NCBI RefSeq assembly: GCF_025152575.1
Contig: NZ_CP102293.1
Coordinates: forward strand, 2,170,001-2,234,000
DNA: 64,000 bases
Reading direction: 5' to 3'
DNA from: Subdoligranulum variabile
GTDB taxonomy: Bacteria; Bacillota; Clostridia; Oscillospirales; Ruminococcaceae
Shown: positions 1-64,000 of the stretch, piece by piece
How positions within the stretch are numbered: position 1 is the stretch's first letter
Layout: every line of letters begins with the position of its first letter
The notes under the pieces: model-generated
The model's database searches: none
What the model saw: only the letters and a program-made list of their open reading frames with translations
What the model was told of the DNA's origin: nothing
Translations under genes and position numbers: made by a program

Positions 1-332
1 ATGAGGAAAGCGCCCCCGAAGGGTATCTGCTGGCGGAGGACGTGGAGTTTGTCTTCAACGGGGACGGCACGATCCCCGACCACGGATATTACACCGTGAC
101 GATGGAGGACCTGTCCGAGACGCCGCCCACTGCCACACCGCCGGCGGAAACCCCGCCCACCACGCCGCCGTCCACCCCGCCGGAACGGGTCCAGACGGGG
201 GACAGCCCCTGGATGTGGGTCTGGCTGGCACTGGGGGTTGTCTGCCTGTGTGCCTCGGCAGTCACAGGGCTGTTCTACTACCGCCGGTCCCATATACCGG
301 CCTACTGGCGATTGGGGATGCGTGACCAATGA
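1..332 (+). CDS. C-terminal end of a sortase-anchored SpaA/Cna-B-type surface protein (5' partial)
   Basis: The frame is open from the window edge, so the gene starts upstream. The visible part begins with APEGYLLAEDVEFVF, which is the E-box end of an SpaA/Cna-B (prealbumin-like) pilin domain; in that family the glutamate helps form an isopeptide bond. A Pro/Thr-rich spacer follows (about 115-195). The protein ends with a cell-wall sorting signal: VQTGD in place of LPxTG, a hydrophobic stretch, and a YYRR positively charged tail. The stop overlaps the start of the sortase gene (ATGA), so the two are translationally coupled and the sortase is likely dedicated to this protein. Whether it is a pilus tip, a backbone or a single adhesin cannot be told from the fragment. 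Confidence 0.8.
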   Translation, partial: EESAPEGYLLAEDVEFVFNGDGTIPDHGYYTVTMEDLSETPPTATPPAETPPTTPPSTPPERVQTGDSPWMWVWLALGVVCLCASAVTGLFYYRRSHIPAYWRLGMRDQ

Positions 333-1087
333 AAAGTTTTCGCGGCGACAGCCGCCTGATCAAGCCCCCTGCCCGGGGTTGGCTGGTGCTCAGCCTTCTC
401 CTGCTGCTGGCGGGCGTGGGATTTCTCGGCCTTTTCGGGTATGAGCAGTACGGGTACCTGAAAAGCGGCCGCTATTACCAGCAACTGCAGCAGACTGTCC
501 GGACCGGGCAAGCGGCGGAGGAAAGCGGGAGCAAGATCGATTTCGCAGCGCTGCAGGCCATCAATGGGGATACCGCGGCCTGGCTGGAAATGCCGGGTCT
601 GGAACTGGAACTGCCGGTGGTCCAGGCAAAGGACAACCAGACCTGGCTGCATCAGGGATTCGACGGACAGCCTTCCCCCGAGGGATGCCTCTTCTTCGGG
701 GTGTCCGGCGGGGAGGAACCGGACCTCTACCGGGTGATCTACGGCCATAACCTGCATACCGGCTCCATGTTCAGCGGGCTGACCCGCTACGGGGAAGAGG
801 CGTTCTTCCAGGCAAACCCCACCTTTACCCTCTGCACGCCGCAGGGGGACCAGACCTGGCGGATCTTCTCCTGCCACGACGCCACCGATACCGAGGAACT
901 CTACCGTACCGGGCGTACCAGCGGGGAGGAATATGACGCCTTCGTGGCGGAACTGAAGGCGGCCTCGCTCTATGACACCGGCACGGAAGTCCCCCAGGGG
1001 GCACAGGTGCTGACGCTCTCCACCTGCGCCACCAGCTATGGCAGCGGTCTGCAGCGGTTTGTGGTGCATGCGTTCCGGGAATCCTGA
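329..1087 (+). CDS. srtB: Class B-like sortase
   Basis: Membrane-bound transpeptidase that cleaves a sorting signal and joins the surface protein to peptidoglycan or to another pilin. A cytoplasmic N-terminus is followed by one membrane anchor (residues about 12-32). The catalytic triad is visible: His in YGHN (about residue 138), Cys in TLSTC (near residue 231), and Arg in GLQRF just after it. TLSTC and the 252-residue length fit class B/SrtB-type enzymes. It overlaps the upstream surface protein by 4 bases. No hairpin with a T-run was seen after its stop, and the next gene has its own promoter. The substrate motif of the neighbour (VQTGD) is not the NPQTN motif of the classical SrtB, so the exact subclass is unsure. 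Confidence 0.88.
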   Translation: MKSFRGDSRLIKPPARGWLVLSLLLLLAGVGFLGLFGYEQYGYLKSGRYYQQLQQTVRTGQAAEESGSKIDFAALQAINGDTAAWLEMPGLELELPVVQAKDNQTWLHQGFDGQPSPEGCLFFGVSGGEEPDLYRVIYGHNLHTGSMFSGLTRYGEEAFFQANPTFTLCTPQGDQTWRIFSCHDATDTEELYRTGRTSGEEYDAFVAELKAASLYDTGTEVPQGAQVLTLSTCATSYGSGLQRFVVHAFRES

Positions 1088-1117
1088 ACGGCTTCCGGCA
1101 GAATTTTCAGAAAATCG

Positions 1118-1146
1118 TTAACGCCGGCAGGAATGTGTGCTATAAT
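1118..1146 (+). promoter_or_regulatory. Sigma-A-type promoter for the PfkB kinase gene
   Basis: TTAACG at 1118-1123, a 17-base spacer, then a perfect TATAAT at 1141-1146 preceded by TG (extended -10). It lies 48 bases before the kinase start codon. Confidence 0.6.
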
Positions 1147-1193
1147 GCTGTCAGGAATAAAGCGCAGGAAAGCGCTTTGTAGGGAGGTTTTCC

Positions 1194-2144
1194 ATGAAAG
1201 ATGTTGTAGCCCTGGGCGAACTGCTCATTGATTTTGCCCCTGTTTCCACCGACGAGGCGGGCTATCCCACCCTGAAAGCCCAGCCCGGCGGCGCCCCCGG
1301 CAACTTCCTGGCGGCGCTGCAGCAGTACGGCTGCACCACCGGCCTCATCGGGAAGGTGGGGGATGATACCTTCGGCCATCTGCTCAAAGGCACGCTGGAC
1401 AAAATCGGCATCGATACCACCGGTTTGATCATCGACCCGGCGGTCTTCACCACCATGGCTTTTGTGACGCTGGACGCCACCGGCAACCGGTCCTTCAGTT
1501 TTGCCCGCAAGCCCGGTGCCGACACCTGTCTGCGCAGCGAGGAGGTCAACACCGCCCTGCTGGAGGACTGCAAGGTCTTCCATTTCGGCACCCTGAGCCT
1601 TACCAGCGAACCCGCCCGCTCGGCCACCCGGGACGCGGTGGCCTACGCCAAAAAGCAGGGCAAGCTCATCAGCTTTGACCCCAACCTGCGCAAGCCCCTG
1701 TGGCCCAGCGACGAGGCCGCCAAGGAGCAGATCGAGTGGGGCCTGCACCAGGCGGACATTGTGAAGATCAGCGACGAGGAGATCGAATTCCTGTGGGGCC
1801 TCTCTCCCGAGGAAGGCGCTCAGAAACTCCTCGGGGAATACGGCGTGAAACTGGTCTACGCCACCTTAGGCCCCAAGGGCTGCCATGTGGCGAACCGCAA
1901 CGGCAGCTGCGAAGTGCCTTCTCCCACGGGACTGCATGTCATCGACACGACAGGCGCCGGGGACATCTTCGGCGGCAGCGCCATGAGCCAGTTCCTGCAC
2001 CTGGGCAAGGCCCCCGAGGCCCTGACGGTGGAGGAACTGCGCACCATCACCCGCTTTGCCTGCTGCGCGGCCAGCCTTTCCACCCAGACCCACGGCGGCA
2101 TCACCAGCGTGGTGCCCGAAGCGGAAGTCCGGGCCATCTTCTGA
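1194..2144 (+). CDS. PfkB-family carbohydrate kinase (fructokinase-like)
   Basis: Phosphorylates a sugar with ATP; fructokinase is the most likely activity. The N-terminus (GELLIDF, then GGAPGNFLAAL) carries the first PfkB signature. The C-terminal DTTGAGDIFGGSAM is the second signature, in which the Asp is the catalytic base and GAGD the anion hole. At 316 residues it has the usual family length. The start has an AGGGAGG ribosome site 6 bases upstream. It is a single-gene unit with its own promoter and a strong terminator. No transporter or sucrose hydrolase lies beside it, so the substrate rests on family similarity only; other PfkB sugar kinases such as 2-keto-3-deoxygluconate kinase cannot be excluded. 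Confidence 0.88.
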   Translation: MKDVVALGELLIDFAPVSTDEAGYPTLKAQPGGAPGNFLAALQQYGCTTGLIGKVGDDTFGHLLKGTLDKIGIDTTGLIIDPAVFTTMAFVTLDATGNRSFSFARKPGADTCLRSEEVNTALLEDCKVFHFGTLSLTSEPARSATRDAVAYAKKQGKLISFDPNLRKPLWPSDEAAKEQIEWGLHQADIVKISDEEIEFLWGLSPEEGAQKLLGEYGVKLVYATLGPKGCHVANRNGSCEVPSPTGLHVIDTTGAGDIFGGSAMSQFLHLGKAPEALTVEELRTITRFACCAASLSTQTHGGITSVVPEAEVRAIF

Positions 2145-2167
2145 GGAATACCATAGAAGAAATAGAA

Positions 2168-2207
2168 ACGGAAGGCGTCCTCCCTGCGGAGGACGCCTTC
2201 CGTATTT
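2168..2207 (+). terminator. Terminator after the PfkB kinase
   Basis: Perfect 16-bp inverted repeat (2168-2183 with 2188-2203) around a CTGC loop. It begins 24 bases after the stop codon. The T-run is short, but the stem is very stable. Confidence 0.75.
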
Positions 2208-2245
2208 GACTGCCGTAAACTGCCGCAGAAGGAACAAAAATTCTC

Positions 2246-2274
2246 TTTACACAACGTGTGTAATCTGTCATAAT
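2246..2274 (+). promoter_or_regulatory. Promoter for small membrane protein and acetyltransferase
   Basis: TTTACA at 2246-2251, 17-base spacer, CATAAT at 2269-2274, about 30 bases before the start codon. Confidence 0.6.
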
Positions 2275-2303
2275 GAAGAAAAATGGAACAGGAGGGACCG
2301 TCC

Positions 2304-2552
2304 ATGAAAAAACTGTTTGCATTGGCTGACCGCTTTCTGCAGGAATCCGACTGGAAGACCATGGCCCTGCTCAAATTCTGCCTGCTGGGGCTGGGAATTG
2401 TCATAGGCGCGATGGTCCCGCCCAAACATAAAAAGACCGCTGTGGCCGTCGGGCTGCCGCTCTTCTTTGTGACCTATCTGCCGCTGATGGCCAAGCTCAT
2501 CCATCTGGCGGCGGAACAGCAAGAGGCGGATCTGGAGGAGGACTACGTATGA
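2304..2552 (+). CDS. Small two-helix membrane protein of unknown function
   Basis: 82 residues. I chose the ATG at 2304 over an earlier one at 2283 because an AGGAGGG ribosome site (2290-2296) sits 7 bases before it. Two hydrophobic segments (about residues 22-40 and 47-65) are separated by a basic PPKHKK turn, and the acidic tail (QEADLEEDYV) suggests a helical hairpin with cytoplasmic ends. Similar short proteins in related Firmicutes are often named permease of phosphate ABC transporter, but nothing in the sequence supports transport and no phosphate genes are near. It overlaps the next gene by 4 bases (ATGA). Confidence 0.65.
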   Translation: MKKLFALADRFLQESDWKTMALLKFCLLGLGIVIGAMVPPKHKKTAVAVGLPLFFVTYLPLMAKLIHLAAEQQEADLEEDYV

Positions 2553-3163
2553 CGATGCAGGAAAAGATGCACAATGTGTCGCTGTATCTGCCCAACGACC
2601 CCTCCATCGTGGCGGAACAAACCAAGTGCCTGGAAAAACTCTACGACTACAACGCTACTCGCCCGGGGGAAGGGGAAAAGCGCACCGCTCTGCTCCGGGA
2701 GATGTTTGCGGAGTTCGGTGAGGGCAGCTACATTGAGCCGCCGCTGCACGCTAACTTCGGCGGCAAGTTTGTCCATTTCGGAAAAAATGTCTATGCAAAC
2801 TTCAACCTGACCCTGGTGGATGATACCCACATCTATGTGGGGGACTGCACCATGTTCGGCCCCAACGTCACGGTGGCCACGGCGGGCCATCCCATCCTGC
2901 CGGAACTGCGGGCCCAGGGGTATCAGTACAACGCGGCGGTGCACATCGGCAGGAATTGCTGGATCGGCGCGGGGGCTGTGATTTTGCCGGGTATCACCAT
3001 CGGGGACAACGTGGTGGTGGGCGCGGGCAGCGTGGTGACGAAGGACCTGCCGGACAATGTGGTGGCGGTGGGCAACCCCTGCCGGGTGCTGCGCCCGGTC
3101 AGCGACAACGACCGGGAATACTACTTCAAACAGCACGCCATTGACCCGGAACTGCTGCGGTAA
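2549..3163 (+). CDS. Sugar O-acetyltransferase, left-handed beta-helix (maltose/galactoside acetyltransferase family)
   Basis: Transfers acetyl from acetyl-CoA to a sugar hydroxyl. The protein has the Maa/LacA layout: an N-terminal helical cap (residues 1-60), then hexapeptide repeats ending in WIGAGAVILPGITIGDNVVVGAGSVVTKDLP. The catalytic His is in TAGHPI (about residue 115), in a context typical of the family. Its 204 residues match the family length. The start overlaps the preceding small membrane protein and a GGAGGAGGAC ribosome site lies just upstream, so translation is probably coupled. The true acceptor sugar is unknown; such enzymes are thought to acetylate non-metabolised sugars. 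Confidence 0.88.
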   Translation: MTMQEKMHNVSLYLPNDPSIVAEQTKCLEKLYDYNATRPGEGEKRTALLREMFAEFGEGSYIEPPLHANFGGKFVHFGKNVYANFNLTLVDDTHIYVGDCTMFGPNVTVATAGHPILPELRAQGYQYNAAVHIGRNCWIGAGAVILPGITIGDNVVVGAGSVVTKDLPDNVVAVGNPCRVLRPVSDNDREYYFKQHAIDPELLR

Positions 3164-3173
3164 ACCAAAAAAA

Positions 3174-3206
3174 GACCTGCTTTCGTAAGAAAGCAGGCCT
3201 TTTTTG
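3174..3206. terminator. Bidirectional terminator between convergent genes
   Basis: CCTGCTTTC (3176-3184) pairs with GAAAGCAGG (3189-3197) around GTAA. There is an A-run before and a T-run after, so it can serve both the acetyltransferase (+) and the activase gene (-). Confidence 0.85.
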
Positions 3207-3215
3207 TTGGCAGAC

Positions 3216-4877
3216 TCAGTGGGTGGTTACCATATCCATGGCGAACAGGGCGGCACCCAGGGCACCGCAGAGCTGTGCCTTGTCGCTGACCACCAGGGTG
3301 GTGCCCAGCTTTTCTTCCAGCGTCTTGACCAGACCCTGGTTCTTGGAGACGCCGCCGGTCATCATGTAGCGCTCCTCGCCGCCCACGCGCTTGGCCAGCG
3401 CGGCGGTCTTGGAGGCCACCGCCTTGTTCAGCCCGTGAACGATGTCGTCGGTGGGCTTGTTCTGGGCGATGAGGGAGACGACCTCCGACTCGGCAAACAC
3501 CGTGCACATGCTGGAGATGGTGATGTCTTCCTTATAATGCAGACCGGCCTTGCTCATCTCGTCCAGGTTCATCTCCATGGTGCGGGCCATCATCTCCAGG
3601 AAGCGGCCGGTGCCGGCGGCGCACTTGTCATTCATGACGAAGTTCACCACGGCGCCGTTTTCGTCCAGCCGGATGACCTTGCTGTCCTGACCGCCGATGT
3701 CAATGACGGTGCGGACGCTGGGATCCAGATAGTGGGCACCCCGGGCATGGCAGGTGATCTCGGTGATGCTCTTGTCGCCGTCCTGGATGGCCGTGCGGCC
3801 GTAGCCGGTGGTGACGATGGCATCGATGTCCTCCCGCTGCAGTCCGGCCTGTTCCAGGGCCTGCTCCAGGGCGCGCTCAGCACCCACGGCAGCGCCGGCA
3901 CCGGTGGGCAGAATCACGCCGGTGACCATCTGCTTTTCCTTGTCCAGGATCACCACGTCGGTGCTGGTGGAACCGCTGTCAATGCCTGCAAAATAGCCTT
4001 TTCCCATCTTGATCTCCTTTTCCTCCCCCTGGCTGGGGTCCATGCTCTCGGCAAAGGCCTCCAGACGGGTCAGCAGCTGACCGCTGCTCTGCAGCGTATA
4101 GTCGGATTCGATCTTCAGCAGCGGCACCGCCACACTCTGTTTCACCTGGGCGTACTCAAAGCTGTAAAAATCGCAGAATTTTACCGTGTGATAGATGATC
4201 CCCTTCAGGTCGGGATCGTTGAAAAGCCGCTTGCGGCCGGTGTTGTCCATCATCCGCATGCAGGGGATCTGCCCCAGCAGCTCGGCGGCATACCACTCCA
4301 TCAGGGCGTCAAAGTCGGCGTCCTCCGGCGGCAGCACCTCGCCCACCGACCGGTTGTGCACGCAGGTCTCGTTCTCCACGGGATAGGGCATGGCGTTCTG
4401 CACCATCTCGAAGAGCTCCTTGCCCATCCGGGCACCCAGCACGCTGATGTGGGGACCGCGGGTCTTCTCGGGAGCATGGAAGGCCGCCCGGAAGGCATCG
4501 GCATCAAAGGTCGTGCCCTTGTAGGCCGCGTAGGCCTTGGCCAGCCCTTTCAGCTGGGCAGCTGTGCGCTCCCGGCTGCACTCGCCGCCGCTGTGCAGCA
4601 TGTCCACGATGTAGAGGAAGTCCAGCTTGCCGCTCTCCTCCAAGACGTCGTAGACGCTGCGGATGGTGTCGCAGCAGTTCACCAGTACCAGCTCGTGGAC
4701 CTGGCCGCTCATCACCGCTTCCAGCAGGGATTTGCCGAAACCGCAGATGTTGGAATGGGCCAGCTGATCGGCCCGGTCAAAGCCCTCCTGCATGCCGTTC
4801 AGGTTCTCGCACTCCGCACCCAGAGCGGTCAGCAGTTCAATGGGCGTATATTTGCACACATAATAGGTTTTGTTCAT
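3216..4877 (-). CDS. Fusion: 2-hydroxyacyl-CoA dehydratase D-component-like domain + ATP-dependent activase
   Basis: 553 residues with two modules. Residues about 1-290 resemble an HgdA/HgdB-type D-component, with cysteines in YYVCKYTP, SNICGFGK and VNCCDTIRSVYDVL. Residues about 293-553 are a complete BcrA/BadF/HgdC-type activase: GIDSGSTSTD (phosphate-1 loop), DIGGQDSK, KCAAGTGRFLE and SSMCTVFAESEV carry the two cysteines that hold the inter-subunit [4Fe-4S] cluster, and MTGGVSKNQG binds the nucleotide. In known systems the activase is a separate protein that uses ATP to fire one electron into the dehydratase. The gene overlaps the upstream dehydratase subunit by 4 bases. No CoA-transferase or 2-hydroxyacid dehydrogenase is adjacent, so the substrate is unknown. 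Benzoyl-CoA reductase-like or double-cubane-cluster reductase systems are alternatives. Confidence 0.85.
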   Translation of the reverse strand: MNKTYYVCKYTPIELLTALGAECENLNGMQEGFDRADQLAHSNICGFGKSLLEAVMSGQVHELVLVNCCDTIRSVYDVLEESGKLDFLYIVDMLHSGGECSRERTAAQLKGLAKAYAAYKGTTFDADAFRAAFHAPEKTRGPHISVLGARMGKELFEMVQNAMPYPVENETCVHNRSVGEVLPPEDADFDALMEWYAAELLGQIPCMRMMDNTGRKRLFNDPDLKGIIYHTVKFCDFYSFEYAQVKQSVAVPLLKIESDYTLQSSGQLLTRLEAFAESMDPSQGEEKEIKMGKGYFAGIDSGSTSTDVVILDKEKQMVTGVILPTGAGAAVGAERALEQALEQAGLQREDIDAIVTTGYGRTAIQDGDKSITEITCHARGAHYLDPSVRTVIDIGGQDSKVIRLDENGAVVNFVMNDKCAAGTGRFLEMMARTMEMNLDEMSKAGLHYKEDITISSMCTVFAESEVVSLIAQNKPTDDIVHGLNKAVASKTAALAKRVGGEERYMMTGGVSKNQGLVKTLEEKLGTTLVVSDKAQLCGALGAALFAMDMVTTH

Positions 4878-6163
4878 CCTTGCGCTCCTTCCTCGGTGCG
4901 GCCCGGTTCGTTCAGCATCTCCAGGAAGGCGCCCAGGCGGGTGGAGGTCTGGCCCTCACCGCCGTGGCTGCGGTCGCAGCCGTCGCCGTCCAGGATCAGC
5001 AGCGGCAGCCCCGCTTCCTCAAACTTCTTCTTGGCCAGCTGGGCCGCGCCCAGGGTGTGCTTGCAGCCCCAATGGTCGAACCACACCACGCCGTCGGCCT
5101 TTACCTGCTTGGCGTGGCGGATGCCCGCCTCGATGCGGCGCACCGCGCTGCCGTTGAGGGCATGGTAGACCATCCGGTGGGCCATGGCCTCATAGGGATG
5201 TTCGGAATCAAAGTCCGGTTCGGATACTTCGCTGAGTTCACACCCTACGATCTGGGCGTCCTCCTGGAAGAGCAGGCCTTCCTTGATGGCGTCCGACCAG
5301 AAGGGGATGGTGTGCATCCAATAGATGCGCTTGCCCTTGGCGGCGGGAGCTTTCTCCACGTCCCGGAGCAGCTCGTCCACATAGGCTTCCACCTGGGGCG
5401 TGCCCAGCAGGATGTTGTTGGTCATGCCGCAGTACAGCGGCGTCACCAGATCGGTAGGCACATACCGGTCGGCCCGCTTCTGCTGATAGCTGCGGTATTT
5501 TTCCAGGGTGCGCTTGGAACGGCGCAGCCGCTCCTTCAGCGCTTCCTCGTCGATGGTGCGGCCGGTCTGCTGCTCCAGGAAGGAGGCCAGCGCCCGCAGC
5601 TGGGCGGCCACATAGGCCACGTTGTCCTCGTTCTGCTGCATGGGCACGTCGATGGCAAAGGGCTGCACATGGTACAGCTGGCTCAGCGTGCGGAAGGTCA
5701 GCAGGTTGGCATCGCAGGTCAGGTTGGTGTAGACGATGCACTTCGGTTGGGGCAGCACCCCTTTCTGGGCCGCTCCCAGAAAGGTCTTGTGGTAGCTGCA
5801 CAGCGTCTCGGAAATTCCGGTGTTCTCCGCCTGCTGCAGAAAGCCGCGCTCCGCCTGGGAGCCCGACAGATAGCAGGAGAACGCCTCTACATTGTAGGGG
5901 TGCAGTCCCACCTCCTGGAGCATCTCACAGGGGGTGAAGACGCTGACCATGGCCGAATGGTCGGGGTCCTGCAGCGGGGCCAGCATGGCGTCCATCATGA
6001 TGCGGGCCAGCTTGCGGTCCGCCGGCTGCAGGCGTTTGTCGGGGCTGAACCGGTTTTTCAGGTTCTGGGCTTCCCAGCCGGTGCGCAGCAGTCTGCGCGC
6101 ACGGGTGGGGTTCTGGTTGCTCCAGGACTCCACGGCCCGCCCGAAAGTCTCTACTACTTGCAT
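4874..6163 (-). CDS. 2-hydroxyacyl-CoA dehydratase-like catalytic subunit (HgdB family)
   Basis: 429 residues. The family's cluster-binding cysteines are visible in FTPCEML, TLCSYHK and HWGCKHTLG. The conserved C-terminal block is present too: DGDGCDRS, then GQTSTRLGAFLEML. It would form the Fe-S subunit that receives the electron from the activase encoded by the overlapping downstream gene. The start has an AGAGGGAA ribosome site. The upstream region (6164-6330) holds a promoter and, between it and the start codon, a terminator-like hairpin, so the pair may be controlled by attenuation. The substrate cannot be read from the sequence. Candidates from the family are 2-hydroxyglutaryl-, lactyl- or phenyllactyl-CoA, or small non-CoA substrates as in double-cubane-cluster proteins. 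Confidence 0.82.
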   Translation of the reverse strand: MQVVETFGRAVESWSNQNPTRARRLLRTGWEAQNLKNRFSPDKRLQPADRKLARIMMDAMLAPLQDPDHSAMVSVFTPCEMLQEVGLHPYNVEAFSCYLSGSQAERGFLQQAENTGISETLCSYHKTFLGAAQKGVLPQPKCIVYTNLTCDANLLTFRTLSQLYHVQPFAIDVPMQQNEDNVAYVAAQLRALASFLEQQTGRTIDEEALKERLRRSKRTLEKYRSYQQKRADRYVPTDLVTPLYCGMTNNILLGTPQVEAYVDELLRDVEKAPAAKGKRIYWMHTIPFWSDAIKEGLLFQEDAQIVGCELSEVSEPDFDSEHPYEAMAHRMVYHALNGSAVRRIEAGIRHAKQVKADGVVWFDHWGCKHTLGAAQLAKKKFEEAGLPLLILDGDGCDRSHGGEGQTSTRLGAFLEMLNEPGRTEEGAQG

Positions 6164-6202
6164 AATGTTCCCTCTCTCTACTCTCCGCGCCGGTGCCTGT
6201 GC

Positions 6203-6240
6203 AAAAAAAACGGCGGGTCCTCCGGCCGGAGACCGACCGG
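6203..6240 (-). terminator. Strong hairpin plus T8, terminator or attenuator in the dehydratase leader
   Basis: On the minus strand GGTCTCC pairs with GGAGGACC (one bulged base) around GGCC, extended by CGG/CCG, and is followed directly by eight Ts (6203-6210). It sits 135 bases after the MATE stop and 40 bases before the dehydratase ATG, but downstream of a good promoter. It may end the MATE transcript, attenuate the dehydratase operon, or both. Confidence 0.7.
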
Positions 6241-6297
6241 AAAACCCTCGCCCGTTTCAGTGGTTACGGTGTTTTTTGCATAGGATGCGCTTATTCT

Positions 6298-6326
6298 ATG
6301 ATACACCCGTTGCATCGTAAAATCAA
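6298..6326 (-). promoter_or_regulatory. Promoter for the dehydratase/activase operon
   Basis: On the minus strand TTGATT (6321-6326), 17-base spacer, TATCAT (6298-6303). Expected transcript start is near 6291, giving a leader of about 125 bases that contains the terminator-like hairpin. Confidence 0.55.
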
Positions 6327-6368
6327 TGGATTTTTTGTACAGTTCTTCACGTTTTGTCTTGCTGAAAA

Positions 6369-7742
6369 TTAGGCTGGATGCTGCTGGGCACCGCCGCCGG
6401 GGGCCGGCATGGGGCAGTGGGTCAGATACCAGGCAAAGAGCAGCGAGCTGATGGTCCAGGTGATGGGATAGGCCCAGAAAACCACCGCGATCCGGGGAAT
6501 GAAGTGCACCGTGATGGTGATGTAGGTGATGCGCAGTGCACACCAGATGGCCAGCATGACGACCATGGGCACCATGGGGCGGCCCAGTCCCCGCAGGATG
6601 CCGGCGCAGCAGTGGCTGAAGGCCAGCAGGCAGTAGAACAGCGACACGGTGCGGGCCTGATGCACGCCGAAAGCGATGACATCCGCCTCGCCGCTGAAAG
6701 CGCCGATGAGGATGGGCGCCAGGGTAAACATGGCCAGGCCCACGCACTCCGCCAGCAGGGTGGAGCAGACGATGCCGAACCGCATGCCGCGGCGCACCCG
6801 GTCCAGCTGACCGGCGCCGATGTTCTGGCTCACGAAGGTGGCCAGCGCCATGGAGAAGCAGGTCACCGGCAGGAAGGCGAAGCCTTCCACCTTGCTGTAG
6901 GCGCCGCAGCCCGCCATGGCGTTGGCACCGAAGGCGTTGATGTTGGCCTGGACGATGACGTTGGCGATGGAGATGACCGAGTTCTGCACGCCGGAGGGCA
7001 CGCCCTGGGCCACCACAGCCCGCAGGGTGGCGGGGTGGAAGCGGACTTCCCGCCAGTGCACGCCGTAGGCTTCCTTGGTCAGGGAGAGGCGGCGGAAGGC
7101 CAGCACGGCGCTGACCGTCTGGGAGAGGATGGTGGCGAAGGCCGCACCGCCCACGCCCATGTGCAGCCCGGCGATGAACCACAGGTCCAGGATGACGTTG
7201 AGCACCGAGGCGGTGATCAGGTAGCGCATGGGGCTGCGGCTGTCGCCCACCGACTGCAGGATGCTGGCCCCCACATTGTACATGACCACGGCCAGGGAAC
7301 CCAGAAAGTAAACCCGGAAGTAGATGATGGAGTTGGGCAGGACCTCCTCGGGGGTATCCATCCAGCGCAGGATCTGGGGCGTCAGCAGTACGCCGATGAC
7401 GCTCAAGGCCACACCGGCGGCCAGGCCCAGGGCTACCGTGGTATGAACGGCCCGACGCAGAGCGGTGTCGTCCTTGGCACCGTAATGGCGGGCCACCAGC
7501 ACGCCGGCACCCAGACTGACGCCGTTGACGAAGCCGGTGAGCAGAAAGATCAGGCTGCCCGATGACCCCACAGCCGCCAGGGCCTCACCGCCCAGGAAGT
7601 TGCCCACGATCAGCGAGTCCACCGCGTTGTAGAGCTGCTGGAACAGGTTGCTGAAGAAGATGGGCACCGCAAACACAAGCATACCCCTGGCCACGCTGCC
7701 GCTGGTCAGGGAAACATTTTTTTCAAACACGCTTTTTCCCAC
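6369..7742 (-). CDS. MATE-family multidrug/metabolite exporter
   Basis: Inner-membrane Na+ or H+ antiporter of about 12 helices. The N-terminal FAVPIFFSNLFQQLYNAVDSLIVGNFLG and the matching ALVAQGVPSGVQNSVISIANVIVQ start of the second half (about residue 245) are typical of MATE proteins. At 457 residues it is full length. The start is a GTG whose only purine-rich site (AGAGGT) touches the codon, and a TATACA box lies just upstream, so leaderless initiation is possible. It is monocistronic, and its terminator is probably the hairpin at 6203-6240. The exported compound is unknown. Confidence 0.88.
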   Translation of the reverse strand: MGKSVFEKNVSLTSGSVARGMLVFAVPIFFSNLFQQLYNAVDSLIVGNFLGGEALAAVGSSGSLIFLLTGFVNGVSLGAGVLVARHYGAKDDTALRRAVHTTVALGLAAGVALSVIGVLLTPQILRWMDTPEEVLPNSIIYFRVYFLGSLAVVMYNVGASILQSVGDSRSPMRYLITASVLNVILDLWFIAGLHMGVGGAAFATILSQTVSAVLAFRRLSLTKEAYGVHWREVRFHPATLRAVVAQGVPSGVQNSVISIANVIVQANINAFGANAMAGCGAYSKVEGFAFLPVTCFSMALATFVSQNIGAGQLDRVRRGMRFGIVCSTLLAECVGLAMFTLAPILIGAFSGEADVIAFGVHQARTVSLFYCLLAFSHCCAGILRGLGRPMVPMVVMLAIWCALRITYITITVHFIPRIAVVFWAYPITWTISSLLFAWYLTHCPMPAPGGGAQQHPA

Positions 7743-7829
7743 ACCTCTGTTTTGTATAATTTCTCTCCTATCCTACGCGCCCCGGGGCAGGGTGTCAAGC
7801 ATGGATCGAGGCAAAAACCGGCCGAAGCC

Positions 7830-7858
7830 TTGTGAAGCGGGGCGAAACCCTGTATAAT
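7830..7858 (+). promoter_or_regulatory. Promoter of the ABC importer operon
   Basis: TTGTGA at 7830-7835, 17-base spacer, TATAAT at 7853-7858. The ATPase gene starts 38 bases later. Confidence 0.65.
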
Positions 7859-7895
7859 AAAGGACAAAACGCAAAGCACAGGGGAGATGGAGTGC

Positions 7896-9002
7896 ATGAA
7901 TATTCAGTTGCAGGACCTGACCAAGCGTTTCCCGGCCCGGGGCCGGAAAGCCCGCGGCGAGGTCACGGCGGTGGACAGGCTGACGTTTGAAGTGCCGGAC
8001 GGTCTGCTGGTGGGATTGCTGGGCCCGTCGGGCTGCGGCAAGAGCACCACGCTGAACATGATCTGCGGGTTGGAGACCCCCACGGAGGGCAGGATCTTCT
8101 TCGGCGGGAAGGACGTGACCGACCTGCCGCCTGAACTGCGGGGTGTGGGGATGGTGTTCCAGAACTACGCTCTCTACCCGCATCTGACGGTTTTGCAGAA
8201 CATCACCTTTCCGCTGGAAAACCTGAAAGGGGCCCAGAAGCTGTCCAGGACCGAGATGCGCCGCCGCGCTTTGGAGGCCGCCGCACTGGTACAGATCGAG
8301 GAACTGTTGGACCGCAAACCGAAGGAACTCTCCGGCGGGCAGCAGCAGCGGGTGGCCATCGCCCGGGCGCTGGTCAAGATGCCCAAGGTGCTGCTGCTGG
8401 ACGAACCCCTCTCCAACCTGGACGCCCGGCTGCGGCTGCAGACCCGGGAGGAGATCTGCAAGATCCAGAAAAAGACCGGCATCACCACCCTGTTCGTCAC
8501 CCATGACCAGGAGGAGGCCATGAGCATCTCGGACCGCATCGTGGTGATGAAGGATGGTCTGCTCATGCAGCAGGGCAAACCCCAGCAGGTCTACGACGAC
8601 CCGGCCAACCTGTTTGTGGCCAAATTCCTGGGCACACCGCCCATCAATGTGTTTGAGGGCACGGTCCGGAACCAGCAGCTGCTGCTGGCCGGGCAAGATG
8701 TGCTCCCCGTGCCCGGCGCCCCGGACGGCGACGTCTGGGTGGGCATCCGCCCCGAGGGATTTGTGCCCGACCCCCAGGGCCCGGTGGTGTGCGGACTCTC
8801 CCGGGTGGAGGTCCTGGGCCGGGACGTGAGCATCGTCTGCACCCATCCCGCCTGCACCACCGACACCCTGCGGGCCATCGTCAACGCCCGCCACGATGTG
8901 GACGATGCCGCCGGTACCGTCCGCTTCACCCTGCACCCCGACAAGGTGTTCCTGTTTGATCACCAGACCGAAGCCCGCATCCGCTTCGGCACCCAGGGCT
9001 GA
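7896..9002 (+). CDS. ABC importer ATPase (UgpC/MsmK/MalK type)
   Basis: Energises import of a carbohydrate or glycerophosphodiester. Motifs in order: Walker A GPSGCGKST, Q-loop in VFQNYALYPH, signature LSGGQQQRVAIARAL, Walker B VLLLDEPLSNLD, and switch His in FVTHDQEEA. The C-terminal third forms the OB/TOBE regulatory domain usual for CUT1-family ATPases (about 370 residues). ATG at 7896 (MNIQLQ) has GGAGATG upstream; a second ATG at 7887 (MECMNI) is also possible. It is the first gene of a four-gene operon with two permeases and a binding protein. An operon with its own ATPase is of interest because many Firmicute sugar importers share one MsmK. Confidence 0.9.
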   Translation: MNIQLQDLTKRFPARGRKARGEVTAVDRLTFEVPDGLLVGLLGPSGCGKSTTLNMICGLETPTEGRIFFGGKDVTDLPPELRGVGMVFQNYALYPHLTVLQNITFPLENLKGAQKLSRTEMRRRALEAAALVQIEELLDRKPKELSGGQQQRVAIARALVKMPKVLLLDEPLSNLDARLRLQTREEICKIQKKTGITTLFVTHDQEEAMSISDRIVVMKDGLLMQQGKPQQVYDDPANLFVAKFLGTPPINVFEGTVRNQQLLLAGQDVLPVPGAPDGDVWVGIRPEGFVPDPQGPVVCGLSRVEVLGRDVSIVCTHPACTTDTLRAIVNARHDVDDAAGTVRFTLHPDKVFLFDHQTEARIRFGTQG

Positions 9003-9027
9003 CGACCCCGAAGGGAGGAAACTGTCC

Positions 9028-9918
9028 ATGCATCGCAATTCCCACAAGGCGTGGCTCTACCTGCTGCCGTCGCTGGTACTGCTGGGAGCGTTTCTCGTCT
9101 ATCCCCTCATCGACGTGCTGATCTACTCGGTGGAGGAAGGCTTCAACTTTGCCTCCCAGACCTACTTCGGGGTAGGGTTGTACAACTACAGCTATGTGCT
9201 CCACGACCCCTACTTCCTGCAGGCGGTCCGGAATACCTTCGTTCTTGTCATCATCACAGTGCCCATCTCCACCGGGCTGGCGCTGCTGATCTCGGCGGGG
9301 CTCAGCTCCATCCGGCCGCTGCGCAAACTTTACCAGACCGTCTACTTCCTGCCCTACGTCACCAATACCCTGGCCGTGGGCCTGGTCTTCATGGTGCTCT
9401 TCCAGAAGACCGAGTACACCGACGGTCTTGTGAACCTCATGCTCCGCTGGTTCGGCGCCGGACCCATCGACTTCATCAACGGTCCCCACTGGGCCAAGAT
9501 GTTCGTGCTCTGCTTCTATACCATCTGGGTGGTCATGCCTTTCAAGATCCTCGTGCTCACCGGAGCGCTGGCCTCGGTGAACCAGGACTACTACAAGGCC
9601 GCCCGGGTGGACGGCACCTCCCGGCGGCGGATCTTCTTCCGCATCACCCTGCCGCTCATCTCGCCCATGATCGTCTATCTGGTCATCACCGGCTTCATCG
9701 GCGCCTTCAAGGCCTACAGCGACGCGGTGGCCCTCTTCGGCACCGACCTCAACGCCGCGGGGATGAACACCATCGTGGGCTATGTCTACGACATGCTCTA
9801 CGGTGACAGCGGCGGCTACCCGTCCTACGCGTCGGCGGCGGCCATCATCCTGTTCGTCATCGTCCTCACCATCACCTGCATCAACCTGCTGGTCACCCGC
9901 CGGCAGCTGCGCGACTAA
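9028..9918 (+). CDS. ABC importer permease, MalF/UgpA-like
   Basis: 296 residues with about six membrane helices. The EAA loop that docks on the ATPase reads YYKAARVDGTSRRRIFFRITLPLISP. Start chosen at ATG 9028 because GGGAGGAAA lies 7 bases before it; the frame is open further upstream without a ribosome site. It follows the ATPase by 25 bases and precedes the second permease by 12 bases. It forms the heterodimeric channel with the next gene product. Confidence 0.9.
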   Translation: MHRNSHKAWLYLLPSLVLLGAFLVYPLIDVLIYSVEEGFNFASQTYFGVGLYNYSYVLHDPYFLQAVRNTFVLVIITVPISTGLALLISAGLSSIRPLRKLYQTVYFLPYVTNTLAVGLVFMVLFQKTEYTDGLVNLMLRWFGAGPIDFINGPHWAKMFVLCFYTIWVVMPFKILVLTGALASVNQDYYKAARVDGTSRRRIFFRITLPLISPMIVYLVITGFIGAFKAYSDAVALFGTDLNAAGMNTIVGYVYDMLYGDSGGYPSYASAAAIILFVIVLTITCINLLVTRRQLRD

Positions 9919-9930
9919 GGAGGCTGTACT

Positions 9931-10800
9931 ATGTCGGAAGATTTTGAAGCCCGGCGCCGTGCGGCCGGCCGCAAAGCGGGGCTGCGCCAGGCGCTGACCT
10001 ATCTGGGACTCAGCATCTGGGCCGTGGTGGTGCTCTTTCCGTTCTACTGGATGGTGCTCACCTCGCTGAAGAGCTACGGTGCCTACAACTCGGAGCATAC
10101 GCCCCAGTTCTTTACCCTGCATCCCACCCTGGAAAACTATCAGCAGGCTTTCACGGCGGTGCCGCTGGGGGGCTATCTGCTCAATACCCTGATCTTCGCC
10201 CTCATCACCACCGCGGCCATGGTGGTGGTCAGCACGCTGGCCGCCTACGCCTTCGCCCGGCTGGAGTTCCGGGGCAAGAACCTGCTCTTCGGGGCCTTTC
10301 TGTCCCTCATGATGATCCCCAGCGAACTGGTGGTCATCACCAACTATGTGACCATCACCAACCTGGATCTGCGCAACACCTTCACCGGCCTGATCCTGCC
10401 CTCCATCACCTCCATCTTCTATATCTACCTGCTCAAGGAGAGCTTTGAGCAGGTGCCCGACGAACTCTACCGGGCGGCCAAGGTGGACGGCACCTCCGAC
10501 CTGAAATATCTGTGGAAGGTCATGATCCCCATCTGCCGCCCCACCATCGTCACGGTGACGATTCTCAAGCTCATCGAATGCTGGAACTCCTACGTCTGGC
10601 CCCGGCTGGTCACCGACGATCAGGCCTACTTCCTGGTGTCCAACGGCATCCAGCAGATCCGGGAGGAGGGCTTCGGCCGGGAGAATATCCCCGCCATGAT
10701 GGCCGCCGTGGTGGTCATCTCGGTGCCGCTGGTGGCGCTCTTCCTGGCGTTCCGCAACAAGATCATGGAGGGCGCGTCCCGGGGAGGCATCAAAGGATGA
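9931..10800 (+). CDS. ABC importer permease, MalG/UgpE-like
   Basis: 289 residues with about six helices. The EAA loop LYRAAKVDGTSDLKYLWKVMIPICRP matches the MalG-type permease. The ribosome site AAGGAGG is 9 bases before ATG. The C-terminus (NKIMEGASRGGIKG) is the typical MEGxxxGGxKG tail of CUT1 permeases. The stop overlaps the start of the binding-protein gene by 4 bases (ATGA). Confidence 0.9.
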   Translation: MSEDFEARRRAAGRKAGLRQALTYLGLSIWAVVVLFPFYWMVLTSLKSYGAYNSEHTPQFFTLHPTLENYQQAFTAVPLGGYLLNTLIFALITTAAMVVVSTLAAYAFARLEFRGKNLLFGAFLSLMMIPSELVVITNYVTITNLDLRNTFTGLILPSITSIFYIYLLKESFEQVPDELYRAAKVDGTSDLKYLWKVMIPICRPTIVTVTILKLIECWNSYVWPRLVTDDQAYFLVSNGIQQIREEGFGRENIPAMMAAVVVISVPLVALFLAFRNKIMEGASRGGIKG

Positions 10801-12425
10801 AAAAGTTTATATCCCTCTGCACGGCGGCGCTGCTGCTGGGGGCGCTGGCGCTCTCGGGCTGCCACGGCCGCCGGGAACAGGCGGCCTTCGCGGTGCCGGA
10901 CTCCTTTGACACCTCGAAAAACTACGAGGTGGTCTTCTGGGCCAAGAACGATACCAACAAGACCCAGACCGACATTTATAAGCAGGCCATCGAGGATTTC
11001 CAGCAGCTCTATCCCAACATTACGGTGACGCTGCGGCTCTACACCGACTACGGCGATATCTACAACGACGTCATCACCAACATCTCCACCGGCACCACTC
11101 CCAACGTCTGCATCACCTATCCCGACCACATCGCCACCTACCTTACCGGCGATAACGTAGTGGTACCCCTGGACGACCTGTTTGCCGACGAGCACTACGG
11201 TCTGGGCGGTGACGAGCTGCTCTACGACGGCCCCGCACAGGACGAGATCGTGCCCCAGTTCCTGGAGGAATGTAAGCTGGGCGGCAGCTACTACGCCATC
11301 CCCTATATGCGCTCCACCGAGGCCTGCTACATCAACAAGGATTTTGTGGAAGCGCTGGGCTATGAAGTCCCCGATGTGCTGACCTGGGATTTTGTGTGGG
11401 AAGTGTCGGAAGCGGCGGCCGCCACCAAGGGGGCCGACGGGGTCTACAGCCTCAACGGCCAGAAGGTGCTGATCCCGTTCCTCTACAAATCCACCGACAA
11501 TATGATGATCCAGATGCTGCGCCAGAAGGGGGCGGGCTACTCCACCTCCACCGGCGACATCCAGCTCTTCAACGACACCACCACCCAGCTGCTGGAGGGC
11601 ATCGCCGCCCATACGGCCAGCGGCGCCTTCTCCACCTTTAAAATTTCCGGCTACCCGGCCAACTTCCTCAACGCCGGGCAGTGCGTCTTTGCGGTGGACT
11701 CCACCGCCGGTTCCACCTGGATGGGCAGCGACGCGCCGCTGATGGACATTGCCGCCGACGAGGTAGTCTCCTTTGACACCGAAGTGCGGATGATCCCCCA
11801 GTTTGACCCCGACCATCCCCAGATGATCTCCCAGGGGCCGTCGATTTGCATCTTCAACAAGGAGGATCCCCAGGAGGTGCTGGCCTCCTGGCTGTTTGCC
11901 CAGTATCTGCTCACCGACAAGGTACAGATCGCCTACTCCGAGACGGAGGGCTATGTGCCGGTGACCACCAAAGCCCAGCAGGACCCCGACTATCAGGACT
12001 ATCTGAGCCGGGCGGGAGAGGACAACGATACCCACTACCAGGTCAAGCTGGATGCCGTGCAGCTGCTGCTGGACCATCTGGACGATACCTTCGTGACGGC
12101 GGTCTTCAACGGCTCGGCCTCCCTGCGGGACGCGGCGGGTCAGCTCATCGAGGACGTGACCAAGTCGGTGCGGCGCAGCCAGACGGTGGATGAAGCCTAT
12201 ATCCAGTCCCTCTATGCCGATACCCAGTCTCTCTACCATCTGGACGCTGCTTCCCCCTCGGGCGGCAAGGCGGATCTCGGTCCGCTGCCCGGCACGGCGG
12301 TGGCGCTGCTGGCAGGCCTGGCCCTGGCCTGGGTGCTGATTCTTGCCTACCTGGCGGTCCAGACGATGCGCCGCCGCCGTGCCCAAACGGTGCAAAAAGG
12401 CCTTGATGTGGGCAAAAAAGGTTGA
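10797..12425 (+). CDS. ABC importer substrate-binding lipoprotein with an extra C-terminal membrane segment
   Basis: Extracellular family 1 (UgpB/MalE-like) binding protein. The signal peptide ends in a lipobox (LALSGC, Cys at residue 22), so it should be lipid-anchored. The body has the usual FWAKNDTNKTQTDIYK and PNITVTLR start and an IPYMRSTEACYINKD hinge region. Unusually, residues about 490-525 (GTAVALLAGLALAWVLILAYLAV) form a strong hydrophobic helix followed by RRRR, giving a second membrane anchor that normal binding proteins lack. At 542 residues it is about 100 longer than usual. It overlaps the permease gene, last in the operon. Glycerol-3-phosphate or an oligosaccharide are possible ligands; none can be assigned. 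Confidence 0.87.
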   Translation: MKKFISLCTAALLLGALALSGCHGRREQAAFAVPDSFDTSKNYEVVFWAKNDTNKTQTDIYKQAIEDFQQLYPNITVTLRLYTDYGDIYNDVITNISTGTTPNVCITYPDHIATYLTGDNVVVPLDDLFADEHYGLGGDELLYDGPAQDEIVPQFLEECKLGGSYYAIPYMRSTEACYINKDFVEALGYEVPDVLTWDFVWEVSEAAAATKGADGVYSLNGQKVLIPFLYKSTDNMMIQMLRQKGAGYSTSTGDIQLFNDTTTQLLEGIAAHTASGAFSTFKISGYPANFLNAGQCVFAVDSTAGSTWMGSDAPLMDIAADEVVSFDTEVRMIPQFDPDHPQMISQGPSICIFNKEDPQEVLASWLFAQYLLTDKVQIAYSETEGYVPVTTKAQQDPDYQDYLSRAGEDNDTHYQVKLDAVQLLLDHLDDTFVTAVFNGSASLRDAAGQLIEDVTKSVRRSQTVDEAYIQSLYADTQSLYHLDAASPSGGKADLGPLPGTAVALLAGLALAWVLILAYLAVQTMRRRRAQTVQKGLDVGKKG

Positions 12426-12449
12426 TTTTCCTGCCCGTTGCGGTATAAT
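12422..12449 (+). promoter_or_regulatory. Promoter of the OB-fold-like lipoprotein gene
   Basis: TTGATT at 12422-12427, 16-base spacer, perfect TATAAT at 12444-12449, 50 bases before the start codon. Confidence 0.65.
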
Positions 12450-12498
12450 AGCAAGGGAATCGCACCTGACTGCGGTCCCGTTAAGGAGGATAAGAATA

Positions 12499-13326
12499 AT
12501 GAAAAAGATTTTGTCTGTGCTGATGGCACTGGGCATGACCTTCTCGCTCGCCGCCTGTGCGGGCAGCACTTCGTCTTCCAGCGAAGCTGCTTCCGAGTCT
12601 GAGTCTGCCTCTGCCGCCGAGTCCGAGGCTGTTTCTTCCGAAGCGGCCACTTCCGAGGCTGCCGCTGCCGGCACCGTGATGAGCTATGACGAGTACATGG
12701 CCGCCGATCTGGACACCGAGGTCACCATCGAAGCCTACGTCCAGGCCAAGCAGTCCTGGTACGCCGATCAGGCTACCGCCACCGTCTATCTGCAGGACCA
12801 GGATGGCGCCTACTTTGCCTATGACATGGCCTGCTCCGAAGAGGACTACGACAAGCTGACCCAGGGCACCTGCATCCGCGTCACCGGTTACAAGAGCGAG
12901 TGGAGCGGCGAGGTGGAGATCATTGATGCGACCTTTACCTTCGTGGACGGCGCCGACACCTTCGTGGCCGAGCCTCTGGATGTCACCGAGCTGCTGGGCA
13001 CCGACGAGCTCATCGACCATCAGAACGAGCTGGTCACCTTCAAGGGCCTGACCGTGGAGCCCAGCACCGATGCCAACGGCAACGAGGCTGCCTTCCTGTA
13101 CAACTACGACGGCTCCGGTGAGGACGGCGACGACCTGTACTTCAACGTTTCCTACAACGGCGAGACCTACACCTTCACCGTGGAGAGCTACCTCTGCGAC
13201 AACACCACCGACGTGTACAGCGCCGTGAAGAATCTGCAGGTGGGCCAGACCATCGATGCCGAGGGCTTCCTCTACTGGTACGAGGGCGTCAACCCCCACA
13301 TCACTTCGGTCACCGTCACCGGCTGA
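12499..13326 (+). CDS. Acidic lipoprotein with probable OB-fold domains
   Basis: 275 residues. Signal peptide with lipobox SLAAC (Cys at residue 20), then a Ser/Ala/Glu low-complexity spacer to about residue 55. From there two similar strand-rich blocks: DTEVTIEAYVQAKQSWY ... VYLQDQDGAYFAY, and the later NELVTFKGLTVEP ... DDLYFNVSYNGETYTFTVESYL. The patterns resemble secreted OB-fold (nucleic-acid or ligand-binding) lipoproteins common in gut Firmicutes. No enzyme motif is visible. It has its own promoter and terminator, so it is separate from the ABC operon. Function unknown. Confidence 0.75.
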   Translation: MKKILSVLMALGMTFSLAACAGSTSSSSEAASESESASAAESEAVSSEAATSEAAAAGTVMSYDEYMAADLDTEVTIEAYVQAKQSWYADQATATVYLQDQDGAYFAYDMACSEEDYDKLTQGTCIRVTGYKSEWSGEVEIIDATFTFVDGADTFVAEPLDVTELLGTDELIDHQNELVTFKGLTVEPSTDANGNEAAFLYNYDGSGEDGDDLYFNVSYNGETYTFTVESYLCDNTTDVYSAVKNLQVGQTIDAEGFLYWYEGVNPHITSVTVTG

Positions 13327-13349
13327 TCGGAAAAAAGCGCGATCTTTCG

Positions 13350-13379
13350 GGCGGCACAGCTTGGGCTGTGCCGCCTTTT
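13350..13379 (+). terminator. Terminator after the OB-fold-like lipoprotein
   Basis: GGCGGCACAGC (13350-13360), loop TTGG, GCTGTGCCGCC (13365-13375), then TTTT. Confidence 0.85.
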
Positions 13380-13416
13380 GTGCTATACTGGAACCAAAAA
13401 ACGGGAGGAATGGCCC

Positions 13417-13587
13417 ATGCGGATCATCACACTCATGGAGAACGCCCCCGGTGCGCCCACAACGGGATTCTCAACATTCCGGACCGCTGCCGGCCGCTGT
13501 ACCGGCAAAACCGCCCGGGGTGGGCTGCTGAAAATTCCGGGGGATCAGCTGCAGCCGCTGCACAGCGGGATGCCGCTGGACCTGTGA
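13417..13587 (+). pseudogene. Internally deleted remnant of an MBL-fold metallohydrolase gene
   Basis: The 56-codon frame starts with MRIITLMENAPGAP, which matches the beginning of MBL-fold hydrolases of the 7,8-dihydropterin-6-yl-methyl-aminobenzene-phosphate synthase-like group. It ends with CTGKTA...LLK...GDQLQPLHSGMPLDL, which matches their C-terminus (HCTG, GD, LHTG, LEL pattern). The roughly 200 residues between, including all HxHxDH metal ligands, are missing, and the usual His before CTG is Arg. GGGAGGAA precedes the ATG, and a TTGGGC/TATACT promoter overlaps the upstream terminator. The simplest reading is a gene shortened by one large in-frame deletion. This rests on family patterns I remember, not on an alignment. 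Confidence 0.55.
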
Positions 13588-13604
13588 GCAAGGAGGAAAG
13601 CAAG

Positions 13605-13955
13605 ATGGACCGTGCCCAAGTGATCCGCCTCTGCCTGCAGCTGCCCGACGCCTGGGAGGATTATCCCTTCCATGACCCCAACTGGACCGTCATGCGGCAC
13701 AAAAGCAACCATAAATCCTTTGCCCTGATCTTTGAACACCAGGGAAAACTCTGGGTCAACGTCAAGGCGGAGCCCGGCTGGGGAGATTTCTGGAAATCCA
13801 CCTATCCGGCGGTGGTCCCGGCCTACCACATGAACAAACGCCACTGGATCGGCATCATCCTGGACGGATCCATGACCGAGAACCAAGTGTTCCAGCTCAT
13901 CGGCGAAAGCTATGCCCTGACAGCCCCCAAAGCCGCCCATCCCAAACACCCATAA
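13605..13955 (+). CDS. MmcQ/YjbR family protein
   Basis: 116 residues. The pattern PDAWEDYPF, then WTVMRHKSNHKSFALIFEHQGKLWVNVKA and a C-terminal VVPAYHMNKRHWIGIILDG, is the YjbR (CyaY-like fold) domain over its full length. AAGGAGGAAA precedes the ATG by 6 bases. It lies 17 bases after the MBL remnant, so the two were probably one transcript. YjbR proteins are often called DNA-binding, but their role is not established. Confidence 0.85.
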   Translation: MDRAQVIRLCLQLPDAWEDYPFHDPNWTVMRHKSNHKSFALIFEHQGKLWVNVKAEPGWGDFWKSTYPAVVPAYHMNKRHWIGIILDGSMTENQVFQLIGESYALTAPKAAHPKHP

Positions 13956-13961
13956 CCCTGG

Positions 13962-13995
13962 CAGTGCCTTCCCGGAAAGGCGCTGCTGTTTTTTT
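13962..13995 (+). terminator. Terminator after the YjbR gene
   Basis: CAGTGCCTT pairs with AAGGCGCTG (one G-U type pair), followed by seven Ts at 13989-13995. Confidence 0.75.
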
Positions 13996-14029
13996 GCTGT
14001 AAAAATTCGCAAAATGGGCAAAATTTTTG

Positions 14030-14057
14030 TTGCTTTTTTAACAAGGCGTGGTACAAT
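14030..14057 (+). promoter_or_regulatory. Promoter of the TetR/redox operon
   Basis: TACAAT at 14052-14057 with TTGCTT at 14030-14035 (16-base spacer); an alternative TTGTTG at 14027 gives 19 bases. Confidence 0.5.
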
Positions 14058-14069
14058 GGAATCATAAAA

Positions 14070-14081
14070 TAACACCTGTTA
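14070..14081 (+). promoter_or_regulatory. Candidate TetR operator
   Basis: Perfect inverted repeat TAACA-CC-TGTTA just after the expected transcript start and 16 bases before the regulator's ATG. The position suits autorepression, but TetR operators are often longer, so this is tentative. Confidence 0.35.
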
Positions 14082-14097
14082 CAAAAAAGGAGGACCC

Positions 14098-14688
14098 ATG
14101 CCGCGTACCAAACAGATTGAGAAGGAGGACATCCTGCGCGCCGCCACAGAGATCATCCGGCAAAAAGGGGAGGGCGCGCTGACGGTGCGCAGTATAGCGG
14201 GGGAGCTGGGGTGTTCCACCCAGCCGCTGTATTACGAATTTGAAAACGTGGAGCAGCTGCGGGCAGCGCTGCTGCCCTATGTGCGGGAGCACTATCTGCA
14301 GTTCCGGTGCAGCAACTATAAAGAGTTTGGCCGCCATTTCCTGAACTTTGCCCGGCAGGAGAAGGAACTGTTCCGGTTCGTCTATCTGCGCCGCCGGGCG
14401 CCGGGGGAGACGCTGCTGGATGACATCAACTTTGACGAGACCATCCGGCTGCTCAGCCAGAACCTGGAGATGGATCCCGAGACCGCCCGCCGGATGCATC
14501 ACCAGATGCAGTATCGCTGTTACGGTATGGGCGTCATGCTGGCCACCGACTACTGCGAACTCACGGAGGCGCAGATCGAAGCCGAACTGACCGAGTTTTA
14601 CATCATCATCCTGCGCCATTACAAGGGCATTACCGACGACGCCCAGCTGCAGTACTGGCTGGGGCGTTCCCGCCATCTGATCCTGTGA
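14098..14688 (+). CDS. TetR-family regulator
   Basis: 196 residues. The N-terminal helix-turn-helix (residues about 10-56) reads KEDILRAATEIIRQKGEGALTVRSIAGELGCSTQPLYYEF, a standard TetR DNA-binding domain. The rest is a helical ligand domain of the TetR_C WHG-like type. AAGGAGG lies 6 bases before the ATG. It is 17 bases upstream of a flavin oxidoreductase gene and its reductase, and a 12-base palindrome lies in its leader, so it likely represses its own operon until a ligand related to the enzyme's substrate appears. The ligand is unknown. Confidence 0.88.
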   Translation: MPRTKQIEKEDILRAATEIIRQKGEGALTVRSIAGELGCSTQPLYYEFENVEQLRAALLPYVREHYLQFRCSNYKEFGRHFLNFARQEKELFRFVYLRRRAPGETLLDDINFDETIRLLSQNLEMDPETARRMHHQMQYRCYGMGVMLATDYCELTEAQIEAELTEFYIIILRHYKGITDDAQLQYWLGRSRHLIL

Positions 14689-14705
14689 TTTGCAAGGAGG
14701 TTTTT

Positions 14706-16256
14706 ATGGAAACGCAAAACACAAAACGCTATGACGTGGTGGTCATCGGCGCCGGCAACGGCGGTCTGACCGCCGCCATCCGGGTGCTGCAGGGCGGGTA
14801 TTCCTGCCTGCTGCTGGAAAAGCACAATCTGCCCGGCGGCTTTGCCACCAGTTTCAAGCGGGGGCGCTTCGAGTTCGAGGCCAGCCTGCACGAGCTCAAC
14901 GACTTCGGTTCGCCCACCGAACCCGGCGACATCCGCACGCTGTTCCGGGACCTGGGGGTGGAGGACAAGATCGACTGGATCCGCATCCCCGAGGCCTACC
15001 ACCTGATCACCACCGACAAGAAATATGACTGCGAGATGCCCTTCGGCGTGGAGGCCTTCATCGACAAGATGGAGCAGTATGTGCCGGGTTCCCGCAAATC
15101 CATGACGGAATTCTTCGAACTCTGCAACGAGGTGCGGGACGCCCAGACCTACTCCAACTCGGTGAACGGCAACACCGATTCGGACTATATGAAGTCCCAT
15201 TTCCCCAACTTCATCAAGGCAGGCAGCTACTCGGTGAATGAGGTGCTGGACGCCCTGAAGATGCCCAAGGCGGCCCAGGACATCCTCAACGCCTACTGGT
15301 GCTATCTGGGCGTGGACTGCGACCGGCTGAGCTTTTTGCACTACGGCTCCATGGTCATCCGCTACATTACCCGGGATGCCTGGATGCCCAAGATGCGCTC
15401 CCACGAGATCAGCCTGGCCATGGACGCCCGCATCAGGGAGCTGGGCGGTGACATCTGGTATCATTCCGAGGCTGCGTCCATCCTCACCGATGCCAACCGG
15501 GCCATCACCGGCGTGCAGCTCACCGACGGCACCGTCATCGAGACCCGCCATGTCATCGCCAACTGTGCCCCGCACCTGGTTTTTGGCAAGATGCTGGACA
15601 AGAAGTCCGTCACCGAGGCCCAGGTCCGCGCCACCAACGCCCGGACCTTCGCGGGCCGCGGCTTCACCCTTTTCCTGGGACTCAACAAATCCGCCGAGGA
15701 ACTGGGCATCAAGAGCCACAACTACTTCATCTACGATACCGCCGACACCGCCAAACAGTACGACCTGATGCGCAAGGTTTCCACCAACCATGCCCAGGCC
15801 ACCGTCTGCCTGAACAACGCCTACCCCGAGTGCTCCCCCGAGGGCACCTGCATGATGTATTTCACCACCCTCATCATGTCGGACGACTGGGGCAATGTCT
15901 CCGAGACGGACTACTTCAAGGCCAAGGACCGCCTGGCAGAGGATATGATCAACGTCTTTGAGCGGGAGACCGGCTGCAAGATCCGCGATGCCATCGAGGA
16001 GATCGCCGTGGCGTCCCCCACGACCTACGCGCGGTACTGCGGCCATCCCGAGGGCGTCATCTATGGCTACGAGACCGCCGGCTGGGACAGCCTGATGCCC
16101 CGCATGATGATGATGAAGGAGGACGCCGCCCTCTGCCCGGGTCTGCGGTTTGCCGGCGGCTACGCCATGCGTTCCAGCGGCTATTCCAGTGCCTATGTGT
16201 CGGGCGATCTGTCCGGCCGCCAGACGGTGGGCGATCTCAAGAAGGAGGCGCAGTGA
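14706..16256 (+). CDS. FAD-dependent oxidoreductase, phytoene desaturase/retinol saturase-like
   Basis: 516 residues. The N-terminal Rossmann dinucleotide site reads VVVIGAGNGGLTAAIRVLQGGYSCLLLEKHN, followed by PGGFATSFKRGRFEFEASLHEL, the typical CrtI/RetSat arrangement. The C-terminal FAD site is GLRFAGGYAMRSSGYSSAYVSGDLSGRQ. In the family it adds or removes hydrogen across C=C bonds of hydrophobic polyenes or similar molecules. The start at 14706 has GCAAGGAGG 6 bases upstream. The next gene, a ferredoxin reductase-like protein, begins 1 base after the stop and is the obvious electron partner. No carotenoid synthesis genes are present, so the substrate is probably an external lipid, steroid or retinoid-like compound. 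This last point is inference. Confidence 0.83.
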   Translation: METQNTKRYDVVVIGAGNGGLTAAIRVLQGGYSCLLLEKHNLPGGFATSFKRGRFEFEASLHELNDFGSPTEPGDIRTLFRDLGVEDKIDWIRIPEAYHLITTDKKYDCEMPFGVEAFIDKMEQYVPGSRKSMTEFFELCNEVRDAQTYSNSVNGNTDSDYMKSHFPNFIKAGSYSVNEVLDALKMPKAAQDILNAYWCYLGVDCDRLSFLHYGSMVIRYITRDAWMPKMRSHEISLAMDARIRELGGDIWYHSEAASILTDANRAITGVQLTDGTVIETRHVIANCAPHLVFGKMLDKKSVTEAQVRATNARTFAGRGFTLFLGLNKSAEELGIKSHNYFIYDTADTAKQYDLMRKVSTNHAQATVCLNNAYPECSPEGTCMMYFTTLIMSDDWGNVSETDYFKAKDRLAEDMINVFERETGCKIRDAIEEIAVASPTTYARYCGHPEGVIYGYETAGWDSLMPRMMMMKEDAALCPGLRFAGGYAMRSSGYSSAYVSGDLSGRQTVGDLKKEAQ

Positions 16257-16257
16257 T

Positions 16258-17421
16258 ATGAACTTCAAAAAACAGATCTTCGGATTCATGGATATGCTCC
16301 GCTTCACCAAGCTGGTGCCCAACCGCCGCAAGGAGCTGGCTTCCGGCGCCGATACGCCGCTGCCCCAGCAGTACCGGGTCAACGAGCTGGCCAAGGCGCT
16401 GCATCCCGGCCGCATGGAGGTGGAGGTCACCGCCGTGCGTGCCCTCACCGACCGGATGACCGAACTGACCTTCCGCCGCACCGATGCCGATGCGTTTCCC
16501 TTCTTCCGGGCGGGGCAGTATGTCTCGCTGCAGGGCACCGTGGAGGGCAGCGTGGTCAGCCGTCCCTACTCCATCTCCTCCAGCCCCCGGGAAGCGCTGC
16601 AGAACAAGCTGACCCTGGGCATCGAGGATGCCGGATTCTTCTCAGACTACCTCAACCGTCAGGCCAAGGTGGGAGACCGCTTCCTCATGACCGAGCCCGC
16701 CGGGGAATTTCACTACGAGACGCTGCGGGATCACAAAAAGATCCTCTGCGTGGCGGGCGGCAGCGGCATCACGCCCTTCCTCTCGATGGCCAAGAGCCGG
16801 AAGGAGGGGGACGAACCCTACGAGATGCTGCTTTTCTACGGCGCCCGGGATGAGGCCCATCTGGCCTACAAGGCCGAGCTGGACGCCCTGGCCGCCGAAG
16901 GAGTGCTCCAGGTGGTCTACGTCCTCAGCGACGAGACCCGGGAAGGCTACGAGCACGGGTTTGTCTCGGCGGAGCTGATGGCAAAATACGCCGACCTGCA
17001 GGATGTGACCTTCTTCCTCTGCGGCCCGGCGGCCATGTACGCCTTTATCCAGAAAGAACTGGCGCCGCTGCACCTGCCGGTGAAGGCAGTGCGCAAGGAC
17101 GCCACCTGCTGCGGTGCCTGCGCGGTGGAAAACCCCCGCACCTTCACCCTCACCGTCCACATCCGGGACAAGGTTTACACCGTGCCCGCCCGGGAGGACG
17201 AGACGCTGCTGGTGTCCATGGAGCGGGCCGGCATCCAGGCGCCCAACAAGTGCCGGGCCGGCGGCTGCGGCTACTGCCACAGCAAGTGGCTGGGCGGCGA
17301 TTATCTGGTGGCGGACGGCCGGGACGGCCGCCGGGCCGCCGACCGCAAGTTCGGCTGGATCCACCCCTGTGTGACCTACCCGCGGGCGGATATGGAAATC
17401 GACGTGCCGCCTGCTGAGTGA
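16258..17421 (+). CDS. Flavin reductase fused to a plant-type [2Fe-2S] ferredoxin domain
   Basis: 387 residues. Residues about 50-170 bind FAD (RPYSISSSP); about 165-285 bind NAD(P)H (GGSGITPFLSMAKS, then FFLCGPAAMYAF). The C-terminal 90 residues form a ferredoxin with CRAGGCGYC plus a distant HPC, the CX4CX2CXnC pattern. The N-terminal 45 residues (FGFMDMLRFTKLVPNRRKEL) look like an amphipathic extension that may dock on the partner or membrane. It starts one base after the flavoenzyme gene (GGAGG upstream inside that gene), so they are made together. It would pass electrons from NAD(P)H through FAD and the iron-sulfur centre to the CrtI-like protein. An extra cysteine group (ATCCGACAVEN) sits between domains. 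Confidence 0.87.
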   Translation: MNFKKQIFGFMDMLRFTKLVPNRRKELASGADTPLPQQYRVNELAKALHPGRMEVEVTAVRALTDRMTELTFRRTDADAFPFFRAGQYVSLQGTVEGSVVSRPYSISSSPREALQNKLTLGIEDAGFFSDYLNRQAKVGDRFLMTEPAGEFHYETLRDHKKILCVAGGSGITPFLSMAKSRKEGDEPYEMLLFYGARDEAHLAYKAELDALAAEGVLQVVYVLSDETREGYEHGFVSAELMAKYADLQDVTFFLCGPAAMYAFIQKELAPLHLPVKAVRKDATCCGACAVENPRTFTLTVHIRDKVYTVPAREDETLLVSMERAGIQAPNKCRAGGCGYCHSKWLGGDYLVADGRDGRRAADRKFGWIHPCVTYPRADMEIDVPPAE

Positions 17422-17436
17422 TCCTCCCTAACCCGA

Positions 17437-17470
17437 ATCCCGCCGGGCCTGTGTGCCCGGCGGGATTTTT
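17437..17470 (+). terminator. Terminator of the TetR/redox operon
   Basis: Perfect 12-bp stem ATCCCGCCGGGC (17437-17448) with 17455-17466 around CTGTGT, then five Ts. Confidence 0.9.
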
Positions 17471-17484
17471 GTGTAAAAAGAGAA

Positions 17485-17513
17485 TTGACAGTCCGCCGCC
17501 CGTTTTCTATAAT
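17485..17513 (+). promoter_or_regulatory. Consensus promoter of the anion permease gene
   Basis: Perfect TTGACA (17485-17490), 17-base spacer, perfect TATAAT (17508-17513). Transcription should start near 17520. Confidence 0.85.
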
Positions 17514-17550
17514 ACCGTAGGAAATTTGGTTGAAAATGAGGCATGGAAAC

Positions 17551-18669
17551 ATGAAAAGCGGATTCGGGCAGCGGTGTGCTGCCTTTTTCAAGCAGGAAAC
17601 GGTATTGTGCATCGCGGCGGTGCTGGCGGTGATCTCGGTAGTCTTCAACCCGCCCAGCGCGGCCTATGCAGGCTACATCGACTGGGACACCCTGGCCATG
17701 CTCTTCAGCCTGATGGCGGTGATGAAGGGATTCCAGAAGGCCGGGCTTTTTGTCTGGCTGGGCAACTGTCTGCTGCGCCGCACCGACACCACCCGCAAAA
17801 TGCTCTTTGTGCTGGTGTTCCTGCCCTTTTTCTGCAGCATGATCATCACCAACGACGTATCCCTCATCACCTTTGTGCCTTTCGCCCTGGTGGTGCTGCA
17901 TATGGCCGGGCAGGACTGGCTGGTGGTGCCGCTGGTCATTCTCCAGACGGTGGCGGCCAACCTGGGCAGCATGCTCACCCCTATGGGCAACCCCCAGAAT
18001 CTGTATCTCTACACAAAATCCGGCACGTCCTTTCTGGAGCTGGTGGGCCTGATGCTGCCCTACGCATTGCTGTCGGCGGTCTGCCTGGCGCTGCTCATCC
18101 TGCGGTGCGACTCGGTGCCGGTGCAGGCGGCCACCGTCCAGAGCAAACTGGCGCCGCCCCGCACGCTGGCGGTCTACGGCGCCGGGTTTGCCCTCTGTCT
18201 GCTGGGCATTTTCGATGTGCTGCCGCCGCTCATCATCGCGGCCATTGCCGCTGTGTTCCTGGCTTTCTATGACCGGGGTGTGCTGGCCAAGGTGGATTAC
18301 TCCCTGCTGGGCACCTTCATCGCTTTCTTTATCTTCATCGGCAACCTGGGCAGCGTGGCCTGGTTCAAGGACTTCATCGCCTCGGTGCTGGACGGCCATG
18401 TGGTGGCGGTGTCGGTGCTGGCCAGCCAGGTCATCAGCAACGTGCCCGCGGCCCTGCTGCTCTCCGGTTTTACCGAAGACTGGAAGGGGCTGCTCATCGG
18501 CTGCAATCTGGGCGGTCTGGGGACTCTCATCGCCTCCATGGCCAGCCTGATCTCCTATAAGCTGGTGGCCCAGAACAGCCCCGAACGGCGCAACACCTAC
18601 CTCATCTGGTTCACGGTGTGCAACGTGGGCATGCTGGCGCTGCTGCTGATCCTGAACTGGATCCTGTAA
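17551..18669 (+). CDS. SLC13/ArsB-CitMHS-like anion permease
   Basis: 372 residues from this start, with about ten helices. Motifs such as MIITNDVSLITFVPFALV and NLGSMLTPMGNPQNLYLY (helix-hairpin with GNPQN) recur in the second half as SNVPAALLLSGF, typical of divalent-anion/Na+ symporters of the ion transporter superfamily. The start is uncertain: ATG 17551 has GAGG 9 bases upstream; ATG 17536 and TTG 17530 are in frame but very close to the expected transcript start. A DcuRS-like two-component system lies just beyond on the other strand, which suggests a di- or tricarboxylate substrate. Length and the GNPQN motif also allow other anions. Confidence 0.82.
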   Translation: MKSGFGQRCAAFFKQETVLCIAAVLAVISVVFNPPSAAYAGYIDWDTLAMLFSLMAVMKGFQKAGLFVWLGNCLLRRTDTTRKMLFVLVFLPFFCSMIITNDVSLITFVPFALVVLHMAGQDWLVVPLVILQTVAANLGSMLTPMGNPQNLYLYTKSGTSFLELVGLMLPYALLSAVCLALLILRCDSVPVQAATVQSKLAPPRTLAVYGAGFALCLLGIFDVLPPLIIAAIAAVFLAFYDRGVLAKVDYSLLGTFIAFFIFIGNLGSVAWFKDFIASVLDGHVVAVSVLASQVISNVPAALLLSGFTEDWKGLLIGCNLGGLGTLIASMASLISYKLVAQNSPERRNTYLIWFTVCNVGMLALLLILNWIL

Positions 18670-18672
18670 ACG

Positions 18673-18707
18673 AAAAATCCCGGACCTGTTGGGTCCGGGA
18701 TTTTTTT
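18673..18707. terminator. Bidirectional terminator between permease and GtrA genes
   Basis: AATCCCGGACC (18676-18686) pairs with GGTCCGGGATT (18692-18702), flanked by A-run and T-run. Confidence 0.9.
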
Positions 18708-18708
18708 A

Positions 18709-19119
18709 TCAATAGACAAAGGTTTTCTGGGCCAGATAATTGGCGAAGAACAGCGCCACATCCACCGGGATCTTCACGGCCAGTTCGGGGATGCCGGCGG
18801 GGAGCCACCCGGCCAGGACAGCCACCAGCAGGGCACTGGCCAGGGTCTTGAGCACCGTGATGACGGTGTAGAGGCTGGCGGATTTGCCGTGGGAAGTGTG
18901 GCTGTGGAAGACAAGGAAGTAATTCAGCAGATAGTTGCACAGCGACGATAGCACCCGCGCCAGAATGGTAGCCGCCACGATGGCCGGACCCCCGCCCAGG
19001 TAGGGCCGCAGCAGGGCGCACAGCACCGTGAAGGCACCCAGGTCCACCACGCTGGAGGAGAGCGACGAGGCGGAAAACTTCCCGAAGGAACGCACCGCCG
19101 CGGCTTTGGCAGAGCTCAT
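18709..19119 (-). CDS. GtrA-like membrane protein
   Basis: 136 residues with four membrane helices. The pattern FGKFSASSLSSSVVDLGAFTVLCAL, NYLLNYFLVFHS and a closing DVALFFANYLAQKTFVY is the GtrA/DPMS family. GtrA proteins are thought to help flip or present polyprenyl-linked sugars for cell-surface glycosylation. The start at 19119 was chosen because AAGGAGGAAAT lies just before it; the longer frame to 19245 lacks a site. It has its own promoter. No sugar transferase is adjacent, so the partner is unknown. Confidence 0.85.
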   Translation of the reverse strand: MSSAKAAAVRSFGKFSASSLSSSVVDLGAFTVLCALLRPYLGGGPAIVAATILARVLSSLCNYLLNYFLVFHSHTSHGKSASLYTVITVLKTLASALLVAVLAGWLPAGIPELAVKIPVDVALFFANYLAQKTFVY

Positions 19120-19207
19120 GGATTTCCTCCTTTCCCACAACACAACGCGGGGCAGGTCCCGCAAAGCAGGTCCCGGCCCCGACGATACAAAACAACGTAC
19201 AACAATC

Positions 19208-19236
19208 AGTATAAAACTTTTTGATCCAAAAGTCAA
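19208..19236 (-). promoter_or_regulatory. Promoter of the GtrA gene
   Basis: Minus strand TTGACT (19231-19236), 17-base spacer, TATACT (19208-19213). Confidence 0.65.
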
Positions 19237-19263
19237 CCGCCGCACCCAAGCAAGGTGCGGCGG
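19237..19263 (-). terminator. Hairpin after the response regulator gene
   Basis: Minus-strand CCGCCGCACC (19254-19263) pairs with GGTGCGGCGG (19237-19246) around a 7-base loop. The base after the stem is the first of the GtrA -35 box (TTGACT), so terminator and next promoter abut. The following T-rich part is weak (TTGACTTTT). Confidence 0.6.
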
Positions 19264-19277
19264 TAAATTCCAAGGAT

Positions 19278-19943
19278 TCAGGTCGCCAGCCGGTAGACCA
19301 GACAGGGCCGGCCGCCGGTGCCGTAGTTCATGTCGCCGGTCACCTGTCCCTGCTGGGCCAGATAGCCCATGTAGCGCCGCACCGTCACCACCGAAAGTCC
19401 GGAGGCTGCGGCAATCTCCTCGCAGGTGTAGGCGTGGCCTGGGTCATCCCGCATGCAGGCCAGCACCCGTTCCTGGGTCTGTGCCTGCATCCCCTTGGGC
19501 AGCGTGGCCGGGGCAGGGGGCACCGCGTGAAGCAGATTGTCCAGGGCGGTCTGGTCCAGGCTGCCCCGCATGGCGCTGCGCCGTCGGCAGAAGGCATCCA
19601 GCGCCCGGCAGAAACGCTCGTAGGCAAAGGGCTTGACCAGATAGTCCACCACCCCCAGCCGGGTTAGCGCCTCCACGGTGGCGGCGTCGTTGGCGGCGGT
19701 GATCATGATGACGTCGGATTCCACCCCGGCGGCGCGCACCGCCCGCAGGAATTCCAGCCCGTTCATCTGGGGCATGTAGAAATCCAGGATCACCAGGTCG
19801 GCAGGGTTGTGCCGCAGCCAGTCCAGCGCCCGGCGGGGCTGGCTGAAGGTCTGGGCCACCGTGAACCGGCCATCCTTCTCGGCGTACCGGCGGTTCAGTT
19901 CGGTGATCATGGGATCGTCTTCTACGATGACAACGGTGTACAT
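19278..19943 (-). CDS. CitB/DcuR-type response regulator
   Basis: 221 residues. The receiver domain (1-120) has acidic pocket VIVEDDP, phosphoacceptor Asp in LVILDFYMPQMNG (about residue 54), switch region MITAAND and Lys in VDYLVKPFAYERF. The C-terminal part has a winged-helix-like helix-turn-helix (CEEIAAASGLSVVTVRRYMGYLAQQGQV), as in DcuR, CitB and MalR, which control carboxylate uptake. It starts 14 bases after the sensor gene on the same strand, so they form one operon. The nearby SLC13-like permease is the likely target. Confidence 0.9.
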   Translation of the reverse strand: MYTVVIVEDDPMITELNRRYAEKDGRFTVAQTFSQPRRALDWLRHNPADLVILDFYMPQMNGLEFLRAVRAAGVESDVIMITAANDAATVEALTRLGVVDYLVKPFAYERFCRALDAFCRRRSAMRGSLDQTALDNLLHAVPPAPATLPKGMQAQTQERVLACMRDDPGHAYTCEEIAAASGLSVVTVRRYMGYLAQQGQVTGDMNYGTGGRPCLVYRLAT

Positions 19944-19957
19944 GATTTGCCTCTTTC

Positions 19958-21580
19958 TCAGGTGTCCGCCGCCCGGGGCGGACGGAAGGTAATGATGAAG
20001 GAACTGCCCACGCCCTGGGTGGACTCCACCCGGATCTCACCGTCGTAGGCGTCCACCACGCTCTTGACTAAGAACAGTCCGGTGCCGTGGCCCTCCCCCT
20101 TGGAGGTGCTGCCCCGCTCAAAGATGTGTTCCCGGACTTCCTCCGGCATGCCGCAGGCGTTGTCGTCCACGCTCAGGATCAGCCCCCGTTCGCTCTCCCG
20201 CACCGAGACGTCGATCTCATGCAGGGTGTCGGAAGGGGTATTGCCGAAGGCGTCGAAAGCGTTCTCGATGAGATTGCCCAGAATGGTGATCATACCGGAG
20301 GCGGGCAGGTAGTGGGTGTCGGAACTCAGGTGGCTCTCAGGGTCCAGGGTAAGCCGCACTCCCAGCTCTGCCGCGCGGCAGCTCTTGCCGATGAGCAGCG
20401 CCGCCACCGACGGCTCGGCGATGCTCTGGGAGATCCGCCCCACCGACAGGGCCTTGGTCTGGGTCAGCTGGAGCACATAGTCCTCGGCCTGCTTGGCCTC
20501 GCCCAGTTGCAGAAGCCCCAGGATCACGTGGAGCTTGTTCATGAATTCGTGGGTGTAGGCGCGCATGGCCTCCACGATATGCTGCACGCCGGTCAGTTCC
20601 CGGGCCAGGTTGGCCACTTCGGTGCGGTTGCGGAAAATCGCCACCGCGCCCACGATCTGTCCGTCCCGGCGTACCGGCATCCGGTCGGAAAGGATGCGGA
20701 TGTGGTGCAGCGATTCCAGGCTGATGTTGTACTCCGGCTGTTCGGTGTGCATGACCCGGGGGATGGTGGATTGGGGATAAACCTCGGACAGAGGCTTGCC
20801 CACCACAGCGCTTTTGTCAAAGGAGAGCATCTCAGCCGCCGCCCGGTTGATGTAGATGATGTGCTCCTCCCGGTCGATGGCCAGCAGTCCCTCGTCCAGG
20901 GCGTCCAGCAGCTCCATCCGGCGCAAAAACAGATCGCGGAAGGCGTCCGGCTCGTAGCCCAGCAGGTCGCTCTTGATGCGCTGGGCCAGCTGCATGCTCA
21001 AAAAGGAACCTACCCCCAACGCTGCCGCGCCGATGAGCAGATAGATCTCCAGTGTGCGCAGACCGGTGGAGCGGATGGAACTCAGGTAGAGCCCGGCCAT
21101 CACATAGCCTTTGACCGATCCGTCAGGGCGGTGCACGGCGGCGTAGGCGCAGTGGTCGGCGCCCTCGGGGGCACGGGCATCGTCCAGCAGGGCATCCTCA
21201 CTCGCGGACAAGCGGTTCATAAGGGCCTCGTCCAGCGATTCCAGGGAAGCGGCGCTGCTCTCGCTGTCGGTGACGTCGCACAGATAGACCGGCTGGCCGT
21301 CGGCGTCGTAGACGGCAAAAAGGTCAATGCCCGAGATGCCGTGCACCGTCCGGTCCACATATTCCATGATGAGGGCGGGTTCGTCGCCGTCGGTGATGGT
21401 CAGCGTATGGGAGACCGCCTGCACCGCGGTGGTCAGGGTGTCGTCGCGGATGCGCCGCTCCTGGAAAAGGTTCAGCGAAAGCCCTGCGCCGGTGGCCAGC
21501 ACCATGGCTACCAGAATGCCCAGCACCGACACCCGGCGGATCTGCTGGTAGACGGTATGGCCGGTCGACTTCTTTTCCAT
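19958..21580 (-). CDS. DcuS/CitA-type sensor histidine kinase
   Basis: 540 residues. Helix 1 (about 16-36), an extracytoplasmic PAS-like sensor (about 40-170) and helix 2 (about 180-205) are followed by a cytoplasmic PAS domain (IDREEHIIYINRAAAEML). The phosphoacceptor His lies in AMRAYTHEFMNKLHVILGL, the hallmark of the CitA/DcuS group. The ATPase domain shows NLIENAFDAF (N box), DNACGMPEE (G1) and GTGLFLVKSVV (G2). Start chosen at 21580 (MEKKST) with AGGGGTG upstream; an upstream extension has no site. It probably senses an external carboxylate and signals to the adjacent regulator. Confidence 0.9.
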   Translation of the reverse strand: MEKKSTGHTVYQQIRRVSVLGILVAMVLATGAGLSLNLFQERRIRDDTLTTAVQAVSHTLTITDGDEPALIMEYVDRTVHGISGIDLFAVYDADGQPVYLCDVTDSESSAASLESLDEALMNRLSASEDALLDDARAPEGADHCAYAAVHRPDGSVKGYVMAGLYLSSIRSTGLRTLEIYLLIGAAALGVGSFLSMQLAQRIKSDLLGYEPDAFRDLFLRRMELLDALDEGLLAIDREEHIIYINRAAAEMLSFDKSAVVGKPLSEVYPQSTIPRVMHTEQPEYNISLESLHHIRILSDRMPVRRDGQIVGAVAIFRNRTEVANLARELTGVQHIVEAMRAYTHEFMNKLHVILGLLQLGEAKQAEDYVLQLTQTKALSVGRISQSIAEPSVAALLIGKSCRAAELGVRLTLDPESHLSSDTHYLPASGMITILGNLIENAFDAFGNTPSDTLHEIDVSVRESERGLILSVDDNACGMPEEVREHIFERGSTSKGEGHGTGLFLVKSVVDAYDGEIRVESTQGVGSSFIITFRPPRAADT

Positions 21581-21781
21581 AGGACACCCCTTTTTTATAA
21601 TAGGACAGTTTCTGCGGTAATGATACCACCTTCGTACAGAATCGTCAATCTTGCACAAAGTTTCTCCGCCATCGGCAGGACAAATGCATCCCTTTGCACG
21701 GTTTTGTTTTTTTTATTTTCGTAAGACTTACCACCCCGCCGCCGCGGGCGTAAGATGGGTACGAAAAAGAGGTGAACAAGT

Positions 21782-22477
21782 TTGGAAGGTTTTAAAGAAG
21801 CCCTGGTTGATGCCCTTGCCAATGAGACCGCGTTCACGATCCCGGTCCTCGGCGGCATTCCCATCAGCTCGGCCGTGCTGGTGACCTGGATCATTATGGC
21901 GTTCTGGATCATCTTCACGCTGCTGGCCACCCGCAATCTGAAGGTCAGCAACCCCGGTAAGCTGCAGGTCATTCTGGAATCCGCCGTGGAGTTCCTCAAC
22001 GGATTCGTCAAGGAGACCATCGGCCCCCACTGGCGGCCCTTTGCCCCCTATCTGGGCAGCGTGGCGCTTTACATCGGCCTGGCAAACATCATCAGCATTT
22101 TCGGCCTGACGCCCCCCACCAAGGACGTCAGCGTGACCGCCGCCCTGGCGTTCATGAGCCTGGTGCTGATCTACGGTGCGCAGTTCCGCTACAACGGTCT
22201 GCGCGGCGGTATGAAGCGTTTTGCCGACCCCATGCCTGTGCTGCTCCCCATCAACCTGATGGAAATCGCCATCCGTCCGCTGGCGCTGTGCATGCGACTG
22301 TTCGGCAACGTTCTGGGCGCTTTCATCATCATGGAGATCATCAAGTACCTGGTACCCGCCGTGGTGCCCGCCGTCTTCTGCATCTACTTCGATCTGTTCG
22401 ACGGCCTCATCCAGACCATTGTCTTTGTCTTTTTGACCGCTCTGTTCGCAGGCGAGGGCATCAAGGAAGAAGAGTAA
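21782..22477 (+). CDS. atpB: F0F1 ATP synthase subunit a
   Basis: 231 residues, proton channel subunit of F0. Helix 4 carries the essential Arg in IRPLALCMRLFGNVLGAFIIME; the PxxKDVSVTAALAFMSL and C-terminal QTIVFVFLTALFAGEGI segments are typical of subunit a. The start is TTG at 21782 with AGAGGTGAAC 6 bases before it; no ATG fits. It heads the eight-subunit operon in the order a-c-b-delta/alpha-gamma-beta-epsilon. No atpI precedes it, and the 200 bases upstream show no convincing promoter. Confidence 0.93.
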   Translation: MEGFKEALVDALANETAFTIPVLGGIPISSAVLVTWIIMAFWIIFTLLATRNLKVSNPGKLQVILESAVEFLNGFVKETIGPHWRPFAPYLGSVALYIGLANIISIFGLTPPTKDVSVTAALAFMSLVLIYGAQFRYNGLRGGMKRFADPMPVLLPINLMEIAIRPLALCMRLFGNVLGAFIIMEIIKYLVPAVVPAVFCIYFDLFDGLIQTIVFVFLTALFAGEGIKEEE

Positions 22478-22543
22478 GCCCCGCCCCCACCCGCGCGGTA
22501 CATGCCGCGCTCCCATGAAAAGAACTTTCAGGAGGAAACTACT

Positions 22544-22762
22544 ATGTCTATCGGAATCATCGCCGCAGGTCTCGCAGTTCTCACCGGTTTTGGCGCCGGT
22601 ATCGGTATCGGCATCGCCACCGGCCACGCCAGCGACGCCATCGCCCGTCAGCCCGAAGCATCCGGCAAGATCAACAGCACCCTGCTGCTGGGCTGCGCCA
22701 TGGCAGAAGGTACTGCCATCTTCGGTTTCATCACCGCGCTGATCATCATCTTCGTGGGTTAA
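22544..22762 (+). CDS. atpE: F0F1 ATP synthase subunit c
   Basis: 72-residue helical hairpin forming the rotor ring. The ion-binding carboxylate is Glu in GCAMAEGTAIFGF (about residue 53). The conserved polar loop is ARQPEASGK. The Na+ signature is lacking: the helix-1 Gln found in Na+-type rings is Ile here (GIGIGIATG), and the Glu is followed by Gly-Thr, not Ser/Thr-Thr. A proton-driven enzyme is therefore more likely. Start at 22544 has CAGGAGGAAA just upstream; the longer frame from 22502 has none. Confidence 0.93.
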   Translation: MSIGIIAAGLAVLTGFGAGIGIGIATGHASDAIARQPEASGKINSTLLLGCAMAEGTAIFGFITALIIIFVG

Positions 22763-22778
22763 AAGGAGGTGTGCCCAA

Positions 22779-23267
22779 ATGCTGGATTTCCAGCCGTGGA
22801 CGATCTTTTTTACCATCGTCAACCTGTTGATTTTGTATTTCTTTTTCCGCAAATTCCTGTTTGGGCGCATCAATGCCGTGCTTGAACAGCGTGAGCAGCT
22901 GATCCGCAGCCAGGTCGAGGAGGCCGAGAAAAACAACGCCGAGGCCCAGAAGACCAAGCAGGAATATGAGACGAAACTGGCCGGTGCCCGGCAGGAAGCC
23001 GCCGATCTGGTGGCGGACGCCAAGCGCCGTGCCGATGTGGCCTACGCCGACCGTATGGCGCAGGCCGAAGCCGACGCCAAGCAGACGGCGGCGGAAGCCG
23101 AGGCCCGCATTGCCGCCGAGCGCAGCGAGATGTTGCGCACTGCCCGCGGCGAAGTGGCCCATCTGGCCGTGATGGCCGCCACCGAGGTGGCCGGCAAGCG
23201 GCTGGATACCGACTCCGACCGTGCGCTGGCGGAGGAATTCTTGGCAAAGGTGGGTGAGCAGGCATGA
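22779..23267 (+). CDS. atpF: F0F1 ATP synthase subunit b
   Basis: 162 residues, the peripheral stalk. One N-terminal membrane helix ([22 protein letters not shown]) is followed by a long, charged, Ala/Glu/Lys-rich coiled coil that forms the dimer. AAGGAGGTG is 7 bases upstream of ATG. The stop overlaps the start of the delta-alpha gene by 4 bases (ATGA). The protein ends in an [11 protein letters not shown] helix that would contact delta in known enzymes. Confidence 0.92.
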
Positions 23268-25303
23268 GCGAAGCGACCGAGCGTTACGCTGCGGCCCTGT
23301 TCGGGGCTGCCCAGGGCGACGCGGGGGCCGTGCGCGCTGCCGCCGATGCCCTGATGGCGGACACCCAGCGCTGGAACGTGCTGGTGAGTGATGCCACCAC
23401 CGACGCCGAGAAGAAGGAGCTGCTGGCCGGTGCGCCGCAGCTGGACGGACAGGACGCGCTGAAGGCTTTCCTGCAGCTGCTGCTGGCGGAAGGTCATCTG
23501 AACGCCCTGCCGGAGATCCTGCCGGAATTTTCCCGCCTGGCACTGAATGCCCAGGGCGGTATGGAATGTGTGATGACCTGCGCCCGTCAGCCGGACGAGG
23601 CCACCCAGGAGGCCGTGCGCAAGGCGGCCTGCAAGCTGCGCGGCGCCGACAATGTGGTGCTGCAGATCAAGATCGACCCCAGCCTGCTGGGCGGTTTTGT
23701 GCTGGATATCGACGGCGTGACCTATGACCGCAGCGTCAAGGGCCGTCTGGACCGTCTGGCCCGCGGCATCGAGAACAACAACAGCGACGATACGCTGGAT
23801 CAGCTGGCTGCCCAGATGAAGGAGGCCCTCTCCGGTTCTGCCGGGGATACCATGGCCACCGAGACCGGCCGCGTGCTGGAGATCGGTGACGGCATTGCCA
23901 ACGTCAGCGGCCTGCGCCACGCCGTCTACGGCGAGCGCGTGGAATTTGAGAACGGCACCGCCGGTCTGATCCTGGACCTGCGCCGCAAGCGCACCGGTGT
24001 GGTGCTGCTGGGCAGCGCCGAGGGTCTGACCGAGGGCAGCCTGGTGCGCCGCACCGGCCGTCCCGCCGACGTGCCGGTGGGCGAAGCCCTCATCGGCCGT
24101 ACCGTCAACGCCCTGGGCCAGCCCATTGATGGCCTGGGCCCCATCGACTGCACCGAGACCCGCCCCATCGAGCATGAGGCCTCCGGCGTGGTCAGCCGTG
24201 AACCGGTCACCCAGCCCATGCAGACCGGCATCCTGGCCATCGACGCCATGGTGCCCATCGGCCGCGGCCAGCGTGAATTGATCATCGGCGACCGCCAGAC
24301 CGGCAAGACCTCCATCGCCACCGATGCCATCCTGAACCAGAAGGGGCAGGATATGATCTGCATCTACGTGGCCATCGGCCAGAAGGCTTCCACCGTCGCC
24401 CGCCTGCGGGAGACCCTGAAGAAGCACGGCGCCATGGAGTACAGCATCATCGTGTCGGCTCCCGCCGCCGAGGGTGCTTCCATGCAGTACATCGCTCCCT
24501 ATGCGGGCGCTGCCATGGGCGAATACTTCATGTCCAAGGGCAAGGACGTCCTCATCGTCTACGATGACCTGTCCAAGCACGCGGTGGCCTACCGTACGCT
24601 GTCCCTGCTGCTGCGCCGTTCTCCCGGCCGTGAAGCCTATCCCGGCGACGTCTTCTATCTGCATTCCCGTCTGCTGGAGCGCGCCTGCCGCCTGACCAAG
24701 GAGTACGGCGGCGGTTCCATGACGGCCCTGCCTATCGTCGAGACCCAGGCCGGCGACGTTTCGGCCTATATTCCCACCAACGTCATTTCCATCACCGACG
24801 GCCAGATCTACCTGGAAAGCGGCCTGTTCTTCTCGGGCCAGCGCCCCGCCGTCAACGTGGGCCTGTCGGTGTCCCGTGTGGGCGGTGCCGCCCAGACCCG
24901 GGCCATCAAGAAGACCGCCGGTACCCTGCGTATCGACCTGGCCCGGTACCGTGAACTGGAAGTCTTCACCCAGTTCAGCTCCGACCTGGACGCCGAGACC
25001 CGCCAGGCCCTGGACCACGGCAAGCGGATGATGGCGCTGCTGCGCCAGCCCCTCTGCTCGCCCATGTCGGTGGCCCGCCAGGCGGTTATCCTGTACATCG
25101 CCACCAACGGCCTGCTGAACGACGTGCCGGTGGAGAAGTCCGCCGCCTTCGCCAAGGATTTCGCCGACCTGCTGGAGCGCGAGCAGGCTGACCTGATGCA
25201 GGAGATCAACGAGACCGGTGCATTGTCCGGCACCGCCACCGAGCAGATCCGCACCACGCTGCAGAGCTACAAAGAGCAGGTGAGCGCCACATGGAAAGCA
25301 TAA
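23264..25303 (+). CDS. atpHA: Fused ATP synthase delta-alpha subunit
   Basis: One open frame of 679 codons. Residues 1 to about 172 are a full delta subunit ([17 protein letters not shown] ... [27 protein letters not shown]). Residues about 173-679 are a full alpha subunit: N-terminal helix [14 protein letters not shown], beta-barrel [17 protein letters not shown], Walker [10 protein letters not shown], and the SAAEGAS-like [16 protein letters not shown] and [14 protein letters not shown] regions. There is no stop and no in-frame ATG/GTG/TTG with a ribosome site at the junction; ATGs at 23816 and 23852 lack good spacing (AAGGAGG at 23819-23825 is 26 bases before the second). Normally these are separate genes with one delta and three alpha per enzyme. 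The stop overlaps the gamma start by 13 bases. A lost stop by sequencing error is possible but would have to be checked. Confidence 0.85.
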
Positions 25304-26214
25304 AGGAGATTCGCACCCACATCGACAGTGTGCAGCAGACCCTCAAGATCACCAACGCCATGTACCTGATCTCCTCCTCCAAGCTGCGCAAGGCCCGCCG
25401 TCAGCTGACCGACGTGCAGCCCTACTTTGAGAAGATCACCCAGACCATTTCCGACATTCTGCACCGCACGGCAGGCGTGGACCATGTCTACTTCGACACC
25501 CGTCCCGGCCGTCCCCACAAGGTGGGCTACATCGTCATCACCGGCGACAAGGGCCTGGCAGGCGCCTACAACCACAACGTGCTGCGCCTGGTGGAAGAGG
25601 AAATGGCCAAGGTGGAGGATCCCACACTGTTTCTGATCGGCCAGGCCGGCCGCAACTACTTCCAGCACAAGGGTGTCAACATCGACGGTGAGTTCATGTA
25701 CACCGCCCAGGACCCCACGGTCTACCGTGCCCGGGAGATCGGCGATACCTTCATCGAGCTGTTCCGCAAGGGACATCTGGATGAAGTGTACGTGGTCTTT
25801 ACCGAGATGGTCACCCCCATGCAGATGGAACCCAGGATGGTCAAACTGCTGCCCCTGGACCGCGACGCCTTCCCCTGGACTCCGCGCCGCAGCGCCGACG
25901 GCAGCGAACGGCACGTGGTGACCTATGTGCCGTCCCCTGAGCACGTGCTCAACCACATCGTACCTTCCTACCTGAAAGGGCTGCTGTTCGGCACCCTGGT
26001 GGAGTCCTTCTGCTCCGAGCAGAACGCCCGTATGAACGCCATGGACACCGCCACCGACAACGCCCGGTCCCTGCTGAAGGAACTGTCGCTGCACTACAAC
26101 CGTGCGCGTCAGTCCGCCATCACCCAGGAGATCACCGAGATCGTCGGCGGCGCGCAGCCGGGCGGCGATGACTGGGAGGACGACGACTGGGCCGACGAGG
26201 AAGCCGACCTGTAA
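25291..26214 (+). CDS. atpG: F0F1 ATP synthase subunit gamma, with acidic C-terminal extension
   Basis: 307 residues, the rotating shaft. The N-terminal helix ([35 protein letters not shown]) and the C-terminal helix ([38 protein letters not shown]) form the coiled coil. After the usual end near GGA there are about 20 extra, strongly acidic residues rich in D, E and W ([17 protein letters not shown]). The start lies inside the alpha coding sequence, an overlap of 13 bases. The usual gamma is about 285-295 residues. Confidence 0.92.
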
Positions 26215-27656
<1,442 letters not shown>

Positions 27657-27657
<1 letters not shown>

Positions 27658-28064
27658 TGGAAAAGACCTTTCAGCTGGAAATCATCACGCCGGAGCGCCA
27701 GTTCTATACCGGCCAGGTGGAAAGCCTCGTGCTGCCCGCCCTGGACGGCGAATACGGCGTCCTGCCCGGTCATGAGCCGGTGGTGACCGCCGTGGAGCCG
27801 GGCGAGGCCCGCTTCAAGGCGGACGGCGTCTGGCACAACGTCATTGTGACCCAGGGCTTTGCCGAGATCACCTCGGAGTATGCCGTGGTGCTGGTCTCCA
27901 CGGCGGAAAAGCCGGAGGAGATCGATGCGGCCCGTGCCGCCCGCGCCAAGGAGCGTGCCGAAGAGCGCCTGCGCCAGCACGGCAGCCAGCAGGAACATTT
28001 CCGCAGCAAGGCGGCCCTGGCCCGTGCCACAGCCCGTCTGCGTGCCACCTCGCACAGATCCTGA
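27657..28064 (+). CDS. atpC: F0F1 ATP synthase subunit epsilon
   Basis: 135 residues. The N-terminal beta-sandwich (FQLEIITPERQFYTGQVESLVLPALDGEYGVLPGHEPVVTAV) is followed by two C-terminal helices (EEIDAARAARAKERAEERL, and a last Arg/Ala-rich helix). In bacteria these helices can extend and brake ATP hydrolysis. It is last in the operon and followed by a strong terminator. Confidence 0.93.
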
Positions 28065-28071
28065 TACAAAC

Positions 28072-28108
28072 AAAAATCCCCGGACCCAAGCGGTCCGGGA
28101 ATTTTTTT
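28072..28108. terminator. Terminator of the ATP synthase operon (bidirectional)
   Basis: TCCCCGGACC pairs with GGTCCGGGA (loop CAAGC), with an A-run before and T7 at 28102-28108. It also serves the convergent glycosyltransferase gene. Confidence 0.9.
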
Positions 28109-28111
28109 GGT

Positions 28112-29158
28112 TTATGCCATGCGGCGGCGGGGCCGCAGGGGCAGGGAAGATTTCTTCCGGGCAGGCAGTGCGGCGTAAATGTCCTGCAGCGCCCGGCCGA
28201 TGTTGGGCAGGCTGCGGGCCAGGGCCACCTGGCGTCCGGCTTCGGTCAGGTCGGGCAGCCGTCCGGAGAGGATGCCCGCCAGCTTCTGCCGCAGTTCCCA
28301 GCCGTTCCGGCCCTTGTAGACGTTGACGCCGTCGGTGAGCCAGCCGTTGTAGACTGGAATATCCCGCAGCAGAACGGGAGTGCCGCAGGCCAGCGCCTCC
28401 AGCACCACGATGCCCTCGGTCTCCTCGTGACTGCAGAAGAGGAAGGCGTCGGCGCCGCAGTAGGCGTCCCGCAGTTCGCTCTGGGAAAGAAATCCCGGAA
28501 ATTCCAGGTTGGCGGGGGCAGCGGCCATGGCCTCGCGGATCTTGCGGGGCACCAGCGCCGGGTCGGTGTGTCCGAACCAGTAAAACCGTACCTGAGGGGT
28601 GCTGCGGGCCAGTTCGATGAAATCCAGGATGCCTTTGCGTTCCATGAAATGCCCCACGCTGATGACGGCCTTGTCCCGGTCCGTCAGACCGTAGGCCTCC
28701 CGGAAGGCCCGGCGCCGGGCGGGGTCAGGGGCAAAGAAATCGGTATCCACCCCATTGGAGAGGGCCTGTACGGGCGGACGCAGCCCGTAGCCGTTCAGAA
28801 TGTTTGCTGCATAGGGCGTGGGGGTCAGGATCAGGTCGGCCTGGTTGTAGCACAGGCAGAGCCACCGCTTGAAGAGGGGGGCCAGCAGATCGGACCCTAC
28901 AAAGGAGTGGCGGAAATCCGCCTCGGTGGAGTGACCGTACCAGATCACCGGAATGCCCTCCCGCCGGGCGCGGCGGGCCGCCCGGAAGGAGCAGGGCAGC
29001 ACGGTATTGATGTGGACGACGTCTGCCCGGGGCTGCCAGTCGGTGACCACCGATACCCCGGTGCGCTCCAGGGCCTCATGCTGATGGTTGGCAGCCTGTC
29101 CCACGCCGCTTTTGCCCACCAGAGCCAGCGATCCGCTGTAGATATGCACACGAAACAT
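28112..29158 (-). CDS. GT4-family glycosyltransferase (glycolipid type)
   Basis: 348 residues with a GT-B fold. The N-domain (GKSGVGQAANHQHEAL, then ADVVHINTV) binds the acceptor. The C-domain binds a nucleotide sugar through SNGVDTDFF, VGHFMERKGILDF, PGFLSQSELRDAYCGADAFLFCSHEETEGIVVLEALACGTPVL, in which EE/EG are the conserved Glu ligands. Start chosen at 29158 with no strong site in the longer frame. It is the third gene of a minus-strand set with a VTT membrane protein and another GT4 enzyme. That set resembles gene pairs making mono- and diglucosyl-diacylglycerol; the sequence alone does not fix the sugar or acceptor. Confidence 0.85.
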   Translation of the reverse strand: MFRVHIYSGSLALVGKSGVGQAANHQHEALERTGVSVVTDWQPRADVVHINTVLPCSFRAARRARREGIPVIWYGHSTEADFRHSFVGSDLLAPLFKRWLCLCYNQADLILTPTPYAANILNGYGLRPPVQALSNGVDTDFFAPDPARRRAFREAYGLTDRDKAVISVGHFMERKGILDFIELARSTPQVRFYWFGHTDPALVPRKIREAMAAAPANLEFPGFLSQSELRDAYCGADAFLFCSHEETEGIVVLEALACGTPVLLRDIPVYNGWLTDGVNVYKGRNGWELRQKLAGILSGRLPDLTEAGRQVALARSLPNIGRALQDIYAALPARKKSSLPLRPRRRMA

Positions 29159-29163
29159 TTCCG

Positions 29164-29748
29164 TCACCTCCAGAGTCCCAGTACGTTCTGTGCCACCACG
29201 GTCAGCCCCAGACTGTAGAGGGCGATGGCCGCCGGCTTGCACAGGAAGATGATGGCGGTGTAGAGCCGCCAGTCGATGCGGGTGGTCCCGGCCAGAAAAC
29301 ACAGGTAGTCGTCGGGGGCCACCGGAATAAAGATCAGGAAGGCAAACCACCGGGCAAACCGGTTGCCGGTGCCCATCCAGCGGTCGTATTTTTCAATCAT
29401 CTTGGGCGGAAACAGGGATTCCAGCAGCGGCCGTCCGCAGGCACGGGCGATGGCGAAAGCCGCCAGGGAACCCACGCAGATGCCGATGTAGTTGTACCAG
29501 AAACCCTGCCAGGCGCCGAAGAGGATGACGCCCGCCAGACACCCCAGTCCGCCGGGCAGGATGGGGATGACCACCTGCACGGCCTGGAACGCCATGAAGA
29601 CCACCGGTCCGGCCCAGCCGAACTGGCCGATGTAGGAGGTCAGTGCCTCCCGGGAGTCAAACAGCCCGGCGCGCCAGAAGGAATAGGCCATCACGCAGCA
29701 GAGCACCAGCCCCAGCACCGAGGCTGCACGGTTGATGGTTTTTACCAT
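29164..29748 (-). CDS. TVP38/TMEM64 (VTT/DedA-like) membrane protein
   Basis: 194 residues and about five helices. The VTT signature reads GPVVFMAFQAVQVVIPILPGGLGCLAGVILFG with a re-entrant loop, followed by GSLAAFAIARACGRPLLE. DedA/VTT proteins are linked to lipid flipping (for example of undecaprenyl phosphate or phosphatidylethanolamine). It overlaps the upstream glycosyltransferase by 7 bases and is 5 bases from the next one, so the three act together, plausibly in glycolipid synthesis and translocation. Confidence 0.85.
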   Translation of the reverse strand: MVKTINRAASVLGLVLCCVMAYSFWRAGLFDSREALTSYIGQFGWAGPVVFMAFQAVQVVIPILPGGLGCLAGVILFGAWQGFWYNYIGICVGSLAAFAIARACGRPLLESLFPPKMIEKYDRWMGTGNRFARWFAFLIFIPVAPDDYLCFLAGTTRIDWRLYTAIIFLCKPAAIALYSLGLTVVAQNVLGLWR

Positions 29749-30914
29749 AGAAGTACCCCCTTGGGTCGGGCGGCGCGGGGCGCCGCGGTTTTGTCCAGAA
29801 TGGTGCGCCGGTAGAGTGCTTCCACCGAGGCGCCGAAGGTCTGCCGGCCATAGGGCGCGGCAGCCTGGCGGGCTTTCTGCCGCAGCGGTTCGGCGGCAGG
29901 GCCCCAGGGCAGGGCGTTGGCCAGGGCAGCCAGCTCCTCCGCGGTATGGTAGATCCAGCCGTCCTGCCCCGGCGTGATGAGACTCCGCACGCAGGGGTCG
30001 TCCCGGCAAAGCAACGGCAGCCCGGCGGCCAGTGCCTCGATGTAGGTCAGCCCCTGGGCTTCGCTGGTGGAGGCGCTCACAAAGGCGTCGGCCAGGGCAT
30101 AGTAGCAGGGCACGTCCGCGGGGGCGACCATGCCTGCAAACCGTATCCGATGGGCTACCCCCAGCTCTTCGGCCAGCTGTTCCAGGGTGGCACGTTCGGG
30201 CCCGTCCCCCACAATGAGCAGTACCCCCCGGGCGATCTGCGGCAGCGCGGCAATGAGTTCGGCAATGTTTTTCTCCTTGGCCAGCCGTCCCAGGTAGAGC
30301 AGCACCGGTTCGCTCTCCGGCAGATCCAATGCCCGGCGCAGGGCCGGGTCGGGCTGTACGGCAAAGCGGTCCAGGTCCAGCCCGGTGGGGATGACCTCCA
30401 CCGGGCAGTGTACGCCGTAGCCGGTGAGCAGCCACTTGATCTTCCGGGTGGGGGCGATGACGGCATCGCAGGAGGCACAGATGCTGCGGGTGAACAGCTC
30501 CGCCAGGCACCGGCCCATCCGGCGGCTGGGGGAGAAGTAGTGGGTATAATCCTCATAGACGGTGTGGTAGGTATGGAGCAGCGGTGCACCGGCGGCTTTG
30601 GCCAGCTGCCGGGCGGGGGCAAAGGTGCTGAACTCGCACTGGGAGTGCACCACGTCGGGCTGCCAGGCGGCCAGGGCATGGAGCGCGCCGTTCAGGGCAG
30701 GGGCCCGGAGCCGGGCGCCGGGGTAGATGAGCCCCGCGTCCAGGGAACCCAGATAGGTCACGCCGTCCTCGGTGAAGGTGCGGCCGCTGCCCGCCAGCGT
30801 CAGCACCCGGACATCATGGCCCCGGGCCAGCAGCTCAGTGCGCAGCGCTACAGTGGAAGTGACCACCCCGTTGACGGTGGGGGTCCAGGTGTCGGTCGTC
30901 AGTAAAATCTTCAT
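29742..30914 (-). CDS. GT4-family glycosyltransferase, diacylglycerol glucosyltransferase-like
   Basis: 390 residues. The start MKILLTTDTWTPTVNGVVTSTVALRTEL with DVVHSQCEFSTF and LLHTYHTVYEDYTHYF matches the 1,2-diacylglycerol 3-alpha-glucosyltransferase group. The donor site shows PTGLDLDRF, YLGRLAKEKNI, GDGPERATLEQLA and SEAQGLTYIEALAAGLPLL. GGAGGTTTT precedes the ATG. First gene of the three-gene unit with the VTT protein and a second GT4 enzyme. It is expected to glucosylate diacylglycerol at the membrane face for membrane glycolipid or lipoteichoic acid anchor. The specific reaction is inferred from family likeness. Confidence 0.85.
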   Translation of the reverse strand: MKILLTTDTWTPTVNGVVTSTVALRTELLARGHDVRVLTLAGSGRTFTEDGVTYLGSLDAGLIYPGARLRAPALNGALHALAAWQPDVVHSQCEFSTFAPARQLAKAAGAPLLHTYHTVYEDYTHYFSPSRRMGRCLAELFTRSICASCDAVIAPTRKIKWLLTGYGVHCPVEVIPTGLDLDRFAVQPDPALRRALDLPESEPVLLYLGRLAKEKNIAELIAALPQIARGVLLIVGDGPERATLEQLAEELGVAHRIRFAGMVAPADVPCYYALADAFVSASTSEAQGLTYIEALAAGLPLLCRDDPCVRSLITPGQDGWIYHTAEELAALANALPWGPAAEPLRQKARQAAAPYGRQTFGASVEALYRRTILDKTAAPRAARPKGVLLW

Positions 30915-31000
30915 AGAGAAAACCTCCTTGGCAAGAGGAAAAATGATCCTTTGCCTATACTAACGATCGGACCAATTGTTTTTTTGCAACAAATTCCAAA

Positions 31001-31042
31001 AAAATCCCGGAATTTTCCAGCAAGGGAAATTTCCGGGATTTT
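31001..31042. terminator. Terminator after the DUF1835-like gene
   Basis: AAAATCCCGGAA pairs with TTCCGGGATTTT around a second small pairing (TTTCC/GGGAAA). A/T runs on both sides; on the minus strand it follows the stop at 31058 closely. Confidence 0.8.
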
Positions 31043-31057
31043 GGGTTTGTATCTATA

Positions 31058-32005
31058 TCAGACGGTGATTTTTCGCAGCGTCCGGTGGTAGAGGGGGCTG
31101 TCAGGTTCCGGCTGGGTCACCGCCTGCAGCTTTCCGTCGGCGATCCACTGCTCCACCCGCAGGGCCAGCCAGGCGTCGCCGCAGCCCAGGGGGAACTGTC
31201 CCAGCGTCCGCCCGATGAGTTCGGCTTCGCGGAAGGTGTCGGGCAGACCGTCCAGCATCCGCCGCAGGTAAGGGTCATACAGCCCTTCATCCGCGCTGAC
31301 CAGCACCCCGTTGAGTACCGCCCGCAGCGGAGCATTTTGCGCCTGCAGCGTCTGCCACTGGGTGACGAGGGCGGCAGCCTGGGCGGCGGGCAGCACACGC
31401 GCGTCCCTGGCCAGACCACCCCACTCGCTGGGATGCAGTTCCCCCAGATTGCGCAAGATCAGGCCGCCTTCTTTGTGGGGGGCCTGGGCGGGCAATTCCA
31501 CCACCCGCAGGTCGAGGTGCTTCAACCCCAGGGGGCGCAGCTGCGCCAGCACCCAGCGCAGTCCGCAGGCGGCGTCGGGGGTGTGATCCACCCAGAGGCG
31601 CACCGGTTCTTTGGATGCCCGGGTCAGCAGGTTGCGCAGCCGCTGGCGGGCGGCGGTCAGGATCTCGGCGGCGGTCTGCTGCCCCTGGGGATAGATGGAA
31701 AGCAGCCGGGTCAGCGTCGCTTCCCGCGCGGGGCCGATCCCCTCCTCGTCGATGGGGCCGATGCTCAGCCAGAGGGAAAAGGGCAGAATATCCTGCACAC
31801 TGCTCTCCAGCGGCACCGCTTCGGCCCAGCGGCGGCGCTCCTTTTCTTCCGCCTCCCGCTGCAGCCGGGCCGTTTCTTCCGAGGAAACAGGACACCCCTT
31901 TTCATCGGTGGCAATGACGCTGATGGCCCCGCCGATCTCCGCACCATGATGCATGCCGTACTTCATGCTGCCGGCGGCGCTGTCGCTGAACAAAACTTCC
32001 AGCAT
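31058..32005 (-). CDS. DUF1835/DUF3658-like protein of unknown function
   Basis: 315 residues. The start MLEVLFSDSAAGSMKYG is typical of DUF1835 proteins, and the C-terminal part (about 230-315, GQFPLGCGDAWLALRVEQWIADGKLQ) matches the attached DUF3658. The middle has a conserved LWLSIGPI segment. AAGGAGGG lies 8 bases before the ATG at 32005; a TGC-TATAAT extended -10 box (32034-32039, minus) is upstream. No catalytic motif is known for this family. It is monocistronic. Confidence 0.75.
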   Translation of the reverse strand: MLEVLFSDSAAGSMKYGMHHGAEIGGAISVIATDEKGCPVSSEETARLQREAEEKERRRWAEAVPLESSVQDILPFSLWLSIGPIDEEGIGPAREATLTRLLSIYPQGQQTAAEILTAARQRLRNLLTRASKEPVRLWVDHTPDAACGLRWVLAQLRPLGLKHLDLRVVELPAQAPHKEGGLILRNLGELHPSEWGGLARDARVLPAAQAAALVTQWQTLQAQNAPLRAVLNGVLVSADEGLYDPYLRRMLDGLPDTFREAELIGRTLGQFPLGCGDAWLALRVEQWIADGKLQAVTQPEPDSPLYHRTLRKITV

Positions 32006-32208
32006 GGAAGACCCTCCTTGACAATTTTTCTTCATTATAGCATACTTTCCGGGAAAATGTCCGGCAAAATTCCGCCTGCCTCCGGTTGCGGAGAAACCCG
32101 GCGATGTGGTAGGATAAAGCAATAGCCCGGCTGCGTGACCTTGTCACGGAATTGGCCGCGGGATCACGATACAATGTCCATACACACCAAGCAACAGGAG
32201 TTTTGCCG

Positions 32209-32871
32209 ATGCAATATCTGATTTCCTTCCTTGAAGGTATCATCACCTTCGTTTCGCCCTGCCTGCTGCCCATGCTGCCCGTCTACCTGTCCTACTTTGC
32301 AGGCGGCGGGGAACATTCTTCCCGCAAGACGCTGACCGGTGCCGCCGGTTTCGTCACCGGCTTTACCGTGGTCTTTGTACTGCTGGGAGCGCTGGCCGGT
32401 ACGCTGGGCAGTTTTCTGCAGCACCACCAGACGGCGGTCAATGTGATCTCCGGTCTCGTCGTCATCTTCTTTGGGCTGAACTTCCTCGGCGTCATCAGGC
32501 TGACCCTCTTCAAGGGCAGCCACCACGCCGTCCGGGCCGACAACATGAATTTCTTCTCGGCGCTGGTATTCGGGGTGATCTTCTCGGTGGGGTGGACCCC
32601 CTGTGTGGGCGCCTTCCTGGGCTCGGCGCTGGCGCTGGCCTCCCAGCAGGGCCATGTGCTGGAAGGCATGCTGCTGCTCTTAGTCTATTCCCTGGGCCTG
32701 GGCGTGCCCTTTGTCTTGAGTGCGGTGCTCATCGACCGGCTGAAGACGGCCTTTGACTGGATCAAGCGCCATTACGATATCATCAATGCAGTCAGCGGCG
32801 GTTTCCTTATTCTGGTGGGTGTGCTGATGGCCACCGGCCTGATGGGCCGCTTCCTGAGCCTGCTCAGTTAA
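32209..32871 (+). CDS. ccdA: CcdA/DsbD-beta-like thiol-electron transporter
   Basis: 220 residues and six helices. Both helix-1 and helix-4 cysteines are present (TFVSPCLLPMLPVYLSYF and FSVGWTPCVGAFLG), each followed by the conserved proline. The protein moves reducing power from cytoplasmic thioredoxin across the membrane. The start at 32209 follows CAGGAG; the longer frame from 32152 lacks a site. The next gene, 10 bases on, is a membrane-anchored TlpA-like thioredoxin and is the likely recipient. No cytochrome c genes are nearby, so the pair probably serves general extracytoplasmic thiol reduction. Confidence 0.92.
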   Translation: MQYLISFLEGIITFVSPCLLPMLPVYLSYFAGGGEHSSRKTLTGAAGFVTGFTVVFVLLGALAGTLGSFLQHHQTAVNVISGLVVIFFGLNFLGVIRLTLFKGSHHAVRADNMNFFSALVFGVIFSVGWTPCVGAFLGSALALASQQGHVLEGMLLLLVYSLGLGVPFVLSAVLIDRLKTAFDWIKRHYDIINAVSGGFLILVGVLMATGLMGRFLSLLS

Positions 32872-32881
32872 GGAGGAAACC

Positions 32882-33496
32882 ATGCGTAACAAAGTGACCG
32901 GAATTCTGGTTGCCCTGCTCGTCGTGCTCATCGTCGGCGCGGGAATTCTGTATAAGACCCTCGGCAGCCGGTATGCCCCCAATCAGCTGGCGGTGGAGGC
33001 AACGCCCGTCCCCGCCCAGACGGCTTCGCCGGAACAGACGGCGGCCACCGCCGAGGCGGCGGAACCCACGGCGGAAGCTGTCCAGACCGCGCCGGACTTC
33101 ACAGCCTATGACGCCGACGGCAACGCGGTGAAGCTCTCGGACTACTTCGGAAAGCCGCTGGTGCTGAATTTCTGGGCCAGCTGGTGTGGCCCCTGCCAGA
33201 GCGAGATGCCGGAATTCCAGCAGAAATATGAGGAACTGGCCGATGTGCAGTTCCTGATGGTGAACATGACCACCGGCCGGGAGACCAAGGAAGACGCCCA
33301 GGCGCTGCTGGCGCAGGAGGGCTATACCTTCCCGGTGCTGTTTGACACCGATGCCGACGCCGCCATGACCTACAGCGTCTATTCGCTGCCCACCACCTAC
33401 TTCATTGCGGCGGATGGTACCATCACGGCCTGGGCCCGGGGCGCCATCGACGGCGACACCCTGCAGAAAGGCATTGATATGATCGCCGGATCTTGA
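32882..33496 (+). CDS. TlpA/ResA-like extracytoplasmic thioredoxin
   Basis: 204 residues. An N-terminal signal anchor (TGILVALLVVLIVGAGILY) is followed by an Ala/Glu/Thr/Pro-rich spacer to about residue 68. The thioredoxin domain has the redox site FWASWCGPCQSEMPEF (about residue 100) and the cis-proline loop YSVYSLPTTYFI. AAGGAGGAAAC precedes ATG. Partner of CcdA just upstream. It would reduce disulfides or peroxides outside the cell. Confidence 0.92.
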   Translation: MRNKVTGILVALLVVLIVGAGILYKTLGSRYAPNQLAVEATPVPAQTASPEQTAATAEAAEPTAEAVQTAPDFTAYDADGNAVKLSDYFGKPLVLNFWASWCGPCQSEMPEFQQKYEELADVQFLMVNMTTGRETKEDAQALLAQEGYTFPVLFDTDADAAMTYSVYSLPTTYFIAADGTITAWARGAIDGDTLQKGIDMIAGS

Positions 33497-33508
33497 CACA
33501 AAGCCATG

Positions 33509-33543
33509 AAAAGCGGCTGCTCCCGGAAGCAGTCGCTTTTTTT
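33509..33543 (+). terminator. Terminator of the ccdA-thioredoxin unit
   Basis: AAAAGCGGCTGCT pairs with AGCAGTCGCTTTT (one G-T pair), then Ts. Confidence 0.8.
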
Positions 33544-33602
33544 GTCTGGATGCACCCCCACCGGCCCATCCTGCATACAGTGGGAACAGGGAGGTGCAGG
33601 CA

Positions 33603-34067
33603 ATGAAAAAATGGGGATTTTTTGTGTTTCCGGTTATCGCACTGGCCGTGGGCGGCCTGGCGGGATTTCTGTCCCGCACAGGGCTGGAAACGGTCTATCC
33701 GCTGTTGGAAAAATCGCCGTTGACGCCGCCGGGGGCGGTGTTTCCCATCGTGTGGTCGGTGCTCTATCTCCTCATGGGCGTCGGGCTGGGGCTGGTGGTG
33801 TATAAAGGCGGGGCAGGGGTGACCCAGGCGGTGGTGTTCTGGGCTTTGCAGCTGGCACTGAATTTCAGCTGGAGTCTGCTGTTCTTCGGCGGCGGGTATT
33901 ATTTTGCGGCGCTGCTCTGCCTGGTGATCCTCTGGCTGGCCATCCTGGCCATGATCGCTGCCTTTGCGGCCGTCAGCCGTCCGGCGGCCTGGCTGCAGAT
34001 CCCCTATCTGTTGTGGGTGACCTTTGCGGGGTATCTCAACGGGGCGGTCTGGCTGCTCAATCGGTAA
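33603..34067 (+). CDS. tspO: TspO/MBR family membrane protein
   Basis: 154 residues, five helices. LTPPGAVFPIVWSVLYLLMGVGLGLVV and ALNFSWSLLFFGGGYYFAALLCLVILWLAI are family hallmarks, including the tryptophans of the ligand site. The family binds tetrapyrroles such as protoporphyrin and affects stress responses. ATG 33603 has GGGAGGTG 6 bases before it; the GTG at 33594 is less likely. Single gene. Confidence 0.9.
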   Translation: MKKWGFFVFPVIALAVGGLAGFLSRTGLETVYPLLEKSPLTPPGAVFPIVWSVLYLLMGVGLGLVVYKGGAGVTQAVVFWALQLALNFSWSLLFFGGGYYFAALLCLVILWLAILAMIAAFAAVSRPAAWLQIPYLLWVTFAGYLNGAVWLLNR

Positions 34068-34073
34068 ACATGA

Positions 34074-34119
34074 AAAATCCCGCGGCGGGTTCCGGTCCGG
34101 AGTCCCGCCGCGGGATTTT
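34074..34119. terminator. Bidirectional terminator between tspO and the LNB operon
   Basis: AAAATCCCGCGGCGGG pairs with CCCGCCGCGGGATTTT (34104-34119), a 16-bp stem with 14-base loop that can itself pair (TCCGG/CCGGA). Confidence 0.9.
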
Positions 34120-34137
34120 CAGTAGGAAGAGAAACGC

Positions 34138-35244
34138 TCAGCTGTATTTTTCCACGATGGCGGCCATCTGCGCCCAGCAGTCCTCCATGTCCTGCACCAG
34201 CTTGAACTGGGTGCGGGCCCGGTCAAGGTTCTGCCCCGGCCGGGTGGTGTGGAAGTAGTGATCGCCCTCCAGGTAGTCGGTCAGGAAGCGGATGCCGCAT
34301 TCCAGCGTCATGAGCTTGGCGCCCCAGGGCAGGGTCTCCTTTTCCAGGGGGGTAAAGGCGTCCCCGGCGGCCTGGAGGAATCCTTTGGTGTAGATCTCAA
34401 AGAGATTCAGGGCAAAGTGCACCTTGGACTGGTCGGGCTCATCCTCGGCGTTGTGGTTGGCGCCGAACCGGATGGAATCTCCGAAATCATTGGCGGCCAG
34501 ACCCGGCATGACGGTGTCCAGGTCGATGACGCAGAGGCCTTCGCCGGTGGCCTTGTCAAACAGGATGTTGTTGAGCTTGGTGTCGTTGTGGGTGACCCGC
34601 AGCGGCAGCTTGCCGGCGGCCAGCAGATCGGTCATATAGGCGCAGTCGGCCTTGCGGGCGCGCACGAAAGCGATCTCCGCGGCTACGTCCTTGGCCCGGC
34701 CCATGGTGTCGGCGGCCAGGGCCTTCTCGAAGTTGTCGAACCGGCGGGGCGTGTCGTGAAAATGGGGGATCGTCTCGTGCAGGGTGGCGGCGGGGTAGCC
34801 GGCCAGCTGCTTCTGGAAATTGCCGAAGGCTACCGCGCTCTGGTAAAAATCCTCCGGCGTCTGGACCTGCTGCAGGCAGACGGTATTTTCCACAAAGGCG
34901 TAGACCCGCCAGCAGCCATCCTGGGCATCCCGGTAGTACGGCTTGCCGTCCTTTGTGGGGATGACCTGTAGCGTCACCCGGGCGGGATCGGCACCCCGTG
35001 CCACAGCTTGTTGACGCAGATATTCCGTCACACCGCAGATGTTCTCCATCAGACCGTCGGGGTCGGTGAAGGTGGCGGTGTTGATTTTCTGCAGAATATA
35101 GCGGCGGCTGTCCCCGTCGGGCAGCTGTACATAGATGCAGTGGGTGGCGTTGATGTGTCCCTCACCATAGGGAAGGGCACCGGCTACCGTGCCGCCCCAG
35201 TCCCAGGCAGCCAGCACATCGGGGTGTTCAAAACAGTATTCCAT
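34138..35244 (-). CDS. nahK: N-acetylhexosamine 1-kinase-like phosphotransferase
   Basis: 368 residues of the aminoglycoside phosphotransferase/choline kinase fold. The catalytic loop is RVTHNDTKLNNILFD (Asp base) and the metal site GLCVIDLDTVMPG. FQKQLAGYPAATLHETIPHFHDTPRRFDNF is typical of NahK. It would phosphorylate GlcNAc or GalNAc at C1, the product released by the adjacent phosphorylase. It is the last gene of the operon, 12 bases after the phosphorylase. GalT and GalE, needed to finish the Leloir-like LNB pathway, are not in this window. Confidence 0.88.
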   Translation of the reverse strand: MEYCFEHPDVLAAWDWGGTVAGALPYGEGHINATHCIYVQLPDGDSRRYILQKINTATFTDPDGLMENICGVTEYLRQQAVARGADPARVTLQVIPTKDGKPYYRDAQDGCWRVYAFVENTVCLQQVQTPEDFYQSAVAFGNFQKQLAGYPAATLHETIPHFHDTPRRFDNFEKALAADTMGRAKDVAAEIAFVRARKADCAYMTDLLAAGKLPLRVTHNDTKLNNILFDKATGEGLCVIDLDTVMPGLAANDFGDSIRFGANHNAEDEPDQSKVHFALNLFEIYTKGFLQAAGDAFTPLEKETLPWGAKLMTLECGIRFLTDYLEGDHYFHTTRPGQNLDRARTQFKLVQDMEDCWAQMAAIVEKYS

Positions 35245-35256
35245 ATAAAATCCCCC

Positions 35257-37428
35257 TCAGATCTCGTACCAGCGGATCTCGTTGGCGTCCAGGTGCAGAT
35301 CAAAGCTGGACCCGTCGCCCCGGTAGACCGTGGTGTCCTGCGGTTCGTAGGTGTTGTTGACCACGCAGTATTTACCGTTCTTGACATAGGCGTGGACTTC
35401 CGCGTTGCAGTTGGTGGAAAACCAGGTGTGCAGCTGGTCTTCGGCATGGGCCGCCCACAGAATGGCGCGGTAGAGCACCCGGTTGTTGATGAAGCTGTAG
35501 GGCAGGCCGCTGATGTAGACGCCGCGGCCCTGGCCGTAGTCATGGGCGGCCATCTGCACTTCCTTGTCCCGCTGGATCAGGATCTCGGTGCCCTCCAAGG
35601 CGTAGATGCTCTTCTTGCCCTCGCCGAAGTCCACATCGTGGTCGGGGCAGTCGGCCAGGATGAAGTGGTCCCGGTGCTCCTCCCAGTTGTACTTGTCGTA
35701 GTTCAGGGTGAAGCCGGTCTCCTTCTCCACGCCCAGGGGGGCTGCCAGCTGCAGGTACCGGCCCTGGTACTGGTGGCCGCCCGGCTCACCCACGCCAATG
35801 AGGCCGCCGCCGCGGTAGACAAAGCCCTTGACCGCCGCAGCAATTTCGGGATCCTCCCAGACCTTACCGCCGGTGTGGGCGGTATCGCCGTCGCCCACGT
35901 TGATGAGCACGTCGATGGAATCCAGTACATGGGGGTCTGCCTTGATGTCGTCAAAGCTGATGAACTTCACATCAAAGGGCGCGCCGGACAGCGCCTCGAT
36001 GACGCCGGCGTAGCTGTAGTTCTGCTTCTGGTAGAGGGCGTGGTGCACCATGTGGCAGCCCCAGGCCCGCATCTTGCCCCAGCAGTTCAGCACGGCTACC
36101 GTCTTGACGCAGTAGGGCGTGGTGCCCTTGATGTTGCCGTACAGCTCCCGGAACTCGTTGCAAACGCTCTCCACATAGTCGAGGAACTCGGGGAATTCAC
36201 AGGCCAGTTTCAGGTAGCCGCCGTAGCCGATGCGGTCGATGGGGCTGCGCAGGATGGCCCGGCGGGCGGTGACCCAGTTTTCCTTGGCTTCCCGGACGGG
36301 GTCGCCGCCCTCGTGGAAGGTGTCGGGGAAGAAGTAGGGCAGGAACCGGCCCTCGGTGTACTTGACGCCTTTGATGTCGGAGATCAGGCGCAGGGTGGAA
36401 CCGTTGCCCACGCTGCCCACCACGGCATCCACCCCGGCCTGCTGGAACTCCGGCATGAAAGGTTCGGTGCCGATCCAGTGGTCGCCCAGGAACATCATGG
36501 CTTCCTTGCCGTACTCGTGGGTGATGTCGGTCATCTCCCGCACCAGTTTCGCCACCTCCCGGCGCTGGAAGGCCTGGAAGTCCTTGTACTCCTTGCTGGG
36601 CACCCGGTACTGGTTGTTGTAGTAGCCCTGGTCGATGATGAACTCGGGGCGGAACTTGTAACCCACCTCTTCCTCAAATTGCTGGAGAATATAAGGGCTG
36701 ACGCTGGCGGAATAACCGTACCAGTCCACGTACTTTTCCCGCTTGAGTTCGTCGAACATCAGGGTGAACTGATGGAAGAAGGTGGTATACCGGATGACGT
36801 TGACGTAGGGGTGAGTCTCGATGAACTTGCGCAGCCGCTCCATGGTGTACTGGTGGGTCTTGGGCTGGCGCACGTCGAAGGTGATCTGGTGCTCAAAGTC
36901 CTTCCAGTCGTTGACCACGGCGTTGTACATATGCACAGGGTCCCAGATCAGGTAGGCCAGGAAACTGACGGTGTACTCATGGTAGGGGGCGGGTTTGTCG
37001 ATGATGACGCAGCCGGTGCTCTCGTCATAACACCAGGCGGCCGCAGGGATGGGCTGGCCGGTGGTGCGGTCCACCACCTCCCACCAGCGGGTGATGTCGT
37101 CCCGGGTGTTGGGCTGCATGAGCTCGGGGCTGATGCCCTTCATCAGCGGGATGGACAGCGGACCCTCGTCGGCGGTGTAGAACGCCGTCATGATGTAGCA
37201 CTGCTGCACTTCCTCGGGGTGGGCCTTGGCCCAGGCATTGTCCTTGCGGGTGGTGTAGTAGGTGGCGTAGACTTTGGCGCCGGTGTCTTTGAGTTCCTGC
37301 GGAAAGTCGGTGCCGTCACAGTCGCGGATGGCGTCGGCGCCCCAGCGCGCCAGCAGTTCTTTGGTCTGGGGGATCACGTCGATGTCGGTGGGGATGGTGA
37401 CGCGACCGCGGGGTTTGGAATCCTGCAT
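35257..37428 (-). CDS. lnpA: 1,3-beta-galactosyl-N-acetylhexosamine phosphorylase (GH112)
   Basis: 723 residues, full GH112 length. It splits lacto-N-biose I or galacto-N-biose with phosphate into Gal-1-P and GlcNAc or GalNAc. Recognisable blocks: GRVTIPTDIDVIPQTKEL at the start, WWEVVDRTTGQPI, VIRYTTFFHQFTLMFDE, MMFLGDHWIGTEPF (carrying the likely acid Asp), LINVGDGDTAHTGG and a C-terminal beta-sandwich. Ribosome site AAGGGAGAATCTC upstream. The operon order is binding protein, two permeases, small membrane protein, phosphorylase, kinase. The enzyme works on disaccharides brought in by the ABC importer. Preference between the two disaccharides cannot be read here. Confidence 0.93.
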   Translation of the reverse strand: MQDSKPRGRVTIPTDIDVIPQTKELLARWGADAIRDCDGTDFPQELKDTGAKVYATYYTTRKDNAWAKAHPEEVQQCYIMTAFYTADEGPLSIPLMKGISPELMQPNTRDDITRWWEVVDRTTGQPIPAAAWCYDESTGCVIIDKPAPYHEYTVSFLAYLIWDPVHMYNAVVNDWKDFEHQITFDVRQPKTHQYTMERLRKFIETHPYVNVIRYTTFFHQFTLMFDELKREKYVDWYGYSASVSPYILQQFEEEVGYKFRPEFIIDQGYYNNQYRVPSKEYKDFQAFQRREVAKLVREMTDITHEYGKEAMMFLGDHWIGTEPFMPEFQQAGVDAVVGSVGNGSTLRLISDIKGVKYTEGRFLPYFFPDTFHEGGDPVREAKENWVTARRAILRSPIDRIGYGGYLKLACEFPEFLDYVESVCNEFRELYGNIKGTTPYCVKTVAVLNCWGKMRAWGCHMVHHALYQKQNYSYAGVIEALSGAPFDVKFISFDDIKADPHVLDSIDVLINVGDGDTAHTGGKVWEDPEIAAAVKGFVYRGGGLIGVGEPGGHQYQGRYLQLAAPLGVEKETGFTLNYDKYNWEEHRDHFILADCPDHDVDFGEGKKSIYALEGTEILIQRDKEVQMAAHDYGQGRGVYISGLPYSFINNRVLYRAILWAAHAEDQLHTWFSTNCNAEVHAYVKNGKYCVVNNTYEPQDTTVYRGDGSSFDLHLDANEIRWYEI

Positions 37429-37446
37429 AGTGAGATTCTCCCTTTC

Positions 37447-37653
37447 TTATTTCTTTCCCGGTTTGCCGTCCTCGAACGGTTTGTTGTAGATGGCCAGGGC
37501 GGCCAGCAGCAGGGCCACGCCCAGCACCATAATGCCAAGGCCTGCCAGTTCGCCGGTCATGCCCCAGCCGGCCACGATGAGCACCAGGGCCAGCACGAAG
37601 AGTACCGCGATGGCCGCGATGCGCAGAGCGGGATGTTCTTTCCAGAATGCCAT
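37447..37653 (-). CDS. Small two-helix membrane protein in the LNB operon
   Basis: 68 residues. Two hydrophobic helices (RIAAIAVLFVLALVLIVAGWGM and GLGIMVLGVALLLAALAIYN) are joined by a short turn, with a basic C-terminus. It lies between permease and phosphorylase genes (9 and 18 bases gaps), so it is made with the importer. Its place suggests a helper of transport or membrane assembly, but no function is known and I do not recognise a characterised family. Confidence 0.7.
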   Translation of the reverse strand: MAFWKEHPALRIAAIAVLFVLALVLIVAGWGMTGELAGLGIMVLGVALLLAALAIYNKPFEDGKPGKK

Positions 37654-37662
37654 AGGATCACC

Positions 37663-38553
37663 TTAGCCTTTCAGGCCGCCCACGGTCATGCCCTGGGTCA
37701 GCTGTTTCTGCACGCAGATGTAGAGGATGAGGGTGGGCAGCATGACCAGCACCAGGCCGGCGTACATGGTGCCGTACTGGGCGGCGCTCTGCTGGGCCTG
37801 CATGAGGTTGAGCAGACCCACCGGCAGGGTGCGGGGCGCGCTGGTGGAGCTCATCAGCGTCATCGAGATGATGTATTCGTTCCAGAAGGAGAGGAAGTTG
37901 AACAGGATGATGGTGATGATGCTGGGTTTGGCCATGGGGAAGATGATGCGGATCATCGTGGTGCCGTAGCCGGCGCCGTCGATGTAGGCGGCTTCCTCGT
38001 AATCGTGGGCCAGGGTGGCGAAGTAGCCCGACAGCAGATAGATGGTGAAAGGCAGGGCGGTGGCGGCGTAGACGACGGCCAGCACAAAGAGGTTGTTCAG
38101 CAAAAAGCTGGTGCCGGTGAGGTTTTTCAGCCAGTTGTCGCCGTCGCGGAGCATCAGGAAGATGGGCACCACGATGTAGTTCACGTTGATAAAAAGCCCC
38201 GCCATGAAGAGGGTGTGCAGCAGTTTCTGCCCCATGAATTTGAAGCGGGCCAGGCAGTAGGCGGCGGGCAGGGCGATGACAAGGAGCAGTACCAGGGCCA
38301 GCGCCGTGACGATCACCGAGTTGAGCATGTAGGAACCCATTTTGGCGCCGTTCCAGGCTTCCACGAAGTTCTGCCAGTAGAAACCGGCGGGCAGGGCCCA
38401 GGGGTTGCCGTAAAATTCCGAATTCTGTTTGATGGACGCCATGAAGACCCAGGCCACCGGCACCAGGATGCTGATGGCCAGCAGCGCCAGGACCAGGTAG
38501 ATGAACGCCATATACAGCCGTTCGCCCGAACGGGAGGATGTTTTTTGTTGCAT
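37663..38553 (-). CDS. ABC importer permease, MalG-like (LNB locus)
   Basis: 296 residues, six helices. The EAA loop is YEEAAYIDGAGYGTTMIRIIFPMAKPSIIT, and the TVGGLKG tail is typical. Preceded by AAGGAGGG. Second channel subunit of the importer for galactosyl-HexNAc disaccharides. Confidence 0.9.
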   Translation of the reverse strand: MQQKTSSRSGERLYMAFIYLVLALLAISILVPVAWVFMASIKQNSEFYGNPWALPAGFYWQNFVEAWNGAKMGSYMLNSVIVTALALVLLLVIALPAAYCLARFKFMGQKLLHTLFMAGLFINVNYIVVPIFLMLRDGDNWLKNLTGTSFLLNNLFVLAVVYAATALPFTIYLLSGYFATLAHDYEEAAYIDGAGYGTTMIRIIFPMAKPSIITIILFNFLSFWNEYIISMTLMSSTSAPRTLPVGLLNLMQAQQSAAQYGTMYAGLVLVMLPTLILYICVQKQLTQGMTVGGLKG

Positions 38554-38565
38554 GGTTGGCCCTCC

Positions 38566-39450
38566 TTAAAATTCCAGCGGTTCGCGGTCGGTGACCTTGT
38601 TGACCACAGCGGACAGCGCGAAGGAGAACAGGAAGATCACCACGCCGATGGCCATGCTGTAGCCGTAGAGACCGGCGTCCTTCTGGCTGTACATGTAGTT
38701 GAGCGCCACGTCGGAGGCACCGTTGGGGCCGCCGCTGGTCATGGCCTTGACGAACAGGAAAGCCATGTTGATGGTGGAGATGATGAAGAAGGTCAGGGTG
38801 GTGCGGATGTTGGTCCAGATCAGGGGGATGGTGATCTGGAAGAACTGGGTCACCCGGCCGGCGCCGTCCAGGTTGGCGCTCTCATAGAGGCTCTCGGGCA
38901 CGGCGGACATGGAGGCCATGTACATGACCATGTAGTAGCCGATGGCCTGCCAGACCATGGCCATGATCAGCGAGGGGATGACCAGGGTCTCGCCCTTCCA
39001 GAGGATGGGATCGGTCATGGTGGTGAAGAGGCCGATGATGCTGTTGAGCATGCCGTTTTCCGGTTTGTAGATGGCCGAGAAGATACCGGCGATGACCACC
39101 ACCGACAGGATGTTGGGAATGTAGAACACCACCCGGAAGAAGTTCTGGCCTTTGATTTTCTCCCGGGTCAGGATGCCGGCAAAGACCAGGGCAAACCCGA
39201 AGGTGATGATGGTGACGATGACCACCAGCAGGATCATGTTCTGCATGGACCGGATGAACTGGGTGTCGGTAACGAGCATCTGGAAGTTTTTCAGCCCCAC
39301 GAAGGTCTCGTTGGGGGAGTAGGCGCCCCGCTCAAACAGCGACATCCGGAAGACGTTGAGGGTGGGGATGATCATAAATACGAAAAACAGGATGGTAGCC
39401 GGTGCCAGACAGAGCACCAGGAACCGGCTGCGGCCCTTGTTTTTATTCAT
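38566..39450 (-). CDS. ABC importer permease, MalF-like (LNB locus)
   Basis: 294 residues, six helices. EAA loop LYESANLDGAGRVTQFFQITIPLIW. AAAGGAGC precedes ATG. It is 70 bases after the binding-protein gene, from which it is separated by a GC-rich hairpin, and 12 bases before the second permease. No ATPase is encoded in this operon, so a shared ATPase (for example the one at 7.9 kb or an MsmK elsewhere) must power it. Confidence 0.9.
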   Translation of the reverse strand: MNKNKGRSRFLVLCLAPATILFFVFMIIPTLNVFRMSLFERGAYSPNETFVGLKNFQMLVTDTQFIRSMQNMILLVVIVTIITFGFALVFAGILTREKIKGQNFFRVVFYIPNILSVVVIAGIFSAIYKPENGMLNSIIGLFTTMTDPILWKGETLVIPSLIMAMVWQAIGYYMVMYMASMSAVPESLYESANLDGAGRVTQFFQITIPLIWTNIRTTLTFFIISTINMAFLFVKAMTSGGPNGASDVALNYMYSQKDAGLYGYSMAIGVVIFLFSFALSAVVNKVTDREPLEF

Positions 39451-39483
39451 AGGAACCGGTCGCTCCTTTCATGATAAGAAAAG

Positions 39484-39509
39484 GCGGGGGCGCATGCGCG
39501 CGCCCCCGC
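39484..39509 (-). terminator. Intercistronic hairpin between binding protein and permease genes
   Basis: Perfect 10-bp GC stem (39484-39493 with 39500-39509), followed on the minus strand by CTTTTCTT. Likely a partial terminator or 3' stabiliser giving more binding protein than permease. Confidence 0.55.
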
Positions 39510-39520
39510 TCTTGCTGCAG

Positions 39521-40876
39521 TTACTGGATGATGTTGGCGCGCATCTGATCGCTGGCGGACTTGACGCCGTCGATCCACTGCTGCTCGGTGATGGAACCGG
39601 AGACCAGGGAGTTGACGGGATCAAAGAAGGCGGTGCGGACTTCCACGCCGGGGATGGCGGTGAAGGCGGCAAAGTTGCCCATAGCGGCCTTGGCGCCGTT
39701 GTCGTAGATGGAGTAGAAGAGCTTGTTGTCGCCCTCCAGGGTGTCGGCGATGCCCAGCACAGGCTGGATGGCGCCGGACTCGGCGAAGATCTGGCAGGCA
39801 GTGTCGCTGTAGAGGAAGGCGATGAACTGCTTGGCGGCATCCTGATGCTCAGCACCGCTGGGAATCCAGCACTGCTCGAACCAGGTGTAGCTGTAGCGGT
39901 CGCCGTCGGCGGTGACGGCGGGCAGGGCGGTCATGCCCCACTCAAAGCCGTCGGCACGGGGCGCTTCGGCCATCTCGCCCACGATCCAGGTGCCGTTGGG
40001 CATGAAGATCGCCTTGTTGTCCAGCACCAGCTGCTGGTTCTGGGTGAAGTCCTGGTCGTTGGCCTGGGCCGGGGTGATGGGGTTGGTGTACTGGGCCAGC
40101 TTGGTGACGATGTCAAAGCAGGTCTGCGCTTCGGGGGTATCCCAGATGCCTTCCTCATAGTGGGTGGCCTTCTCGAAGAACTCGGGGCCGCCGGCGGAGT
40201 ACATCAGCGCATAGAAGAAAGCGTCAAAGTAACCGGTGGTGGGGTAGGTAAACAGCGAGATGCCTTCCGCTGCGGCCTTGTCGCCCAGCTCCCACATCTC
40301 ATCCCAGGTGGTGGGCACTTCCCAGCCCTTTTCCTTCAGCAGACCGGCGTTGTAGAACAGGCCGCAGGGGCTGTAGAACATGGGCGCCAGGTAGGTCTTG
40401 CCGTCGTTGTAGGGGTTGGTCAGGGAGGTCTCGGTGAAGCCGCCGGCGATCTTGTCGCTGACTTTCACATCCTCGCCGGGCACGTTCATGCTCAGCACAT
40501 CGGTGATGTCGGCGATCAGGTTGCCCTTGATGAACTGCTCGGTCAGAGCCGCTTCACGACCGGTGGCCAGGTGGATCACGTCGGGGTAGTCGCCGCCCTG
40601 CATCGAGGGTCCGATGACGTCCTCCAGGTTCTTGTCGGTGGTCAGCTCCACATTGATGCCGGTCTGCTCGGTGAAGGCATCGGCCACTTTCTGCCACATC
40701 TCGGTGCCGTAGGCAGTCTCGATGGCCGCGACCTTGATGGTGGTGGCTTCGGCGGCAGCGCCCTCGCCGGTAGCTGCGGTGCTGTCGGCCGCGGCAGAGC
40801 TGGAACCCGCGCCGCCGCAGGCGGCCAGGGAAAGCGCCATGCTGGCAGCCAACGCCAGGGAAATGACTTTCTTCAT
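39521..40876 (-). CDS. Sugar-binding lipoprotein of the LNB/GNB importer
   Basis: 451 residues. Signal peptide with lipobox LSLAAC (Cys about residue 20) and a Gly/Ser/Ala linker. Family 1 binding-protein body (TTIKVAAIETAYGTEMWQKVADAFTEQTGINVEL; GLFYNAGLLKEKGWEVPTTWDEMWEL). Start chosen at 40876, where GGAGGAAACACA gives a good site. First gene of the operon. The neighbouring GH112 enzyme points to lacto-N-biose or galacto-N-biose as ligand; this is inference by context. Confidence 0.88.
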   Translation of the reverse strand: MKKVISLALAASMALSLAACGGAGSSSAAADSTAATGEGAAAEATTIKVAAIETAYGTEMWQKVADAFTEQTGINVELTTDKNLEDVIGPSMQGGDYPDVIHLATGREAALTEQFIKGNLIADITDVLSMNVPGEDVKVSDKIAGGFTETSLTNPYNDGKTYLAPMFYSPCGLFYNAGLLKEKGWEVPTTWDEMWELGDKAAAEGISLFTYPTTGYFDAFFYALMYSAGGPEFFEKATHYEEGIWDTPEAQTCFDIVTKLAQYTNPITPAQANDQDFTQNQQLVLDNKAIFMPNGTWIVGEMAEAPRADGFEWGMTALPAVTADGDRYSYTWFEQCWIPSGAEHQDAAKQFIAFLYSDTACQIFAESGAIQPVLGIADTLEGDNKLFYSIYDNGAKAAMGNFAAFTAIPGVEVRTAFFDPVNSLVSGSITEQQWIDGVKSASDQMRANIIQ

Positions 40877-41289
40877 ATTGTGTTTCCTCCTTCTCAAAGA
40901 AACGGGCGGAGCGAACCCGCGCCCCGGCGGGTTCTCCTGTTGTCATCCCTATGATACCGGGTTCTGCCTTTGTCCGACAGATATTTTCTTGAGTAACTAT
41001 TTAGAGATATTGCTTTAAGCTGCGCAAAATCAGAAAAGGAACAAGATTTTGAAAAATACTGCCCAAATTTGAGGAAACTTTCTTATGGAATTTGCGCATG
41101 ACAGGAACAAAACGGATTTTTTACGTTTTTTCGAAAAAACATAGAAAAACAAAAAAGTGCGGGAAGGTGCTTGTCAAACCGGAAGGGTCTCGTTATAATA
41201 AAAACAAGAAAGCGCAATTTTTGAATGTGTGTGAAATTTTAATTGATTTGCTCTAAACTTTATATATTTTGCGCGGCGAGGAGGCTGTC
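40877..41289. other. 413-base divergent control region of the LNB locus
   Basis: No gene is seen. It is clearly more AT-rich than its surroundings, especially 40975-41280, and holds a + strand promoter at 41171-41199 and a weak minus-strand TATCAT box (40951-40956). AT-rich runs such as TTTTTTACGTTTTTTCGAAAAAACATAG (not a clean terminator) and repeated GAAAAA tracts may include AraC operator half-sites, but I could not define them. Confidence 0.6.
41171..41199 (+). promoter_or_regulatory. Promoter of the AraC-family regulator gene
   Basis: TTGTCA (41171-41176), 17-base spacer, perfect TATAAT (41194-41199). The leader to the ATG is about 85 bases and AT-rich. Confidence 0.75.
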
Positions 41290-42138
41290 ATGAATACCCG
41301 CTATGATCTGAACATGGAAGTACCCCCGCGGGAGGCTGTACGCCTTTTGTATATCAGCAAGAGCCGGTTTGGCGGGGACTGGCATTCGGTGCCCCATACC
41401 CATGCCTGCAGCGAGATGTTTTACTGCATCGGCGGCCGCGGCCAGTTCAACATCGAGGGGCAACTCCACAACGTGGAGCCGGACGATCTGATCATCGTCA
41501 ATCCCCGGGTGCAGCACACCGAGCTGAGCTACCAGGCCAGCCCGCTGGAGTATGTGGTGCTGGGCATCGAGGGGGTGGAGTTCCTCTTTGACCAGAAGAA
41601 CCTGGGGTACACCATGCTCAAGTGCCACGACATGCGGGAGGATATGCTCTACATGATCCGACTGCTGCTGCGGGAGATGGACAACAAGGAGGACGGCTGC
41701 GAGATGATCTGCCAGGACATCCTGGAAGTGCTGCTGGTCCGTCTGGTGCGGCGGGCGTCGGTGTCGCTGCGGCTGACCAAGGCGCCCTCCAAGAACAAGG
41801 AGTGCGAGGCTGCCAAGCGGTACATCGACGAAAACTTCCGGGAGAGCGTCTCCCTGGACCAGCTGGCGTCGGTGACCCACATCAACAAGTACTATCTGGC
41901 CCATGCGTTCCAGAAGGAGTACAACATTTCTCCCATCAACTATCTGCTGCGCCGCCGCATCACCGAGAGCAAGGCCCTGCTGGCCAGCACCGACCACAGC
42001 CTGACCCAGATCAGCGAGCTGGTGGGGTTCAGTTCTCCCAGCTATTTCTCCCAGAGCTTCCGCCGTCTGGAGGGGATGAGCCCCATGGAATACCGCCGCA
42101 CCATCCAGAAACAGCAGGACACCCGCAACGCGCGGTGA
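41290..42138 (+). CDS. AraC-family regulator of the LNB locus
   Basis: 282 residues. N-terminal cupin (WHSVPHTHACSEMFYCIGGRGQFNIEGQLHNVEPDDLIIVNP) is the sugar-sensing part. C-terminal 100 residues hold two helix-turn-helix motifs: VSLDQLASVTHINKYYLAHAFQKEY and LTQISELVGFSSPSYFSQSFRRLEGMSPMEYRR. GAGGAGG is 6 bases before ATG. It is transcribed away from the importer/phosphorylase operon across a long AT-rich region, the usual arrangement for a local activator. Confidence 0.88.
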   Translation: MNTRYDLNMEVPPREAVRLLYISKSRFGGDWHSVPHTHACSEMFYCIGGRGQFNIEGQLHNVEPDDLIIVNPRVQHTELSYQASPLEYVVLGIEGVEFLFDQKNLGYTMLKCHDMREDMLYMIRLLLREMDNKEDGCEMICQDILEVLLVRLVRRASVSLRLTKAPSKNKECEAAKRYIDENFRESVSLDQLASVTHINKYYLAHAFQKEYNISPINYLLRRRITESKALLASTDHSLTQISELVGFSSPSYFSQSFRRLEGMSPMEYRRTIQKQQDTRNAR

Positions 42139-42151
42139 TCCCTGATACAGC

Positions 42152-42190
42152 AAAACCACCTCCGGGCATTGCCTCCCGGAGGTGGTTTTT
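42152..42190. terminator. Bidirectional terminator between AraC and GH3 genes
   Basis: AAAACCACCTCCGGG (42152-42166) pairs with CCCGGAGGTGGTTTT (42175-42189). Confidence 0.92.
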
Positions 42191-42200
42191 GTTGTATGGT

Positions 42201-44471
42201 TCAGGATTCTGCGGCTTTGCGCAGGGTGTCCAGCAGGGCGGGCAGTGCAGCGGCTGCCTCAGGCCCGCCGAAGTTCACCAGCCCTCGCAGGGGCATGGCG
42301 TCCAGCATCTGGGCTACCGCGTCGGGGGGCATCAGACCGTCGCCGCCGCCGTTGGCCATAGCCTGGCTGTTGGCTGCCAGCATTTGCCGCACCGGCTCTG
42401 CCGTGCGCGGATCGGCCAGCAGCAGACCCAGCGGGGTATTTTCGTCCACCGTCAACGGCAGGTGCCGTTGGGTGGAAAACTGCAGCGGCACCGTGGTGCG
42501 GATGTCCCGGCTGGAATGGCCCAGGCGCAGCTCGTACCGGCCCGGTGCGGCGTACCAGTCGTGCAGTTCCTCGCTGTAACGGCTCAGGTCCCGGGCAGTG
42601 ATGGTAAAGCTGACCTCACATTCCTGACCGGCTTCCAGCCATACTTTCTGGAAGCCCCGCAAGGCCTGTACCACCCGGCCGCCCGCTGCCGGCGTGCCGG
42701 TGGCGTCGCTGACGTAGAGCTGCACCACCTCGGCCCCGGCCAGGGCCCCGCTGTTGCGCACCTTGACCCGCAGTGTGACGCTGCCGTCCTCGGTGAGGGT
42801 GGGGGTGTCCAGCGCGGCGTCCCGGTAGACAAAGCCCGTATAGCTCAGGCCGTGGCCGAAAGGCCAGCGCACCGGCATCCGCCGTCCGTCGTACCAGCGG
42901 TAGCCCACGTAGACCCCCTCCCGGTAGTCGGCAGTGATGCCGTCACCGGGGTAATCCAAATAGCAGGGGGTGTCCTCCAGTCGCAGGGGCCAGGTCTCCG
43001 GCAGGCGGCCGCAGGGATTGGCTTCGCCCCAAAGCAGGGCGTCGGTGGCTTCGCCGATGCCCTCCCCGGCCAGATACATGCACAGCACGGCGGACACATC
43101 TCCCGCCCAGGGGCATTCCACCGGCGCACCGGTGTGCAGCACCACCACGGTGTTCTTCTGTACGGCGGCCACCCGGGCGATCAGGTTGTTCTGGCAGTCC
43201 GGCAGCCGCATGTGGCGGCGGTCGGCGCCCTCGCTCTCAAAGATTTCCGGCAGCCCCGCAAAGATGACCGCCACGTCGGCTTCCTCGGCGGCACTGACCG
43301 CCCGCAGGAATTCCTCCTCGTCCCGTTGGTCGCGGTCGGCGGGGAAGCCTTCCACGTAGGAGACCATCCGTTCCCTGGCCCGGGCGGTGAAAAGGGCGCC
43401 CACGGCAGCCTGGGTGTTTACGTGGCTGGAACCGCCGCCCTGGTAGCGCGGGGTCTCGGCAAAGGCTCCGATATAGGCCACCCGCTGTCCTTCGCGCAGC
43501 GGCAGCGCGCCCAGGTTCTGCACCAGCACGGCACTCTCCTTGGCCAGGGCCACCGCCAGAGCATGGTCCGCTGCCCGGTCAAACACCGCCGGCGTTTTGG
43601 CCAGATCCGCCGCCCGCAGCACGATATTCAGAATGCGGGTTACCGCCTGGTCCAGCACCGCCTCATCCAGGGCACCGCTGCGCACGGCTTCTACAATCTT
43701 CTGATCGTTCACGCCGCCGGAACCCGGCATCTCCAGGTCCAGGCCGGCCGCTACACCGCGCACCCGGTCATTGACGGCTCCCCAGTCCGACATGGTGAAG
43801 CCGGTAAAGCCCCACTCCTCCCGCAGGATCTCGCTGAGCAGCAGCGGGTGCTCGCTGGCATAGGTGCCGTTCACCCGGTTGTAGCTGCACATCAGCGTCC
43901 AGGGCTTGCCGTCTTTCACCGCCGTCTCAAAGGCGGGCAGATAGATCTCCCGCAGCGTCCGCTCGTCCATCCGGCTGTCCGCCGTCATGCGGCGGGTCTC
44001 CTGGCTGTTGGCGGCAAAATGCTTGGGGCAGGCGCCTACCCCTTCGCTCTGGACGCCCTGAATGAATCCGGCGGCCAGCTCTCCGGCCAGGAACGGGTCC
44101 TCGCTGTAATATTCAAAATTGCGGCCGCACAGCGGACTGCGCTTGATGTTGATGGCCGGCCCCAGCACCACCCCCACACCGGAGGCCCGGGCCTCCCGGC
44201 CCAAAGCAGCGCCCAGGCGTCGGGTCAGCGCAGGGTCAAAGCTGGCGGCAGCTGCACAGCCGGCGGGATAGCAGACCGCCTCGATACTGTCGTTGGGGCT
44301 GTCGCTGCCGGGCTTCTGGGTGCGCAGCCCGTGGGGGCCGTCGGACACCATCATGGCCGGAATGCCCAGCCGCTCCACCGCCTTGGTATGCCAGAAATCC
44401 GCACCGGAACACAGGCCGGCCTTTTCCTCCAACGTCAGGGCCTGAACCAGTTCTTCCACCGTAGCGTTCAT
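42201..44471 (-). CDS. GH3-family glycosidase (beta-glucosidase-like)
   Basis: 756 residues, cytoplasmic (no signal peptide). N-terminal TIM barrel (LTLEEKAGLCSGADFWHTKAVERLGIPAMMVSDGPHGLR) holds KHFAAN and the nucleophile Asp in GFTMSDWGAVNDR. The second alpha/beta domain includes AVLVQNLGALPLREGQRVAYIG, and a C-terminal fibronectin-III-like domain (GAEVVQLYVSD) follows. Such enzymes release glucose or similar sugars from short beta-linked substrates. Single gene, minus strand, with TATAAT at 44513-44518. The substrate is not assigned; xylosidase or N-acetylglucosaminidase members also exist, though the architecture fits beta-glucosidase best. Confidence 0.88.
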   Translation of the reverse strand: MNATVEELVQALTLEEKAGLCSGADFWHTKAVERLGIPAMMVSDGPHGLRTQKPGSDSPNDSIEAVCYPAGCAAAASFDPALTRRLGAALGREARASGVGVVLGPAINIKRSPLCGRNFEYYSEDPFLAGELAAGFIQGVQSEGVGACPKHFAANSQETRRMTADSRMDERTLREIYLPAFETAVKDGKPWTLMCSYNRVNGTYASEHPLLLSEILREEWGFTGFTMSDWGAVNDRVRGVAAGLDLEMPGSGGVNDQKIVEAVRSGALDEAVLDQAVTRILNIVLRAADLAKTPAVFDRAADHALAVALAKESAVLVQNLGALPLREGQRVAYIGAFAETPRYQGGGSSHVNTQAAVGALFTARARERMVSYVEGFPADRDQRDEEEFLRAVSAAEEADVAVIFAGLPEIFESEGADRRHMRLPDCQNNLIARVAAVQKNTVVVLHTGAPVECPWAGDVSAVLCMYLAGEGIGEATDALLWGEANPCGRLPETWPLRLEDTPCYLDYPGDGITADYREGVYVGYRWYDGRRMPVRWPFGHGLSYTGFVYRDAALDTPTLTEDGSVTLRVKVRNSGALAGAEVVQLYVSDATGTPAAGGRVVQALRGFQKVWLEAGQECEVSFTITARDLSRYSEELHDWYAAPGRYELRLGHSSRDIRTTVPLQFSTQRHLPLTVDENTPLGLLLADPRTAEPVRQMLAANSQAMANGGGDGLMPPDAVAQMLDAMPLRGLVNFGGPEAAAALPALLDTLRKAAES

Positions 44472-44629
44472 GGTCGTTGACTCCTTTTTGACATTTTTCG
44501 TGGTTTTGGTACATTATATCACGATACCTATGCTAAAATAAAGGAAATTGTGTAAATTTACCACCGCGTTTGTTACAAGTACGATACAAACCGGGTGTAG
44601 GATACAGGGGAAGAAAAAGGAGTCTGGAT

Positions 44630-45286
44630 ATGACACAGGTATTGATCGTGGAGGACGAACACCTCATCGCGCGGCTCATCGAGATGAGCCTGACGCGGGC
44701 GGGATATGCATGCACGGTGGCGGGGGATGGCCGTACCGCCGCCGATCTGATCGAGGCAAATGACTACGACCTGGCGCTGCTGGACATCATGCTGCCGGGA
44801 CTGGACGGTTACGAACTGCTGGACTATCTGCGGCCCCAGGGGGTGCCGGTGATCTTCATTACGGCCAAGGGCACGGTAAAAGAGCGGGTGGAAGGACTGC
44901 GCCGGGGGGCGGACGACTACATCGTCAAACCTTTTGTGGTGGAGGAACTGCTGGCCCGGGTGGAATCGGTGCTGCGCCGGGCAGGCCGCGGCAACGTCAT
45001 GCAGGCCTTTGACGTGGTGCTGGACGCGGGGGAGCACACGGTGACCCAGAACGGCCAGCCGGTGGATCTGACCCCCAACGAATTCCAGCTGCTGGAACAG
45101 CTCATGCGCAACCGGGGGGCGGCGCTCTACCGGGACACGCTGTATGAGCGGGTCTGGGGCGGCGACCGGGCCGAGACCGACACCCGCACCCTGGATCTGC
45201 ACATCATGCGACTGCGGCGCAAGCTGCACTGGTACGACCATATCGAGACCGTTTACCGCATCGGCTACCGCTTAAAAAAGGAGTAA
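44630..45286 (+). CDS. OmpR-family response regulator
   Basis: 218 residues. Receiver (1-115): LIVEDEHLIA, phosphoacceptor Asp in DLALLDIMLPGLDG (about residue 51), Thr in VIFITAKG, Lys in DDYIVKPFVVEE. The C-terminal winged helix has LTPNEFQLLEQLMRNRGAALYRDTLYERVWG and RTLDLHIMRLRRKL. AAAAAGGAG precedes the ATG at 44630. First gene of a six-gene operon: regulator, kinase, anchored protein, three lipoproteins. It probably controls its own operon; no clear promoter box was identified upstream. Confidence 0.92.
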   Translation: MTQVLIVEDEHLIARLIEMSLTRAGYACTVAGDGRTAADLIEANDYDLALLDIMLPGLDGYELLDYLRPQGVPVIFITAKGTVKERVEGLRRGADDYIVKPFVVEELLARVESVLRRAGRGNVMQAFDVVLDAGEHTVTQNGQPVDLTPNEFQLLEQLMRNRGAALYRDTLYERVWGGDRAETDTRTLDLHIMRLRRKLHWYDHIETVYRIGYRLKKE

Positions 45287-45290
45287 CCCC

Positions 45291-46637
45291 ATGCGTTACG
45301 CACAAAAACTCATCTGTCTGTTGCTGCTGGTCCTCAGCGCCTCCTTCGGCGTGGGGGGCTGTTATCTGTTGTACAGCGATTTCGGCGTACAGCTGGCGCG
45401 TACCGGCACGGCCAACGCGTCCGCTCACGCCCAGACCTGCACACTGCTGCAGACCGAGATCCTCGACCTGCAGCGCCGAGGCGACGACACCGGGGATGAA
45501 ACGGTGGCGGCTTTACTGGAAGCCCAGGGGGCAACGGCGGCTCTGTGGCGGGACGAGACACTGCTGTACGATGCGCTGGCGGTGCCCTGTGACGCCCCGC
45601 TGGAAAACGGCACCATGCGCACGGTGCGCAGCGGCGACAGGGTGGCAGCGCTCTACGGCAGTGACCTGCAGGGAGAGCTGCACCTGGTCAGTTCCTTTGA
45701 TCTGACGGGACTCTACCGGGACCGGGATGCCAGCCTGCGGCGGTTTCTGGGGTTGGAAGCGGTGGTGCTGGCGGCGGGGGCGGCGGTGATGGCGCTGCTG
45801 GCCCGGCAGGTGACCCGTCCGCTGCGGGTGCTCACCGCCACCAGTGCCGAGATTGCGGGGGGCGACTATGCCCGGCGGACGGCGCTGCATACCGGTGACG
45901 AGATCGAGCAGGTGAGCCGCAGCTTTGACAAGATGGCGGACGCTGTGCAGGAGAAGATCGCCGACCTGGAGGCCGACGTGCAGAAGCGGGAGGACTTCAT
46001 GGGGGCTTTCACCCATGAGCTGAAGACGCCCATGACCAGCATCATCGGCTATGCCGACGTGCTGCGCAATCTGCAGACCGACCCCGACGAGCAGCGGGAG
46101 GCGGCGGCCGCCATCTATCACGAGGGGCGGCGGCTGGAATCCCTGAGCCAGAAGCTGCTGGCATTGCTGGCGCTGGGCGGCGAGGAGCTGGAACTGACCG
46201 ACGTGGATCTGGCGACCCTGTGGAAACCGCTGCGGGCGGCCTGTCCCACCGTTTCGCTGGAGACGCCTGCGGGGCACTGGATGGTGCGGGGCGACGCCGA
46301 TCTGCTGCTGGATCTGCTTTGCAACCTGGTGCAGAACGGGGCAAAGGCCAGTGCGCCCGGCACGCCGGTAGCGGTGCTCTGCCGGGACAACGGTACGGCG
46401 GTGATGCTGGCGGTGGAGGACCACGGCTGCGGCATTCCGGAGACAGAGATCCGGCGTGTCACCGAACCCTTTTACATGGTGGACAAATCCCGCGCCCGCA
46501 AACAGGGAGGCAGTGGGTTGGGGCTGGCGCTCTGCAAGCGCATTGCGGCGGCCCACGGCAGTGATCTTGTGATCGAGAGTGTGCAGGGACGCGGCACCAC
46601 CGTGCGTGTCTTTCTGCAGAAAGGAGGCGCCGTATGA
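45291..46637 (+). CDS. Sensor histidine kinase (EnvZ/PhoR-like)
   Basis: 448 residues. Helix 1 (about 6-28), an extracytoplasmic region (about 30-150), helix 2 (VVLAAGAAVMALLARQ), then HAMP (TRPLRVLTATSAEIAGGDYARR). Phosphoacceptor His in FMGAFTHELKTPMTSIIGYADVL. ATPase domain: DLLCNLVQNGAKAS, VEDHGCGIPE, GGSGLGLALCKRIAAAHG. It starts 4 bases after the regulator, and its end overlaps the anchored protein by 4 bases. The sensed signal is unknown but probably envelope-related, given the lipoproteins in the operon. Confidence 0.92.
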   Translation: MRYAQKLICLLLLVLSASFGVGGCYLLYSDFGVQLARTGTANASAHAQTCTLLQTEILDLQRRGDDTGDETVAALLEAQGATAALWRDETLLYDALAVPCDAPLENGTMRTVRSGDRVAALYGSDLQGELHLVSSFDLTGLYRDRDASLRRFLGLEAVVLAAGAAVMALLARQVTRPLRVLTATSAEIAGGDYARRTALHTGDEIEQVSRSFDKMADAVQEKIADLEADVQKREDFMGAFTHELKTPMTSIIGYADVLRNLQTDPDEQREAAAAIYHEGRRLESLSQKLLALLALGGEELELTDVDLATLWKPLRAACPTVSLETPAGHWMVRGDADLLLDLLCNLVQNGAKASAPGTPVAVLCRDNGTAVMLAVEDHGCGIPETEIRRVTEPFYMVDKSRARKQGGSGLGLALCKRIAAAHGSDLVIESVQGRGTTVRVFLQKGGAV

Positions 46638-47509
46638 GCCTTTGGCAGCATCCCCGCTTCATGGCGGGATTGTGTACGGCGGCGGTGCTGGTCTGCGCGG
46701 CGGCACCGGCGGTGTTTCTGACAGCGGTGGATGCGGCGGTGCTGGGGCGCAGTGCGTCGGTGCAAAATGCCTACGAGGCGCCGACCCCCAGAGGAGAGGA
46801 CTACTATATTCTGCGTCAGCTTACGGCGCGGCAGCAGCAGAGCGCAGCCGCCTACGCACCGCCGGAGGAAGAAGACCGGACATCCATGGCGCTGAAAATG
46901 TACATTGGTGCGCAGAACAGCCTGGAAAGCATGGTCAACGGCTACGATTATATGGAGACAGTCAGCACCACCCTGCAAAGCCTGGCGGAAAGGGGCGTCA
47001 TTGACGTGAGCTGGGCGCAGTGGGCCACGGATTGGGGCGGGAACCAATACTACGAGGGCTACAACGGGCAGACCTATGCGCTGGACGTGCCCTACTACGC
47101 CACCGACAGTCTGGGGTTTGTCACCCTCAAGCGGTTTGCGCTGGATCAGGGGTCGCTGTACACCGTCTTCAGCCTGACAATGGATTCCCGCACCGGTGTG
47201 GTGACCCAGCTCTGGATCTCGGCCCCGCGGGAAGACGATACCGCCCCGGCGGCCCCCGACGAGGCGGGGCTGCGGGCCTTTGCGGACCTGGCCGGGCTGG
47301 AAAGTCTGGGAGACTGGGCGGTGCCGGACCAGACTCCCTACACCCATGCGCTCTACAGCGCCAACGGGGCGGCGCTTATCACCGCCACCGTAAGCCCCTA
47401 TCAGTATACGGGCTGGGCCAACAGCAGCTCCGTCGTCAGTGACCGGTGGTTCCTGAGCCTGAGCCTGGAACCCTGTACGCCGGAGGAGCTGCCCACTCTG
47501 GTGTCCTGA
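46634..47509 (+). CDS. Membrane-anchored extracytoplasmic protein of unknown function
   Basis: 291 residues. One N-terminal membrane helix (MAGLCTAAVLVCAAAPAVFLTAV) with the rest outside. No lipobox and no catalytic motif. The outer part has Ala/Gln-rich helices, an aromatic patch (WAQWATDWGGNQYYEGYNGQTYAL) and beta-rich segments (VTLKRFALDQGSLYTVFSLTMDSRTGVVTQLWIS). Its ATG overlaps the kinase stop, so it is coupled to the two-component system and might modulate it or act as its output. I do not recognise a family. Confidence 0.65.
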   Translation: MSLWQHPRFMAGLCTAAVLVCAAAPAVFLTAVDAAVLGRSASVQNAYEAPTPRGEDYYILRQLTARQQQSAAAYAPPEEEDRTSMALKMYIGAQNSLESMVNGYDYMETVSTTLQSLAERGVIDVSWAQWATDWGGNQYYEGYNGQTYALDVPYYATDSLGFVTLKRFALDQGSLYTVFSLTMDSRTGVVTQLWISAPREDDTAPAAPDEAGLRAFADLAGLESLGDWAVPDQTPYTHALYSANGAALITATVSPYQYTGWANSSSVVSDRWFLSLSLEPCTPEELPTLVS

Positions 47510-47534
47510 CTGCGTTCTGAAAAGGAGGATGGCT

Positions 47535-48965
47535 ATGAAACATCTTGTTTCTTTTGGTCTTACGGCAGTGTTGGTCCTTTCGCTGACGGCCTGTGCCGCC
47601 CCGCCCCGGACCCCGGCTCCGGAAACCGCCCGGACGCCCGAGACGGCCACGGCAGAAACCGCGGCGGAACCGTCCGGCTTTTACAGGACCGGCTCCACCT
47701 TCAACACAGGGGCGTGTTTCTACTCCTTGCAGCCGCATAGCCCGGGCTATTTTCTGGTCACCGAGACAGACTATGCCACGGCCAGCCGGCGGGCCCTTTG
47801 CAGCATTCCGGGCTGTGCCCACGATTCCTCTGATTGCCCTGCCTGGTTCCCCGGGACGGGGCTGGAATACAGTCTTTTCACCGCGGGGGAGGACGTTTAT
47901 CTCTACCACAGCACACCGGCCATGGCCTACGACGGCAGCTGGGAACAATACCGCGCCGAGGTGGTGGAACCGGCGCTGGAAAATCCGGGCGGCCATACAG
48001 AGGAGGAACTCATCCGCTATTACCAGAACTGTTACAGGGAGGCGGTCACGCCGGCCTGTCTTTACCGGATCGGGGAAGGCGGCGCGGTCCGGGAGACCAT
48101 TGAACTGTCCCGGCAGATCCCCAATATCGGGTTCTCCTGGTGTGACGGCGTTGCTCTGTACGGCGAGTACAGTGGGCAAAACGGCGACACCGAAGGGTAC
48201 CGGATCAGTCTGGCAGACGGGCAGGTGACCACCTTCCCCATGATGGCGAATGAACTGATCCGCGGAGCGGAAAAGGATCGGCTGCTGACCAGCCGGATCG
48301 TCACCGACGCGCCGCTGCCCGACCCGGCGATGGTTGGCTGGGACATCTACGAAGCGGCCATGCAGAATACGGTGGTGGAATTTGACTGGCTGAACCCCTC
48401 CACCGGGACGCGGAGCAAGGTGCTGGAGCAACCGGGCGACGGCACGGCGGATGGCACAGCAGCCTTCCGCGGTCTGGCAAACGGAATGCTTTATTTTGTG
48501 AACTATGGCGAGGACGAACAGGCCGCCGTGCGGGCGCTGGACAGTGCCACCGGACAGTGGCAGACGGTCCTGCAAACCCTTCCGGACCCGGCGGCACAGC
48601 TGCGCAGTGAACCTACGGCGGCGCTGCCGGAAGCGGCAGAGAGCCAGGCGAGGTATCTCCGCCTGGATGGCTCGGATGTCTGGCAGGGACTCAACCTGGG
48701 GTGGATTCTGGACAGTGAGAGCGGCGAACTCCATACCGTTTCCCAGAAAGTGGAGGGAGCGCTCTATGAGACGGCCGTGATGCCGCTGGCCCTGACGGAT
48801 GACGGACGCTTTTTGCTCTGTACGGCCCAGAAAGACAGCGGGGAGGAACCCATCTCTGCCTATGGCATCACCGACCTTCGGGTGGAGGATTGTTACAGTC
48901 TGCAGCCTGTGGAGGACTTTCTCCAGGGGCGTACAAACTATACCCCGGTGACGATGCCGGAATGA
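47535..48965 (+). CDS. Tandem lipoprotein 1 of 3 (Cys-Cys-His-Cys motif family)
   Basis: 476 residues. Signal peptide with lipobox LTAC (about residue 20) and a Pro/Thr/Glu spacer. Shared family blocks: TDYATASRRALCSIPGCAHDSSDCPAW (from about residue 78), LFTAGEDVYLYH, WCDGVALYG, GYRISLADGQVTTFP, and PVEDFLQGRTNYTPV at the end. The pattern CxxPGCxHDxxxCPAW puts three Cys and one His in 13 residues, a possible metal or disulfide site. The rest looks like repeating beta strands, perhaps a propeller. AGGAGG is 6 bases before ATG 47535. Two paralogues follow directly. Unknown function; they may sense or report envelope state, since a two-component system heads the operon. Confidence 0.72.
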   Translation: MKHLVSFGLTAVLVLSLTACAAPPRTPAPETARTPETATAETAAEPSGFYRTGSTFNTGACFYSLQPHSPGYFLVTETDYATASRRALCSIPGCAHDSSDCPAWFPGTGLEYSLFTAGEDVYLYHSTPAMAYDGSWEQYRAEVVEPALENPGGHTEEELIRYYQNCYREAVTPACLYRIGEGGAVRETIELSRQIPNIGFSWCDGVALYGEYSGQNGDTEGYRISLADGQVTTFPMMANELIRGAEKDRLLTSRIVTDAPLPDPAMVGWDIYEAAMQNTVVEFDWLNPSTGTRSKVLEQPGDGTADGTAAFRGLANGMLYFVNYGEDEQAAVRALDSATGQWQTVLQTLPDPAAQLRSEPTAALPEAAESQARYLRLDGSDVWQGLNLGWILDSESGELHTVSQKVEGALYETAVMPLALTDDGRFLLCTAQKDSGEEPISAYGITDLRVEDCYSLQPVEDFLQGRTNYTPVTMPE

Positions 48966-48984
48966 TCGGACAGGAGAATCTTGC

Positions 48985-50463
48985 ATGAAACAACTTGTTT
49001 CCCTGGGCCTGACGCGGGCCCTTTTCCTGGCGGGCGCGCTGGCCTTTGGTCTTGCCGCCTGCGGCACGACGGCCGATGTGGTGTCCACCCCGCAGGCCAC
49101 CCGGACCCCCGAAACCGCCCCGGCAGAGGCCGCGGCGGAAGTCACCCCGGCGGGGGACTTCTATACCATCAGTTCCAACTATCTCACCGGCTCCGGCTTC
49201 AACGCGGGGGATGCCTGGTACTCTCTGGAAAATCATCTGGGCTACTGCCTGGTCACCAAAACCGACTACGCCACCGCCACCCGGCGGGTGCTCTGCAGCG
49301 TGCCGGGCTGCACCCATGATTCGGAAGCCTGCCCGGCCTGGCTGCCGGGGAAGGGAAGCGAGGTAAGGCTCTTCACGGCGGGGAACACGGTTTATGTCTA
49401 CCACCCGGTGGCCACCATGTACTATGCGGGCAGTTGGGAGGACTACTACGCCGAGATCGTGGAACGCTGGCTGAAAGAGCGTCCCCAGGGGTGGGAGGAC
49501 CTGACCGACGAGGAACTGGTGGCCTGCTGCCGCGGCCAGTATGAGGAACGTTCTGCCTCGGCGGGCCTCTATTGCATCGAGGGGGACGGCGCCTCCCGGC
49601 AGGATATTCAGACGTCCCAGGACCTGCGCAACGTGATGGTGGGCTGGTGCGACGGCACGGCGCTCTACGGTTATGAGCTGTCGGAACCCGCAGTTGGCAA
49701 TTCCACCGGGTATCGAATTTCTCTGGCGGATGGCAGCGTGACCACCTTCCCCCTGCAGCAGCAGGAGCAGATTCTCGGCACCGAGGGTACCCGGCTGCTC
49801 ACGTCCCATACGGTCACCGAGATACCACTGCCCGACTACAACGCCGAAGGCTGGGATGCCTACCGGGCAGTTCTGCAGAACGCCACGGTGGAATATGACT
49901 GTCTGGACCCGTCCACCGGCGCCCGCACCAAGGTGCTGGAACGCCCCCATGATGGTTCTACCTTTGGCAATGCGGATTTCTTCGGCCTGCTGGACGGCAA
50001 GCTCTATTTTGAAGATTGGACGCCGGAGGAGAATGGCGAACCCCGGCGCAACGCCTTCTGTGCCTACGACACCGTCACCGGCCAGTGGCAGGACCTGCTG
50101 CGTCCCATCACGGACCAGACTATGCGGCTGGTCGGTGTGACGGTGGCGGCATTGCCCGGCAGCGCCGAACAGCAGGGGCGGTATCTCTGGCTCAGTGGCT
50201 CCGACAATGTCAGCGGCGAAAACCTGGGCTGGATGCTGGATACCCAGAGCGGAAAACTCTTCCCGGTGACGCAGAAGATGGAGGGGGAGGGAGTCTCCAA
50301 CTGGGTCGCGGGTGTCGTCGCCCTCACTGACGACGGACGCTTCCTGGTCCGGACAGCACAGCAGCAGGACGAATACGGTGGTCCGGTGTACGTCTACGGT
50401 CTTATCGACGCCGAAGCCTTTTTGCAGGGAAGCACCGACTATACGCCCGTTGTGGCGTCCTGA
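48985..50463 (+). CDS. Tandem lipoprotein 2 of 3 (Cys-Cys-His-Cys motif family)
   Basis: 492 residues, clear paralogue of its neighbours. Lipobox LAAC (about residue 25). Shared blocks: TDYATATRRVLCSVPGCTHDSEACPAWLPG (Cys at about residue 104), LFTAGNTVYVYH, VGWCDGTALYG, GYRISLADGSVTTFP, LLTSHTVTEIPLPDYN, ALTDDGRFLVRTAQ, and LIDAEAFLQGSTDYTPV at the end. The region between (for example LKERPQGWEDLTDEELVACCRGQYEE) is less conserved. It starts 19 bases after the first lipoprotein, with AGGAGA upstream. Function unknown. Confidence 0.72.
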   Translation: MKQLVSLGLTRALFLAGALAFGLAACGTTADVVSTPQATRTPETAPAEAAAEVTPAGDFYTISSNYLTGSGFNAGDAWYSLENHLGYCLVTKTDYATATRRVLCSVPGCTHDSEACPAWLPGKGSEVRLFTAGNTVYVYHPVATMYYAGSWEDYYAEIVERWLKERPQGWEDLTDEELVACCRGQYEERSASAGLYCIEGDGASRQDIQTSQDLRNVMVGWCDGTALYGYELSEPAVGNSTGYRISLADGSVTTFPLQQQEQILGTEGTRLLTSHTVTEIPLPDYNAEGWDAYRAVLQNATVEYDCLDPSTGARTKVLERPHDGSTFGNADFFGLLDGKLYFEDWTPEENGEPRRNAFCAYDTVTGQWQDLLRPITDQTMRLVGVTVAALPGSAEQQGRYLWLSGSDNVSGENLGWMLDTQSGKLFPVTQKMEGEGVSNWVAGVVALTDDGRFLVRTAQQQDEYGGPVYVYGLIDAEAFLQGSTDYTPVVAS

Positions 50464-50488
50464 TATATCCATACCGGAGGTGTAGCGT

Positions 50489-51922
50489 ATGAAACGGCTT
50501 CTTTCCCTCGCCCTGACGGCGGCGCTGACGCTGGAACTGGTTGCCTGCAGCGGCCAGCCCCAAACCGCCGATACCCCGGAAACGGCTGCGACGCCCCAGG
50601 CCGTGGAGACTGCCGAGACTGCGGCAATCCCGGTGGCCGGGGACTTCTATGCCATACAGCCGGTAATTGGCATGAATACCCTGTTCAACGCCGGCGATGT
50701 GTTCTATGAACTGCGGCCGCGAAGTGGATACTGTCTGCTGTTCCGAATCGACTGCGATACCGCCACCCGTGGCGTGCTCTGCAGTGTGCCGGGCTGTACC
50801 CACGATTCCGATGCCTGTCCGGCCTGGCTGCCGGGGCAGATCTGGGATTACACCACCTTTGCCACTGAAGATACCGTCTATGTCTACAAAGCCCGCTCGT
50901 ACGAGGAGGTCACGGACTGGAACAGCTACTATGAGCAGAATGTGGCGCCCTATCTGAACGACGAAGATATGTTGCAGGGCCGGACGCCCCAGGAATTTGA
51001 AATCTCCTATCACAATCGGTTCGTTCAGCTCCGTCAGCCCGCCTGTCTGTATGCGATGGCGCGGGACGGCAGTGAACAACGGCGCATCGACCTGTCGGAG
51101 AATCTGGAACGGAACACTGCGCTGTGCTGGTGCGACGGTACGGCGCTCTACGGCTGCTTGTCTCTCGACGCCTTGGATACCCCGGTACAGGGCTTCCGGG
51201 TGGAACTTGCCACCGGCCAGGTGACGACCTTTTCCATGCTGGCGGGGGAAGGGATTGTGGCTGCCGAGGGGCGGTTGCTACTGACGGCCCGGGTGGTGTC
51301 GGACGTTCCTTTCCCCGATCCGCAGACCGAGTGGGAGGCCTACCAGGCCATCCTGCAAAATGCCACGCTGGAATGTTACAGTCTGGATCCGGCCAGCGGC
51401 AAGCGTGAAAAACTGCTGGAACTGCCGGGCAGCTTGATCGCCCAAAATGGGGATTTCAGCGGTATCGCAGGCGGGCAGCTCTACTTTCTGGAGCAGCAGA
51501 CCCAGCCCGAGGGCGATGTCCTCATGACGATTCTTGCCTTCGACACGACCACCGGGCAGCAGGAACTGGAGTACCATCTGCCCCGCAAGAGTGTCTGGAT
51601 GAATGATCCCACCGTGGTGGGACTGCCGGATGTTGCACAGCAGGAGGGACGGTACCTGTGGCTTATACACAGCGGTGACGGTGGCTTGCTGTCCATGCAG
51701 ATTCTGGACCGACTTTCCGGCGTGTTATATGAACCCACGATGTCCTCCGAGCAGGTCCGGCTCCAACAGGATCTGGGCAGTCCGCCCCTCACCGATGACG
51801 GGCGGTTCCTGCTCTGTGTGGGACGGAGCGACGACTTTTATGACTATCACTACGCCCTCATCGACGCCGAAGCCTTTTTGCAGGGCAGCACAGACTACAC
51901 ATTGATAACGACGGTGGAATGA
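50489..51922 (+). CDS. Tandem lipoprotein 3 of 3 (Cys-Cys-His-Cys motif family)
   Basis: 477 residues. Lipobox LVAC (about residue 18). Shared blocks: IDCDTATRGVLCSVPGCTHDSDACPAWLPG (Cys at about residue 98), FATEDTVYVYK, LCWCDGTALYG, GFRVELATGQVTTFS, PPLTDDGRFLLCVG, and LIDAEAFLQGSTDYTLI at the end, which is identical over 14 residues to lipoprotein 2. Last gene of the operon, CGGAGGTG before ATG. No obvious terminator follows; the next gene has its own promoter. The high identity in motifs but variable loops suggests duplication and then ligand divergence. Confidence 0.72.
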   Translation: MKRLLSLALTAALTLELVACSGQPQTADTPETAATPQAVETAETAAIPVAGDFYAIQPVIGMNTLFNAGDVFYELRPRSGYCLLFRIDCDTATRGVLCSVPGCTHDSDACPAWLPGQIWDYTTFATEDTVYVYKARSYEEVTDWNSYYEQNVAPYLNDEDMLQGRTPQEFEISYHNRFVQLRQPACLYAMARDGSEQRRIDLSENLERNTALCWCDGTALYGCLSLDALDTPVQGFRVELATGQVTTFSMLAGEGIVAAEGRLLLTARVVSDVPFPDPQTEWEAYQAILQNATLECYSLDPASGKREKLLELPGSLIAQNGDFSGIAGGQLYFLEQQTQPEGDVLMTILAFDTTTGQQELEYHLPRKSVWMNDPTVVGLPDVAQQEGRYLWLIHSGDGGLLSMQILDRLSGVLYEPTMSSEQVRLQQDLGSPPLTDDGRFLLCVGRSDDFYDYHYALIDAEAFLQGSTDYTLITTVE

Positions 51923-52004
51923 TAAAAAGTAAAAATATGTACGCGATATAGGGACACCTGCCACTTGACAACAGACAAAAATTTTGAAAATATATACAAA
52001 AAAC

Positions 52005-52033
52005 TTGAAAAATTGCGTATAGGGTGATAGGAT
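52005..52033 (+). promoter_or_regulatory. Promoter of gdhA
   Basis: TTGAAA (52005-52010), 17-base spacer, TAGGAT (52028-52033). A perfect TTGACA at 51965-51970 in the AT-rich stretch just upstream may belong to a second promoter, but its -10 is unclear. Confidence 0.5.
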
Positions 52034-52060
52034 AGAGGCGGTGTTAAGAAATTTATATAA

Positions 52061-53422
<1,362 letters not shown>

Positions 53423-53444
53423 TCCCCGTACGTCCCATAAAACC

Positions 53445-53481
53445 AACAGGCACCCGCCGCAAGGCGGATGCCTGTTTTTTT
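53445..53481. terminator. Terminator between gdhA and the GTPase gene
   Basis: AACAGGCA-CCGCC pairs with GGCGG-TGCCTGTT around GCAA, then T7. It overlaps the last bases of the convergent GTPase gene. Confidence 0.9.
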
Positions 53482-56089
53482 ATTGCTGCAAAAATTCCCG
53501 GATCTCTTTCTCCACGGCGGCGACCTCCTCGGCAAAGGCCCGGGCCGACACCCGCAACGCGCCGTGCCCCAGTACGATGACCTGTTCGGCCCCGTCGCTG
53601 CTCACCACCCGGGTACGGCGCTCCTTCGCCAGCTCGTGGGTGGCCCGCTCGATGTACATGTCGGCAGTCTCGGCCTCCTGGGTGTAGACTACATACAGAT
53701 TGTGGAATTTCTCCACCTCCCGCACGCCGCCCCGCACCTTGTAGGCGTCGAACACCAGAATGGGCACACACCGCTTGTACCCGGCATAGTTGCAAAGGAT
53801 GTCCATCAGCCGGCGGCGGGCAGCGTCCAGGTTGCTCTCGGCGATGCGCCGCAGATCGTCCCAGGCAAAGATCACATTGTATCCGTCCACCAGCAGGTAA
53901 TCCGGCCCGGTGGGCTGGGGCTTGGCCGGTGCCGGAGCACTGGCCGGGGCGGTGTGCAGCGCCGCCCGGGCGGCCTTCTTGGCATCGGTGCCGTTCTCGC
54001 CCCGGTGCCTGATCTTGCCGTAGGTGCGCTCAAAGATGGCCAGCAGCTCCTTGTCCTGCTCCAGAGTGCCGCGGTAGGCGTCGGCCCGGCGGCGACGTGC
54101 CCCGCTGTCCTCCTCTTCGGGTGCTTCCGCCTGCCCGGCGGGAGCCAGACGTCGGGCCAGTCCGCTGTCCACGTGGGCTTTGGCGGGCACCTCGTCCCAC
54201 TTCACCACATACCCGGCGCCGTGGGAACAGAACACCGAATCGGCGGGATTCTCCACGTCGGCGTCGGCGTCGTACCCCAGCGCCGCAATGACCTCCTCGG
54301 CGTTGTGGCAGGCATCGTATCCGGCGGGCAGCACCGCCCAGCGGCCCAGGCCGTGGGTGTAGGCGGCGATCTCCCGGGCATAGCCCCGGGAGGTGGCTAC
54401 CGGCAAGCGTCCGGTGAGGCGGGCGGTATCGCCCAGCGTTTCGGGCGGCTCAAAGGTGCCGCACATCCGCTGGATGTCCGCCATGGCCCGGCCGATGGCG
54501 TCGGCCGGCACCTCCAGTGTGAAATCATACCAGGGCTCCAGCAGCTGTACGGCGTTTTTGCTCTGGGCCGTCCGCAGCCCCTGCCGCACGGCGCGGTAGG
54601 TGGCCTGGCGGAAATCGCCGCCTTCGGTATGTTTCAGGTGGGCTTTGCCCGCCGCCAGGGTGATCTTCACATCGGTGAGCGGCGCCCCGGTGAGTACCCC
54701 GGGATGGGTACGCTCCGCCAGATGGGTCAGGACCAGCCGCTGCCAGTTTTCCGCCAGCGTGTCGGGCGGACAGTCTGCCGCCAGCTGCACGCCGCTGCCC
54801 CGGGGCCCCGGCTCCAGCAGCAGATGCACCTCGGCATAATGGCGCAGCGGCTCATAATGACCGATGCCCTCCACCGATGCAGTGATCGTTTCTTTATATA
54901 GAATACCGCCCTCGTGGAAACTGACCTTCAGCCCGAAACGGCTCTCCAGCAGCGTCTGCAGGATCTCCAGCTGCACTTCGCCCATGAGCTGCACGTGCAC
55001 CTCGGCCAGATCGTCCCGCCAGGCTACATGCAGCTGCGGGTCCTCGTCCTCCAGGGTCTGCAGGGCTTTCAGCAGGGTGTGCGGGTCGGCATCGGGACAG
55101 TCCGCCCGGTAGTTGAGAACCGGCTCCAGCAGCGGCGCTTCGGCGTCCGCCTCGGCACCCAACCCCTGGCCGGGGCGGGTGGCGGCGGGGCCGGCCACGG
55201 CTACCACCATGCCGGGACAGGCTGTACTCACCAGGCGGAACTTGCTGCCGTTGTACAACCGCAGGGCGTCCGCTTTCTCGCCGTTTGGCAGCACCGCTTT
55301 CACCGGCAGTTCACCGCCGGTGACTTTCAGCCAGCTCAGCCGGGTGCCGGCGTCGTCCTGGCTGATCTTGAATATCCGGGCGCCGAATTCCGGCCAGACC
55401 GGCGGCATCCGGGTCAGCGTCTGCAGGCCCTGCAGCAGCCGGTCCAGGCCGTCCAGCCGCAGCGCCGCACCGAAGAAACAGGGAAATACCTGCCGCCGGG
55501 CGATGGCCGTCACCAATGTATCGTGCTGCGGTACGCCGTCGGCCAGCACTTCCTCCATCAGCGGTTCGCTGCAGAGCGCCAGGGCTTCCGGGTCGGGTTC
55601 GCCGGTGAAATCCACACAGCCGTCCCCGAACCGTCCCCGCAGCTCCCGCAGCCGCACGGCGGCGTCAGCTCCCGGCAGATCCATCTTGTTCACAAACACA
55701 AAGGTGGGCACCCGGTAACGGGCCAGCAGCTTCCACAGGGTTTCGGTGTGAGCCTGCACGCCATCGGTGCCGCTGACCACCAGCACCGCATAATCCAGCA
55801 CCCGTAGGGCGCGCTCCGCTTCGGCGGAAAAATCCACATGCCCCGGCGTGTCCAGCAGGGTCAGCTCGGTCTCCTCGGCGTCACCGGACGCGGGCAGCGT
55901 CAGTACCGCCTGCTTGGCAAAGATCGTAATGCCCCGCGCCCGCTCCTGGGCGTCGGTATCCAGAAACGCGTCCCGGTGGTCCACCCTGCCCAGCTTGCGC
56001 AGCACTCCCGCGCGGTACAAAAGCCCCTCGGCCAGCGTCGTCTTCCCGCTGTCCACGTGGGCCATCAGACCTACCACCAAACGTTTCAT
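53480..56089 (-). CDS. TetM/EF-G-like translational GTPase fused to an NYN/YacP (Rae1-like) domain
   Basis: 869 residues. Residues about 1-240 form the GTPase: GLMAHVDSGKTTL (P-loop), RGITI (G2), DTPGHVDF (G3), NKMDLPG (G4). EF-G-like domains II-V follow, with DPQLHVAW, GEVQLEIL, GRLPVATSRGYAREIAAYTHGLGRW and the DSVFCSHGAGYVVKWDEVP end as in ribosomal-protection-like proteins. After a charged linker (about 650-725), residues about 728-869 are a YacP-like NYN domain: DYLLVDGYNVIFAWDDL, VPILVFDAYKV, EAETADMYIERATHELA, VVSSDGAEQVIVLGHGA, with the acidic residues of a metal-dependent nuclease. In Bacillus subtilis YacP is Rae1, which cuts mRNA in the ribosomal A site. The fusion suggests a ribosome-targeted nuclease. 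It is unlikely to be a plain tetracycline resistance protein. Confidence 0.88.
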   Translation of the reverse strand: MKRLVVGLMAHVDSGKTTLAEGLLYRAGVLRKLGRVDHRDAFLDTDAQERARGITIFAKQAVLTLPASGDAEETELTLLDTPGHVDFSAEAERALRVLDYAVLVVSGTDGVQAHTETLWKLLARYRVPTFVFVNKMDLPGADAAVRLRELRGRFGDGCVDFTGEPDPEALALCSEPLMEEVLADGVPQHDTLVTAIARRQVFPCFFGAALRLDGLDRLLQGLQTLTRMPPVWPEFGARIFKISQDDAGTRLSWLKVTGGELPVKAVLPNGEKADALRLYNGSKFRLVSTACPGMVVAVAGPAATRPGQGLGAEADAEAPLLEPVLNYRADCPDADPHTLLKALQTLEDEDPQLHVAWRDDLAEVHVQLMGEVQLEILQTLLESRFGLKVSFHEGGILYKETITASVEGIGHYEPLRHYAEVHLLLEPGPRGSGVQLAADCPPDTLAENWQRLVLTHLAERTHPGVLTGAPLTDVKITLAAGKAHLKHTEGGDFRQATYRAVRQGLRTAQSKNAVQLLEPWYDFTLEVPADAIGRAMADIQRMCGTFEPPETLGDTARLTGRLPVATSRGYAREIAAYTHGLGRWAVLPAGYDACHNAEEVIAALGYDADADVENPADSVFCSHGAGYVVKWDEVPAKAHVDSGLARRLAPAGQAEAPEEEDSGARRRRADAYRGTLEQDKELLAIFERTYGKIRHRGENGTDAKKAARAALHTAPASAPAPAKPQPTGPDYLLVDGYNVIFAWDDLRRIAESNLDAARRRLMDILCNYAGYKRCVPILVFDAYKVRGGVREVEKFHNLYVVYTQEAETADMYIERATHELAKERRTRVVSSDGAEQVIVLGHGALRVSARAFAEEVAAVEKEIREFLQQ

Positions 56090-56118
56090 AGCCTATCCCC
56101 TTTGTGCAGAATGCTATT

Positions 56119-56162
56119 ATTGTACCTTTTTTCGCCCCGATTGTACAGGGTGATTGTACAAT
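56119..56162. repeat. Three ATTGTAC repeats between the divergent GTPase and dfx genes
   Basis: ATTGTAC at 56119-56125, 56140-56146 and 56153-56159; the last is inside the perfect palindrome ATTGTACAAT (56153-56162). A related TGTACAAT occurs at 57030-57037 before ilvA. They lie upstream of the dfx promoter and just ahead of the GTPase start. Possible operator. Confidence 0.4.
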
Positions 56163-56195
56163 TCAAAAAAATTAGTAATAAATCTTAAAAAGCCC

Positions 56196-56223
56196 TTTAC
56201 AAAGTAAAATAGTATGATATAAT
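56196..56223 (+). promoter_or_regulatory. Promoter of the dfx-rubredoxin unit
   Basis: TTTACA (56196-56201), 16-base spacer, perfect TATAAT (56218-56223). The leader has a small hairpin GGACCG/CGGTCC starting near 56233. Confidence 0.7.
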
Positions 56224-56303
56224 AAAGCCAAGGACCGGGGAGCACGGTCCGCACTGAGAAGTAATCTTAATTATAATACAGAGCAAACCCAAGGAGGCAA
56301 GCT

Positions 56304-56678
56304 ATGGAACTGAAATACTTTATCTGCGAGCACTGCGGCAACATCATCACGATGGTGGAGGACAAGGGTGTCCCGGTATTCTGCTGCGGTCAGAAGATGA
56401 CTCCGCTGGTGCCCGGCACCGTGGAGGCTGCCCATGAGAAGCACATCCCGGTTTACACCGTCGACAATGGCGTCGTGCATGTGACGGTGGGCAGCGTGGA
56501 GCATCCCATGATGGACGAGCATTACATCCCCTGGATTTCGCTGCAGACCAAGCAGGGCAGCCAGATCAAGCATCTGAAGCCCGGCGAGGCCCCCAAGGCG
56601 GATTTCGCCCTGACGGCCGGCGACGAGGTCGTGGCTGTCTACGCCTACTGCAACCTGCATGGTCTGTGGAAGGCTTGA
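56304..56678 (+). CDS. dfx: Desulfoferrodoxin (superoxide reductase)
   Basis: 124 residues. Reduces superoxide to peroxide without making oxygen. The N-terminal desulforedoxin domain holds the FeS4 centre: ICEHCGN and FCCGQ. The catalytic iron site ligands appear as HEKHIPVY (Glu-Lys-His), HPMMDEHYI and the C-terminal CNLHG. AAGGAGG is 8 bases before ATG. The rubredoxin gene follows 45 bases later and is the likely electron donor. Protects a strict anaerobe from oxygen exposure. Confidence 0.95.
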   Translation: MELKYFICEHCGNIITMVEDKGVPVFCCGQKMTPLVPGTVEAAHEKHIPVYTVDNGVVHVTVGSVEHPMMDEHYIPWISLQTKQGSQIKHLKPGEAPKADFALTAGDEVVAVYAYCNLHGLWKA

Positions 56679-56723
56679 TTTCCCAGTTTTCCAAATTTTT
56701 TACGATAAAAGGAGCGTTTTACT

Positions 56724-56879
56724 ATGAAGAAGTATGCCTGCCCCTGTGGCTATGTGTATGATCCCGCCGTCGGTGATCCCGACAATGGCATCGCCCCCGG
56801 CACTGCCTGGGAGGATGTCCCCGCTGATTGGGTCTGCCCCGTCTGCGGTCTGGGCAAGGATTCCTTCACCGAGGAATAA
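56724..56879 (+). CDS. Rubredoxin
   Basis: 51 residues: [20 protein letters not shown] ... [13 protein letters not shown]. One-electron carrier with an Fe(Cys)4 centre. The second knuckle is the normal CPVCG, but the first reads C-P-C-G, one residue shorter than the usual CxxCG. AAAGGAGCG is 10 bases before ATG. It follows the desulfoferrodoxin gene and probably supplies it with electrons. A terminator lies 9 bases after the stop. Confidence 0.92.
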
Positions 56880-56887
56880 GCAAGCGT

Positions 56888-56925
56888 AAAAACTGGGGTG
56901 TCCCTGCTGGAGCACCCCGGTTTTT
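56888..56925 (+). terminator. Terminator after rubredoxin
   Basis: AAAACTGGGGTG (56889-56900) pairs with CACCCCGGTTTT (56913-56924), one T-G pair, then Ts. The stretch 56926-57062 that follows is AT-rich with no gene, and holds one TGTACAAT copy at 57030. Confidence 0.85.
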
Positions 56926-57062
56926 GTTTGGCAGGCTTTCCACACAGAAGTGCGGAAGGCCTGTTTTGTTTTTTTCACTGGACAATCTTCTCAGGAATGC
57001 ACAAAAAATAAAGTCGTCTTTTGTGCAACTGTACAATTGCATTATACGTGAATATTTTTCAC

Positions 57063-57091
57063 TTTACAAATTAGAAATACTCAACTATAAT
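57063..57091 (+). promoter_or_regulatory. Promoter of ilvA
   Basis: TTTACA (57063-57068), 17-base spacer, perfect TATAAT (57086-57091). A second possible promoter (TTGTGC/TATACG at 57021-57048) lies just upstream. Confidence 0.7.
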
Positions 57092-57107
57092 CAAACAAGC
57101 GCCACAG

Positions 57108-57160
57108 ATTGCGAGGAAGCAATCCAAAGCCCGGTCCGGAAGTTTTCCGGGTCGGGCTGT
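57108..57160 (+). promoter_or_regulatory. Structured leader of ilvA (two hairpins)
   Basis: Hairpin 1: GATTGC-GAGGAA-GCAATC (57108-57125). Hairpin 2: AGCCCG-G-TCCGGAA with TTCCGGG-T-CGGGCT (57129-57159). No T-run follows, so it is not a plain terminator. It lies between the promoter and the ribosome site. It is not a T-box: no TGGTACCGC element is present. Function unknown. Confidence 0.5.
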
Positions 57161-57189
57161 GCTATTTGTCAAACGAGGGGGAGACGTCC

Positions 57190-58395
57190 ATGCTCACACT
57201 GGATAAGATCTATCACGCCAAATTCATTCTCAAGCAGATCGCGCGCAAGACCGACCTCATCGCCGCCCCGCGGCTTTGCCCCGGCACCGATCTGTACCTC
57301 AAGACGGAGAACCTGCAGGTGACCGGCAGCTTCAAGGTGCGCGGCGCCTACTACAAGATCAGCCAGCTCACCGAGGCGGAGCGGGCCAAGGGTGTCATTG
57401 CCTGCTCGGCGGGCAACCATGCCCAGGGTGTGGCGCTGGCCGCCACCCGCATGGGCATCAAGAGCGTGGTCTGCATGCCGGACGGCGCCCCCATCATGAA
57501 GGTGGAGAGCACCAAGCGGCTGGGGGCCGAGGTGGAACTGGTCAAAGGCACCTACGACGATGCCCATGACCGGGCGGTGGAGCTCCAGCAGGAGACAGGC
57601 ATGACCTTCATCCATCCCTACGATGACGAACTGGTCATTGCGGGGCAGGGGACCATCGGTCTGGAGATCCTGGACCAGCTGCCCGATGTGGACGCGGTCA
57701 TCGTGCCGGTGGGGGGCGGCGGCCTGATCTCCGGTGTAGCCTTTGCCATCAAGAGTCTGCGCCCCGAAGTCAAGGTCTACGGTGTACAGGCGGCGGGTGC
57801 TCCCAGCATGGCGCGGGCCTTCCACGATCACCACTACGAAACACTGGACCGTGTGGACACCTTTGCGGACGGCATCGCCGTCAAGACGCCCGGCGAGCTG
57901 ACCTACCAGATGGTGGAAAACTACGTGGACGATGTGGTCACGGTCAGTGAGGATGAGATCGCCGCGGCCATTCTCTCGCTGATGGAAAACCAGAAGCTGG
58001 TGGCGGAGGGCGCCGGTGCCACGCCGGTGGCGGCGGCCCTCTTCGGCAAGCTGCCGCTGGCGGGCAAAAAGGTGGTCTGCCTGATCTCGGGGGGCAACAT
58101 CGACGTGAATATCCTCTCCCGGGTCATCACCCGCGGGCTGGTCATGAGCGGCCGCAAAGCCAACCTGATGATCGCCCTGGAGGACAAACCCGGTCAGCTG
58201 ACGCTGGTCAGTGACATCATTTCGGCCTGCGGAGCCAACGTGGTCAGCGTTCACCACGATCGGTCGGACGCCAACATGGCCATTACCAGCTGCTTCCTCA
58301 AGCTGGGGCTGGAGACCCGCAACGCCGCCCAGATCGAGGAAATCAAGCAGCGCCTCACCGAAGCCGGTTTTGAACTGGTCAGCGAGCGCGTATAA
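57190..58395 (+). CDS. ilvA: Threonine dehydratase with ACT domain
   Basis: 401 residues. PLP enzyme making 2-oxobutanoate from threonine. PLP Lys in [12 protein letters not shown] (about residue 48), [13 protein letters not shown], and the glycine-rich phosphate site [16 protein letters not shown]. The C-terminal 75 residues ([35 protein letters not shown]) form one ACT-like regulatory domain, as in the shorter TdcB/IlvA type. Start at ATG 57190 (MLTLDKI) with GGGGGAG before it; the frame from 57109 runs through the leader hairpins and is unlikely. It likely feeds 2-oxobutanoate to IlvB/N for isoleucine. Anaerobic catabolic use of threonine is an alternative. Confidence 0.93.
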
Positions 58396-58422
58396 AAAGA
58401 ACAGGGGCCCGAAGACCCCTGT
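58394..58422 (-). terminator. Terminator after the DUF815 gene
   Basis: Minus strand ACAGGGG ... CCCCTGT (58401-58407 with 58416-58422), then TCTTTTT. It overlaps the tail of ilvA's 3' region. Confidence 0.75.
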
Positions 58423-58436
58423 CCCCATCTTCTGAT

Positions 58437-59612
58437 TTACACCTTCACGCCGCCGGCCAGCATCTCGATGAACTGCTTGGCCACCCGGGGGCTTCGGCCC
58501 CCCGCCCGCAGGGCGAAGGCCGACCCTTTGATGAAGAGCTGGTCGCTGGGCATCTGGACGCCGTACTGGCGGGCCAGTTCCAGCAGAATGGTGTCGAACC
58601 GCTCCTTGTCGGGCTGCTGGAAGGTGACCGTCAGGCCGAAGCGGGCCGCCAGGCTCATGAGCTCCTGGCGGGTGTCCGAGGCGTGCAGGTCGTCGCCGCT
58701 GCGATCCGACATGGATTCTTTCACAAGATGCCGCCGGTTGCTGGTGGCATACACCGCCACGTTGTGGCTGCGGCCGCCCACGCTGCCCTCCAGAATGGCT
58801 TTCAGCGCCGCAAAGTTGTCGTCGTTGGCGGTAAAGCTCAGGTCGTCGATGAAGAGGATGAACTTCAGGGGATTCTTCGCCAGATCATCCATCAGGGCGG
58901 GGATCTGATACAGCTGGTTCTTCTTCACTTCGATGAGCCGCAGCCCGTCGGGGGCAAACTCGTTGGCGATGGCCTTCACCGTGCTGGACTTGCCGGTGCC
59001 TGCATCGCCGTAGAGCAGCACGTTGTTGGTGGGTTTACCCTCCAGCAGCGCCCGGGTGTTGGCAATGACCTTTTCCCGCTCCCGCTCATAGCCGGGCAGT
59101 TCGCTCAGCCGCTGGGGATCGGGGTACCGCACCGGCACCAGATGCCCGTCCTCCAGCGTGAAGACGTGATGCCGGGCAAAGATGCCGTAGCCCTTCTGGC
59201 CCACCGCCGCCCGCCGTGCCGCGTAGGCGGCGTGGAAGTCGGCATCCGGGGTGGTCTCCCACCGGGGCAGATAGTCCGGCGCACCGTGGCACAGGTCGTC
59301 CAGGCTTGCCCGGCCCAGCGCCTGCAGGAAGTCCAGCTCTCCGGTCAGGGCCTTTTCCAGCACCGGCCCCGCATCGCCTCCCGCTGCCGTGCGCAGACAG
59401 AGGTTCTCATCCTCCAGCACGGCGTCCAGCAGGGCGTCGGTCCAGTTGGTGCCGCGGGCAAACAGTACCGCCTCAAAAGCGGCCACCGTGCCGCCCAGAT
59501 CACATTCCTCCGCGGCCAGTGCCGCGCGCAGCGCACGCAGGAGCGCCGTGTCCAGCAGATTGCGGAACACCACCAGAGCATCCAGACGTGCCAGCCATTC
59601 CATACGTTGCAT
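58437..59612 (-). CDS. DUF815 AAA+-type ATPase
   Basis: 391 residues. Residues about 1-160 are a poorly characterised N-terminal helical part. The ATPase core has LPGYEREREKVIANTRALLEGKPTNNVLLYGDAGTGKSSTVKAIA (Walker A), FILFIDDLSF (Walker B), VAVYATSNRRHLV (sensor 1) and SPRVAKQF. This is the DUF815 family, common in Firmicutes and Proteobacteria, of unknown role. ATG at 59612 has AAAGGA 9 bases upstream. Divergent from the ilv operon. Confidence 0.88.
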   Translation of the reverse strand: MQRMEWLARLDALVVFRNLLDTALLRALRAALAAEECDLGGTVAAFEAVLFARGTNWTDALLDAVLEDENLCLRTAAGGDAGPVLEKALTGELDFLQALGRASLDDLCHGAPDYLPRWETTPDADFHAAYAARRAAVGQKGYGIFARHHVFTLEDGHLVPVRYPDPQRLSELPGYEREREKVIANTRALLEGKPTNNVLLYGDAGTGKSSTVKAIANEFAPDGLRLIEVKKNQLYQIPALMDDLAKNPLKFILFIDDLSFTANDDNFAALKAILEGSVGGRSHNVAVYATSNRRHLVKESMSDRSGDDLHASDTRQELMSLAARFGLTVTFQQPDKERFDTILLELARQYGVQMPSDQLFIKGSAFALRAGGRSPRVAKQFIEMLAGGVKV

Positions 59613-59691
59613 AGTTATCGATCCTTTCCCAAGAAAACTACTCTCAGTATAAACAGTACCGCATAAAGTTGCAAGATTTTCACAAAAAAAC

Positions 59692-59720
59692 TTGACAAAC
59701 GGGTCAAAGTGCGGTATAGT
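59692..59720 (+). promoter_or_regulatory. Promoter of the ilvBNCD operon
   Basis: Perfect TTGACA (59692-59697), 17-base spacer, TATAGT (59715-59720). Transcript start near 59727. Confidence 0.85.
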
Positions 59721-59726
59721 TTAACA

Positions 59727-60008
59727 CAAATTCAGCAAATGCTTGGATGGGAACTAGTAACGGTCTGAACACAGCCACCAGAGAACTGCCGGTTGGTGCA
59801 AGGCAGCAGGGCGAGCAGATCGCGAACTGATCCCGGAGCAGATCCACTGAACGCTTCGGCCAGTAAGAGGATACGGGGGCACCCGTTACAGTGCAGGACT
59901 TTGTTGGAAGTCCGGTGAGTGGGGACGAACGTCCCAATAAGAGTGGTACCGCAGAGCGCTTACACAGCCTTTGTCTCTTGGGTTCAAGGGGCAAAGGCTG
60001 TTTTTTTA
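59727..60008 (+). promoter_or_regulatory. T-box leader of the ilv operon
   Basis: tRNA-sensing riboswitch. Stem I shows AGTA (59756-59759) and GAA (59824-59826) of the loop-E motif around paired CGGTCTG/CAGATCG. The T-box itself is AATAAGAGTGGTACCGC (59936-59952). The terminator stem is ACAGCCTTTG (59964-59973) with CAAAGGCTGT (59992-60001) and T7. The codon after GAA reads CTG then ATC: by spacing CTG (Leu, 59827-59829, followed by A) or ATC (Ile, 59830-59832) may be the specifier; I cannot decide. Uncharged branched-chain tRNA would allow read-through into ilvB. Confidence 0.9.
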
Positions 60009-60062
60009 TTCTTGTTTGCGCACCCCGCAGCCGGCGCAGAAAATAGGAAGGAGAAGAAGCAA

Positions 60063-61727
60063 ATGAAACTCAACGGTTCGCAGATCTTTGTTGAGGTCCT
60101 GGCAGAGCAGGGGGTCGATACCCTGTTCGGCTATCCCGGCGGCGCCGTCCTCAACCTCTACGACGAATTGTATAAGAATTCCGACCGCATCCACACCGTG
60201 CTGACCGCCCACGAGCAGGGCGCCTCCCACGCGGCGGACGGCTATGCCCGGGCCACCGGCCGCACCGGCGTGGTGCTGGCCACCAGCGGCCCCGGTGCCA
60301 CCAATCTGGTCACCGGCATCGCCACCGCCTATATGGACAGCGTGCCCATGGTTGCCTTCACCGGCAACGTGGCCACCACATTGCTGGGCCGGGACTCCTT
60401 CCAGGAAGCCTACATCGAGGGCATCACGATGCCCATCACCAAGCACAACTACACGGTGCGCCGGGTGGAGGACCTGGCCGACACCATGCGGGCGGCTTTC
60501 CGCATCGCCCAGCAGGGCCGCAAGGGCCCGGTGCTGGTGGACATCCCCAAGGATGTGACTGCCGCCGTCTGCGAGTTCACCCCCAAGGCGCCGGAACTCA
60601 TCCGCACCGTCACCAGTTACAATGAGGAGGACGTGAAGAAAGCGGCCGAGATGATCAACGCCGCCCAGCGTCCCGTCGTCTACTTCGGCGGCGGCGTCCG
60701 CAGCGCGGCGGGCTGCCAGCCCCTGCGGGACCTGCTGGAAAAGGCCGGTATGCCGGCCACCTACACCCTGATGGCCGCCGGCGTTCTCAGCTACGGCGAA
60801 CCCCATAACCTGGGCCTGCTGGGCATGCACGGCTGCTACACCGCCAACAAGGCCATCGACGAGGCCGACCTGGTCATCGCCGTGGGCACCCGGTTCAGCG
60901 ACCGGGTGGCGCTCAATCCCGACACCTTCGCCAAGCGGGCCAAGATCATCCAGATCGACATCGACCCCAGCGAGCTGGGCAAGAACGTGGCGGTGGACCT
61001 GAGCCTGACCGGCGACGCCAGCTACATTCTCCAGGCCATCCTTCCCTACGTGGAAAAGACCGAGCACAAGCTCTGGATGGAGCAGATCCGCCAGTGGCAG
61101 AAAAACGACTACAAGCCGGTGGACAGTGACACCGAACTCAAGCCCCACCAGATGATCGCCGAGATCTGCCGCCAGGCCGGTCCCGAGGCGGTCTACGTCA
61201 CCGACGTGGGCCAGCATCAGATGTGGGCGGCCCAGTACCTGCACCACACCAAGAGCCGCGGCTTCCTCACCAGCGGCGGTCTGGGCACCATGGGCTTCGG
61301 CTACGGCGCGGCTATCGGCGCCCAGATGGCGCTGGGCCGGGACGCCCGGGTCATCATGCTCACCGGTGACGGTTCCTTCCACATGAACCTCAACGAGGGC
61401 TGCACCGCCGTCAGCTACGGCCTGCCCATCATCACGGTGATCTTCAACAACCAGGTGCTGGGCATGGTCCGCCAGTGGCAGACCACCTTCTACGGCAAGC
61501 GCTATTCTGACACCGACCCCCACCGCCACACCGATTTCGTCAAGGTGGCCGAGGGCTTCGGAGCCAAGGGATACCGCGCCACCACCCCGGAGGAATTCAA
61601 GGCGGCCTTTGCCGACGCCATGAAGCAACAGGGACCCAGCTGGATCGACTGCCGCATCGGCAAGGACGAGAAGGTGCTGCCCATGATCCCCGGCGGCGGC
61701 GACATCAACGATATCATCATGGAATGA
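60063..61727 (+). CDS. ilvB: Acetolactate synthase large subunit
   Basis: 554 residues, ThDP enzyme of valine/leucine/isoleucine synthesis. GYPGGAVLNLYDEL, catalytic Glu in LTAHEQGASHAADGYARATG, FAD-type middle domain, and the ThDP site GDGSFHMNLNEGCTAVSYGLPIITVIFNN. Start at 60063 with AAGGAGAAG before it; a longer open frame runs back through the T-box terminator and is not used. First gene after the T-box; ilvN follows 10 bases later. Confidence 0.95.
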   Translation: MKLNGSQIFVEVLAEQGVDTLFGYPGGAVLNLYDELYKNSDRIHTVLTAHEQGASHAADGYARATGRTGVVLATSGPGATNLVTGIATAYMDSVPMVAFTGNVATTLLGRDSFQEAYIEGITMPITKHNYTVRRVEDLADTMRAAFRIAQQGRKGPVLVDIPKDVTAAVCEFTPKAPELIRTVTSYNEEDVKKAAEMINAAQRPVVYFGGGVRSAAGCQPLRDLLEKAGMPATYTLMAAGVLSYGEPHNLGLLGMHGCYTANKAIDEADLVIAVGTRFSDRVALNPDTFAKRAKIIQIDIDPSELGKNVAVDLSLTGDASYILQAILPYVEKTEHKLWMEQIRQWQKNDYKPVDSDTELKPHQMIAEICRQAGPEAVYVTDVGQHQMWAAQYLHHTKSRGFLTSGGLGTMGFGYGAAIGAQMALGRDARVIMLTGDGSFHMNLNEGCTAVSYGLPIITVIFNNQVLGMVRQWQTTFYGKRYSDTDPHRHTDFVKVAEGFGAKGYRATTPEEFKAAFADAMKQQGPSWIDCRIGKDEKVLPMIPGGGDINDIIME

Positions 61728-61737
61728 GGTGAACAGG

Positions 61738-62325
61738 ATGGATTCTATGCAGCAAAACAATGCCAGCCAGCGGCGGGTCATCAGCCTGCTGGTGGACAAC
61801 CAGAACGGTGTTCTGGCGCGGGTGGCCAGCCTGTTCTGCCGCCGCGGCTTCAACATCGACAGCCTGACGGTTTCCGCCACCAACGATCCCAAGATCAGCC
61901 GCATCACGGTGACGCTGCACGGCAACGAGCAGGAAGTCAGCCAGCTGATCCTTCAGACCGAGCGGCTGGAAGTCACCCGTCAGATCTTTGAACTGACCCC
62001 CGAGAAGAGCCTGCAGCGGGAACTGCTGCTGCTCAAGGTGGCCTGCACCAACCAGAACCGGGCCGAACTGCGGGAGATCTCCAGCATCTACAAAGCCAAG
62101 ATCATCGACCTTTCGCCGGACAGTATGGTCTTTGAACTCACCGGCAAGCCGGACAAGATCGATGCGTTCCTGACCATGTTCGGCGGCTACGAGATCCTGG
62201 AACTCTGCCGCACCGGCGTCACGGCGCTGGAGCGGGGCGGCAAGCACCAGCACATGCAGAAGCCGGTGCAGGAAGTCCGGGAAGCCCAGCTGCCGCTGCC
62301 CGGCACCCACTGCCCTCAGGAGTGA
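61738..62325 (+). CDS. ilvN: Acetolactate synthase small (regulatory) subunit
   Basis: 195 residues. N-terminal ACT domain (RRVISLLVDNQNGVLARVASLFCRRGFNIDSLTVSAT) for valine feedback. C-terminal domain: LLLKVACTNQNRAELREISSIYKAKIIDLSPDSMVFELTGKPDKIDAFL. ATG 61738 has AGGTGA 6 bases before it, preferred over GTG 61729. The usual length is 160-175, so the tail is slightly long. Confidence 0.94.
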   Translation: MDSMQQNNASQRRVISLLVDNQNGVLARVASLFCRRGFNIDSLTVSATNDPKISRITVTLHGNEQEVSQLILQTERLEVTRQIFELTPEKSLQRELLLLKVACTNQNRAELREISSIYKAKIIDLSPDSMVFELTGKPDKIDAFLTMFGGYEILELCRTGVTALERGGKHQHMQKPVQEVREAQLPLPGTHCPQE

Positions 62326-62352
62326 GGGCCCACCACTTTGTTCCCCCTATAG

Positions 62353-63414
<1,062 letters not shown>

Positions 63415-63462
63415 TTCTGCGCCGGAGAATCCCTCAAATCCAACCGAATGGAGAAAAGACCA

Positions 63463-64000
63463 ATGAACAGCGATAACGTGAAAAAGGGCCCCGAACGGGC
63501 GCCCAACCGCAGCCTGTTCTATGCGCTGGGCTACACGCCGGAGGAACTGGATCGCCCGCTGATCGGTGTGGTCTCGGCCTACAGCGAGATCGTGCCCGGC
63601 CACATGAACCTGGACAAGCTGGCGGATGCCGTCAAGGCCGGTGTGCGGATGGCCGGCGGCACCCCGATCCTCATCCCGGCCATCGGCGTCTGCGACGGCA
63701 TCGCCATGGGCCACGTGGGTATGAAATACTCTCTGGCCAGCCGCGAGCTGATCTGCGACAGCGTGGAGACCATGTATATGGCCCACCAGCTGGACGGCCT
63801 GGTGCTGGTGCCCAACTGCGACAAGATTGTGCCCGGCATGGTCATGGCGGCGGTGCGGATGGACGTGCCCGCCATCGTGTGCTCCGGCGGCCCCATGCTG
63901 GCCGGACGCTACGGCGGCGAGGAGGTCAGCCTTTCCAAGATGTTCGAGGCGGTGGGTGCCTATAAAGCGGGCCTCATCAACGACGAACAGCTGGAGGACT
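63463..64000 (+). CDS. ilvD: Dihydroxy-acid dehydratase (3' cut by window end)
   Basis: First 179 residues. [42 protein letters not shown] is typical IlvD start. Fe-S Cys in [10 protein letters not shown] and in [11 protein letters not shown] are visible. GGAG lies before the ATG. It dehydrates the KARI product to the 2-oxo acid. The rest is beyond the window. Confidence 0.93.

Follow-up and report, generated by a model that had tools for sequence, protein, structure and literature searches.

As a rule given in textbooks, an F-type enzyme has a single stator stalk. Several peripheral stalks per rotary enzyme are known from the V- and A-type ATPases, whose three or two stalks are EG heterodimers made of different subunits; in stalk number they resemble what we propose below for the enzyme studied here, and we know of no delta-alpha fusion among them. 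The N-type ATPase is encoded by an operon without delta that specifies "alternate F1F0" subunits.

That the one-stalk rule can be broken has been shown by engineering. According to the passages of Ueno et al. 2025 (PMC12229609) on which we draw here, fusion of the delta C-terminal domain to alpha in the FoF1 of Bacillus PS3 yields enzymes whose stalks and a subunits number up to three and whose H+/ATP ratio is 5.8; few three-stalk particles were seen in cryo-EM, and the average was about two by SDS-PAGE. The same passages argue that the delta N-terminal domain limits the enzyme to one stalk and mention natural delta-alpha fusions without this domain (Acidaminococcus fermentans; UniProt G4Q3K6, A0A1I2C5T3). 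One paragraph there suggests, in print, that nature too may have broken the rule. Another subunit fusion, b-delta, is described in mycobacteria and Gordonia in the excerpt of PMC5709465 used here. The subunits of a butyrivibrio ATP synthase are counted in PMC4478896, in the available text of which the word "fused" is absent. Among the papers listed by the literature searches, no report of natural delta-alpha fusions beyond PMC12229609 was seen.

The delta-alpha frame and its operon

The window, a stretch of 64,000 nucleotides from Subdoligranulum variabile, contains on its forward strand a complete F-ATPase operon for all eight subunits in the order a-c-b-(delta-alpha)-gamma-beta-epsilon. Subunit a (21782..22477, TTG start; PF00119, 140.7 bits), subunit c (22544..22762, 72 aa; PF00137, 63.1 bits) and subunit b (22779..23267; PF00430, 95.2 bits) precede the fused gene, whose start overlaps the stop of b (ATGA). 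The fused gene is followed by gamma (25291..26214; PF00231, 316.6 bits), beta (26260..27657; TIGR01039, 793.6 bits) and epsilon (27657..28064; NF009980, 139 bits, cut-off 129), the latter with both of its domains (PF02823 and PF00401). The operon has one a gene and one b gene, and nothing was seen in it that would raise their dose.

The whole fusion gene (23264..25303) is a single ATG-started frame of 679 codons without a stop. A complete delta followed by a complete alpha had been read in it from the letters alone, and domain searches bear this out. The OSCP/delta family PF00213 matches residues 6-167 with 97.6 bits (Pfam cut-off 22.3), and the atpA model TIGR00962 of NCBIfam matches residues 179-673 with 747.1 bits, against a cut-off of 484.45. 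In the alpha part, Pfam places the beta-barrel at 200-265, the nucleotide-binding domain at 322-537 and the C-terminal domain at 544-668, so that the fused alpha has the full nucleotide-binding and C-terminal domains expected of an F-type ATP synthase. By the genes alone, the locus departs from the usual F-type arrangement of separate delta and alpha chains with one delta per three alpha. Codons 166-202 of the window sequence are sense codons throughout, and the join, which had been put near codon 172, lies at about codons 172-177.

An AlphaFold2 model of the fused protein, built from 14 sequences, has a mean pLDDT of 69.8, with 151 residues below 50, mostly in alpha. In this model, the delta N-terminal domain (residues 1-104; 23264..23575) comprises six helices, from 3-16 to 79-96, with block pLDDT of 73-86. 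The b-binding delta C-terminal domain (residues 105-171; 23576..23776), within which the OSCP match ends, has its last helix at 158-171. It is followed by the linker NNSDDT (residues 172-177; 23777..23794) and by a predicted helix of low pLDDT, the retained alpha N-terminal helix (residues 178-193; 23795..23842), which aligns with the same stretch in other fused proteins; pLDDT is below 50 over 172-198. A Foldseek search with the model returned chains of the engineered multi-stalk enzyme (9jc1) at ranks 1, 2 and 5.

Loss of a stop between two separate genes through a sequencing or assembly error is refuted, and its probability is practically nil. The search of relatives' genomes called for by the sequence-only reading has been run, and the same 679-codon frame aligns without gaps in five other genomes (G054, G151, G110, G189 and L088, a chicken Subdoligranulum MAG), which also excludes chance; stop-free fused frames occur at E<=1e-45 in 32 of 391 genomes of the class sample. 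The join carries no gene-start-like signal, versus -11.1 kcal/mol in the unfused relative L062, where the intergenic start site AAAGGGGG stands before the ATG. No evidence in favor of such an error was found.

The sequence-only reading held that this fusion was not known in bacteria, which is outdated in view of the natural delta-alpha fusions mentioned in the cited passages of Ueno et al. (PMC12229609). As judged from its domains, the window's form is a known kind of fusion in which the delta N-terminal domain is kept, and in this it differs from the published natural fusions. As described in that source, the engineered dN-delta-alpha FoF1 (PDB 9jc1) resembles it in the in-frame joining of the delta C-terminus to the alpha N-terminus by a short linker and in the separate b and a, but two domains that the window keeps are missing from it, the N-terminal one of delta (residues 2-104) and the C-terminal one of epsilon. 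The A. fermentans protein is likewise a natural delta-alpha gene fusion, set apart by the paper's description as lacking the delta N-terminal domain that is complete in the window. The mycobacterial and Gordonia b-delta protein (NCBIfam PRK13428) is also a delta-involving fusion in an F-ATPase operon, but, as the excerpt of PMC5709465 has it, b is joined to delta and alpha is free, whereas in the window b is a separate gene (22779-23267) and delta is joined to a three-copy subunit. The locus is not of the N-type, since delta is present and the alt_F1F0 models score below their cut-offs (alpha 603.7 versus 750.5).

The genome, a single contig of 3.24 Mb, encodes a second, conventional F-ATPase (C1:68-74k, L037), whose eight subunits and their order agree with those of the fused operon. 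Unlike in the fused operon, its delta and alpha are separate, and the genome's other delta match (C1:72033-72536) is the separate gene of this operon.

Internal start codons at the join

A hidden internal start could in principle make free alpha as well, fused and free alphas then assembling together. The two ATGs proposed for this from the sequence, at codon 185 (23816..23818) and codon 197 (23852..23854), are both present, the second closely preceded by GGGG. Their Shine-Dalgarno duplexes reach -3.3 and -5.7 kcal/mol, versus -9.7 to -16.0 kcal/mol at the seven gene starts of the operon; 22 of the 47 start-like codons of the frame pair equally well or better than the first ATG, and 13 of 47 than the second. 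Across the six orthologues, start-like codons 165-215 pair with -1.5 to -5.8 kcal/mol. The ATG at 23816 is conserved in all six, with pairing over this same range (-1.5 to -5.8 kcal/mol), and that at 23852 in four, being one codon off in L038 and absent in L088. Synonymous change is higher at the join than in alpha in 11 of 15 orthologue pairs, which counts against a hidden start, and an alpha begun at 23852 would be without its N-terminal helix. Pairing is not a sharp measure, since codons 118 and 364 of the frame pair as well as the weakest gene start, and weak start signals can be real, because the best signal among the candidates tried for the conventional alpha of the same genome is only -6.5 kcal/mol. 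Both ATGs were nevertheless rejected as alpha starts, and we consider the production of free alpha in this way very improbable.

Relatives, coupling ion and evolution of the fusion

The fusion is spread among relatives. A search of the family sample (197 genomes) with junction alignment A1, which has 17 fused rows, gave an alpha match at E<=1e-20 in 134 genomes and a stop-free delta-alpha frame in 23. Eight of these 23 have a full delta, 13 are without the delta N-terminal domain (five of the 13 calls being based on frame length alone), one is b-delta-alpha and one lies at a contig edge; a second, separate operon is also present in 14 of the 23. Among the matches listed for the phylum sample, a fused frame is found in at least 17 of 398 genomes, plus one at a contig edge. 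The family, class and phylum samples partly overlap, and all these figures, including that for the class given above, are lower bounds because they are drawn from sampled genomes. A full-length fusion with full delta is also found in Pseudobutyrivibrio xylanivorans DSM 14809 (L102; OSCP 71.4 bits).

In two relatives that group together on the alpha tree (100/99), a single frame holds a b-like membrane segment, the delta C-terminal domain and alpha: L049:5897-8146 (genome G120, 750 codons) and L154:7338-9596 (Ruminococcaceae RUG13294 MAG, 753 codons). The segment gives a weak PF00430 match in L154 (22.5 bits, below the cut-off of 28) and no PF00430 match in the L049 fused frame in the Pfam search, where calling it b-like is our own reading of the sequence. 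A separate b lies upstream of both frames (PF00430, 48.4 bits in L154 and 32.4 bits in L049). Carried by three alphas, such a chain would bring three b-like segments per enzyme, unless it is cut.

Other operons of the collection have peculiarities of their own. In two genomes of 0.7-0.8 Mb (G068 and G160), a small extra gene of 103 or 113 codons stands before alpha, besides a full delta (L054:6924-7232 and L055:6679-7017). It reads as an alpha N-terminal helix followed by a delta C-terminal domain, and could possibly be a socket for a second stalk. Two near-identical c genes are found at L044:7488-7976 (G019), and two c matches within one 157-codon frame at L229:1273-1743 (G103). At L050:2712-5045 (G075), beta and gamma are each broken over several frames, by either sequencing error or decay, and the adjacent delta-alpha frame is intact. 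Two short b-like frames replace the single b gene at L226:2217-2747 (G166), where delta and alpha are separate. The title of the MAG record L093, Bordetella parapertussis, is probably wrong: on the quick tree its alpha falls with that of an Acidobacteria MAG (SH-aLRT 89).

Na+-type c subunits have Q or E at the first and S or T at the second ligand position. The c subunit of the fused operon has I where Na+ types have Q/E, and G after the ion-binding Glu. Because its c is without the Na+ signature, we can predict H+ as the coupling ion of the fused enzyme. The c of the conventional F-ATPase (L037) differs in this respect, its two Na+ ligand positions being occupied by E and S. An RnfC match (422.9 bits, cut-off 245.95) is likewise found in this genome, as is a group-4 hydrogenase-like cluster, with a 49 kDa-type subunit (NiFe N-terminal match) and 30 kDa and 20 kDa subunits next to NADHdh and ferredoxin-like neighbours. 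Two ion circuits in this bacterium would be plausible.

In a first version of the family table, all 23 fused operons were without the Na+ signature and 42 of 44 separate ones had it, the separate rows being mostly those of best-scoring deltas. Nineteen further separate loci, most of them deliberately taken from lower in the match lists, gave nine without and ten with the signature. Within the family, fusion was observed only with a non-Na+ c (0 of 52 sampled Na+-type operons are fused), and at least 11 sampled family operons are unfused despite a non-Na+ c. Over all collected loci, counted after removal of 29 duplicates and before the addition of the 19, fused rows number 49 without and 3 with the signature (L162, L168, L170), and separate rows 43 without and 68 with it. 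A strict tie of fusion to proton-type c rings is rejected, with 11 non-Na+ family operons separate and three Na+-type ones fused elsewhere, and because both kinds of row exist the link between fusion and ion type is at most phylogenetic. Among the fused Na+-type rows, L162:7569-9647 (Firmicutes UBA3932) is a full-length delta-alpha fusion that goes against the trend of the window's family; on the alpha tree it groups with the separate L104 (97/97).

The history of the fusion was followed on alpha alone. On the main tree (64 hand-chosen, related rows, 480 columns, delta excluded), the fused/separate state needs eight changes, at least seven of them forced by starred branches; on a quick tree of 130 rows it needs six, five of them forced. 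A single origin is rejected by the repeated changes on both trees. These counts carry no direction, gain versus loss, and re-splitting may account for L098 and L226. The six full fusions that form the window's clade (100/100) lie within a set of separate operons, L231, L225, L223/L224, L227 and L062. L231 and L225 branch below nodes 100/93 and 100/99, L227 and L062 at 95/94, and L223/L224 at a weak node (88/62). Fused rows with and without the delta N-terminal domain are intermingled, with at least four changes in its presence, which we take to be losses.

The two delta domains evolve differently once fused. Since synonymous distances are partly saturated, dN alone was compared between them. 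In the fused clade, N-terminal dN exceeds C-terminal dN in 14 of 15 pairs, by 1.4 to 4.2 fold, the exception being the near-identical pair L040/L041. Five of these genomes also yielded a separate delta for comparison, and there N-terminal dN is the lower in all 10 pairs (one near-identical). The fused N-terminal domain is still under purifying selection (dN/dS 0.17-0.57). When the domains, delimited slightly differently, are compared by protein distance, the median N-/C-terminal ratio is 1.79 in the fused clade (13 pairs). Separate deltas come to 1.08 in the non-Na+ lineage (77 pairs) and 1.09 in the Na+ type (170 pairs); the contrast with the fused clade persists, but the two domains of separate deltas are about even here, without the reversed order. 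Binned by C-terminal distance, the fused clade has medians of 2.06 (0.05-0.2) and 1.64 (0.2-0.35), and the Na+-type separate deltas have 0.93 (2 pairs) and 1.14 (4 pairs); the fused pairs are few and related, and pairs of matched divergence are few. The simplest reading of these rates is that the tether now does some of the anchoring once done by the N-terminal domain, which would require that the chain be kept whole.

This bears on a further possibility, that a post-translational cut in the linker (about residues 171-178) restores ordinary delta and alpha and that the surplus delta is degraded. In favor of a cut, the linker is short, polar, fast evolving and modeled with low confidence, but no conserved site is visible in it among 17 aligned fused proteins. 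Moreover, a delta set free would depend on its N-terminal domain for its grip on F1, and this is the domain that evolves faster and is absent in many fused relatives. Cleavage is less likely because of this evolution of the fused delta, and we regard it as improbable.

Delta heads and stalks

The question of stoichiometry raised by the sequence-only reading was the right one to ask, the fusion being real: with delta fused to alpha, each F1 would have three delta heads. From the genes and their evolution, we are fairly sure that the delta-alpha chain is whole and its three heads tethered, and the operon most likely encodes a proton-type ATP synthase of this kind. We lean slightly towards an enzyme in which each F1 has three tethered delta heads and probably more than one b2 stalk, each with its own a subunit. 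The chain would be made and kept whole, the tether would replace the grip of the N-terminal domain on the alpha N-helices, and the extra delta heads would be taken up by extra stalks. Each extra a subunit would add proton flow per turn, as was measured for the engineered fusion by Ueno et al., which would allow ATP to be made at low proton-motive force. The retention of the N-terminal domain under purifying selection and the single a and b genes are points against several stalks. The weak model of alpha and the unfused state of at least 11 sampled family operons with a similar c subunit also weigh against the explanation as a whole.

The first two points belong to the main competing explanation, a fused enzyme with a single stalk, in which only one delta head serves, docked on the axis through its N-terminal domain and bound to b2 through its C-terminal domain, and the remaining two are idle. 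The sole service of the fusion would then be an assured supply of delta and a firm attachment of the stator. In line with it, the genes for a and b are single in the operon, and the full delta N-terminal domain is retained, folded in the model and under purifying selection; according to the cited part of PMC12229609, this domain restricts stalks to one. However, its rate of evolution is above that seen in separate deltas, and among fused rows it switches between present and absent at least four times, which disfavors a design dependent on docking; the b-delta-alpha relatives would also bring three b-like segments through their three alphas. We judge a single stalk unlikely, though a serious contender. 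Across the fused group, several stalks seem somewhat more probable than one. For the window's enzyme itself, one to three stalks would all be possible, because it keeps the full N-terminal domain and one docked copy may block the threefold axis.

It is conceivable, and we put it forward tentatively as rather less than an even chance, that the window holds an early natural multi-stalk ATP synthase, with up to three b2-a units on one c-ring and an H+/ATP ratio well above 5. With such an enzyme, a fermenting gut bacterium could still make ATP when the proton-motive force is insufficient for ordinary enzymes, and its relatives would have completed the change by giving up the delta N-terminal domain or by taking b into the fusion. 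The window and its relatives constitute a testable series, in which the same fusion recurs on several branches; the extra domain is retained in some cases and missing in others, or a b-delta-alpha chain takes its place, and beside them stand unfused sisters whose c subunit is of the same kind. If the multi-stalk reading is true, the H+/ATP ratio would depend not on the c-ring alone but also on how many a subunits there are, and estimates of how anaerobes synthesize ATP on small gradients would change accordingly.
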